Origin: a virus
Length of the DNA stretch: 31,540 nucleotides
Direction: 5' to 3' (one strand)
Virus record (IMG/VR): IMGVR_UViG_3300021185_000988
Location: 1 to 31,540 of that record
The translations under genes and the position numbers were made by a program. Within the stretch, counting starts at the first letter, position 1. Each line of letters opens with the position of its first letter. The notes under the pieces were generated by a model. It was not told the origin of the DNA. It was given only the letters and a program-made list of their open reading frames with translations, and did not search any database. This document shows positions 1 to 31,540 of this stretch, in pieces.

Positions 1-2
1 GT

Positions 3-2336
3 CAGGTTAAAGAATACGAACAACAGTATGGCGGAATTAACGCCAAAGAATTGTATGGCAACAAGAACTATGTTGTCCAATATCTTCAAGAGAAGTTTCC
101 TGATAATATAGAATTCGATCGTGATAGGATCAATGTGTCTACTATCGATATCGAAGTTGCATCTGACGATGGGTTTCCAGAGCCAGAGTTTGCAGAGTAT
201 CCGGTTATCTCTATTACAATCAAAAACAATATCGATGACATCTATTATATTTGGGGTCTTCATGATTATGATGTAAGTAAGTCTATCATGAAAGACTTCC
301 CAGTCATGTATGAGAAGTGTGAATCAGAAACAGAGCTGCTTCTAAAGTTTCTCAACCATTGGGGATCAGCAGTAAATTCGCCTGATGTTATCACTGGTTG
401 GAATACTCGCTTCTTCGATATGCCGTATCTTATTAACAGAACCGGTAAGCTTCTTGGTCCTGACGTCGCAAAAAGATATTCTCCATGGGGCTTAATCAAT
501 CCACGTACTATCAAACAAATGGGTCGTGAGTTACAGTCATATGAAATCACTGGTATCTCTCAACTTGATTATTTAGAATTGTTTAAAAAGTTTGGCTATT
601 CATATGGTGCACAAGAATCATATAAGCTTGACCATATTGCGCATACTGTACTTGGTGAACGTAAGCTTTCGTATGATGAGTTTACTGGCTTGCACACACT
701 ATACAAACATGATTTCCAAAAGTTCATCGACTATAATATTAAAGATGTTGAGCTTGTTGACCGCCTCGAAGATAAGATGGGTTTGATTACTCTTGCGTTG
801 ACTATGGCATATCGAGGCGGTGTTAACTATTCAGATACGCTTGGTACTACTGCCATATGGGATTCTATTCTTTATAGAGATCTATCTAATCGTGGTATCA
901 TTGTTCCAGCGAATGGTGAGAAGTTTAAATCAGAATATCCAGGTGGTTATGTTAAACCTCCTCAGGTCGGTATGCATGACTGGGTTGTATCTTTCGATCT
1001 AAACTCACTGTATCCTAACATCATTGTTCAATGGAATATGTCGCCAGAGACTATCGTCGAAGGTGATCGTCTTACTATGAATCCTGATATTGCACTTACC
1101 GAGAATCATTCTAATCCTAATCCAGAGTATGCGCTTGCTGCTAATGGCGTTTCGTTTAAGAAAGATAAAGAAGGTGTATTGCCTAAAATCATTGTTGATT
1201 ATTACAATGAGCGTAGTATCGTTAAGAAGAAGATGCTAGCAGCTCAGCAAGAGAAAGAGAATGCTGATAAGTCTAATAAGGCTGAGATCTATCGTATCGA
1301 ACGTGATATCTCTCGTTATGAGAATGAACAGATGGCTATTAAAATCTTGCTTAACTCTCTTTATGGTGCACTCGGTAACAAGTACTTTCGTTACTTTGAT
1401 TTACGTGTGGCCGAAGGTATTACTCTTACTGGTCAGACTGTGATTCGTTGGGCTGAGAAGTCTGTTAATGAATTCATGAACAAAGTATGTGCAACTAAAG
1501 ACAAAGACTATGTTATTGCAATTGATACTGATTCGGTTTATGTTAACTTCGGTGAGGTTGTCAAGAAGTATGTCAAGCCAGGTGAAGAAGTACAAACGAT
1601 TGACAAGATCTGTGAGGATCAGTTTATCCCTATGCTTGAGAAATCATATGATCGCTTATACAATATGTTTGCATGTTACAAACCTCGTATGGTTATGGCA
1701 AGAGAAGCTATTGCTGATCGTGGTATCTGGACAGCCAAGAAACGTTACATTCTAAATGTGCATAACAATGAAGGTGTTCAGTATGCAGAACCAAAGCTTA
1801 AGATCATGGGCATTGAAGCAATTAAGTCTTCAACTCCGGCTCAGTGTAGAGATGCATTAAAAGCCTTATTCAAGGTTATTATCACCGGTGAAGAATCCCA
1901 GACTCAAAAGGCTATTGCTCAGTTCCGTGAATACTTCAGCACACTGCCAGCCGAACAGGTTGCTTTCCCTCGTGGTGTAAATGATATTAGCAAGTGGGCA
2001 CGTAAGCGTGATGGCATATATGCAAAAGGCACACCCATACACGTACGTGGGGCTTTGCTATATAACTATCATATTAAAGCAGCAAGCCTCGAGAAGAAGT
2101 ATGAACTGATCCAGAATGGCGAGAAGATTAAGTTTTGTTATCTTAAACTTCCGAATCCTATTCGTGAGAATGTAGTATCATTTCCAACGTATTTGGCGCC
2201 TGAGCTTCAGCTTGATAAGTACATTGATTACAATAAACAATTCGAAAAGACATTTCTAGATCCAATCATCCCAATCCTTGATGCGATTGGCTGGTCACCG
2301 GAACCTAGAATCTCACTAGAGGATTTCTTTGGATGA
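3..2336 (+). CDS. 43: DNA polymerase gp43, B family (5' end outside window)
   Basis: Replicative DNA polymerase with 3'-5' proofreading. The frame is open from base 3, so the N-terminus lies upstream; 777 residues are visible against about 900 in T4 gp43. The TTG at 51 is internal, because the codons before it are coding and the alignment to T4 continues. Exonuclease motifs are visible: DIE (near base 147), NTRFFDMPY (near 400) and YNIKDVE (near 735). Polymerase motif A is FDLNSLYP (near 990), motif B is [13 protein letters not shown] (near 1340) and motif C is IDTDSVYVN (near 1520). The C-terminus, SLEDFFG, resembles the clamp-binding tail of T4-type polymerases (inference). The stop overlaps the next start (ATGA). 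Identification is very secure. Confidence 0.98.
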
Positions 2337-2614
2337 CACCATTGTTTGATACAGCAAAGACTGAAAAAGAATATAGCAATAAGCATGGTACTGTAGTAAA
2401 ATACATATGTACTACTAAACTAACTAAGATTGCTGATTATCACGTGGATATATTCCACCGTGAGGATGCACATCCAGAATATGGTTCGCATTACTTTGCA
2501 CTGTATAGGAATCCATATGCTGATGATGCTGTAATTACAGTAGTAAACGTAGATCCTATAATAGATACTATACTTGAAAATAATGGTGTACAAACCATTA
2601 ATAATGTGGTATAA
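2333..2614 (+). CDS. Hypothetical protein, 93 aa
   Basis: I do not recognise this protein. Its ATG overlaps the polymerase stop (ATGA), which suggests translational coupling to gene 43. It is a small soluble protein with alternating hydrophobic residues in the middle ([27 protein letters not shown]) that suggest beta strands, and it has no signal peptide or membrane segment. Its last codon and stop (GTA TAA) lie inside the -10 box of the next promoter (2610-2615). Reality as a gene rests on tight coupling, strand and coding-like composition; function unknown. Confidence 0.7.
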
Positions 2615-2615
2615 T
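2587..2615 (+). promoter_or_regulatory. Early-type promoter P1 (sigma70, extended -10)
   Basis: TGTACA at 2587-2592, a 17-base spacer ending in TGG, and TATAAT at 2610-2615. Transcription should start near 2622 and serve the MazG-like and primase-like genes. It lies entirely inside the 3' end of the preceding gene and has the same plan as nine other sites in the window. Confidence 0.85.
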
Positions 2616-2643
2616 TATAACATAATAGAAAATGGAGAAAGAC

Positions 2644-3054
2644 ATGACAGATTGGGCACATGATATTCATATGATGCATCACAGATTTGGTGTAAAGGAT
2701 TGGTTCAAAAAGAACAAAGATGATAAAGATCTAATGAAGAAATACCTTAAATTTCGACTTGATATGTGTCAAGAAGAAATGACTGAAACATTTGATGCAA
2801 TGAATGCCGGTGATTCAGAAGAGATCGTTGATGGTCTTATTGATATGTGTGTATTTGCTATTGGTACACTTGATGTATTTGGTATTGATGCTAATGAAGC
2901 ATGGAACCGTGTGTATCAAGCTAATATGGCAAAAGAACCTGGTGTTAAAGAAGAGCGGCCGAACCCATGGGGTTTACCAGATCTAATGAAACCAGAAGGG
3001 TGGACATCACCTACACACGAAGGAAACCATGGTGACTTCCCTAACGCTGTTTAA
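2644..3054 (+). CDS. MazG-like nucleotide pyrophosphohydrolase, 136 aa
   Basis: All-alpha NTP pyrophosphohydrolase of the MazG/dUTPase-like superfamily, which hydrolyses (d)NTPs to NMP plus pyrophosphate. What shows it: an EEMTE motif (residues 44-48) followed by EEIVDGLIDMC (59-69), the usual ExxE...ExxD magnesium-binding layout, and the common closing motif VYQANMAKEPG. The ATG at 2644 is chosen over the one at 2632 because GGAG at 2634-2637 is correctly spaced for it. It is the first gene after promoter P1 and overlaps the next gene by 26 bases. In phages such enzymes adjust the host nucleotide or (p)ppGpp pool; the substrate here is not determined. Confidence 0.8.
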   Translation: MTDWAHDIHMMHHRFGVKDWFKKNKDDKDLMKKYLKFRLDMCQEEMTETFDAMNAGDSEEIVDGLIDMCVFAIGTLDVFGIDANEAWNRVYQANMAKEPGVKEERPNPWGLPDLMKPEGWTSPTHEGNHGDFPNAV

Positions 3055-3955
3055 AAGTATATACGACAATAAGACTGAAAAGTCTATGGAGTTCTCGAAT
3101 TGGCAACAGTTCGAGGCTTTGTTGTATGAACTGTCTAAGCAAAAATTAGAGGATAAAAAGTCAGCCCAACTTATCTCCCCTGCTAGTTACATTAAAGGCA
3201 CAACGCGTGCTAATAAAAATGTAACTGGTTGGGGTGGATGGGCTGCAGTAGATGTTGATGACCATGATTTTAAAGGAGATTTAGAAAATGAACTACGTAC
3301 TAGCTTTGGAGATTTCTGTTACGTTTGCTATAGTACTGCTAGTAGTACGCTGGAAAAACCGAAGTTCAGGCTTGTCTTCCCACTTACATCAGAGGTTGCA
3401 GTGGCTGATATCAAAAGATTTTGGTGGGCACTCAATAGCGAGCTCGGATCAATCGGAGATAAGCAGACTAAAGACTTATCTAGAATGTATTACATTCCAG
3501 CGACGTATAATAACGCTAACAACTTTATATTCAGTAATCCTGGTAATCATATCGATCCTATGCTCCTTATAAGCAGGCATCCTATGCCTGAGAAAGCCAA
3601 GACTATATTTGACGGTATGCCCGAATCAATGAAGCAGGCTATCATGCAATATAGAGCAAATGGTTTAACTAATACAAACTACTCATGGACTTCATATACT
3701 GATTGCCCATTCGTAAGTCGTAGAATGATTGCTGAATACAATGCAATTAGTGAGACTGGTTGGTATGCCAAAATGTATTCATTTATGGTATCCGTAGCTG
3801 GTAATGCAGTAAGTAAAAAATATCCCATCACGTCACAAGAATTGGTGATGATGTGTCAAGAGCTCGATCGAGATACTGGCGGATGGTACAAAAATAGAGC
3901 GTTTGACACTGAAGCTGAACGTGCAATATCATATATTATGGAGAATCAATTATGA
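3029..3955 (+). CDS. Primase-polymerase-like protein (AEP superfamily), 308 aa
   Basis: Probable archaeo-eukaryotic-type primase/polymerase. Visible in order: VDVDD at residues 74-78 (hhhDxD metal site), STASS at 102-106 followed by KPKFRLVFPL (about 110-119), and DLSRMYYIPA at 149-158, an arrangement typical of the catalytic core of phage and plasmid primases of this superfamily. The C-terminal half (about 190-308) is probably helical and accessory. GAAGGA just upstream of the ATG supports the start. It lies between gene 43 and gene 42 in the P1 transcript, so a replication role fits. T4 itself uses a DnaG-type primase (gp61), so this would be either a replacement or an additional primer-making or gap-filling enzyme. 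Family assignment is by motif only. Confidence 0.6.
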   Translation: MVTSLTLFKSIYDNKTEKSMEFSNWQQFEALLYELSKQKLEDKKSAQLISPASYIKGTTRANKNVTGWGGWAAVDVDDHDFKGDLENELRTSFGDFCYVCYSTASSTLEKPKFRLVFPLTSEVAVADIKRFWWALNSELGSIGDKQTKDLSRMYYIPATYNNANNFIFSNPGNHIDPMLLISRHPMPEKAKTIFDGMPESMKQAIMQYRANGLTNTNYSWTSYTDCPFVSRRMIAEYNAISETGWYAKMYSFMVSVAGNAVSKKYPITSQELVMMCQELDRDTGGWYKNRAFDTEAERAISYIMENQL

Positions 3956-4371
3956 TCGGAATACATCAAGGAGTAGTTTCTAAAGAATTTATTGAACGAA
4001 GAGATATTATGGCTCCAGTATTTAATGCTGGCATATTCGGAGCAGACGCTGAGTTTCCTGAACATCACCAATCAGAAATAGATTCTATGCAAGAACTAAA
4101 TGAAACATACCACTATGACACATATCATTCTGGATTATCTGCATCTTTAGACTATAAAATGTATAGTCAAAAAGGTGTACACATATCAGCATCAATACAA
4201 AAATGTATTAAAGAAGATGTATTAGACAAACTTGTGATATGGAGATGGCTGCCATTCTATACAGAACTTAAAGAAGGAATGCGTGTTAAGTATGAGATCC
4301 TTGCTATTGTTGATGCAAAAGAAGCATTAAATCAATTAAATGAAGAAAATAGGTTTACATTTACTTTATAA
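3952..4371 (+). CDS. Hypothetical protein, 139 aa
   Basis: I do not recognise this protein. It overlaps the primase-like gene by four bases (ATGA) and ends within promoter P2. It appears soluble and acidic; the C-terminal part (VIWRWLPFYTELKEGMRVKYEILAI, split by a loop) looks like beta structure. No catalytic motif, signal peptide or membrane segment is evident. Probably co-transcribed from P1 with the replication and nucleotide genes before it. Confidence 0.65.
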   Translation: MIGIHQGVVSKEFIERRDIMAPVFNAGIFGADAEFPEHHQSEIDSMQELNETYHYDTYHSGLSASLDYKMYSQKGVHISASIQKCIKEDVLDKLVIWRWLPFYTELKEGMRVKYEILAIVDAKEALNQLNEENRFTFTL

Positions 4372-4382
4372 TGTGGTATAAT
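4354..4382 (+). promoter_or_regulatory. Early-type promoter P2
   Basis: TTTACA at 4354-4359, 17-base spacer ending in TGTGG, TATAAT at 4377-4382. It should start transcription near 4389 and drive the block 4412-8707: nucleotide diphosphohydrolase, gp42, dCMP deaminase and the three putative modification genes. Confidence 0.85.
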
Positions 4383-4411
4383 ATACAAATAATAATGAAA
4401 CGGAGACATCT

Positions 4412-4729
4412 ATGAAATATGATAATGGCAAAGCCCCTTTAGCTTTAGTTCCTGTTGATGCTATCAATCAGGTTGCTGAAGTACTCGGCTTCGGTGCTAA
4501 CAAGTATGGTCCTAATAACTGGCGTGATGATGGCGATAGCACTGAGTGGTCTCGTACATACTCATCTATTCAACGTCACTTAAATGCATTCTGGTCTGGT
4601 GAAGATCTAGATCCTGAATCTGGCCTAAGCCATCTTGCACATGCATCTACTCAGCTTATGATTCTTATGACTCATATGTCTGATGGCCATCTTCATATGG
4701 ATGATCGCTACAAAGTAGGAGATGAGTAA
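4412..4729 (+). CDS. dATP/dGTP diphosphohydrolase-like protein (DUF5664 family), 105 aa
   Basis: Small all-helical protein of the family I know as DUF5664, the N-terminal domain of dATP/dGTP diphosphohydrolases. Family signatures: KYDNGKAPLALVPVDAI at the N-terminus, LGFGANKYGPNNWRDD, RHLNAFWSGEDLD and ESGLSHLAHAS. The paired acidic and histidine residues in the second half are the expected metal and phosphate ligands. Start supported by a GGAGAC sequence. It is the first gene of the P2 operon and overlaps gene 42 by one base (TAATG). A role in shaping the dNTP pool before base modification is plausible (inference). Confidence 0.75.
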   Translation: MKYDNGKAPLALVPVDAINQVAEVLGFGANKYGPNNWRDDGDSTEWSRTYSSIQRHLNAFWSGEDLDPESGLSHLAHASTQLMILMTHMSDGHLHMDDRYKVGDE

Positions 4730-5421
4730 TGCTAATGTATAGTGTAAAAGATATTCGAGAGTTCTTCATCGGTGAACTTGCTGATGAAGCATTTACTATC
4801 GATAAGACTGGTCAAAAGACTATCGAAATGATTGGTGCAAACTTTATTGCAAGCGAACCTGCTATCTTCGGCACACCAGTACAAGAATACATCGATGCAG
4901 AGATTAAATGGTATGAGTCACGTTCTACTAATATCCTTGATATTTATGGTCCAGGTAGACAACCACCTGTAGCATGGCAATATGCATCAGATGATGATGG
5001 CAATATTAATTCTAACTATGGTCATTTAGTATTTTCAGAAAAGTATTATTCTCAATATGAGCGTGCACTAGAAGAACTATGGCAAAACCCTGATTCTCGT
5101 CGTGCTCAGATGGTATACAATCGTCCATCTATCTGGACTGAATTCGATGAGAATGGTAAGTCTGATTTCATTTGTACGAATGCTCAAACATTTTATATTC
5201 GTGATAATGTATTACATATGGTATCGCAAATGCGTTCTAATGATGTAGTATTCGGTTATAAGAACGATTATGCTTGGGCCCAACATCTCATGGATAAAGT
5301 TGTAGATGATTACAATGCACTAGCTTATGTGCATGAAAAAGCACCTATTGAAAAAGGTATGCTAACATGGCAGGTAATGAACTTACATGTCTATGAAAGG
5401 CATTTCGATCTTGTCAAATAA
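4729..5421 (+). CDS. 42: Deoxycytidylate 5-hydroxymethylase gp42
   Basis: Thymidylate-synthase-fold enzyme that converts dCMP to 5-hydroxymethyl-dCMP with methylenetetrahydrofolate. It tracks T4 gp42 closely: DKTGQKTIEMIGANFIASEP, NSNYG, NPDSRR, SDFICTN, MRSNDVVFGYKNDYAW and LHVYERHF are all recognisable. Cys149 matches the catalytic cysteine of T4 gp42 (C148). Asp180 matches T4 D179, the position that is Asn in thymidylate synthases and gives cytosine rather than uracil specificity. The protein (230 aa) ends soon after HVYERHF and lacks the last ~15 residues of T4 gp42. AGGAG at 4717-4721 supports the start. The enzyme predicts hydroxymethylcytosine in this phage's DNA. Confidence 0.93.
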   Translation: MLMYSVKDIREFFIGELADEAFTIDKTGQKTIEMIGANFIASEPAIFGTPVQEYIDAEIKWYESRSTNILDIYGPGRQPPVAWQYASDDDGNINSNYGHLVFSEKYYSQYERALEELWQNPDSRRAQMVYNRPSIWTEFDENGKSDFICTNAQTFYIRDNVLHMVSQMRSNDVVFGYKNDYAWAQHLMDKVVDDYNALAYVHEKAPIEKGMLTWQVMNLHVYERHFDLVK

Positions 5422-5866
5422 ATGGAACAATAGATACTTAGAACTTGCTGAACAAGTAGCAAGTTGGTCTAAAGATCCTTCAAGTAAAATAGGATCTGTT
5501 GCAGTTGGTGATAAAGGTCAAATCTTATCTCAAGGCTACAATGGTTTCCCACGTGGAGTTAATGACTCCGAGGATCGATATAATGATCGACCCACTAAAT
5601 ATAAACTAGTAGTACATGCTGAGATGAATGTCATCTACAATGCTACATATAACGGAGTATCTTTACATGGATCAACTTTATTTGTGTTTGGTCTTCCTGT
5701 CTGTTCTGATTGTGCTAAAGGCATCGTCCAAGTAGGAATCAAAAAAATAGTAATGCCCTCTCAAGATATACCTGCTAATTGGCAAGATTCTTGGGCATTA
5801 AGCAAATCAATATTTGAAGAAGCTGGAGTTGAATATGAATTCTGTGATTACAAATCCAATATCTAA
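5387..5866 (+). CDS. cd: dCMP deaminase
   Basis: Zinc-dependent deaminase converting dCMP to dUMP, the precursor of dTMP (ThyX is encoded at 11679). Zinc and catalytic motifs are HAE at residues 77-79 and PVCSDC at 104-109; SKDPSSKIGSVAV and GYNGFPRGV are typical of the family. The gene overlaps gene 42 by 35 bases. The start is uncertain: ATG 5387 or 5393, or TTG 5411 just before the conserved KWNNRYLELAEQVASWS block, would all work. Allosteric regulation by dCTP/dTTP is usual in the family but not readable here. Confidence 0.93.
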   Translation: MSMKGISILSNKWNNRYLELAEQVASWSKDPSSKIGSVAVGDKGQILSQGYNGFPRGVNDSEDRYNDRPTKYKLVVHAEMNVIYNATYNGVSLHGSTLFVFGLPVCSDCAKGIVQVGIKKIVMPSQDIPANWQDSWALSKSIFEEAGVEYEFCDYKSNI

Positions 5867-6809
5867 TATACCTGTTAATGAGAAATCTCATGTACATGGC
5901 TGGACACAAATATGGCGAGATCAATTAGGATCTTGTATTGACCATAAGTGCACACCTAAGGTAAAATCATATGATAGGGTTTACATTGATCACGGTGCAA
6001 ACTTCGGTGGAACATTAAATCTTTTTGGTGGAGCAACTAAAGAGGTTTTTGACCGTATTAATCTCATTGCTTCTTGTAATGATATTATTTCGCTTGATCA
6101 TGATATGCCGAATTATGGCGAAATGCTTAAGAAACGTATTGGTGCTAATACCACATACGAAGGCATAACTGAAGAATGGTGTGACCGACTAAGTTCAAGA
6201 TTGTCCTCTGTTTCTTCAATGAAACAAGAAAATCTTAAAATGAAAGGAATGACAATTGGTGACAGTCATACAAGCTCTTTTAGCCACCGTAATGATATGG
6301 TGTTTCGTAACGATGGCAAAACTTTACACGGGGCGCTTAAAGCAGGCATTCGGTCTCTCCTCAGAGGAGTTACTCCGTTTGGTACAATCACTTTATGTTT
6401 GGGTTCTATTGATATTCGGCATCATATATTACGACACAATGATTTTGTTCTTAAAAACTTTATTCGGGAGTATGTAACTCAAGGTAAAGCTTTGGAGACC
6501 ATGTATGATTGTAAAGTATTCTTTGCTGCTCCAGTTCCAGTTGAGTTCGAGGAAAGACGTATACCTAAATCTGGGTTCTACAAGAAAGAACCATTCTATG
6601 GATCATGGCAAGAACGTCATGATTTGACAAATAGGTTTATTGATGAATTGCACAAACAAGCTGGATCTGTTGTTATGCCACCAGAAGAATGGTATACTAT
6701 GAATCCTGAAACATATGCTAAAACCTATATGGAGCATGGATCTTCTTTCCATATTGCTCCGCCATTTTATAGAAGAAACGATTGGGGAGTAACCGGACTT
6801 GGCGCATAA
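5835..6809 (+). CDS. SGNH/GDSL hydrolase-like protein with N-terminal domain, 324 aa
   Basis: Two-part protein. Residues 1-130 form an unrecognised domain (RVYIDHGANFGG, IISLDHDMPNYGEML). Residues ~139-324 look like an SGNH hydrolase fold: GDSH at 142-145 would carry the nucleophile (the Ser of GDSH), LGSIDIRHH at 189-197 stands where the GxND block belongs, and an H near 306 (GSSFHIAP) could complete the triad. ATG 5835 is preferred over the upstream in-frame TTG 5814 because GGAG at 5824-5827 is well spaced for it. It sits between dCMP deaminase and a PLP enzyme in the P2 operon, so it may act on a nucleotide, amino acid or DNA-linked ester; the substrate is unknown. Family call is by motif and moderate. 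Confidence 0.55.
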   Translation: MNSVITNPISNIPVNEKSHVHGWTQIWRDQLGSCIDHKCTPKVKSYDRVYIDHGANFGGTLNLFGGATKEVFDRINLIASCNDIISLDHDMPNYGEMLKKRIGANTTYEGITEEWCDRLSSRLSSVSSMKQENLKMKGMTIGDSHTSSFSHRNDMVFRNDGKTLHGALKAGIRSLLRGVTPFGTITLCLGSIDIRHHILRHNDFVLKNFIREYVTQGKALETMYDCKVFFAAPVPVEFEERRIPKSGFYKKEPFYGSWQERHDLTNRFIDELHKQAGSVVMPPEEWYTMNPETYAKTYMEHGSSFHIAPPFYRRNDWGVTGLGA

Positions 6810-7704
6810 TAAACATATAATTGATGGAGTGAATAAAGATGTCGGACCTTTATATACAGCTGAAGATGCTAGAGATGAATTTCTTTACCTTGCTTATGAT
6901 TGGGAAGATCCTAATCCTGTACCTCGTATTACCGTTCATGATGGTATTAGGGTTGTCAGGGATGATGACTTGGTTGGTAGCAAAGTCCGCGGGGGTGATT
7001 GTCTCATCTCTTCGCTCCCTGATCATATTGATACCATTGTTTATGTTCAACCTCGTACTGGTCTTGCTGGTGTTTCTCTGCTTGATGTAGCAAAGCGACA
7101 TGGTAAGAAGGTAAGACTATTCATGCCTTCTTCTAAACGTATATCAATGCATCAGGCCTGCTGTATAGAACGTGGATGTGAATATGAATTCCATCGTATT
7201 GCAGCAATGCCTAACTTAAACTTGATTGCGAAGAAGTGGGCTGATGCTCATCCTAATGCATTCTTTGTTCCGTTAGGATTAAAACATGAATTAGTAACCG
7301 CTGGTATTGTAAAGGTAGCATACGAAAATATAGAAGAACCAGATGAAGTCTATACGGCCACGTCCACGGGCGTGCTCACACGGGCACTTCAAATAGCTTG
7401 GCCTAATGCCAAGTTTACTTCTGTTTGTGTATCACGCAATATGAAAGCTGGTGAACTTGGTGTAGCAGAACCGATATCAGAACCTCTTGCATTTACTGCA
7501 TCAGAGAAAAAAGAAAACCTTCCGCCATTCCCTAATATCGATACATATGACGGTAAGGTGTGGAAGTATATACCTAAGAACAGTGATAAAGATATCTTGT
7601 TCTGGAATGTAGGTGCGGAACCTGTATTAGAAGATGAAACTATATACGATCGAATTGATTCATATAGAGATTGGGTGAAGAATGAAAAAACAGTGGCTGA
7701 ATGA
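6799..7704 (+). CDS. Fold-type II PLP-dependent enzyme-like protein (ACC deaminase/TrpB superfamily), 301 aa
   Basis: Resembles fold-type II pyridoxal-phosphate enzymes such as ACC deaminase and D-cysteine desulfhydrase. GSKVRGG (residues 60-66) aligns with the family's GGNKxRK, putting the PLP-binding lysine at Lys62. TIVYVQPRTGLAGVSLLDVA and then GKKVRLFMPSS match the substrate-loop and helix region, and TATSTGVLTRALQ stands where the phosphate-binding glycine loop is expected, though with fewer glycines. The start is probably TTG 6799, with GGGGAG at 6784-6789 nine bases upstream; no in-frame ATG precedes the conserved part. It overlaps its neighbours by 11 and 23 bases. A role in modifying an amino-acid group on hypermodified DNA is suggested by context only. 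Confidence 0.6.
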   Translation: MAHNKHIIDGVNKDVGPLYTAEDARDEFLYLAYDWEDPNPVPRITVHDGIRVVRDDDLVGSKVRGGDCLISSLPDHIDTIVYVQPRTGLAGVSLLDVAKRHGKKVRLFMPSSKRISMHQACCIERGCEYEFHRIAAMPNLNLIAKKWADAHPNAFFVPLGLKHELVTAGIVKVAYENIEEPDEVYTATSTGVLTRALQIAWPNAKFTSVCVSRNMKAGELGVAEPISEPLAFTASEKKENLPPFPNIDTYDGKVWKYIPKNSDKDILFWNVGAEPVLEDETIYDRIDSYRDWVKNEKTVAE

Positions 7705-8707
7705 AGAAGCTTTAGATGTATTCTCGGAATACTATTATCCTCGTGCTAAATGGTTACAAGAGAATGTAAACTGGGGAAATCTAGATTATAAATGTGATGA
7801 AGCTGATAAAGCTGTCAATGATCCTTTAATGCAGACTATTGACATATATGATTGCTATACTCGTAATGCTGCTGGTTTCTCTAATGTACTTCAAGACTTA
7901 TGGTTTGGATCTAAGACTCCAAAATGGCGATGGCAGAATGAAGAACGCCGTGCACTTAACAAATCAAATGATTCTATTCAATGGAATTTAAAAACCTGGT
8001 TATATGTATTCTTATGTCATAGGATTATGGGATCAGGTGCGTCATTCGAAAATGATCATGGATATCGTAATAATGTAATACAATTCTGGGGTAGATTTGA
8101 AACTATTGATGAGATGGCAAACGATCTTGTATTCAATAAAAAGCAAGGGAAGTCAATGTTCACGTCCATTGGCAACCAACCACCTGCGCCAAAAAAAGGT
8201 ACATCTAATGTAGATTTTATGACGCGTGAATTACCAACTTTGATAAATAATTTCACAGAATGGTTACAAAAGGAAACCCGTGGTCATAAAGATATTGTTG
8301 ATTATCTTAATGGCTATAACAAAGAAGTAGGCCACCGAAAATTTAATTTCGTGTACGCTGCCTTTTCTATGGATTGCTCTGATTACTTCCCTCAATATGT
8401 TAATGTAGATAGCCATACCTATTTAGGAAACAATGCTGTCCGCTGTATGAAAAGGCTCTCAACAGGGTGGAAACCAGACGACTTTATGAACCTGCTGGTA
8501 GAACGTACCGGTGGAAAAGCAAAAGACCTTGAAGATGTGATGTGTGACTTTGTTCGCTTTGGTCAAAACTATGTACCTCGTGGTAATGGTACATTTGATC
8601 ATGTATCTGCAGACCTGATGAATGCTTCAGGCTGGGAATCAGGATGGGAACAAAGACAAGGTACACCGCCAGAAAAGGGTGTACAACTCGATGAATTTAT
8701 GGTATAA
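7682..8707 (+). CDS. Putative base-hypermodification transferase (resembles AADT / aGPT-PPlase family), 341 aa
   Basis: Helical protein that resembles the family called alpha-glutamyl/putrescinyl-thymine pyrophosphorylase, later amino acid:DNA transferase (AADT), as I remember its pattern. Points of similarity: a helix-rich N-terminus with YTRNAAGFSNVL, LCHRIMGSGASF at 111-122, SMFTSIGNQPPAP at 158-170, FVYAAFSMDCSDYFP (223-237), YLGNNAVRCMKRL (247-259) and DLEDVMCDFVRF (282-293), the last like the DxEHxLCEFxKY signature of the family. Known members attach amino acids to activated hydroxymethyluracil in DNA. Here it follows dCMP hydroxymethylase and a PLP enzyme. The gene ends inside promoter P3. 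It could instead be a diverged HhH DNA glycosylase-like protein; similarity is from memory and needs a profile search. Confidence 0.45.
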   Translation: MKKQWLNEEALDVFSEYYYPRAKWLQENVNWGNLDYKCDEADKAVNDPLMQTIDIYDCYTRNAAGFSNVLQDLWFGSKTPKWRWQNEERRALNKSNDSIQWNLKTWLYVFLCHRIMGSGASFENDHGYRNNVIQFWGRFETIDEMANDLVFNKKQGKSMFTSIGNQPPAPKKGTSNVDFMTRELPTLINNFTEWLQKETRGHKDIVDYLNGYNKEVGHRKFNFVYAAFSMDCSDYFPQYVNVDSHTYLGNNAVRCMKRLSTGWKPDDFMNLLVERTGGKAKDLEDVMCDFVRFGQNYVPRGNGTFDHVSADLMNASGWESGWEQRQGTPPEKGVQLDEFMV

Positions 8708-8708
8708 T
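8680..8708 (+). promoter_or_regulatory. Early-type promoter P3 (uvsX)
   Basis: TGTACA 8680-8685, 17-base spacer ending in ATGG, TATAAT 8703-8708; predicted start near 8715, followed by AGGAG and the uvsX ATG at 8738. It lies in the last codons of the preceding gene, whose GTA TAA end is part of the -10 box. Confidence 0.85.
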
Positions 8709-8737
8709 ATACCTAATGAAACTTATAGGAGAAATAT

Positions 8738-9811
8738 ATGTCTGTAATGGATAGACTAAAGAAGAATTCGAAAATCAAGGGTACAGACATCCTTGCTAAC
8801 TCGAAGATCTTCTCACAACAGGACTTTGCAAGTACGCCAGTCCCAATGATTAATGTGGCTCTATCAGGCGATCCTGATGGTGGTCTAGGCTCTGGGCTAA
8901 CGGTCCTTGCTGGTCCATCAAAGCACTTTAAGACTTCATTTGCTTTGCTTATGGCAGCAGCATATATGAACAAGCACAAAGATGCTATTATGTTATTTTA
9001 TGATTCAGAGTTTGGTTCACCTCAAACATACTTCGAATCATTTGGCATTGATACATCACGTATCTTGCATACACCTATCACTGATGTTGAAAAGCTTAAG
9101 TTTGATCTAGTATCTCAACTTGAAGCTATTGAGAAAGATGATCGTGTAATTATCGTAATCGATTCTATTGGTAACCTTGCTTCTAAGAAAGAATTAGAAG
9201 ATGCTATTAATGAGAAATCAGTTGCTGATATGTCTCGTGCAAAAGCACTCAAAGGTTTGTTCCGTATGGTTACGCCATATCTTACAATGAAGAATATCCC
9301 TTTACTTGCTATCAATCATACTTACAAAGAGATTGGTTTGTTTCCAAAGGATATCGTTGGTGGTGGTACAGGTATTTACTATTCAGCTGATAACATCTGG
9401 ATTCTTGGTCGTCAACAACAAAAGACTGGTACAGAGATTAAAGGTTATAACTTTATTATCAATGTTGAGAAATCACGTTTTGTTAAAGAGAAATCTAAGA
9501 TTCCGGTATCTGTAACATGGGATGGTGGCATTGAACGTTACAGCGGTTTACTTGATATTGCAATGCACGGTAACTTTGTTGCTAAACCTTCTAATGGATG
9601 GTATTGTAGAGTTAATCAAGAAACTGGTGTCCTTGAAGATCCTAAATGCCGTGAGAAAGAAACACTGACTAAAGAGTTCTGGGAACCTATCTTCGCAGAA
9701 ACTAATCTTAAAGAATACATTAAGTCACATTATACCATTGGATTAAAATCAATGCTTGGTGAAGATGTTGATGTATTTAGCGATGTACAATCGGAGACAA
9801 CCAGTGTATAA
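8738..9811 (+). CDS. uvsX: UvsX, RecA-like recombinase
   Basis: ATP-dependent strand-exchange protein for recombination-dependent replication and repair. It matches T4 UvsX along its length (357 versus about 390 aa): PMINVALSG, Walker A GPSKHFKT at 59-66, LFYDSEFG, Walker B VIIVIDSIGN around 137-146, SKKELEDAINEK, INHTYKE and VGGGTG (DNA-binding loop region), and NVEKSR. The C-terminal acidic tail is shorter than in T4 but still acidic (GEDVDVFSDVQ). Expressed from P3; AGGAG precedes the start. It is followed directly by the putative gene 40 and gene 41, the T4 gene order. Confidence 0.97.
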   Translation: MSVMDRLKKNSKIKGTDILANSKIFSQQDFASTPVPMINVALSGDPDGGLGSGLTVLAGPSKHFKTSFALLMAAAYMNKHKDAIMLFYDSEFGSPQTYFESFGIDTSRILHTPITDVEKLKFDLVSQLEAIEKDDRVIIVIDSIGNLASKKELEDAINEKSVADMSRAKALKGLFRMVTPYLTMKNIPLLAINHTYKEIGLFPKDIVGGGTGIYYSADNIWILGRQQQKTGTEIKGYNFIINVEKSRFVKEKSKIPVSVTWDGGIERYSGLLDIAMHGNFVAKPSNGWYCRVNQETGVLEDPKCREKETLTKEFWEPIFAETNLKEYIKSHYTIGLKSMLGEDVDVFSDVQSETTSV

Positions 9812-9812
9812 T
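9784..9812 (+). promoter_or_regulatory. Early-type promoter P10 at the uvsX/40 junction
   Basis: TGTACA 9784-9789, 17-base spacer ending in AGTG, TATAAT 9807-9812 (TGTATAAT). Predicted start near 9819, which is inside the putative gene 40 coding region, so this promoter would supply gene 41 and downstream genes rather than gene 40 from its GTG start. Confidence 0.7.
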
Positions 9813-10157
9813 GTAACCACAAATGATTATAAATTCGTTGAACGTGCTGATGACGACTTTTATACTGTTGAGCTTACTACCGGCGATTGGGCTGGTACTA
9901 AGTATCAATATGGTAAAGTAAGCGCTAAGATTGAAGAAATCAATGATGATGAAGATGGTATTGCAAGGCTAAACTTTATGTGGACGCTAATTGAAGGTGA
10001 TGAAGATCTTGCCGAGAATCCTGCCTTTCAAGACTATATAGGTAAAGTATTGCAAAACATTTTAGAAGATGCTTTTGACAGTGGTAATTATAAGATAGGA
10101 AATGATGATGATAGCAAACGTACCGACAACGATTCTGCGGAACCTATTAACCAATGA
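9804..10157 (+). CDS. 40: Putative head vertex assembly chaperone (gp40 position), 117 aa
   Basis: Acidic small protein between uvsX and 41, the place of T4 gene 40, which encodes a head vertex assembly factor. The pattern FYTVELTTGDWAGTKYQYG and then FQDYIGKVLQNILE fits what I recall of marine T4-like homologues. GTG 9804 is the likely start: GGAGA at 9793-9797 is spaced six bases from it, while the longer in-frame TTG at 9756 lies deep in uvsX. It overlaps uvsX by 8 bases and gene 41 by 56 bases. The function call rests mainly on synteny. Confidence 0.55.
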   Translation: MYNVTTNDYKFVERADDDFYTVELTTGDWAGTKYQYGKVSAKIEEINDDEDGIARLNFMWTLIEGDEDLAENPAFQDYIGKVLQNILEDAFDSGNYKIGNDDDSKRTDNDSAEPINQ

Positions 10158-11487
10158 TGAGTTTACCCGTAAAACTATTCCTTTCTTAAAGAAAGAATAT
10201 TTTGAGGGTGCACAGCGGTTCGTATTTGATGAAATATTAAAGTTTGTTAGTAAGTATAACAAACTGCCAACCCCTGAAGCGTTGTCTATTGAATTAGATA
10301 ACGCTAATCTTCCTGAGCAAACACATATTCAAGCTCATGAAGTTGTAGATAGTATTAAGGAGTTCGTCCCAGATGATATGGGTTGGCTCCTTGAATCATG
10401 TGAAAAGTGGTGTCAGGATCGAGCAATCTATCTTGCCATCATGAAGTCGATTGAAATTATTGATGGTCGTGATGAGAAACAGACAAAGAATGCTTTGCCT
10501 GAAATCTTATCTGACGCTCTTGCCGTTTCATTCGATACTAACATCGGCCACGACTATGTCGGTAACGCTGATGCTCGGTATGACTTTTATCATACTGCTG
10601 AAGAAAAATTGCCTTTTGATCTTGATAAGTTTAATCTTATTACAAAAGGTGGTTTACCGAAGAAAAGCCTAAACATCGCCCTTGCTGGTACCGGTGTTGG
10701 TAAATCTTTATATATGTGTCACTGTGCTGCTGGTGCATTGACCGATGGTAAAAACGTTCTTTATCTGACCATGGAAATGTCAGAAGAAAGAATAGCTGAA
10801 CGTATTGATGCTAACTTGTTTAACGTGCCTATTGATCAACTTGAAAATCTATCGAAAGATATGTTTCATAATAAAGTAAACAAGATCGCATCCAAGACTT
10901 CAGGCCAATTGATTATTAAAGAATATCCAACTGGTTCTGCGCATGTCGGCCATTTCCGTGCATTGCTCAATGAACTTAAACTCAAAAAAGACTTTGCACC
11001 GGATATTATATTTATTGATTACTTGAACATCTGTGCATCGTCTCGTATAAAAGGATTAAGTGGCGGTGTCAATACGTATTCCCTCATCAAATCTATTGCA
11101 GAAGAGATTCGCGGACTTGCAGTCGAATACAACGTGCCCGTTGTATCAGCGACTCAGACAACTAGAACAGGATATGGATCGAGTGATGTCGGTCTCGAAG
11201 ACACGTCTGAATCATTCGGATTACCTGCTACAGCTGATCTTATGTTCGCCCTCATCTCAAACGAAGAACTCGAAGGACTAAATCAAATACTTGTTAAGCA
11301 GCTTAAAAATCGTTATAACGATCCTGGTATTAACAAAAGATTTATAGTTGGAGTTGATAGATCAAAGATGCGACTGTATGATGTAGAAGATTCTGCGCAG
11401 AATATATCTGACGCGGGTCAAGATTCTGCGCCAATAAATACATTTGGTAACAGAGAAAAGAAAGATTATGGAGATTTTAAAGTATGA
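10102..11487 (+). CDS. 41: Replicative DNA helicase gp41 (DnaB family)
   Basis: Hexameric 5'-3' helicase of the replisome. Residues 1-150 form the DnaB-type N-terminal domain; the RecA-like motor follows, with Walker A AGTGVGKS at 195-202, LTMEMSEERIAERI (222-235), Walker B DIIFIDYLNI at 301-310, and the Q-containing VVSATQTTRTG sensor. Length (461 aa) is close to T4 gp41 (about 475). The start could be any of three consecutive ATG codons at 10102-10110. The last residues are charged, as expected for the tail that contacts primase or polymerase partners (inference). Confidence 0.97.
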   Translation: MMMIANVPTTILRNLLTNDEFTRKTIPFLKKEYFEGAQRFVFDEILKFVSKYNKLPTPEALSIELDNANLPEQTHIQAHEVVDSIKEFVPDDMGWLLESCEKWCQDRAIYLAIMKSIEIIDGRDEKQTKNALPEILSDALAVSFDTNIGHDYVGNADARYDFYHTAEEKLPFDLDKFNLITKGGLPKKSLNIALAGTGVGKSLYMCHCAAGALTDGKNVLYLTMEMSEERIAERIDANLFNVPIDQLENLSKDMFHNKVNKIASKTSGQLIIKEYPTGSAHVGHFRALLNELKLKKDFAPDIIFIDYLNICASSRIKGLSGGVNTYSLIKSIAEEIRGLAVEYNVPVVSATQTTRTGYGSSDVGLEDTSESFGLPATADLMFALISNEELEGLNQILVKQLKNRYNDPGINKRFIVGVDRSKMRLYDVEDSAQNISDAGQDSAPINTFGNREKKDYGDFKV

Positions 11488-11669
11488 ATGACGAAGGACC
11501 TTTTACTGCAGAAGCAAATCGCAGGCCGAAAAAAGCTATAAAACGTAAAATTATAACATATGAAGAAGTAGATGCTGGAGTAAAGATTACTACAGTAAGT
11601 CGACGATATTATGAAAGCGGTGATTACCATGATAATATGTCTACTGAAATTTTACCCTTGAATAAATAG
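11484..11669 (+). CDS. Hypothetical protein, 61 aa
   Basis: Small basic protein coupled to gene 41 by an ATGA overlap. I do not recognise it. The first 25 residues are rich in Arg, Lys and Pro (NRRPKKAIKRK), followed by ITYEEVDAGVKITTVSRRYYESGDY, which looks like a short beta segment. No membrane segment. Its end, TTGAATAAATAG, contains a late-promoter-like AATAAATA sequence. Confidence 0.6.
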   Translation: MNDEGPFTAEANRRPKKAIKRKIITYEEVDAGVKITTVSRRYYESGDYHDNMSTEILPLNK

Positions 11670-11678
11670 GAATAGATC

Positions 11679-12365
11679 ATGCAAGCTAAATTAGTCGCAC
11701 ATACTCAACTCACACATAGGATTCATGCAGGTGAACGTGACCACAACGGATTGGATAACATCCAGGACCTCATCGCTTATTGCGCCCGTGTCTCAAACCC
11801 GAAAAATCAAGCTAACACCAAGACAACTCCAAAGTTACTTGACTATCTCATCGAACATAAACACTGGTCACCATTCGAAATGGCAAGTGCAACAATCGAA
11901 GTTAACACAACCCGAGACATTGCAAGGCAACTATTACGTCATAGAAGCTTCAGCTTCCAAGAGTTTTCTCAGCGGTATGCTGACATACGCGATCTTAGTG
12001 ACTCTGTTGTAATTCGTAAAGCACGTCTACAAGATTTAAAGAATAGACAGAATAGTGTAATTACAGATGATACTTCCCTTCATGTACAATGGGAACAACA
12101 TCAACGTAATATTTGGCACACTGCTATGCAAGCCTATGAGTGGGCAATTGATAACGGCATTGCTAAAGAACAAGCAAGGGCTGTTTTACCTGAAGGTAAT
12201 ACACCTTCTCGTTTATATGTTAACGGTACTATTAGATCATGGATTCATTATTGTGAACTTAGATCTTCTAATGGTACACAACTAGAGCATATGGTTCTGG
12301 CTAAAGAGATTGCAACAGCAATCGGCCAGATCTATCCAAAATTGTTAGATTTCACACAGGAGTAA
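11679..12365 (+). CDS. thyX: ThyX, FAD-dependent thymidylate synthase
   Basis: Makes dTMP from dUMP using FAD, NADPH and methylenetetrahydrofolate. The ThyX signature RHRxxSxxExSxRY is present at residues 87-100 (RHRSFSFQEFSQRY). Other conserved blocks are HWSPFEMASATIEV, EQARAVLPEG and NGTIRSWIHYCELRSS followed by QLEH. Length 228 aa is typical. It completes a dCMP deaminase-to-dTMP route with the enzyme at 5387. T4 uses ThyA (Td) instead; ThyX is common in marine T4-like phages. An AGGA precedes the ATG. Confidence 0.97.
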   Translation: MQAKLVAHTQLTHRIHAGERDHNGLDNIQDLIAYCARVSNPKNQANTKTTPKLLDYLIEHKHWSPFEMASATIEVNTTRDIARQLLRHRSFSFQEFSQRYADIRDLSDSVVIRKARLQDLKNRQNSVITDDTSLHVQWEQHQRNIWHTAMQAYEWAIDNGIAKEQARAVLPEGNTPSRLYVNGTIRSWIHYCELRSSNGTQLEHMVLAKEIATAIGQIYPKLLDFTQE

Positions 12366-12369
12366 ATTA

Positions 12370-12588
12370 ATGGGTAAAAGACTTAGTACACATGAATCTG
12401 AACAAGGCAAAGGATATGCCGAAGTTCATTTTGATTTTAAAGAAGAACTAGCCTATATTAAATACTTTGATAATCACTCTAAGCAATTCTTTATAGAAGA
12501 GTTTCCAGGTAAAACAGTTAGATATGCAGAAGATGCTGCAGAGAACTGGGCTTTAGGTATTAAGAAGCTTGAACCAAAACTTCATTAA
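12370..12588 (+). CDS. Hypothetical protein, 72 aa
   Basis: I do not recognise this protein, which lies four bases after thyX and is probably co-translated (GGAGTAAATTAATG covers its SD). It alternates charged and aromatic residues (YAEVHFDF, LAYIKYFDNHSKQFFIEEFPG), suggesting a small beta-rich fold, then a helix (AEDAAENWALGIKKLEP). No membrane segment or metal motif. Conserved-looking, function unknown. Confidence 0.7.
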   Translation: MGKRLSTHESEQGKGYAEVHFDFKEELAYIKYFDNHSKQFFIEEFPGKTVRYAEDAAENWALGIKKLEPKLH

Positions 12589-12609
12589 TACTGTAACATA
12601 AATGTCACA

Positions 12610-12650
12610 AATTTAGTCTATTTGTAAAAAAAATGCAAATAGACTAAATT
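12610..12650 (+). repeat. Perfect 15-bp inverted repeat upstream of P4
   Basis: AATTTAGTCTATTTG (12610-12624) pairs perfectly with CAAATAGACTAAATT (12636-12650); the 11-base loop is mostly A. No U-run follows, so it is not a standard intrinsic terminator. It ends six bases before the -35 box of P4. It may be an RNA 3'-end or processing structure for the uvsX-thyX transcript. Confidence 0.7.
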
Positions 12651-12655
12651 AACTG

Positions 12656-12684
12656 TGTACATATGCATCCATACGTGGTATATT
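12656..12684 (+). promoter_or_regulatory. Early-type promoter P4
   Basis: TGTACA 12656-12661, 17-base spacer ending in CGTGG, TATATT 12679-12684 (one mismatch to TATAAT). Drives the small-gene block 12721-14205. The upstream sequence CTAAATTAACTGTGTACAT is repeated exactly at P5. Confidence 0.8.
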
Positions 12685-12720
12685 GGTATCAAGAGATGAA
12701 AACAGTATGGAGACTATATT

Positions 12721-13062
12721 ATGATTACGATTCACCAAATTCAGTTAACTAGCGATCAAATCGATGCCGTAAACGCTGGCGAAACTGTACCAGCATTTGA
12801 AACAAAAAACAAATTGTCTATCTTCGGTGCTGACAGATTTGACTCAAGCATGTTCTCAATGTTTACTGAAGCTTATACAGTAGCAACTACTCGTTTAGAG
12901 CAAGCTTTTGAATGGACTAACCTTTGGAATAGACAAGATATGGTTGAAGCAATTGGCGATCGTAACCATAGTTCTTCTGTAGGCGATATCTTTGAATTGA
13001 ATGGAGAATTCTTTCTTTGTTCAAATATTGGTTTTAAACAAATTAAAGTGGAGGCAGTATAA
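12721..13062 (+). CDS. Hypothetical early protein, 113 aa
   Basis: First gene after P4; ATG 12721 follows TATGGAGAC. I do not recognise it with confidence. The N-terminus is hydrophilic and mixed, the centre is aromatic and probably helical (FTEAYTVATTRLEQAFEWTNLWN), and the end (SSSVGDIFELNGEFFLCSNIGFKQI) resembles the small beta-hairpin module, SxSVGDxx...GF, found at the end of several phage and plasmid proteins of unknown function. Probably an early host-interaction protein, from position only. Confidence 0.65.
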   Translation: MITIHQIQLTSDQIDAVNAGETVPAFETKNKLSIFGADRFDSSMFSMFTEAYTVATTRLEQAFEWTNLWNRQDMVEAIGDRNHSSSVGDIFELNGEFFLCSNIGFKQIKVEAV

Positions 13063-13376
13063 TGTACGTTATTTCAACTCAAACTCTTGAAAACTATGGT
13101 GCTCACAGTGAAGACGGTAAGCACTCAAGCGGTAACGCTTATTGGAAATTTAAAGGCGGTAACGACTATATCGTTTCTACTTTAGACCGTATACAGGATG
13201 CTGCAGCATTTGTTGCTGCCTTGTGTATGGAAAACGATATCTCCTATAAGGAGTTTCCTGTTACTTTCAGATCATATGATGAATGGAAGGAAGAGCTAGG
13301 CAAACTATCGCCTGAATACGCTGAATTTTTAGAGAGCAATGCCATACGTGTATCTCCTGGAAAGGAAGCTGCATGA
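13062..13376 (+). CDS. Hypothetical early protein, 104 aa
   Basis: Starts on the stop of the previous gene (TAATG) with GGAGG just upstream. I do not recognise it as a named family, though the opening YVISTQTLENYGAH and WKFKGGNDYIVS looks like a conserved phage pattern. The second half is helical (DAAAFVAALCMEN; SYDEWKEELGKLSPEYAEFLES). Soluble; no catalytic motif visible. Confidence 0.65.
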   Translation: MYVISTQTLENYGAHSEDGKHSSGNAYWKFKGGNDYIVSTLDRIQDAAAFVAALCMENDISYKEFPVTFRSYDEWKEELGKLSPEYAEFLESNAIRVSPGKEAA

Positions 13377-13567
13377 TCCTACAGGATTATTGGCAAGAAA
13401 TATCTTTATTGATATTTTTTGTCATTGCACTGCGCCAGCATGGAAGAATGGCGTTTAGAGACGGCCTCAAAGATGGGGCCGACATTACTTTAGATATGCT
13501 AGAAAAGGAGCGTATTATATCAATCAACGATGAAGGTGAAATAACCGGAGTCTGTGAAAGGGAATAA
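13373..13567 (+). CDS. Small membrane protein, 64 aa
   Basis: One predicted N-terminal membrane segment (about residues 8-21, ISLLIFFVIALR) followed by a charged, cytoplasm-type tail (KDGADITLDMLEKERIISINDEGEITG). It overlaps the preceding gene by four bases and the following one by one base. First of three consecutive small membrane-protein genes in the P4 transcript. Function unknown; candidates are superinfection exclusion, anti-defence or membrane modification, by position and type only. Confidence 0.6.
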   Translation: MILQDYWQEISLLIFFVIALRQHGRMAFRDGLKDGADITLDMLEKERIISINDEGEITGVCERE

Positions 13568-13860
13568 TGAAAAAATTTATTATAAATAACTGGGAAGTTG
13601 TAATGGATCACAGTAAGAATCCATTAAGCAATATTCAGGATCTACGAGTTAGACATATGGTAATGCAGATTCTTGCATGGATGTGGTGTCTAATATTTAC
13701 AATGATGACTGGTACATGGATGTATTTAGGAGTCAATGTTTTGTTTCACGCGTTGCTATTAGGCGGTGTGTGTATAACTGTTGGCATGTTTGAAACGGCA
13801 AAGCGTCGTCCAGATATGTTTCGTGCAAATTCACGTGGTCCAGGTGGTGAACATGAGTAA
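13567..13860 (+). CDS. Two-span membrane protein, 97 aa
   Basis: Two predicted membrane segments (about residues 33-52, MVMQILAWMWCLIFTMMTG, and 55-76, YLGVNVLFHALLLGGVCITVG) with a basic C-terminal tail ending RRPDMFRANSRGPGGEHE. AAAGGGA precedes ATG 13567. An in-frame ATG at 13603 has GGGAAG before it and a TATAAATA box at 13581-13588 upstream, so a shorter late form is conceivable. Size and topology recall T4 Imm-type exclusion proteins, but I see no sequence match. Confidence 0.6.
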   Translation: MKKFIINNWEVVMDHSKNPLSNIQDLRVRHMVMQILAWMWCLIFTMMTGTWMYLGVNVLFHALLLGGVCITVGMFETAKRRPDMFRANSRGPGGEHE

Positions 13861-13987
13861 TGAACCTTATCATAATAAGGGTGTTGGATTAGCATTCCTT
13901 ATTATAGCAATAACTATGATAGGCATTCCTATTATTATAGGAGTTAGTATGGGTTGGTTTAATTTGTTTGGTATTTTAGGGCTATAA
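13853..13987 (+). CDS. Membrane miniprotein, 44 aa
   Basis: A 44-residue protein starting at ATG 13853, preceded by AGGTGG, inside the end of the previous gene. Almost the whole chain after residue 10 is hydrophobic (LAFLIIAITMIGIPIIIGVSMG, split by a Pro-Gly region), so one long or two short membrane spans. A longer in-frame reading from 13781 is out of phase with the neighbouring gene's coding and unlikely. Third member of the membrane miniprotein run. Confidence 0.6.
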   Translation: MSNEPYHNKGVGLAFLIIAITMIGIPIIIGVSMGWFNLFGILGL

Positions 13988-14004
13988 ATCAAAAGGATAT
14001 AATA

Positions 14005-14205
14005 ATGAAAGAACAACTAGTTAAAGCAGCTAAAATGCATGCTGAAGGAGAGCTCGAACGGGCAAAAACTAATATCATGGTTTACATGAACCACTCAGTT
14101 GGTATTGGTGAGCATAGCGATATTGTAGAAGCTATTCAAGAAGAACTTGATAAGATGGCTGCTTCTGAAGATCGAATTGATATGCTCCATAAATATTTTA
14201 GCTAA
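14005..14205 (+). CDS. Conserved small phage protein, 66 aa
   Basis: Helical soluble protein. The pattern MKEQLVKAAKMHAEGEL, then YMNHSVGIGEHSDIVEAIQEELDKMA and ML.KYF is one I associate with a small protein found widely in marine T4-like phages, of unknown function. AAAGGATATAATA precedes the ATG. Last gene of the P4 block; its stop lies in a short inverted repeat (14197-14213) directly upstream of P5. Confidence 0.75.
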   Translation: MKEQLVKAAKMHAEGELERAKTNIMVYMNHSVGIGEHSDIVEAIQEELDKMAASEDRIDMLHKYFS

Positions 14206-14213
14206 AAGCTAAA
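14197..14213 (+). repeat. 7-bp inverted repeat upstream of P5
   Basis: TTTAGCT (14197-14203) pairs with AGCTAAA (14207-14213) over a three-base loop. It holds the stop codon of the preceding gene and ends eight bases before the -35 box of P5, the same placement as the 15-bp repeat before P4. Confidence 0.5.
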
Positions 14214-14220
14214 TTAACTG

Positions 14221-14249
14221 TGTACATTCTCTTTTTTATGTGGTATAAT
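14221..14249 (+). promoter_or_regulatory. Early-type promoter P5
   Basis: TGTACA 14221-14226, 17-base spacer ending in TGTGG, TATAAT 14244-14249. Predicted start near 14256, then AAGGAGAGAG and the ATG at 14279. Preceded by the same 19-base block as P4. Confidence 0.87.
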
Positions 14250-14278
14250 GTTTACATAATATCATAAGGAGAGAGAAA

Positions 14279-14542
14279 ATGGGTATTAAAGTAAATAAAA
14301 ACCGCGTATCAGATGCTTACATCGGAACATTTGACTATAAAAATAGTGATGATATGTTTCAACTTGATGATCTGCGTACTATGGTTAAACACATGAACCG
14401 CGACCTGCGTGAGGCTAATATGGACTATCAGTTCTATGTTAAGTGTCAAGGTCGCGGACATCGTCAAGGCGTTCGACGCTATAATCAATCACTGCCACTT
14501 CCATTGGCAGAAAAGGTAGACGCGTACATCTACCGTCGGTGA
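14279..14542 (+). CDS. Hypothetical protein, 87 aa
   Basis: Basic soluble protein with a strong SD (AAGGAGAGAG). I do not recognise it. DDLRTMVKHMNRDLREANMDYQFYVKCQGRGHRQGVRRYNQSLP (quoted as a region, residues ~30-72) is rich in Arg and His and could bind nucleic acid; the end DAYIYRR is short and charged. It overlaps or abuts the SprT-like gene that follows and shares promoter P5 with it. Confidence 0.68.
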   Translation: MGIKVNKNRVSDAYIGTFDYKNSDDMFQLDDLRTMVKHMNRDLREANMDYQFYVKCQGRGHRQGVRRYNQSLPLPLAEKVDAYIYRR

Positions 14543-14547
14543 TCGAT

Positions 14548-14973
14548 ATGAACTATATCGAAATCACTGGTGGCACTAAAGCTCAAAGAGCTATTGCCGA
14601 TAAAGTAGTCTCGTGGTATCTCAAAAGAGTATTACCACGAGTACGTACACTTGATATCACAGTACGTCTCACAAATTGCTTATCTAATGAAGGAGCTTAT
14701 GGCTATTGCCTTGAGCTTGACACACATAAAGAATTTGATATTGAAATCGATAAGACATTGCGTTTGTTCGATTTTGTATCAACTATTTGTCATGAGCTGA
14801 CTCATCTTAAACAATACTACCGTAAAGAAATGGTGGCATTAGATGATGGACGTATTCGTTGGAAGAAAAAAGTTTACAATTCAAACTTTAAGTACGAAAA
14901 TAAACCTTGGGAAAAAGAAGCTTTTAAAGTTGAAGCTCAATTAGCCCGTGATTGTTTTACCGAAATTTTATAA
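14548..14973 (+). CDS. SprT-like zinc metallopeptidase, 141 aa
   Basis: Small zinc metalloprotease-like protein. HELTH at residues 82-86 is the HExxH site and WEKEAFKVEA downstream supplies the third-ligand region seen in SprT-like proteins (W.KEAxxxE). The family includes Spartan-type proteases acting on DNA-protein crosslinks, and phages carry many uncharacterised members. ATG 14548 is preferred over GTG 14539 because GGTGA lies just upstream of it. Transcribed from P5; the stop codon is the first part of the terminator stem. Confidence 0.75.
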   Translation: MNYIEITGGTKAQRAIADKVVSWYLKRVLPRVRTLDITVRLTNCLSNEGAYGYCLELDTHKEFDIEIDKTLRLFDFVSTICHELTHLKQYYRKEMVALDDGRIRWKKKVYNSNFKYENKPWEKEAFKVEAQLARDCFTEIL

Positions 14974-14998
14974 AGCCTTTTAGTAGGCTTTTGTTTTT
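14972..14998 (+). terminator. Intrinsic terminator
   Basis: AAAGCCT (14972-14978), loop TTTAGT, AGGCTTT (14985-14991), followed by TGTTTTTG. It closes the P5 transcript immediately before the late promoter at 15000. Confidence 0.88.
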
Positions 14999-14999
14999 G

Positions 15000-15007
15000 T
15001 ATAAATA
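15000..15007 (+). promoter_or_regulatory. T4-type late promoter
   Basis: TATAAATA, the full T4 late consensus recognised by gp55-RNA polymerase, placed right after a terminator and about 30 bases before the gene at 15037. Predicted start near 15013. It probably drives the block 15037-21371. Confidence 0.85.
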
Positions 15008-15036
15008 GTATAAACATAACACGGGACTAATATGAT

Positions 15037-16026
15037 ATGCTTACTTTCAAAGGGTTTATTTCAGAAATGTATGTAAAACTATCTGGAGAACAATTGTTAA
15101 AGCCCGGCAGAGAAGGCCGAGCAGAAAATATTGTTCGCAAAATTAATGACGGAGATCCATTTCTTACAATGAAAGGTGATACTGTTATTCTTAGAAAAGA
15201 TAATTCCCTAGAAACATATCGTACAGCTGTTAGAGATGGTAATAAAAAGGCAATGAATGCCATTGAATTTACTGGTGTCAACGGCAAAAAATATCAATTA
15301 GCAGATCTAGCCAAATCTCCAGAATTTGGTGGTAAGGGTAAAGGATCAGGCACCCGTGCAGAAGATGAAGCACTAGCAGATCTAAAGAAAAAACTTCAAG
15401 CAGTATATGATAAAGAAACAGTACCTTTTATTCTAGTAAAAATAGGTAAGCGTACTGAACGTGTTGCTGCTATTGAATCTACTCCTGGTGTTCCTAAATC
15501 AGACTTCCATATGCTTGATCCAGAAGGAAAAGAAGTATTTTGGATTTCTCATAAAAAGGGTAATAAGGCAAATGACTTCCAACAGTATGGTGGCATGCCT
15601 GAGCTAAAGAATACTAAATCAAAAGATATGTTTAGTTTTGTAGATGCCGTGGTAAAAGAACTTAATGGCGCTAAACGCTTTCCTATGAAGACTGCATATG
15701 CACGTAAAGTTACTGATCCTAAAATTATACGTATGACAATGTATGGTAAAGGGTTTAAGTCAAAGCCAGACGGCCGTCAAAACATCGATGTTCTATATCA
15801 AGGTCCTATGAACCTTAAAAGATCTGGAGTAAAAGACGGTATTCCTATATACACAATTACTTCAAATCATACACAATATCATAATGAATTGCCTAAAAAC
15901 GATTACGAGTGTTATTACTATGTGAGACCAGAGCAAGCTAAAAACCAGTTTGGAATTCCAGGAGCTAGATTCTTTATAGTTGCAAAAGGTACAGCACTTA
16001 AAAATAGAAATACTAAGGTAATATAA
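15037..16026 (+). CDS. Putative internal head protein with capsid-targeting-like N-terminus, 329 aa
   Basis: The first ten residues, MLTFKGFISE, match the layout of the T4 capsid-targeting sequence MKTYQEFIAE (aromatics at 4 and 7, Ile 8, Glu 10), and I-x-E is the cleavage form used by the T4 prohead protease gp21. The rest is not a family I can name: Lys-rich, with PFILVKIGKRTERVAAIES, DFHMLDPEGKEVFWISHKKG (a D...E..W.S.K arrangement that loosely recalls nuclease cores) and QYGGMPELKN. First gene after the late promoter. Packaging in the head is inferred; any enzymatic role is open. Confidence 0.65.
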   Translation: MLTFKGFISEMYVKLSGEQLLKPGREGRAENIVRKINDGDPFLTMKGDTVILRKDNSLETYRTAVRDGNKKAMNAIEFTGVNGKKYQLADLAKSPEFGGKGKGSGTRAEDEALADLKKKLQAVYDKETVPFILVKIGKRTERVAAIESTPGVPKSDFHMLDPEGKEVFWISHKKGNKANDFQQYGGMPELKNTKSKDMFSFVDAVVKELNGAKRFPMKTAYARKVTDPKIIRMTMYGKGFKSKPDGRQNIDVLYQGPMNLKRSGVKDGIPIYTITSNHTQYHNELPKNDYECYYYVRPEQAKNQFGIPGARFFIVAKGTALKNRNTKVI

Positions 16027-17276
16027 TGATTAATTTTAAGTCACACTCAATAACAGAAGCTGCCTCTTCTAAGAATACACATATGACTCATATTGAGGAT
16101 CGTGTGATTTATGGTGGTGTTAATGGTGCACGTGATGCTATACTTGCATTAAGAGCAATGCGAGATATGTTAGCAGGTAGTTCAAAGAAAACAACTGATG
16201 TGACTGTTAAATGGGATGGTGCACCTGCAGTATTTGCTGGTATTGATCCAACTGATAAGAAGTTCTTTGTGGCAAAGAAAGGTATCTTTAATAAGAATCC
16301 TAAAGTATATAAATCACATGCTGAAATCGATGCTGATACATCTGGAGACTTGTCAACAAAACTTAAAGTTTCATTTGATGAACTAAGTAAGATAGGAATT
16401 ACTGGCGTGATTCAAGGAGATCTTATGTTTACAAAGGATGATCTCAAGACTGAAACTATAGACGGTGTCAAGTATATTACTTTCCATCCTAATACTATTG
16501 TATATGCCGTACGTGCAGATTCTGCAGAGGCTCAACTTATACGTAAGTCTAAGATTGGCATTGTTGTACATACTTCTTACTCAGGTGATTCTTTTGAAAA
16601 TATGAGAGCTACATTTAATGTTAAAGCCTCTTCATTTAAAAGTGCATCATCTGTATGGTTACAAGATGCTAACCTAAGAGACCTATCTGGAACAGCTACT
16701 CTTACACAGAAAGATACTGATGAAGTAACTAAAGCACTTAGTGTTGCTGGTACAATCTTTAAAAAGATTAAAGGTACAGCACTTAACGATCTTTCTAGGA
16801 ATGAAGAACTAGCAGGACTTATCGAAACCTATAATAACTCGTTCGTTAGACGAGGAGAAAAGGTTACAAATACATCGAAACATGTAGATGGTCTTATCAA
16901 ATGGATTGAAGAAAGATTTGCAAAAGAAGCCGGCAAAGTAAAAACTCAAGTTGCAAAAGATCGTAAACTTGCAAAGAGAGATGAGCTGCTTAAGTTCTTT
17001 TCTCCAGGTAATAAAGCTAACTTAAAAGCTATATTTGATTTACAAAATGCTATTGTAGTGGCGAAACTAGTTATTATAAATAAACTTAATAAAGTAAATA
17101 AAATTGATACATTTATCAAGAAACGAGACGGATACCACGTTACCGGTGTTGAAGGTTTTGTTGCTATTGATAAGTTAAAGGGCGGAGCAGTTAAATTAGT
17201 TGATCGTATGACGTTCAGTTATAACAACTTCTCCTCTGATGTTATTAAAGGCTGGGACACGCCGTCTCGCTCCTAA
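16026..17276 (+). CDS. Ligase-fold nucleotidyltransferase-like protein with capsid-targeting-like N-terminus, 416 aa
   Basis: Looks like a covalent nucleotidyltransferase of the DNA/RNA ligase superfamily. KWDG at residues 62-65 is motif I (Lys62 would take AMP), FFVAKKGIF follows, GVIQGDLMF (127-135) stands in the motif III region, EGFVA (376-380) is motif IV and AVKLVD (388-393) is motif V. The separation of motifs III and IV (about 240 residues, with a helical Lys-rich insert) is long. The N-terminus MINFKSHSITEA resembles a capsid-targeting peptide with an I-x-E cleavage site. Starts on the stop of the previous gene (TAATG). Polynucleotide ligase, nick-sensing or another adenylyltransferase role is possible; I cannot say which. 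Confidence 0.65.
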   Translation: MINFKSHSITEAASSKNTHMTHIEDRVIYGGVNGARDAILALRAMRDMLAGSSKKTTDVTVKWDGAPAVFAGIDPTDKKFFVAKKGIFNKNPKVYKSHAEIDADTSGDLSTKLKVSFDELSKIGITGVIQGDLMFTKDDLKTETIDGVKYITFHPNTIVYAVRADSAEAQLIRKSKIGIVVHTSYSGDSFENMRATFNVKASSFKSASSVWLQDANLRDLSGTATLTQKDTDEVTKALSVAGTIFKKIKGTALNDLSRNEELAGLIETYNNSFVRRGEKVTNTSKHVDGLIKWIEERFAKEAGKVKTQVAKDRKLAKRDELLKFFSPGNKANLKAIFDLQNAIVVAKLVIINKLNKVNKIDTFIKKRDGYHVTGVEGFVAIDKLKGGAVKLVDRMTFSYNNFSSDVIKGWDTPSRS

Positions 17277-17635
17277 TGGGAAGAAACATGGAACAAACAA
17301 ACGAAGCGTTGAATACACAACAACGCATGAAATTAAAACAGGCAATGCGTCGCAATAAGGCGAAGATTCAAATGGGTCGTAAAAGATCCATGCGTAAACT
17401 AGCATCTAAAGAAGTACTTGTAAAACGTGCAGAACGTCAAGCACGTCAAACTATGGTTAAAAAGATGTTACGTGATAAAGATAAGTCTGACTTATCTTAT
17501 GCTGCTCGTAAGGGTATTGAAGACAGAGTTGCTAAAAAGAAGCAAGCCATTAAAACATTGGCTAAGAAACTTCTTAAAACTGTTAGGCAAAAAGATAGGG
17601 CTAAACTCCAGAAAAAGAAATCTGGGGATAAGTAA
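17276..17635 (+). CDS. Highly basic internal-type protein, 119 aa
   Basis: More than a third of the residues are Lys or Arg (QQRMKLKQAMRRNKAKIQMG, KRAERQARQTMVKKMLRDKD, KKKQAIKTLAKKLLKTVR), with few hydrophobics other than Leu and Met: a long amphipathic, probably DNA- or RNA-binding helix bundle. Similar basic proteins occur near head genes of marine T4-like phages (memory). The start may be ATG 17276, overlapping the previous stop, or ATG 17288 with GGGAAG before it. Likely packaged with DNA or involved in prohead core, by charge and context. Confidence 0.7.
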   Translation: MGRNMEQTNEALNTQQRMKLKQAMRRNKAKIQMGRKRSMRKLASKEVLVKRAERQARQTMVKKMLRDKDKSDLSYAARKGIEDRVAKKKQAIKTLAKKLLKTVRQKDRAKLQKKKSGDK

Positions 17636-19023
17636 TGTCGTTCAAGTCATTTAGTGAGTATGTCACTGAAGCCACAAAAGAAATTACCTTTACTTTCGGA
17701 AGATTTAATCCTCCTACAGTAGGTCATGAGAAGTTGTTAGACGCTGTAGCTAAGGTTGCACGCGGATCTAAATATATGGTATTCGCTTCTCAGTCTAACG
17801 ATGCAAAAAAGAATCCATTAGACTATAATAATAAAGTTAAGTATATGCGCAAGATGTTCCCACGTCATGCGCGATCAATTCAATTAGATAAATCTGTCAA
17901 AAATGTATTTGATATTCTTGTAAAGATATACGATCAAGGTTATAACCGTGTCAATATGGTTGTTGGATCAGATCGTGTTAATGAGTTCGAAGCATTGATT
18001 GGTAGGTACAATGCTAAAAAAGGCCGTCATGGTTTCTATAACTTTGAAGGTGGAGTTAATGTAATCTCTGCTGGTGAGCGTGATCCTGATGCAGAAGGTG
18101 TATCTGGAATGTCAGCTTCTAAGATGAGAGCTGCTGCACAAGCAAATGATTTCAGTCTATTCACTAAAGGTCTACCTAAAAACTTTAAAGATGGTAAGCA
18201 ATTATTTAATGATTTGCGTACCGCCATGGGACTTAAAGAATCCCATGATTACCGTCAGCACATACAATTGCAAACAGTGTCAGAAGAACGAGAAGCCTAT
18301 GTTCAAGGACAATTATTTGAACTAGGAGATCTCGTTGCAATTAAGGAATCAGATGAAGTCGGAACGGTTTCTATGCTGGGATCTAACTATGTGCTGATCG
18401 AAATGGCTGACGGTAAGAAAATGCGTAAGTGGTTAACTGACATCGAAAAACTTGATGAAGCATGTTGGGATACCCATAAACAAGTTGGAATGAAAACCAA
18501 GAATGGTAAACAAGTTCCAAATTGTGTACCAAAAGAAGCTTCTGAAGATCCTGATATCGGCGATCGTAAAGGTTCTCAGCCAGCTAATTATCATAAGGGT
18601 CTTGCTAAATCTACTAAAGCTAAACGAGATGCACAGTTTAAGAAACAAGCAAAAATGGACGATGATGATCCTAATGCATATAAACCGGCACCTGGCGATA
18701 AAGATGCAAAAACCAAACCATCTAAGCATACTAAAAAATACCAACAAATGTACGGTGAAGAAATGAAATCATTTAGCGAATACAACGAAACATTAGACGA
18801 AGATGCAACTAAAGGTTTAAAAGCAAAAGCTGAAAAATCTGGTATGCCCCTTGGAATTCTAAGACAAGTTTATAATCGTGGTGTTGCTGCATGGAAAACT
18901 GGTCATCGGCCTGGTACAACTCCACAACAATGGGGATTCGCTCGGGTTAATTCATTTGTTACTAAATCATCTGGAACATGGGGCAAAGCAGACAAAGATC
19001 TTGCTGCTAAAGTGCGATCATGA
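17635..19023 (+). CDS. NMNAT/cytidylyltransferase-fold protein, multidomain, with capsid-targeting-like N-terminus, 462 aa
   Basis: Domains in order: residues 1-13 MSFKSFSEYVTEA, resembling a T4 capsid-targeting peptide; ~17-200 an HxGH-type nucleotidyltransferase (GRFNPPTVGH at 22-31, VVGSDR at 109-114, GVSGMSASKMR at 155-165), the fold of NMN adenylyltransferases and cytidylyltransferases; ~220-275 an SH3/KOW-like segment (GQLFELGDLVAIKES, GTVSMLGSNYVLIEM); ~280-305 a Cys-containing motif (CWDTHKQVGMK, GKQVPNCVP); a charged linker; then a second capsid-peptide-like stretch MKSFSEY at 377-383 leading into a small domain with HRPGTTPQQWGFARVNSF. Substrate could be NMN/ATP or CTP; not decidable here. 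Late expressed. Confidence 0.72.
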   Translation: MSFKSFSEYVTEATKEITFTFGRFNPPTVGHEKLLDAVAKVARGSKYMVFASQSNDAKKNPLDYNNKVKYMRKMFPRHARSIQLDKSVKNVFDILVKIYDQGYNRVNMVVGSDRVNEFEALIGRYNAKKGRHGFYNFEGGVNVISAGERDPDAEGVSGMSASKMRAAAQANDFSLFTKGLPKNFKDGKQLFNDLRTAMGLKESHDYRQHIQLQTVSEEREAYVQGQLFELGDLVAIKESDEVGTVSMLGSNYVLIEMADGKKMRKWLTDIEKLDEACWDTHKQVGMKTKNGKQVPNCVPKEASEDPDIGDRKGSQPANYHKGLAKSTKAKRDAQFKKQAKMDDDDPNAYKPAPGDKDAKTKPSKHTKKYQQMYGEEMKSFSEYNETLDEDATKGLKAKAEKSGMPLGILRQVYNRGVAAWKTGHRPGTTPQQWGFARVNSFVTKSSGTWGKADKDLAAKVRS

Positions 19024-19466
19024 GGATGACTGAATTACAAAAGATGTATCACCGTGCACGTGGTAGATGGTCTAAAAACGCTGGTAAAGAAGAACAGCGC
19101 AAAGCTGATTTTCATGCAATGCGTGAGAAGAAAGCATTTACTCCACATATGATGTATGATCCTAAAACTGGTAAAGGTTATAAAGCTGAAAAAGAAGCTG
19201 ACCATTTACGTATGAAAAAAATGGGATATGGTCACGAAAAACCAGAAATTAAAGAAGGTACCGGTAAACCAGAATCATGGGAAGCCGGATATAAACGTCG
19301 TGTTATAAAGACAACAGACCCTGAGCATAAAGAAAAGGGTTATAATTGGCGTATCAAAGGGAAAGATCGATCTGAGATTTCTATTAAGCTTTATAAGTCA
19401 AAGCCAGATCAAGCAGAATTTAATCGGCAAATGAAGCGTGTTGCCGGTCACGAGTTTGGAGGTTAA
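19020..19466 (+). CDS. Basic hypothetical protein, 148 aa
   Basis: Starts inside the previous stop (ATGA); ATG 19026 is an alternative. Lys/Arg/Glu-rich, low in hydrophobics, with MMYDPKTGKGYKAEKEADH and later WEAGYKRRVIKTTDPEHKEKG and YNWRIKGKDRS. I do not recognise the family by name. The composition matches its neighbours in the late block, which suggests an internal head or DNA-associated protein. Confidence 0.65.
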   Translation: MRMTELQKMYHRARGRWSKNAGKEEQRKADFHAMREKKAFTPHMMYDPKTGKGYKAEKEADHLRMKKMGYGHEKPEIKEGTGKPESWEAGYKRRVIKTTDPEHKEKGYNWRIKGKDRSEISIKLYKSKPDQAEFNRQMKRVAGHEFGG

Positions 19467-19467
19467 T

Positions 19468-19809
19468 ATGAAAAGTTTTAAATTATTTCTAGAACATCCT
19501 AACTGTGGAACAGACGCTTGTTGCCAACAGTGTGAGAATAGCGTTAACGAGCGAGGCGCTGATTCAAAAGGACATTATCGAAGCACCGAAAAGGGGGCTG
19601 GGATGACGGCAAAAGGTGTCGCTGCAGTTAATAGAAAAACTGGCGGAAACCTTAAAACTGCTGTCACTGGTAAAGTCAAGCCGGGCAGTAAAGCTGCAGG
19701 TAGACGTAAGTCATTCTGTGCTCGTATGAGCGGAATGAAAGGCCCTATGAAAGATGATAAAGGCAGACCTACACGGAAAGCTATGTCACTGAAGAGATGG
19801 AAGTGTTAA
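19468..19809 (+). CDS. DUF6321-like protein with capsid-targeting-like N-terminus, 113 aa
   Basis: The ATG at 19468 has GGAGG just upstream. Residues 1-9, MKSFKLFLE, resemble the capsid-targeting peptide. A Cys cluster follows (NCGTDACCQQC, residues 12-22), possibly a metal site, and the remainder is a basic Gly/Lys domain with KGVAAVNRKTGGNLKTAV, RRKSFCARMSGM and a WKC end, which I associate with DUF6321, a domain common in marine T4-like phages. Role unknown; the peptide, charge and late context suggest a packaged protein. Confidence 0.75.
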   Translation: MKSFKLFLEHPNCGTDACCQQCENSVNERGADSKGHYRSTEKGAGMTAKGVAAVNRKTGGNLKTAVTGKVKPGSKAAGRRKSFCARMSGMKGPMKDDKGRPTRKAMSLKRWKC

Positions 19810-19810
19810 T

Positions 19811-20092
19811 ATGTCAGATGTAGACTGGAAAAATCGCCTAGATCGAATCGAAGAAAAAATGGATAAGATGAGTGAAGTATTAGTATCACTAGCGCGCTTC
19901 GAAGAAAAGATGGATGCTTATAATGAGTATCGCGATAGGTCATGGGAACGAATGAATAAGTTCTCAGCTAAGTTAGACACTATTGAAAAGAAGTGCGATG
20001 ATAATGCTCGTACTGTACATACTATAAATAAATTATTCTGGGTAGCTATTGTTGCTATCGGGAGTGCAATTGCAGCCCAAGTTTGGATGTAA
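19811..20092 (+). CDS. Coiled-coil protein with C-terminal membrane anchor (XhlA-like), 93 aa
   Basis: Residues ~8-72 are a heptad-like coiled coil (RLDRIEEKMDKMSEVLVSL; ARFEEKMDAYNEYRDRSW), followed by one hydrophobic segment at the C-terminus (LFWVAIVAIGSAIAAQVWM, 75-93). This is the layout of haemolysin XhlA-type phage proteins, which accompany holins. Together with the spanin pair at 22631-23333 it could belong to host lysis. It lies two bases after the previous gene. Holin-accessory call is by architecture only. Confidence 0.6.
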   Translation: MSDVDWKNRLDRIEEKMDKMSEVLVSLARFEEKMDAYNEYRDRSWERMNKFSAKLDTIEKKCDDNARTVHTINKLFWVAIVAIGSAIAAQVWM

Positions 20093-20151
20093 CAAGAATG
20101 TTAGCAGTAATTGCTTCTGCTAGTTGAAAAACAATTTACAAGGAGAATAGG

Positions 20152-21090
20152 ATGGACAATCCAATCGCAGAAGCATACATTAAGATGCTTCAAGAACGAA
20201 ATAAAAAAGAAGATAAGCTTGATCCTGTAGGTCAGGGCGATGCTGATATCGATAATGATGGTGATGTGGATTCATCTGATGAGTATCTGCATAAGCGTCG
20301 TAAGGCTATTAAAAAGTCTATGAAAAAAGAAGAGTTTACTGAAGAAGAGCAGGCAATGATCGATGAGGCAAAGAAACGTGGCCTTACTCCTGATCAAGTA
20401 CGTAAAGCTCTTGCTGCTGACAAAGCGAAAGCTAAAGGAAAAAGCAAAGTATCTCTACGTAAAACGCCATGGGATAAATTCAAAGAAGCTGTTGAAATCG
20501 AAACAGATGATGATAAAACGGATGTAGATGATCCAAAGGCGGCAAAGGCTAAAAAGAAACAGCCTGAGAAAAAAGAAGCAGATCCTGCTGCAACAAATGC
20601 TCCATCACAAGATGATCGTGCTGCTGCTGCCGATGCTCCGGATCCTACACCTGTTCCTGAAAGAGAACCTGCTCCTGAAAAAGATGAGCCGGCTCCTGAA
20701 AAGAAAAAAGAAAAAATCGTTGTAAAGAATAAAAAAGATGATGGAAAGGAAGAATCAGTGAAAAAAGAATCTTTCAATTGGGATGAGATCTCAGAAATGA
20801 ATGATGATCAAGTAGATGCATTTATCGATTCTCTAGATGAGTCACAACTTGATGCATTTGAAACTGAAATGAATTCTCTTGCTGAAGCAGCAAACCCAGA
20901 GGGTGATGCAGCTCAACAAGATAAAGAGCAAGGTGACTTTATTGCTAAGCATAAAAAGACTATCGTTGATCGTCCAGATGCTGATAAGCCTAAAGCAGCT
21001 GATGCTACTAAACCGGCGGCTAAACGCCCTGGTGATAAAGCCGATGGTGATAAGTCACCAGTTAAACGTATGAAGGATATTCGAAAATGA
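20152..21090 (+). CDS. Acidic/basic low-complexity protein with dockerin-like calcium motif, 312 aa
   Basis: Highly charged, probably disordered. DADIDNDGDVDSSDEYLHKR (residues 30-49) is a DxDxDG calcium-binding loop of the dockerin/EF-hand type. Then come Lys/Glu helices, an Ala/Pro/Glu-rich linker (APEKDEPAPEKKKEK) and an acidic helical part (NDDQVDAFIDSLDESQLDAF), ending in a Lys-rich tail. AAGGAGAATAGG precedes the ATG. The composition resembles prohead core/scaffold or internal proteins of T4-like phages; I cannot assign it to gp22 from sequence. Sits in the late block. Confidence 0.68.
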   Translation: MDNPIAEAYIKMLQERNKKEDKLDPVGQGDADIDNDGDVDSSDEYLHKRRKAIKKSMKKEEFTEEEQAMIDEAKKRGLTPDQVRKALAADKAKAKGKSKVSLRKTPWDKFKEAVEIETDDDKTDVDDPKAAKAKKKQPEKKEADPAATNAPSQDDRAAAADAPDPTPVPEREPAPEKDEPAPEKKKEKIVVKNKKDDGKEESVKKESFNWDEISEMNDDQVDAFIDSLDESQLDAFETEMNSLAEAANPEGDAAQQDKEQGDFIAKHKKTIVDRPDADKPKAADATKPAAKRPGDKADGDKSPVKRMKDIRK

Positions 21091-21371
21091 AAAAAGCAGG
21101 ATGGTTAAAAGATGGTATCGCTACTCCTCGGGGTATCGTTACTGCACACGGCGAAATGCTAAAACGACGAAAAATGTCTGAAGCGCAAATCAATGAGTGG
21201 AATGGTTTCGAAAAGAAAACTGTTGCTCCTAAACCAGAACCAAAACTTAATCTGGAATCTATGACTAAAGATGAGCTTGAAGCCCTTGGTCGTGAGCATG
21301 ATATTGAACTTGATAAACGTGAGAAAAAAGCATCGTTAATTGATGTACTAAAGTACGTAGTTAAACGATAA
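21087..21371 (+). CDS. Small protein with LEM/SAP-like C-terminal helix-extended-helix motif, 94 aa
   Basis: Overlaps the previous gene by four bases (ATGA). N-terminal half: GWLKDGIATPRGIVTAHGEMLKRRKMS, basic. C-terminal half: LESMTKDELEALGREHDIELDKREKKASLIDVLKY, the pattern of helix-extended-helix (HeH/LEM/SAP-like) domains, which bind DNA or structural proteins and occur in phage head and tail accessory proteins. Last gene of the first late block, before the late promoter at 21379. (Motifs quoted as regions; residue spans ~5-31 and ~57-91.). Confidence 0.65.
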   Translation: MKKAGWLKDGIATPRGIVTAHGEMLKRRKMSEAQINEWNGFEKKTVAPKPEPKLNLESMTKDELEALGREHDIELDKREKKASLIDVLKYVVKR

Positions 21372-21378
21372 TATAAAG

Positions 21379-21386
21379 TATAAATA
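21379..21386 (+). promoter_or_regulatory. T4-type late promoter within a start-codon hairpin
   Basis: TATAAATA in a 49-base intergenic gap. Predicted start near 21392, at the end of the left arm of the hairpin at 21381-21420, so late RNA would lack most of that arm. Confidence 0.8.
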
Positions 21387-21420
21387 GTCCTATACTATTA
21401 ATTTAATGTAGGGCTATTTA
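21381..21420 (+). promoter_or_regulatory. Translation-blocking leader hairpin
   Basis: Left arm 21381-21392 pairs with right arm 21409-21420 over 12 base pairs, with one G-U pair and a 16-base loop. The right arm contains the only SD-like sequence (TAGGG) and runs up to the ATG at 21421. Read-through RNA could fold it; RNA started at the embedded late promoter could not. Confidence 0.7.
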
Positions 21421-21789
21421 ATGCAACTCTTTGATGAACTGACTAATGATAATTTCATGCTATATGCTTCTAAGTTTTATAGCAATAAACAATGCACAGA
21501 AGTGGAAGAGTTCTATGAAGACCTAAACCGCTTCAAATATTTAAAACGATTATTGAGACGTTATGAAAGTAACGGCGAACTACAAGAAAGGCTAATACTA
21601 AATCATCTTATAGTTTTATTCAATGTATTTGGTATACAACATGCGAAGAGAATGGTATTCTTTAAAACAGATCCAACATCTCTTTCAGCTTTAAAAACGT
21701 TTTTGGTATACCTCAATTATTTAAAAGAAGATGAGTACGTTGAAATACCATTAGATCTTCGTATTATAAATGTGTTAAGGAATCTATAA
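21421..21789 (+). CDS. Conserved T4-like phage protein, 122 aa
   Basis: Helical protein with the pattern QLFDELTNDNFMLYASKFY, EEFYEDLNRFKYLKRLLRRY and LQERLILNHLIVLFNVFG, which I recall as strongly conserved among marine T4-like phages, but without an established function known to me. No membrane segment. Its translation start is directly preceded by the hairpin/late promoter. It overlaps the next gene by one base (TAATG). Neighbouring late genes suggest a head- or morphogenesis-related role. Confidence 0.8.
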   Translation: MQLFDELTNDNFMLYASKFYSNKQCTEVEEFYEDLNRFKYLKRLLRRYESNGELQERLILNHLIVLFNVFGIQHAKRMVFFKTDPTSLSALKTFLVYLNYLKEDEYVEIPLDLRIINVLRNL

Positions 21790-22361
21790 TGCCAGCAGTA
21801 TCAAGAGTAGCAGACCTCTACTACACATACCGGTTTATTAAGGTGTTAACTACACCTTGGAAAGATACTGATGCATATGAATTAGGTCTAATTGATGGCA
21901 ATGGTAAAAGCATTCGTAAAGCAAAAACATCTGAGGAAAAGGATGCATATACAGTATTCTTTAGACTTGCATTTAATTTTAAAAGAATTCTAGAAAAGTT
22001 ACCATTTGGCAAATCTAGATTATCTTCATATGCTGCAGCCTTGTTTCTACTAAGAGAAGAAACAGGAATGAGCGAAGAAGAAATCAAAGATATTCTTTCC
22101 AAAATGGAAATAGATTTTACACCAGAAGTTAAAGAAAATTTCTTTATTCTTGAAGAACAGCTGCTTCCTGGCGTATACATATTACACCAAGATATTTTAT
22201 CACCTAAGACTGCAGAGGTTATTGCCAAGTCTGGTACTAACGTATCAGTCGCTGAAGGCACAAAACCTTCCGGTCATATATTAGATATTCCTATATATGA
22301 GGTGAGACACTTGGCAACTAAGCAAATGGTCTATGTGACCGCTGGAGATTTATACCGATGA
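21789..22361 (+). CDS. Conserved T4-like phage protein, 190 aa
   Basis: I recognise the opening pattern (SRVADLYYTYRFIKVLTTPW, DAYELGLIDGNGK, FRLAFNFKRILEKLP) as a conserved protein of T4-like marine phages, usually adjacent to the protein before it, but I know no function. The centre is helical (SSYAAALFLLREETGMSEEE), and the end (HILDIPIYEVRHLATKQMVYVTAGDLYR, residues ~163-190) looks like beta structure. Coupled to both neighbours (TAATG, ATGA). Likely late, virion- or assembly-related by context. Confidence 0.75.
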   Translation: MPAVSRVADLYYTYRFIKVLTTPWKDTDAYELGLIDGNGKSIRKAKTSEEKDAYTVFFRLAFNFKRILEKLPFGKSRLSSYAAALFLLREETGMSEEEIKDILSKMEIDFTPEVKENFFILEEQLLPGVYILHQDILSPKTAEVIAKSGTNVSVAEGTKPSGHILDIPIYEVRHLATKQMVYVTAGDLYR

Positions 22362-22627
22362 ACGAAAATAAGTATCTTAAAATCCTTGGGACAAAGGCAA
22401 CGGTAATGCATCCGGTGACAAAAATAGCCAAAAAGGTAGATAAAAAAGAAGTTCGTAAATATGTTCAGCAGGGTTGGATTCATATGGCCCCAAAGAAGAA
22501 TCAACTTCGAAAAGAAGAAGCTCCTGCTAATGCTGTTGCTGGTGGAGGTGTTGATCTATCTCCTGGTAAAAAGGCTAAACTAAAGAAAAAGCCTTTTAAA
22601 CGCTTTAAGGATTATGTTAAGGAGTAG
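22358..22627 (+). CDS. Small basic protein with C-terminal targeting-like peptide, 89 aa
   Basis: Basic protein with a Gly/Pro-type middle segment (APANAVAGGGVDLSPG) and a Lys-rich end. The last ten residues, FKRFKDYVKE, have the spacing of the T4 capsid-targeting peptide (aromatics at 4 and 7, a branched residue at 8, Glu at 10), but at the C-terminus instead of the N-terminus. No membrane segment or catalytic motif. Starts inside the previous stop (ATGA). Probably an internal or head-associated protein. Confidence 0.68.
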   Translation: MNENKYLKILGTKATVMHPVTKIAKKVDKKEVRKYVQQGWIHMAPKKNQLRKEEAPANAVAGGGVDLSPGKKAKLKKKPFKRFKDYVKE

Positions 22628-22630
22628 TAT

Positions 22631-23053
22631 GTGTTTTCATCTATTAAAATAGCAGCTGTTTTTATTATATCCAGTGCAGTAGTATCTGGTGGACTATATG
22701 TTAAAAAAATGAGAGACGACCTAGAAATCGCTAGGGCTAATGTTGCAAGAATGGAAGTAGCTGTTCAAACCAGTGAAGCTTCACTTGTACTTGAAAGATC
22801 AGAAAACAGTAGATTAAATGAGCTCAACTCAGAGCTAAGTGTAAATCTTAGACGAGCAGAGCAATATGGTGATGAGTTAAGAAGTACTTTACAAAAACAT
22901 AATTTAACTCACTTGGCCAATAAGAAACCTGGCCTTATTCAAAATAGGATGCAAAATGCGACTGATCAATTATGGAACGATCTTGCTGGTATCACTGACC
23001 CTGATGGGGTGCAGCTCGATGAGGCCGGAACCGAAGATAGTAACAGTAACTAA
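22631..23053 (+). CDS. i-spanin (Rz-like inner membrane spanin subunit), 140 aa
   Basis: GTG start with AAGGAG upstream. One N-terminal membrane anchor (residues ~5-24, IKIAAVFIISSAVVSGGLYV) followed by a long periplasmic coiled coil (DDLEIARANVARMEVAVQ; ERSENSRLNELNSELSVNLR) and a variable end. The lipoprotein gene 22956-23333 starts inside it in another frame; this nested or overlapping layout is the hallmark of two-component spanins, which fuse inner and outer membranes at the end of lysis of Gram-negative hosts. An ATG at 22629 in another frame ends after seven codons. Confidence 0.82.
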   Translation: MFSSIKIAAVFIISSAVVSGGLYVKKMRDDLEIARANVARMEVAVQTSEASLVLERSENSRLNELNSELSVNLRRAEQYGDELRSTLQKHNLTHLANKKPGLIQNRMQNATDQLWNDLAGITDPDGVQLDEAGTEDSNSN

Positions 23054-23333
23054 TACTGTTAAAACTGTAGTACCTACAGTACCTCTACCAAAGCAAGTTC
23101 AACTAAACGACATTAAGATATATGTCGTATCAAACGAAAATTACGAAGAGTTTAGACAAGAGTTTGAAGCTAAGAATGGCGCAGATGCCTATATTGCTAT
23201 CTCAGTAAAAGACTATGAAAATTTGTCTCTTAACTTCGCTGAATTGCGAAGATACATAGAACAACAAAAACAAATTATAGTATATTACGAGACGGCCGTG
23301 GCGCCTGAAGAAACTGAAGAAAATAGCGAATAA
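22956..23333 (+). CDS. o-spanin (Rz1-like outer membrane lipoprotein), 125 aa
   Basis: Signal peptide with lipobox: YGTILLVSLTLMGCSS, with LMG before Cys19, so the mature protein would begin with lipidated Cys19. It begins 98 bases before the end of the i-spanin gene in a different frame. The mature part (VTNTVKTVVPTVPLPKQVQL) has a Pro/Thr/Val linker and then a helix (FAELRRYIEQQKQIIVYY) that could pair with the i-spanin coiled coil. AGGA precedes the ATG. Its end is just upstream of promoter P6. Confidence 0.82.
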   Translation: MRLINYGTILLVSLTLMGCSSMRPEPKIVTVTNTVKTVVPTVPLPKQVQLNDIKIYVVSNENYEEFRQEFEAKNGADAYIAISVKDYENLSLNFAELRRYIEQQKQIIVYYETAVAPEETEENSE

Positions 23334-23337
23334 GCTG

Positions 23338-23366
23338 TTTACATTAGCCTAATAGTGTGGTATAAT
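23338..23366 (+). promoter_or_regulatory. Early-type promoter P6 (nrdA)
   Basis: TTTACA 23338-23343, 17-base spacer ending in TGTGG, TATAAT 23361-23366; predicted start near 23373; AGCGGAG precedes the nrdA ATG at 23393. Serves the nrdA-nrdB-glutaredoxin-zinc ribbon operon. Confidence 0.88.
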
Positions 23367-23392
23367 ATACACATATTGAAGCGGAGAATTCT

Positions 23393-25702
23393 ATGAACAC
23401 CAAAATAATTAACGTCACAAAACGTGACGGTAGAACTGAACCGTTTGATCTTGAAAAGGTGCACCGCGTATTAGAATGGGCAACCACTGATATTGCAGCT
23501 GTATCGATTTCTGAGATTGAATTGCGTGCAAACATTCAGTTATACGATAAAATACCTGCCTATGACATTCATGAACTATTAATTAAGTCTGCTGCTGAAT
23601 TGATTTCAGAAGCAACTCCAAATTACCAATATGTAGCTGCACGTTTAGTTAACTATAAGATTCGTAAAGATGTATATAACCAGCATGAGCCTTGGCCTCT
23701 TGTTGATATCGTAGTAGAAAATGTATCAAAGGGTGTTTATGATGGTGCTATCATGGACAACTATACCCGCGATGAACTAAATCAACTTGATAATTATATT
23801 AAACATGATCGTGATGATACATTCACATATGTTGGTATGGAACAATTCCGTGGTAAATATCTAGTACAAGACCGACGTACTAAAACATTATTTGAATCAC
23901 CTCAAATATTGTATATGTTGGTTGCCGCAACACTATTTTCCGACTATCCAAAGGAGACTCGCTTAAAATGGGTAAAAGATTACTATGATGATATTTCGAC
24001 GTTCGGGACCTCTTTACCAACGCCTATTATGGCTGGTGTACGTACTTCTACGAGGCAGTTCAGTTCGTGTGTTCTTATTGAGTCAGACGATACGCTTGAA
24101 AGCATTAACGCTACAGCAACATCAGTTGTACGTTATATTTCTAAAAAAGCTGGCATTGGCATTAATGCGGGTAGAATCCGTGCTGTCGACAGCCGCGTCG
24201 GTGATGGTTCGATTGTACATACGGGCCTCATCCCGTTTCTAAAGTATTTTTCTGCTGCTGTTAAATCGTGTTCACAAGGTGGTGTTCGTGGTGGTGCAGC
24301 TACAGTATATCTTCCTGTTTGGCATCTTGAGTTTGAAGATCTTGTTGTTCTTAAAAACAATAAAGGTACTGAAGAGAACCGTGTCCGTCAAATGGATTAT
24401 GCATTTCAGTTTAATAAAACAATGTATGAGCGCCTATTGACCGGTGGTAATATTACACTATTTTCACCAGGTGATGTGCCAGATCTATATGAAGCATTCT
24501 TCTCAGATCAAGATAAGTTTAAAACATTATATGAGAAGTACGAACGTGCCACAAGTATTCGTAAAAAGGTATTACCTGCCATTGAAGTTTTCTCTCAGTT
24601 CTTGACAGAGCGCAAAGATACTGGTCGAATTTATCTTATGAATGTTGATCATGCAAACGAGCATGGATCATTTTTACCAGAAGTTGCACCGATTAAACAA
24701 TCTAATTTATGCACTGAAATCGATCTACCTACAAAGCCTTTGCAGAATGCTGATGATCCTGATGGTGAAATTGCATTGTGCACACTAAGTGCTATTAACT
24801 GGGGAATGATCAATGACCCTTCAGACTTTGAGAAGCCATGTACTCTTGCTGTTCGTGCCTTAGATGCATTACTAGATTACCAAGAATACCCTATGGCTGC
24901 AGCTCAAATTAGTACAATGAATCGTCGCCCATTAGGCATTGGTATCATTAATCTTGCATACTTCCTTGCAAAGCGTGGACTTAAGTATGATGATGAAGCA
25001 TTGTCAGTCATTGATGAATATGCAGAAGCATGGTCTTATTACTTAATTAAAGCATCCGCTGATCTTGCCGAAGAGAAAGGTGCATGTCCTAAATCAGATG
25101 AAACTAAATATCATCATGGACTTCTTCCTATTGATACATATAAGAAAGAAGTAGATGGTCTAGTACCTCATAAAGAACGCATGCCTTGGAAAAAATTAAG
25201 GAAACAAATACAAGAAACTGGTATCCGTAACTCTACACTAATGGCTCTTATGCCTGCAGAAACATCTGCTCAAATTAGTAACTCTACTAATGGTATTGAA
25301 CCACCTCGTGCATTAGTTTCGTATAAAGGTTCTAAAGATGGAGTTATGGCACAAGTTGTTCCTGGCTATCATCACCTTAAAAATAAGTATGATCTATTAT
25401 GGGATCAAAAGTCTCCAGAAGGTTATCTTAAAGTTTGTGCAGTATTACAAAAATATATTGATCAGGGTATCTCGGTTAATACATCATATAATCCAGAGCA
25501 CTTTGATGAAGGTAAAGTACCTATGTCTCAATTGATTACAGATATGGTTACGTTCTATAAGTATGGTGGTAAACAGCTATACTATAATAATACACACGAT
25601 GGATCTGGTGAGATGAAAGATGATACACAAACAGAACTAACACGTTCAGATTTTAGTACTGATGCTGAATATGATGATTACTGCGATAGCTGCACAATAT
25701 AG
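23393..25702 (+). CDS. nrdA: Ribonucleotide reductase class Ia, alpha subunit NrdA
   Basis: Large subunit that reduces ribonucleoside diphosphates to deoxy forms. N-terminal ATP-cone (VTKRDGRTEPFDLEKV, about residues 6-95) for allosteric control. The active-site cysteines are readable: Cys226 (SSCVLIES), the NLCTEIDLP block with radical Cys and Glu, and LCTLSAINW. ISNSTNGIEPPRA is typical near the C-terminal third, and the tail ends CDSCTI, the redox-shuttle pair served by glutaredoxin. 769 aa, similar to T4 NrdA. Next to nrdB and the glutaredoxin gene, which make its partners. Confidence 0.98.
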   Translation: MNTKIINVTKRDGRTEPFDLEKVHRVLEWATTDIAAVSISEIELRANIQLYDKIPAYDIHELLIKSAAELISEATPNYQYVAARLVNYKIRKDVYNQHEPWPLVDIVVENVSKGVYDGAIMDNYTRDELNQLDNYIKHDRDDTFTYVGMEQFRGKYLVQDRRTKTLFESPQILYMLVAATLFSDYPKETRLKWVKDYYDDISTFGTSLPTPIMAGVRTSTRQFSSCVLIESDDTLESINATATSVVRYISKKAGIGINAGRIRAVDSRVGDGSIVHTGLIPFLKYFSAAVKSCSQGGVRGGAATVYLPVWHLEFEDLVVLKNNKGTEENRVRQMDYAFQFNKTMYERLLTGGNITLFSPGDVPDLYEAFFSDQDKFKTLYEKYERATSIRKKVLPAIEVFSQFLTERKDTGRIYLMNVDHANEHGSFLPEVAPIKQSNLCTEIDLPTKPLQNADDPDGEIALCTLSAINWGMINDPSDFEKPCTLAVRALDALLDYQEYPMAAAQISTMNRRPLGIGIINLAYFLAKRGLKYDDEALSVIDEYAEAWSYYLIKASADLAEEKGACPKSDETKYHHGLLPIDTYKKEVDGLVPHKERMPWKKLRKQIQETGIRNSTLMALMPAETSAQISNSTNGIEPPRALVSYKGSKDGVMAQVVPGYHHLKNKYDLLWDQKSPEGYLKVCAVLQKYIDQGISVNTSYNPEHFDEGKVPMSQLITDMVTFYKYGGKQLYYNNTHDGSGEMKDDTQTELTRSDFSTDAEYDDYCDSCTI

Positions 25703-25713
25703 GAGAACAATGA

Positions 25714-26835
25714 ATGTCAGTTTTTGAGAAACAAGAAAAGTCCCACATGAATTCGTTAATGTTTTTTGATGGTGGTGTTGATATTGCACGATATGACCAG
25801 GTGCAAAACCCTGCTTTAGAAAAGATTACAGAAAAAATGCTAGGATTTTACTGGCGTCCTGAAGAGGTCGATGTATCTAAAGATCGATCTGACTTTGCTA
25901 ATCTAACTGACTTTGAAAAGCATATCTTTACATCAAACTTAAAACGTCAAATCTTGTTAGACTCGGTTCAAGGTCGTGGCCCAACAGAGACGTTTATGCC
26001 TGCAGCATCTGTACCAGAGATTGAACCATTGGTTATGGCATGGGCATTCTTTGAGACAATCCATTCACGTTCTTATACTCATATTATTCGTAATGTATAT
26101 GCTAATCCATCAAAGGTATTTGATGAGATGCTTGACATTGAAGAGATTGTTGATTGTGCAAAAGATATCTCAGGATATTATGATGACTTTATTGACTACC
26201 AGAAATGGTATGATCTATTGGGTGAAGGTAAGCATAAAGTAAATGGTAAGACAGTTATTATTAGCAAATATGAATTAAAGAAACGCTTATGGGTTGCACT
26301 CAATTCTATTAATATTCTTGAAGGTGTTCGCTTCTATGTTTCATTTGCATGTTCATGGGCATTCGCTGAGTTAAAGAAGATGGAAGGTAATGCAAAGATT
26401 ATTAAATTTATTGCACGTGATGAGAATACACACCTTGCTGCATCTCAAACTATTATCAAAAACCTACCTAAAGAAGATCCTGACTTTGAAAAGATTCGTA
26501 CTGAATGTGCAGAACAAGTAACAGGTATGTTTGTTGCTGCTGTAGATCAAGAAAAAGAATGGGCTGATTATCTATTTAAAGATGGTTCAATGATTGGTTT
26601 GAATGCAAAACTTCTATCTGACTATATTGAATGGATTGCTAATAAGCGTATGAAAACGCTTGCAGTTAAATCACCTTATAGTACTCCTCAGGCTAATCCG
26701 CTTCCATGGACAGAGAAATGGATCGGTGGAGGTAATGTACAAGTTGCGCCACAAGAAACAGAGATTAGTTCTTATGTTATTGGTGGTGTTAAGCAAGATG
26801 TAAATGAAGATACATTTAAAGGAATGTCTCTATGA
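25714..26835 (+). CDS. nrdB: Ribonucleotide reductase class Ia, beta subunit NrdB
   Basis: Diiron-tyrosyl radical subunit. Metal ligands and radical site are visible: Asp83 (LLDSVQ), Glu114 and His117 (FETIHSRSYTHI), the stable radical Tyr121, and later ILEGVRFYVSF and IARDENTHLA for the second iron site. 373 aa, typical. AGGAG precedes ATG 25714; an ATG at 25710 is out of frame. No intron or inserted homing gene, unlike T4 nrdB. The C-terminal tail (VNEDTFKGMSL) should dock on NrdA. Confidence 0.98.
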   Translation: MSVFEKQEKSHMNSLMFFDGGVDIARYDQVQNPALEKITEKMLGFYWRPEEVDVSKDRSDFANLTDFEKHIFTSNLKRQILLDSVQGRGPTETFMPAASVPEIEPLVMAWAFFETIHSRSYTHIIRNVYANPSKVFDEMLDIEEIVDCAKDISGYYDDFIDYQKWYDLLGEGKHKVNGKTVIISKYELKKRLWVALNSINILEGVRFYVSFACSWAFAELKKMEGNAKIIKFIARDENTHLAASQTIIKNLPKEDPDFEKIRTECAEQVTGMFVAAVDQEKEWADYLFKDGSMIGLNAKLLSDYIEWIANKRMKTLAVKSPYSTPQANPLPWTEKWIGGGNVQVAPQETEISSYVIGGVKQDVNEDTFKGMSL

Positions 26836-27089
26836 TTGTAATCTATAGTAAAGATAATTGTCCATATTGTCTTAGAGCAATCAGGCTAGCCGAAGAGAAG
26901 GGCTTTAAACATACTATCTTTAAGATTGGTGATAATATTACACAAGATGATTTTTTAAATAAGTTTCCTAATGCTAGAACAGTTCCTCAGATTGAAAATA
27001 TAGTATCTGAAGGAAACGAATATATAGGTGGATACACCGAGTTTGAAAGCTGGGTACTATCTAAAGCACTAGGAGGTATGACACTATGA
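26832..27089 (+). CDS. nrdC: Glutaredoxin/NrdC-type redox protein
   Basis: 85-residue thioredoxin-fold protein that re-reduces NrdA. CPYC active site at residues 9-12, cis-Pro motif TVPQI (near 50-54) and GGYTEF near 66-71 are all glutaredoxin hallmarks. Overlaps nrdB by four bases (ATGA) and the zinc-ribbon gene by four. The gene order nrdA-nrdB-glutaredoxin gives a complete class Ia reductase module. Confidence 0.95.
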   Translation: MIVIYSKDNCPYCLRAIRLAEEKGFKHTIFKIGDNITQDDFLNKFPNARTVPQIENIVSEGNEYIGGYTEFESWVLSKALGGMTL

Positions 27090-27235
27090 TGCAATGTTAC
27101 CACTGCGGAGTGGAATTTAATGTAAAATTTGATGATCCAGATGCACGGGTAGAATATTGCCCATCATGTGGAGTTGATATCGATGGATCCGTTAATGATG
27201 AACAGCTAGAAATGGACTTTGACGACGTTGAATAA
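27086..27235 (+). CDS. Zinc-ribbon miniprotein, 49 aa
   Basis: Begins inside the glutaredoxin stop (ATGATG; either ATG possible) with AGGAGG at about 27070-27076 upstream. The chain MMQCYHCGVEFNVKF ... VEYCPSCGVDI has two Cys-x-x-Cys knuckles, the layout of a rubredoxin-like zinc ribbon, followed by an acidic tail (NDEQLEMDFDDVE). It would be missed by a 60-residue cut-off. Possible transcription- or nucleic-acid-binding adaptor; function unknown. Confidence 0.75.
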   Translation: MMQCYHCGVEFNVKFDDPDARVEYCPSCGVDIDGSVNDEQLEMDFDDVE

Positions 27236-27264
27236 ATAGACTAAAGTGATAACGATGGTCTATT
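27231..27264 (+). promoter_or_regulatory. Late-promoter-like box and start-codon hairpin before the GIY-YIG gene
   Basis: AATAAATA (27231-27238, one mismatch to the late consensus) overlaps the left arm AATAGAC (27235-27241). It pairs with GTCTATT (27258-27264), which ends directly at the ATG 27265; the loop is 16 bases. Same plan as 21381-21420. Confidence 0.5.
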
Positions 27265-27699
27265 ATGAATACTTGGAAATATAAAGGTAATGCCTTTACA
27301 TCAGAAGATATTGGTGACTATGTAGGATTTGTTTACATAGTCACTGATAATACAAATGGTATGAAGTATATCGGTAAGAAAAACTTCTATTCTAAAATAA
27401 AGCTTAAACCATTAAAAGGTCAAAAGCGAAAACGCACTAAAATATCTGAATCAGACTGGCTAACTTATCATGGTAGTTCAGAGGAAGTAAAAACCCTTCT
27501 TGAAGAACACGGTGATAAGAGATTCAAGAGAGAAATATTGCATCTCTGTATGGGTAAAGGAGAAATGTCCTACCTTGAGATGAAAGAACAGATTGTACGC
27601 GACGTATTACTAAAGCCAGATGAATACTACAACGCCTTTGTTGGCGGTAAAATACACAGAAACCATGTAAAAAACTTGTGTACATCCACTAAAAAATAG
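27265..27699 (+). CDS. GIY-YIG endonuclease, SegE-like, 144 aa
   Basis: GIY-YIG nuclease domain: VYI at residues 23-25 and YIG at 35-37, separated by the usual short loop (VTDNTNGMK), then basic residues (GQKRKRTK), ESDWLTYHGSSEE, FKREILHLC, and LEMKEQIVRDVLL leading to YYNAFVGG, the Asn-containing end of the fold. The layout fits the SegE-type family found free-standing in T4-like phages. No separate DNA-binding domain beyond the short tail. It lies between the nrd operon and rnh, as mobile seg genes often do. Its start is probably hidden by a hairpin in read-through RNA. Confidence 0.82.
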   Translation: MNTWKYKGNAFTSEDIGDYVGFVYIVTDNTNGMKYIGKKNFYSKIKLKPLKGQKRKRTKISESDWLTYHGSSEEVKTLLEEHGDKRFKREILHLCMGKGEMSYLEMKEQIVRDVLLKPDEYYNAFVGGKIHRNHVKNLCTSTKK

Positions 27700-27707
27700 T
27701 GTATAAT
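27679..27707 (+). promoter_or_regulatory. Early-type promoter P7
   Basis: TGTACA 27679-27684, 17-base spacer ending in AGTG, TATAAT 27702-27707. Predicted start near 27714, only about three bases before the ATG at 27717, so the first cistron may be leaderless. Confidence 0.75.
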
Positions 27708-27716
27708 GGTGACATA

Positions 27717-28025
27717 ATGACAGATGATAATGACAATGTAATACCGTTTCCGTATGGTGAGATTAGAAATCCTATCATAGAACCTCGTCGTGATGATGAG
27801 ATGGATATGGCAGGTGAATGCATTCAAGACATACTAATGACGCTATCAGAATATGGATATAATCCTAAGTTTGATCCGGCGTTCTTTAGAGATATGGGAT
27901 GTATCCTTAACCTAATCTATGGAGCATTAATTCGAAATGAAAATCCGGACTATCCATTTGTTGAAATACTAGATATAATACATGAGATGATAATGGAGAC
28001 TAGAAACAAAAATGATGATAATTGA
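27717..28025 (+). CDS. Hypothetical protein upstream of rnh, 102 aa
   Basis: Acidic, helical protein (MTDDNDNVIPFPYGEI; ECIQDILMTLSEYGYNPKFD; FVEILDIIHEMIMETRN). I do not recognise it, though the opening VIPFPYGEI is a common small-phage-protein pattern. ATG 27717 is the likely start; the in-frame GTG 27699 would place coding within the -10 box. It overlaps rnh by 14 bases. No SD is visible, which fits leaderless translation from P7 or coupling. Confidence 0.6.
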   Translation: MTDDNDNVIPFPYGEIRNPIIEPRRDDEMDMAGECIQDILMTLSEYGYNPKFDPAFFRDMGCILNLIYGALIRNENPDYPFVEILDIIHEMIMETRNKNDDN

Positions 28026-28863
28026 TTATAATGGGATTGCAATGGGTAATATCATTGTTAACCAAAAGCGAATGGATATGAATGAAGACACTATTCGTCA
28101 TATGATTCTTAACTCTATTCGTATGCATGTTAAAAAGCATAAAGATGAGTATGGACAAGTTGTTATTGCATGTGACGGTGGATCTTGGCGTAGAGATGTA
28201 TTCCCTCAATATAAATGGGCACGACGTAATAACCGTACAGAATCTAGTTTAGATTTTGACTTGATTTTTAAGTGTCTTAATATGGTTCGTGAAGAAATAT
28301 CACTGAATATGCCATATAAGGTTGTACATATTCCTAATGTAGAAGCCGACGATATTATCGGTACATTAGTTGAACAGACACAAGAGTTTGGACAGCATGA
28401 GGATGTGATGATTATCTCTGCTGACAAAGATTTTATTCAGCTACAGAAATATGGTAATGTAAAACAATATTCACCTATGACTAAAAAGTTTATCAAGGAT
28501 GAGAATCCTCATAGCTATCTGTTTGAACATGTTCTTAAAGGTGATAGCTCTGATGGTATTCCTAATGTATTAAGTGGTGATAACACCTTTGTTGAAAGCA
28601 TTCGTCAGTCACCAATGACTAAGAAAAAGATACAAGAATATGTTGATAATGCAGAGAATTTACAATCTTATATGAGCGATGAAGTATATCGTAATTACAA
28701 GCGTAATCAGCTATTAGTAGATCTTGCATATATTCCTGCAGAGATCAAAAAATCTATTATAGATACATCAGAAGCTGTTAAGGTACCACATAGGATGAAG
28801 ATCCTAAACTACCTTATTAAGAATCGCTGTAAACTATTAATTGAATGCATTGAGGATTTTTAA
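28012..28863 (+). CDS. rnh: RNase H / 5'-3' flap exonuclease
   Basis: FEN/5'-3' exonuclease family enzyme that removes RNA primers and flaps, matching T4 RNase H (305 aa) throughout: IIDYNG (first metal Asp), MILNSIRMHVKKHKD, SWRRDVFPQYK, VEADDIIGTLVE, ISADKDFIQLQKY, KQYSPMTKK, LKGDSSDGIPNV and YNRYKxN-like YRNYKRNQLLVD. Acidic residues at each motif form the two-metal site. Slightly shorter than T4 at the N-terminus. ATG 28012 or 28015. Driven by P7 and followed directly by the DUF6433-like gene. Confidence 0.93.
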   Translation: MMIIDYNGIAMGNIIVNQKRMDMNEDTIRHMILNSIRMHVKKHKDEYGQVVIACDGGSWRRDVFPQYKWARRNNRTESSLDFDLIFKCLNMVREEISLNMPYKVVHIPNVEADDIIGTLVEQTQEFGQHEDVMIISADKDFIQLQKYGNVKQYSPMTKKFIKDENPHSYLFEHVLKGDSSDGIPNVLSGDNTFVESIRQSPMTKKKIQEYVDNAENLQSYMSDEVYRNYKRNQLLVDLAYIPAEIKKSIIDTSEAVKVPHRMKILNYLIKNRCKLLIECIEDF

Positions 28864-29303
28864 TGATAAATGAAAATATTAATCGGCCAACTCTACATGA
28901 GATTTTTACCAAAGTAGCCGAAGCTAAGACACGTGAAGAAAAGAGTAAAGTGCTAAAGCACTATGATACTCCTCATGTACGTTACTTTTTAAAAGGAGCG
29001 TTTGATGATTCTATTGAATGGCTGATACCAAAAGGTGCACCTCCATATAAAGAAACAACACCAAAAGAAGCTGACCATGTGCGTAAGCATATTGTTAAGC
29101 GGTTTAAGTTCTTTGTTAAAGGCGGACCAAAGGTTAAGTCAGAAACACATCGTGAAGTTATGTTTATTCGTATTTTAGAGTCTATTGATCCTAAGGATGC
29201 TGAGCTTCTTATTCTATGTAAGGATAAAGAGTTCACCGGCAAGTTTAAAGGACTAACTAAAAAACTAGTGACAGATACTTTCCCAGGACTTATCAAAATG
29301 TGA
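28863..29303 (+). CDS. DUF6433-like conserved phage protein, 146 aa
   Basis: Starts on the last base of rnh (TAATG). The pattern LHEIFTKVAEAKTREEKSKV, KHYDTPHVRYFLKGAFDDSIEWLIPKGAPPY (span ~34-63), REVMFIRILESIDPKDAELL and FKGLTKKLVTDTFPGLI is one I associate with DUF6433, widespread in marine T4-like phages. Helical, no catalytic motif. Function unknown; its place after rnh suggests replication-related or late regulation. It is followed by a late promoter and a terminator. Confidence 0.78.
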   Translation: MINENINRPTLHEIFTKVAEAKTREEKSKVLKHYDTPHVRYFLKGAFDDSIEWLIPKGAPPYKETTPKEADHVRKHIVKRFKFFVKGGPKVKSETHREVMFIRILESIDPKDAELLILCKDKEFTGKFKGLTKKLVTDTFPGLIKM

Positions 29304-29308
29304 ATTTG

Positions 29309-29316
29309 TATAAATA
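29309..29316 (+). promoter_or_regulatory. T4-type late promoter
   Basis: TATAAATA six bases after the stop of the DUF6433-like gene. Predicted start near 29323; the terminator at 29357-29389 would cut the RNA to about 65 bases unless antitermination occurs, in which case it serves the 58-aa gene at 29462. Confidence 0.7.
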
Positions 29317-29356
29317 ATTCTATGAAGAACAATAATAATGTTTTCATAGCAAACTC

Positions 29357-29389
29357 AGGATCGCCCATTTTGTGGGACGATCCTTTTTT
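29357..29389 (+). terminator. Strong intrinsic terminator
   Basis: AGGATCG (29357-29363) and CCCA pair with TGGG and CGATCCT (29378-29384); one bulged A at 29377; loop TTTTG; six T follow. Closes the rnh operon, and perhaps a short late RNA. Confidence 0.88.
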
Positions 29390-29461
29390 ACTTTTTGACC
29401 TAAAAAAAGGAGGAGTGATATCTTAACCCGTCGTAAGCAGTCAACGAGGAGGAAAGATCCC

Positions 29462-29638
29462 ATGTTATATGGTCCGCAAATCGAGCGCCTTAAGAAAGAT
29501 TCTAAAGAGCTCAAACATTATATAAAACGATTAGAGAAAGAAGGTAATAATCTCCTAGCATTTAAGCTACAGAAAAAAGCGGCATATCTCTCTTCACGGA
29601 TAGACGATATGCGCGAATATACTGCAACTGCAAAATAA
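29462..29638 (+). CDS. Small coiled-coil protein, 58 aa
   Basis: ATG 29462 with a perfect SD (AGGAGGA at 29447-29453, eight bases away), and 58 codons of strongly helical, charged sequence: IERLKKDSKELKHYIKRLEK followed by LLAFKLQKKAAYLSSRIDDM. The heptad spacing of Leu/Ile suggests a short coiled coil or dimeric helix. I do not recognise it. Too short for usual length cut-offs but well supported by its SD and composition. It sits alone between the terminator and promoter P8. Confidence 0.75.
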   Translation: MLYGPQIERLKKDSKELKHYIKRLEKEGNNLLAFKLQKKAAYLSSRIDDMREYTATAK

Positions 29639-29641
29639 AGG

Positions 29642-29670
29642 TGTACAAAGTCCTCACTTTATGGTATAAT
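29642..29670 (+). promoter_or_regulatory. Early-type promoter P8
   Basis: TGTACA 29642-29647, 17-base spacer ending in ATGG, TATAAT 29665-29670. Predicted start near 29677. A late box follows immediately, so the gene at 29700 can be served in both phases. Confidence 0.85.
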
Positions 29671-29696
29671 TATAAATAATCGTAAAGTGAGGATTT
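29648..29696 (+). promoter_or_regulatory. SD-sequestering inverted repeat spanning P8 and a late promoter
   Basis: TCCTCACTTTA (29651-29661) pairs perfectly with TAAAGTGAGGA (29683-29693), extendable to 14 pairs with one G-U. The right arm holds the SD (GAGGA) of the gene at 29700. The left arm lies upstream of both predicted starts, so only read-through RNA can form it. Confidence 0.72.
29671..29678 (+). promoter_or_regulatory. T4-type late promoter adjoining P8
   Basis: TATAAATA directly abutting the -10 box of P8. Predicted start near 29684, about 15 bases before the ATG and just in front of the SD. Confidence 0.7.
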
Positions 29697-29699
29697 TAA

Positions 29700-30230
29700 A
29701 TGGAAAGATATATTAAATTATATCAGGACGTCATTGAACCAGGCGTTCGTGACTCAATGATTGAATTATTTAATCAGCAGGACTCCGTACAGCGTAGTAG
29801 TCCTATCATGAATTTTACTGAAATTAACTTAAATCAAAACCGAGAGGTTTGGGGTCAGTATACTGACTACCTTACCTATAACTTTAAACAAGTGCTAGAA
29901 CAATACCGTACTGAGTTAGAGATTACAACTTGGCCGGAAAAATATGCATTTGAAGAAATAAGGATGAAGAAATATGAACCCGATATTGGAAAATTTGATC
30001 AGCACGTCGATGTGGGCGATTACAGCTCTGCTCGTCGTTTCCTTGTGTTTTTTGCTTATCTCAATGACGGTGTGGGTGGCGAGACGTCTTTCGACACGAT
30101 GGGGATTAATATACCTCGCCGTGCTGGCAGCGTTCTTGTATTTCCACCACACTGGACATATCCTCACGCCGGTCGAGTATGCAGACATGATCCTAAGTAC
30201 ATCATAGGCTCTTATCTACATTATGTCTGA
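29700..30230 (+). CDS. 2-oxoglutarate/Fe(II)-dependent oxygenase (P4H-like), 176 aa
   Basis: Double-stranded beta-helix oxygenase using Fe(II) and 2-oxoglutarate. Iron ligands: His102 and Asp104 (QHVDV) and His156 (YPHAG); the 2-oxoglutarate anchor should be Lys166 in DPKYIIGSY. FFAYLNDGVGGETSF, PRRAGSVLVFPP and the final SYLHYV are family hallmarks of phage P4H-type proteins. Substrate is unknown: protein side chains, or nucleobases as for other phage-encoded hydroxylases, are both possible. SD GAGGA. Overlaps the next gene by eight bases. Dual early/late control is predicted. Confidence 0.88.
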   Translation: MERYIKLYQDVIEPGVRDSMIELFNQQDSVQRSSPIMNFTEINLNQNREVWGQYTDYLTYNFKQVLEQYRTELEITTWPEKYAFEEIRMKKYEPDIGKFDQHVDVGDYSSARRFLVFFAYLNDGVGGETSFDTMGINIPRRAGSVLVFPPHWTYPHAGRVCRHDPKYIIGSYLHYV

Positions 30231-30573
30231 TCAAACGGTGAAGGAAAAGATCCGCCAACGTAGATCGCAAATGTTGGTGCATTCTTGCTTATATTATGAA
30301 ATGGATGAATCTATTGTGTCCGATGATAAGTGGCAGCAATGGGCAAATGAACTTGCTTTGTTGCAGAATGAAAATCCTGATGATTGCCAACTAGATTTCT
30401 ATGATGAAGAATTTATTGACTGGGATGGAACGTCTGGTGCATTCTTACCATTAAAGGATATTAATGTAAGAAATAAGGCAGCACATATATTAAGAATAAG
30501 TGAAAATAGTGATGTACAAACAGATAAAAATGTGGTACAATATACAGGTACATTAGAGGAGTTTATATCATGA
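30223..30573 (+). CDS. Stand-alone LigA domain Ia-like protein, 116 aa
   Basis: Residues ~8-50 resemble domain Ia, the NMN-binding N-terminal domain of NAD-dependent DNA ligases (RRSQMLVHSCLYYEMDES, then IVSDDKWQQWANELALLQ, P), i.e. the YY..D.P.ISD..YD..L pattern, with Trp where LigA has Tyr and no Asp after it. There is no adenylation domain, so it cannot be a ligase by itself. The remainder (DDCQLDFYDEEFIDWDGTSG) is acidic. Similar short proteins are known in phages as LigA-related (memory). Role could be NAD or NMN sensing; unproven. Ends inside promoter P9's downstream region. Confidence 0.6.
   Translation: MSDQTVKEKIRQRRSQMLVHSCLYYEMDESIVSDDKWQQWANELALLQNENPDDCQLDFYDEEFIDWDGTSGAFLPLKDINVRNKAAHILRISENSDVQTDKNVVQYTGTLEEFIS
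30513..30541 (+). promoter_or_regulatory. Early-type promoter P9
   Basis: TGTACA 30513-30518, 17-base spacer ending in TGTGG, TACAAT 30536-30541 (one mismatch). Predicted start near 30548; TTAGAGGAG precedes the ATG at 30570. Lies in the 3' end of the LigA-like gene. Confidence 0.78.
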
Positions 30574-31136
30574 ATTTATTCGTATTGGACAAAGATCCAG
30601 TTATTGCAGCACAATTACAATGTGATAAGCATGTAGTCAAGATGATTGTAGAGGCAGCACAAATGCTATCTACTGCTCATCGTATGCTTGACGGTACCGA
30701 GACACGTAAGCCATCAAAGTCTGGCAAGACTATGGTAAAATACTACGAGCTCGATGATACGATTAATGAAGATACTATGTACAAAGCAGTGCACTTTAAT
30801 CATCCATGTACTATATGGACACGCGAATCATTACAAAATTATATGTGGCATTATAATCACTTTATGGCGCTATGCCGCGAATATAAATATAGATATAATA
30901 AGGTTCATTATACACAGCAAATCTTAGAAGATATTTTATCAGTTCCACCTAGGAATATTCCTGACGCCGGACTTACACCATTTCGATTAGCAATGGATCA
31001 TGAACCACAATGTAAAATGGAAGATCCAGTTTTGTCGTATCAAGCTTACTACAAGACAAAGAAAAGCAAATTTAAAATGGTATGGACTGGTCGAAATATT
31101 CCACACTGGTTTGGAGGAACAATGAATTATGTTTAG
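30570..31136 (+). CDS. Conserved phage protein of unknown function, 188 aa
   Basis: Cys/His-rich soluble protein with MNLFVLDKDPVIAAQLQCDK, HVVKMIVEAAQMLSTAHRM, NHPCTIWTRES, NYMWHYNHFMALCREYKYRY, LTPFRLAMDHEP and a closing WTGRNIPHWF. I recognise this as a recurrent uncharacterised family in T4-like phages, not related to T4 DenV. Conserved His/Cys/Asp positions suggest an enzyme or metal-binding role. AGAGGAG precedes ATG 30570. First gene after P9; overlaps the next by eight bases. Confidence 0.8.
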   Translation: MNLFVLDKDPVIAAQLQCDKHVVKMIVEAAQMLSTAHRMLDGTETRKPSKSGKTMVKYYELDDTINEDTMYKAVHFNHPCTIWTRESLQNYMWHYNHFMALCREYKYRYNKVHYTQQILEDILSVPPRNIPDAGLTPFRLAMDHEPQCKMEDPVLSYQAYYKTKKSKFKMVWTGRNIPHWFGGTMNYV

Positions 31137-31329
31137 TAAAGAATGTAAATTGCATTTAGAAGAAGCAAACATGTCACGGTGGCAGCACTTTAAGCATGCA
31201 TGTAAGATTAGTTGGCGTTTAGAAAAAGCTGCATGGGCAGTATTCATTCATGCTTTTGCACCACGCTATTTCAAAACAAACGCGACAGATACCTGTGTCG
31301 CCATAGCAAAAGAGAATAAGAGAATCTAA
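31129..31329 (+). CDS. DUF6356-like small protein, 66 aa
   Basis: Pattern HLEEANMSRWQHFKHACKIS, then WAVFIHAFAPRYFKTNATDT is what I recall for DUF6356, a short helical protein found in many marine phages and in bacteria. Aromatic and His-rich, with a moderately hydrophobic helix (LEKAAWAVFIHAFAP) that might associate with a membrane. GGAGG (about 31113-31117) precedes the ATG. Overlaps neighbours by eight and one base. Function unknown. Confidence 0.75.
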   Translation: MFSKECKLHLEEANMSRWQHFKHACKISWRLEKAAWAVFIHAFAPRYFKTNATDTCVAIAKENKRI

Positions 31330-31538
31330 TGTGGACACTTGTCTTTATCGTATTAACATTTAATTCAGATACAAAGGAATTAGAACCTACAATTCAAGGC
31401 AGTTGGGCATTCAAAGGAATGTATGAATGTTTTGCTGCACGCGAAGTGCTAGGATATCAATATACAGGATCTTATGGAAGTTATCCATTAGGATCTCAAG
31501 CAGTATGTATTCCTCAACCGGTCGGTGAACCTACATAA
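31329..31538 (+). CDS. Hypothetical exported-type protein, 69 aa
   Basis: Starts on the last base of the previous gene (TAATG). Short hydrophobic N-terminus (WTLVFIVLTF) without clear basic residues, possibly a signal or anchor, then GSWAFKGMYECFAAREVLGY and a Tyr/Gly/Ser-rich region (YQYTGSYGSYPLG) with a second Cys (AVCIPQ); the two Cys could form a disulfide outside the cytoplasm. I do not recognise it. The stop is within the window's last bases. Confidence 0.6.
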   Translation: MWTLVFIVLTFNSDTKELEPTIQGSWAFKGMYECFAAREVLGYQYTGSYGSYPLGSQAVCIPQPVGEPT

Positions 31539-31540
31539 TG

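Follow-up and report, generated by a model that had tools for sequence, protein, structure and literature searches.

By its sequence, the window (the whole stretch of 31,540 bases analyzed here, virus record IMGVR_UViG_3300021185_000988) comes from a T4-like myovirus of marine type, and includes genes for DNA polymerase, UvsX, DnaB-type helicase, thymidylate synthase, NrdA/NrdB, T4 RNase H, and a DUF6433 protein. Between the small gene orf72 and a 2OG-Fe(II) oxygenase gene lie an early-type promoter and a hairpin that covers the SD sequence of the oxygenase gene (Table 1). The closest annotated homologues of the oxygenase, all with 46% identity or less, are found in phages of Pelagibacter, Methylophilales, and cyanobacteria. 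No match was obtained by blastn of positions 29300-30300 against phage records, nor was any Rfam match detected at the gathering score anywhere in the window.

Table 1. Positions, in the window, of the features of the oxygenase leader, the upstream late unit, and the hairpin of the phrog_407 gene
Feature	Position	Strand	Remark
Late box TATAAATA upstream of orf72, likely late source of read-through	29309..29316	+	Conserved
Intrinsic-terminator-like hairpin with T run, between late box and orf72	29357..29392	+	Conserved sequence
orf72, source of read-through RNA	29420..29638	+	Listed from ATG 29462; probable AUC start at 29420
-35 element TGTACA (P8 of the first-pass annotation)	29642..29647	+	Kept in 5/5 leader variants of the 2OG gene
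Left arm TCCTCACTTTA, anti-SD, within promoter spacer	29651..29661	+	Exact repeat, fold, covariation with right arm
Extended -10 element TGGTATAAT	29662..29670	+	TG 29662-29663, TATAAT 29665-29670
Late-type box TATAAATA	29671..29678	+	Confined to relatives of 94% identity or higher
Predicted early start site	29677	+	Inferred, 7 nt past -10
Right arm TAAAGTGAGGA, containing SD GAGG (29689-29692)	29683..29693	+	Exact complement of left arm
2OG-Fe(II) oxygenase gene, under predicted hairpin control	29700..30230	+	PF13640 8e-07, phrog_61 1e-33
Late hairpin of phrog_407 gene: TATAAATA (21379) in left arm, SD in right arm	21379-21421, gene at 21421	+	Kept with jointly changed arms in relatives of ~87-100% identity

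Within the oxygenase gene, an overprinted gene is probable from its reading frame at 29974-30207 (+), where a 77-aa membrane-type ORF lies in the +1 frame. In all carriers of the 2OG gene, this frame runs for 78-79 codons without a stop, the chance of which, given the 2OG protein, is 0.014 for the window and 0.001 for L037, and the fourfold sites of L037 are less variable in the overlap (11/30 vs 14/21). In L279, L280, and L283, the 2OG frame is truncated and contains stops while the 77-aa-type ORF is intact, and in L289-L291 this ORF alone survives, immediately after an early promoter and hairpin.

The hairpin over the SD sequence and the promoter inside it

The arms described as perfect in the first-pass annotation are indeed exact complements with all coordinates correct, and the right arm includes the SD sequence of the oxygenase gene as had been proposed, GAGG being located 11 nt upstream of the ATG. 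The arms lengthen to 29647-29661 and 29683-29697 with 14 of the 15 positions paired, and further pairs are added toward the loop upon folding. The free energy of the 29631-29730 fold is -27.7 kcal/mol (z -6.6), and none of the shuffled sequences was equally stable. The predicted pairing of the SD sequence is 1.00 in the read-through RNA as opposed to 0.25 in the RNA started at the promoter. Perfect repeats with arms of 11 nt or more and a loop of 3-40 nt number three in the window vs 0.475 per dinucleotide shuffle, and only the 29651/29683 pair falls on an SD sequence; the chance origin of the hairpin was rejected on the basis of this expectation and of the covariation of the arms (see below). 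Elsewhere in the window, a perfect 15-nt inverted repeat with an 11-nt loop is present at 12610-12650, about 70 nt upstream of the gene at 12721, and masks no SD sequence.

The spacer between the -35 and -10 elements is 17 bp in length and contains the left arm; TATAAT and TATAAATA are both situated between the arms, in agreement with the initial description. A search of the window for TGnTATAAT identified seven members of one motif, each in front of a gene, with -10 elements at 2607, 4374, 8700, 14241, 23358, 29662, and 30533. The motif takes the form GTGTACA, GTTTACA, or ATGTACA followed downstream by TGTGGTATAAT. In the early promoters of T4-like phages, the -35 is GTTTAC, some phages favoring G at -33, and the -10 resembles TATAAT (PMC1524935). 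Because the seven-member motif, with its GTTTAC-like -35 and extended TATAAT -10, is close to this T4 early consensus, P8 is best called an early-type promoter.

Covariation of the arms among the oxygenase relatives

Among the relatives of the oxygenase gene, a total of five leader variants were found, with protein identity from 100 to 62% and one gene order, and the -35, the -10, and the hairpin are kept in all five. The early promoter that had been assigned to the hairpin is thus retained in every hairpin variant, the motif always lying inside the hairpin, and RNA from the predicted start site would lack the 5' arm. In the leader alignment, both partners have changed in four pairs (A-U/G-C/C-G; C-G/U-A; U-A/C-G; G-U/G-C/C-G), and the invariant pairs are those fixed by the SD sequence plus one more. 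The covariation score is 0.314, as compared with 0.159 for shuffled alignments (0/500) and at most 0.094 for slid controls. Across these variants, the SD pairing was predicted to be 1.00 in the read-through RNA vs 0.07-0.56 in the promoter RNA. The distant 2OG homologues, with 48% identity or less, are found in other gene contexts and without the hairpin-promoter leader. In two of the loci with a distant 2OG gene, L011 and L016, a different hairpin, TGCCTGT/ACAGGCA, is located directly 5' of the start codon, about 15-50 nt before the 2OG start; the L016 version, TGTCTGT/ACAGACA, represents a paired change, and a clear SD sequence is absent in both.

The arms, placed symmetrically about 32 bp apart on either side of the -10, might also be taken as two half-sites of a DNA operator that flank the -10 and bind a repressor. 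The arm sequences, however, vary freely yet in pairs, are wholly different between downstream genes (see below), and have only the SD complement in common. Since the pairing is conserved but the arm sequence is not, the operator reading is extremely improbable and was rejected.

The distribution of the late-type box among the same variants bears on the other half of the initial reading, a late promoter between the arms. If the box at 29671 drives late mRNA starting in the right arm, the leader would be a classic switch of the T4 e/soc/I-TevI type, in which early and middle read-through RNA is silenced and the gene is expressed mainly late. In late RNA starting at about 29684, the SD sequence would be largely free, and a clear late-type example is found at 21379-21420 in the same phage. 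In the window, and in relatives of 94% identity or higher, TATAAATA is indeed located between the arms, but it is absent in the L037, L039, and L043 types, in which the hairpin and the early promoter are both retained. Moreover, it is close to the usual A/T-rich stretch that follows TATAAT in the sister promoters, and the match at 29671 may be due to chance in A/T-rich sequence beside TATAAT. Because the box is kept only at 94% identity or higher, the late half of the initial reading is weak; the leader differs from the T4 type with a late (gp55) near promoter in having an early promoter in all variants, and the classic switch is considered unlikely.

orf72 and the genes that follow it

The gene upstream of the hairpin had been listed from ATG 29462 as a protein of 58 aa, one member of a wider family; when extended upstream, it comprises 72 codons (orf72). 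Its proposed role as the source of read-through RNA is retained, but its start is probably not at 29462 but at the AUC at 29420, as judged from the following sequence characteristics. AGGAGG is followed after 6 nt by ATC TTA, the codons between 29420 and 29461 are conserved, with changes at third bases and, in L043, an indel of 6 nt that keeps the frame, and in related orf72 loci the corresponding position, 6-9 nt past an SD sequence, is occupied by AUC, AUA, or AUU. Some distant orf72 loci have the downstream ATG only.

The late box upstream of orf72 is located 111 nt (110-113) 5' of the orf72 start in nearly all 2OG-type loci, and ATAAATA, followed by the terminator-like hairpin, is present in 36 of the 42 distinct orf72 upstream regions. 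No other conserved promoter for orf72 was seen in these regions. Within 29309-29392 (+), the late box, a small hairpin CTATGAA/TTCATAG, and the terminator-like stem with its T run are all conserved, and this segment possibly specifies a small late RNA of ~70 nt or, alternatively, an attenuator.

A total of 80 loci were found with orf72 as the query, and in most of them an early-type promoter is located directly past the orf72 stop. The first gene after orf72 varies: besides the oxygenase, it encodes a ligase-like protein (L292, L298), an MRQLELFP protein (L310, L314, L316, L322), or a small membrane protein (L289). At those loci the promoter spacer is complementary to the SD sequence of the next gene, with duplex energies from -20 to -31 kcal/mol, and the SD pairing predicted for L289, L292, L298, and L310/L314 is 1.00 in the read-through RNA vs 0.28-0.58 in the promoter RNA. 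Where a pyrimidine-dimer-glycosylase-like gene comes first, no such complement is present (-2.5 to -9.8). Mismatched pairs of spacer and SD sequence gave a mean of about -5.3, and 65 of 3,168 reached -15 or lower; the strict filter for this background dropped the 2OG leaders and also some unrelated promoters. When downstream gene types were counted, the Fisher p was about 1e-4, which serves as a guide only, because the gene grouping was chosen after seeing the data and the filter had dropped the 14279 case. Among 68 early-promoter clusters in 1.24 Mb, strong pairing of spacer and SD sequence was found only in the 2OG leaders and at the 14279 gene of the window, the latter being the one other surveyed early promoter to reach -16. 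At 14219-14279 (+), a second early-promoter hairpin is thus present, in which the spacer TTCTCTTTTTTATG pairs with the SD sequence CATAAGGAGAGA; it is restricted to relatives of 95% identity or higher and is lost at 74%.

The same set of loci is informative on whether the hairpin might instead end or process the transcript arriving from upstream, as a terminator or RNA-processing site, with SD masking incidental. A run of 3-5 T follows the stem in several 2OG variants, but is absent in L043, L289, L292, L298, and L310; in addition, the loop is large and the arm always matches the SD sequence of the next gene. The terminator reading was rejected for the lack of conservation of the T run, and this role for the hairpin is regarded as very improbable. 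Altogether, the recurrence of the hairpin before different genes and the covariation of its arms strongly support the two proposals that the left arm serves both as the P8 spacer and as an RNA arm and that the SD sequence is masked in read-through RNA.

Proposed early expression and insulation from read-through, and known systems

From these features we infer promoter use, the start site, translational silencing, and the late nature of the silenced RNA. The leader probably unites an early promoter and a translational insulator, such that only the RNA started at the promoter would be translated and the read-through RNA would be silent. Transcription from the early sigma70-type promoter (-35 at 29642, -10 at 29665, start at about 29677) would generate a short leader without the left arm, and therefore the SD sequence should be open and the first gene translated. 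Late RNA that gets past the terminator would run via orf72 into the next gene; with both arms included, it would form a hairpin of 17-19 bp on the SD sequence and not be translated. The hairpin would thus hide the SD sequence of the next gene on late RNA, and its own early promoter would supply the readable message. Since a conserved late box (29309) belongs to the upstream unit itself, the gene is likely to be on early and off on late read-through.

Ribosomes ending at 29638, about 9-12 nt before the stem, might disturb it. If those finishing orf72 melt the stem, translation would be coupled, and read-through RNA would be translated in proportion to orf72. This proximity of the orf72 stop in the window is, however, variable among the relatives (from ~9 to 29 nt), and a very stable stem is retained in each unit along with a promoter of its own, leaving the coupling improbable.

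As a wider proposal, more tentative than that for the oxygenase leader itself, the arrangement could be a position-bound insulator behind the late-transcribed orf72, where the early-promoter spacer has repeatedly been shaped as the complement of whichever SD sequence follows, the first gene being on early and off late, opposite to the late hairpins of T4. Counting against the insulator are the terminator-like element that separates the late box from orf72, the SD pairing above zero (up to 0.58) in the promoter RNA, and the lack of the hairpin where the glycosylase gene, or some others, comes first after orf72, the last of which indicates that insulation behind orf72 is not always needed. If the insulator is real, the hairpin trick of T4 would be a general way of setting the time of expression, silencing early genes on late RNA as well; promoter spacer DNA, usually held to be free to vary, could encode RNA information; and the leader would offer a compact natural design for genes answering solely to their own promoter.

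SD-sequestering hairpins combined with promoter RNA lacking the 5' arm are known for T4 e, soc, 49, and I-TevI, and also for I-TevII/III, segB, and Aeh1 mobE (PMC3014915, PMC2988022). In T4 e, soc, and I-TevI, the early RNA is silent and the late RNA readable (PMC3014915, PMC2988022), and the endonuclease-specific promoters of T4 are middle or late, never early (PMC2988022). The oxygenase leader resembles those of T4 e, soc, 49, and I-TevI in the stable stem predicted over the SD sequence on the longer RNA, in the SD sequence left free on the near-promoter RNA, in its T4-like phage setting, and in the compensatory changes among relatives, but differs in that the near promoter is late in T4 (middle for some endonucleases) and early sigma70-type here. 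With an early near promoter whose spacer forms the 5' arm, the order of expression in time is expected to be opposite to that in T4. The trick itself is known from T4 e, soc, and I-TevI; on the best reading, the new element is the early, rather than late, promoter within the hairpin. A literature search of open-licence papers for an early promoter inside an SD-masking stem gave only a T4 review.

Protection of a transposase from outside transcription is known for IS200 (PMC3196728). The transposases of IS10 and IS50 are likewise protected. The oxygenase leader is similar to these elements in that RNA from outside is predicted to fold on the SD sequence and not be translated, but no transposase or insertion sequence is present, the arms are not the ends of an element, and the product is a 2OG oxygenase encoded by a phage gene with an early promoter.

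The closest parallel in the window itself is the hairpin of the phrog_407 gene. As in the oxygenase hairpin, the SD sequence is paired in the read-through RNA, the promoter box lies in the left arm, and the structure is kept in relatives, but the box is late, representing the classical T4 arrangement; the phage therefore probably uses both late and early versions of the hairpin.
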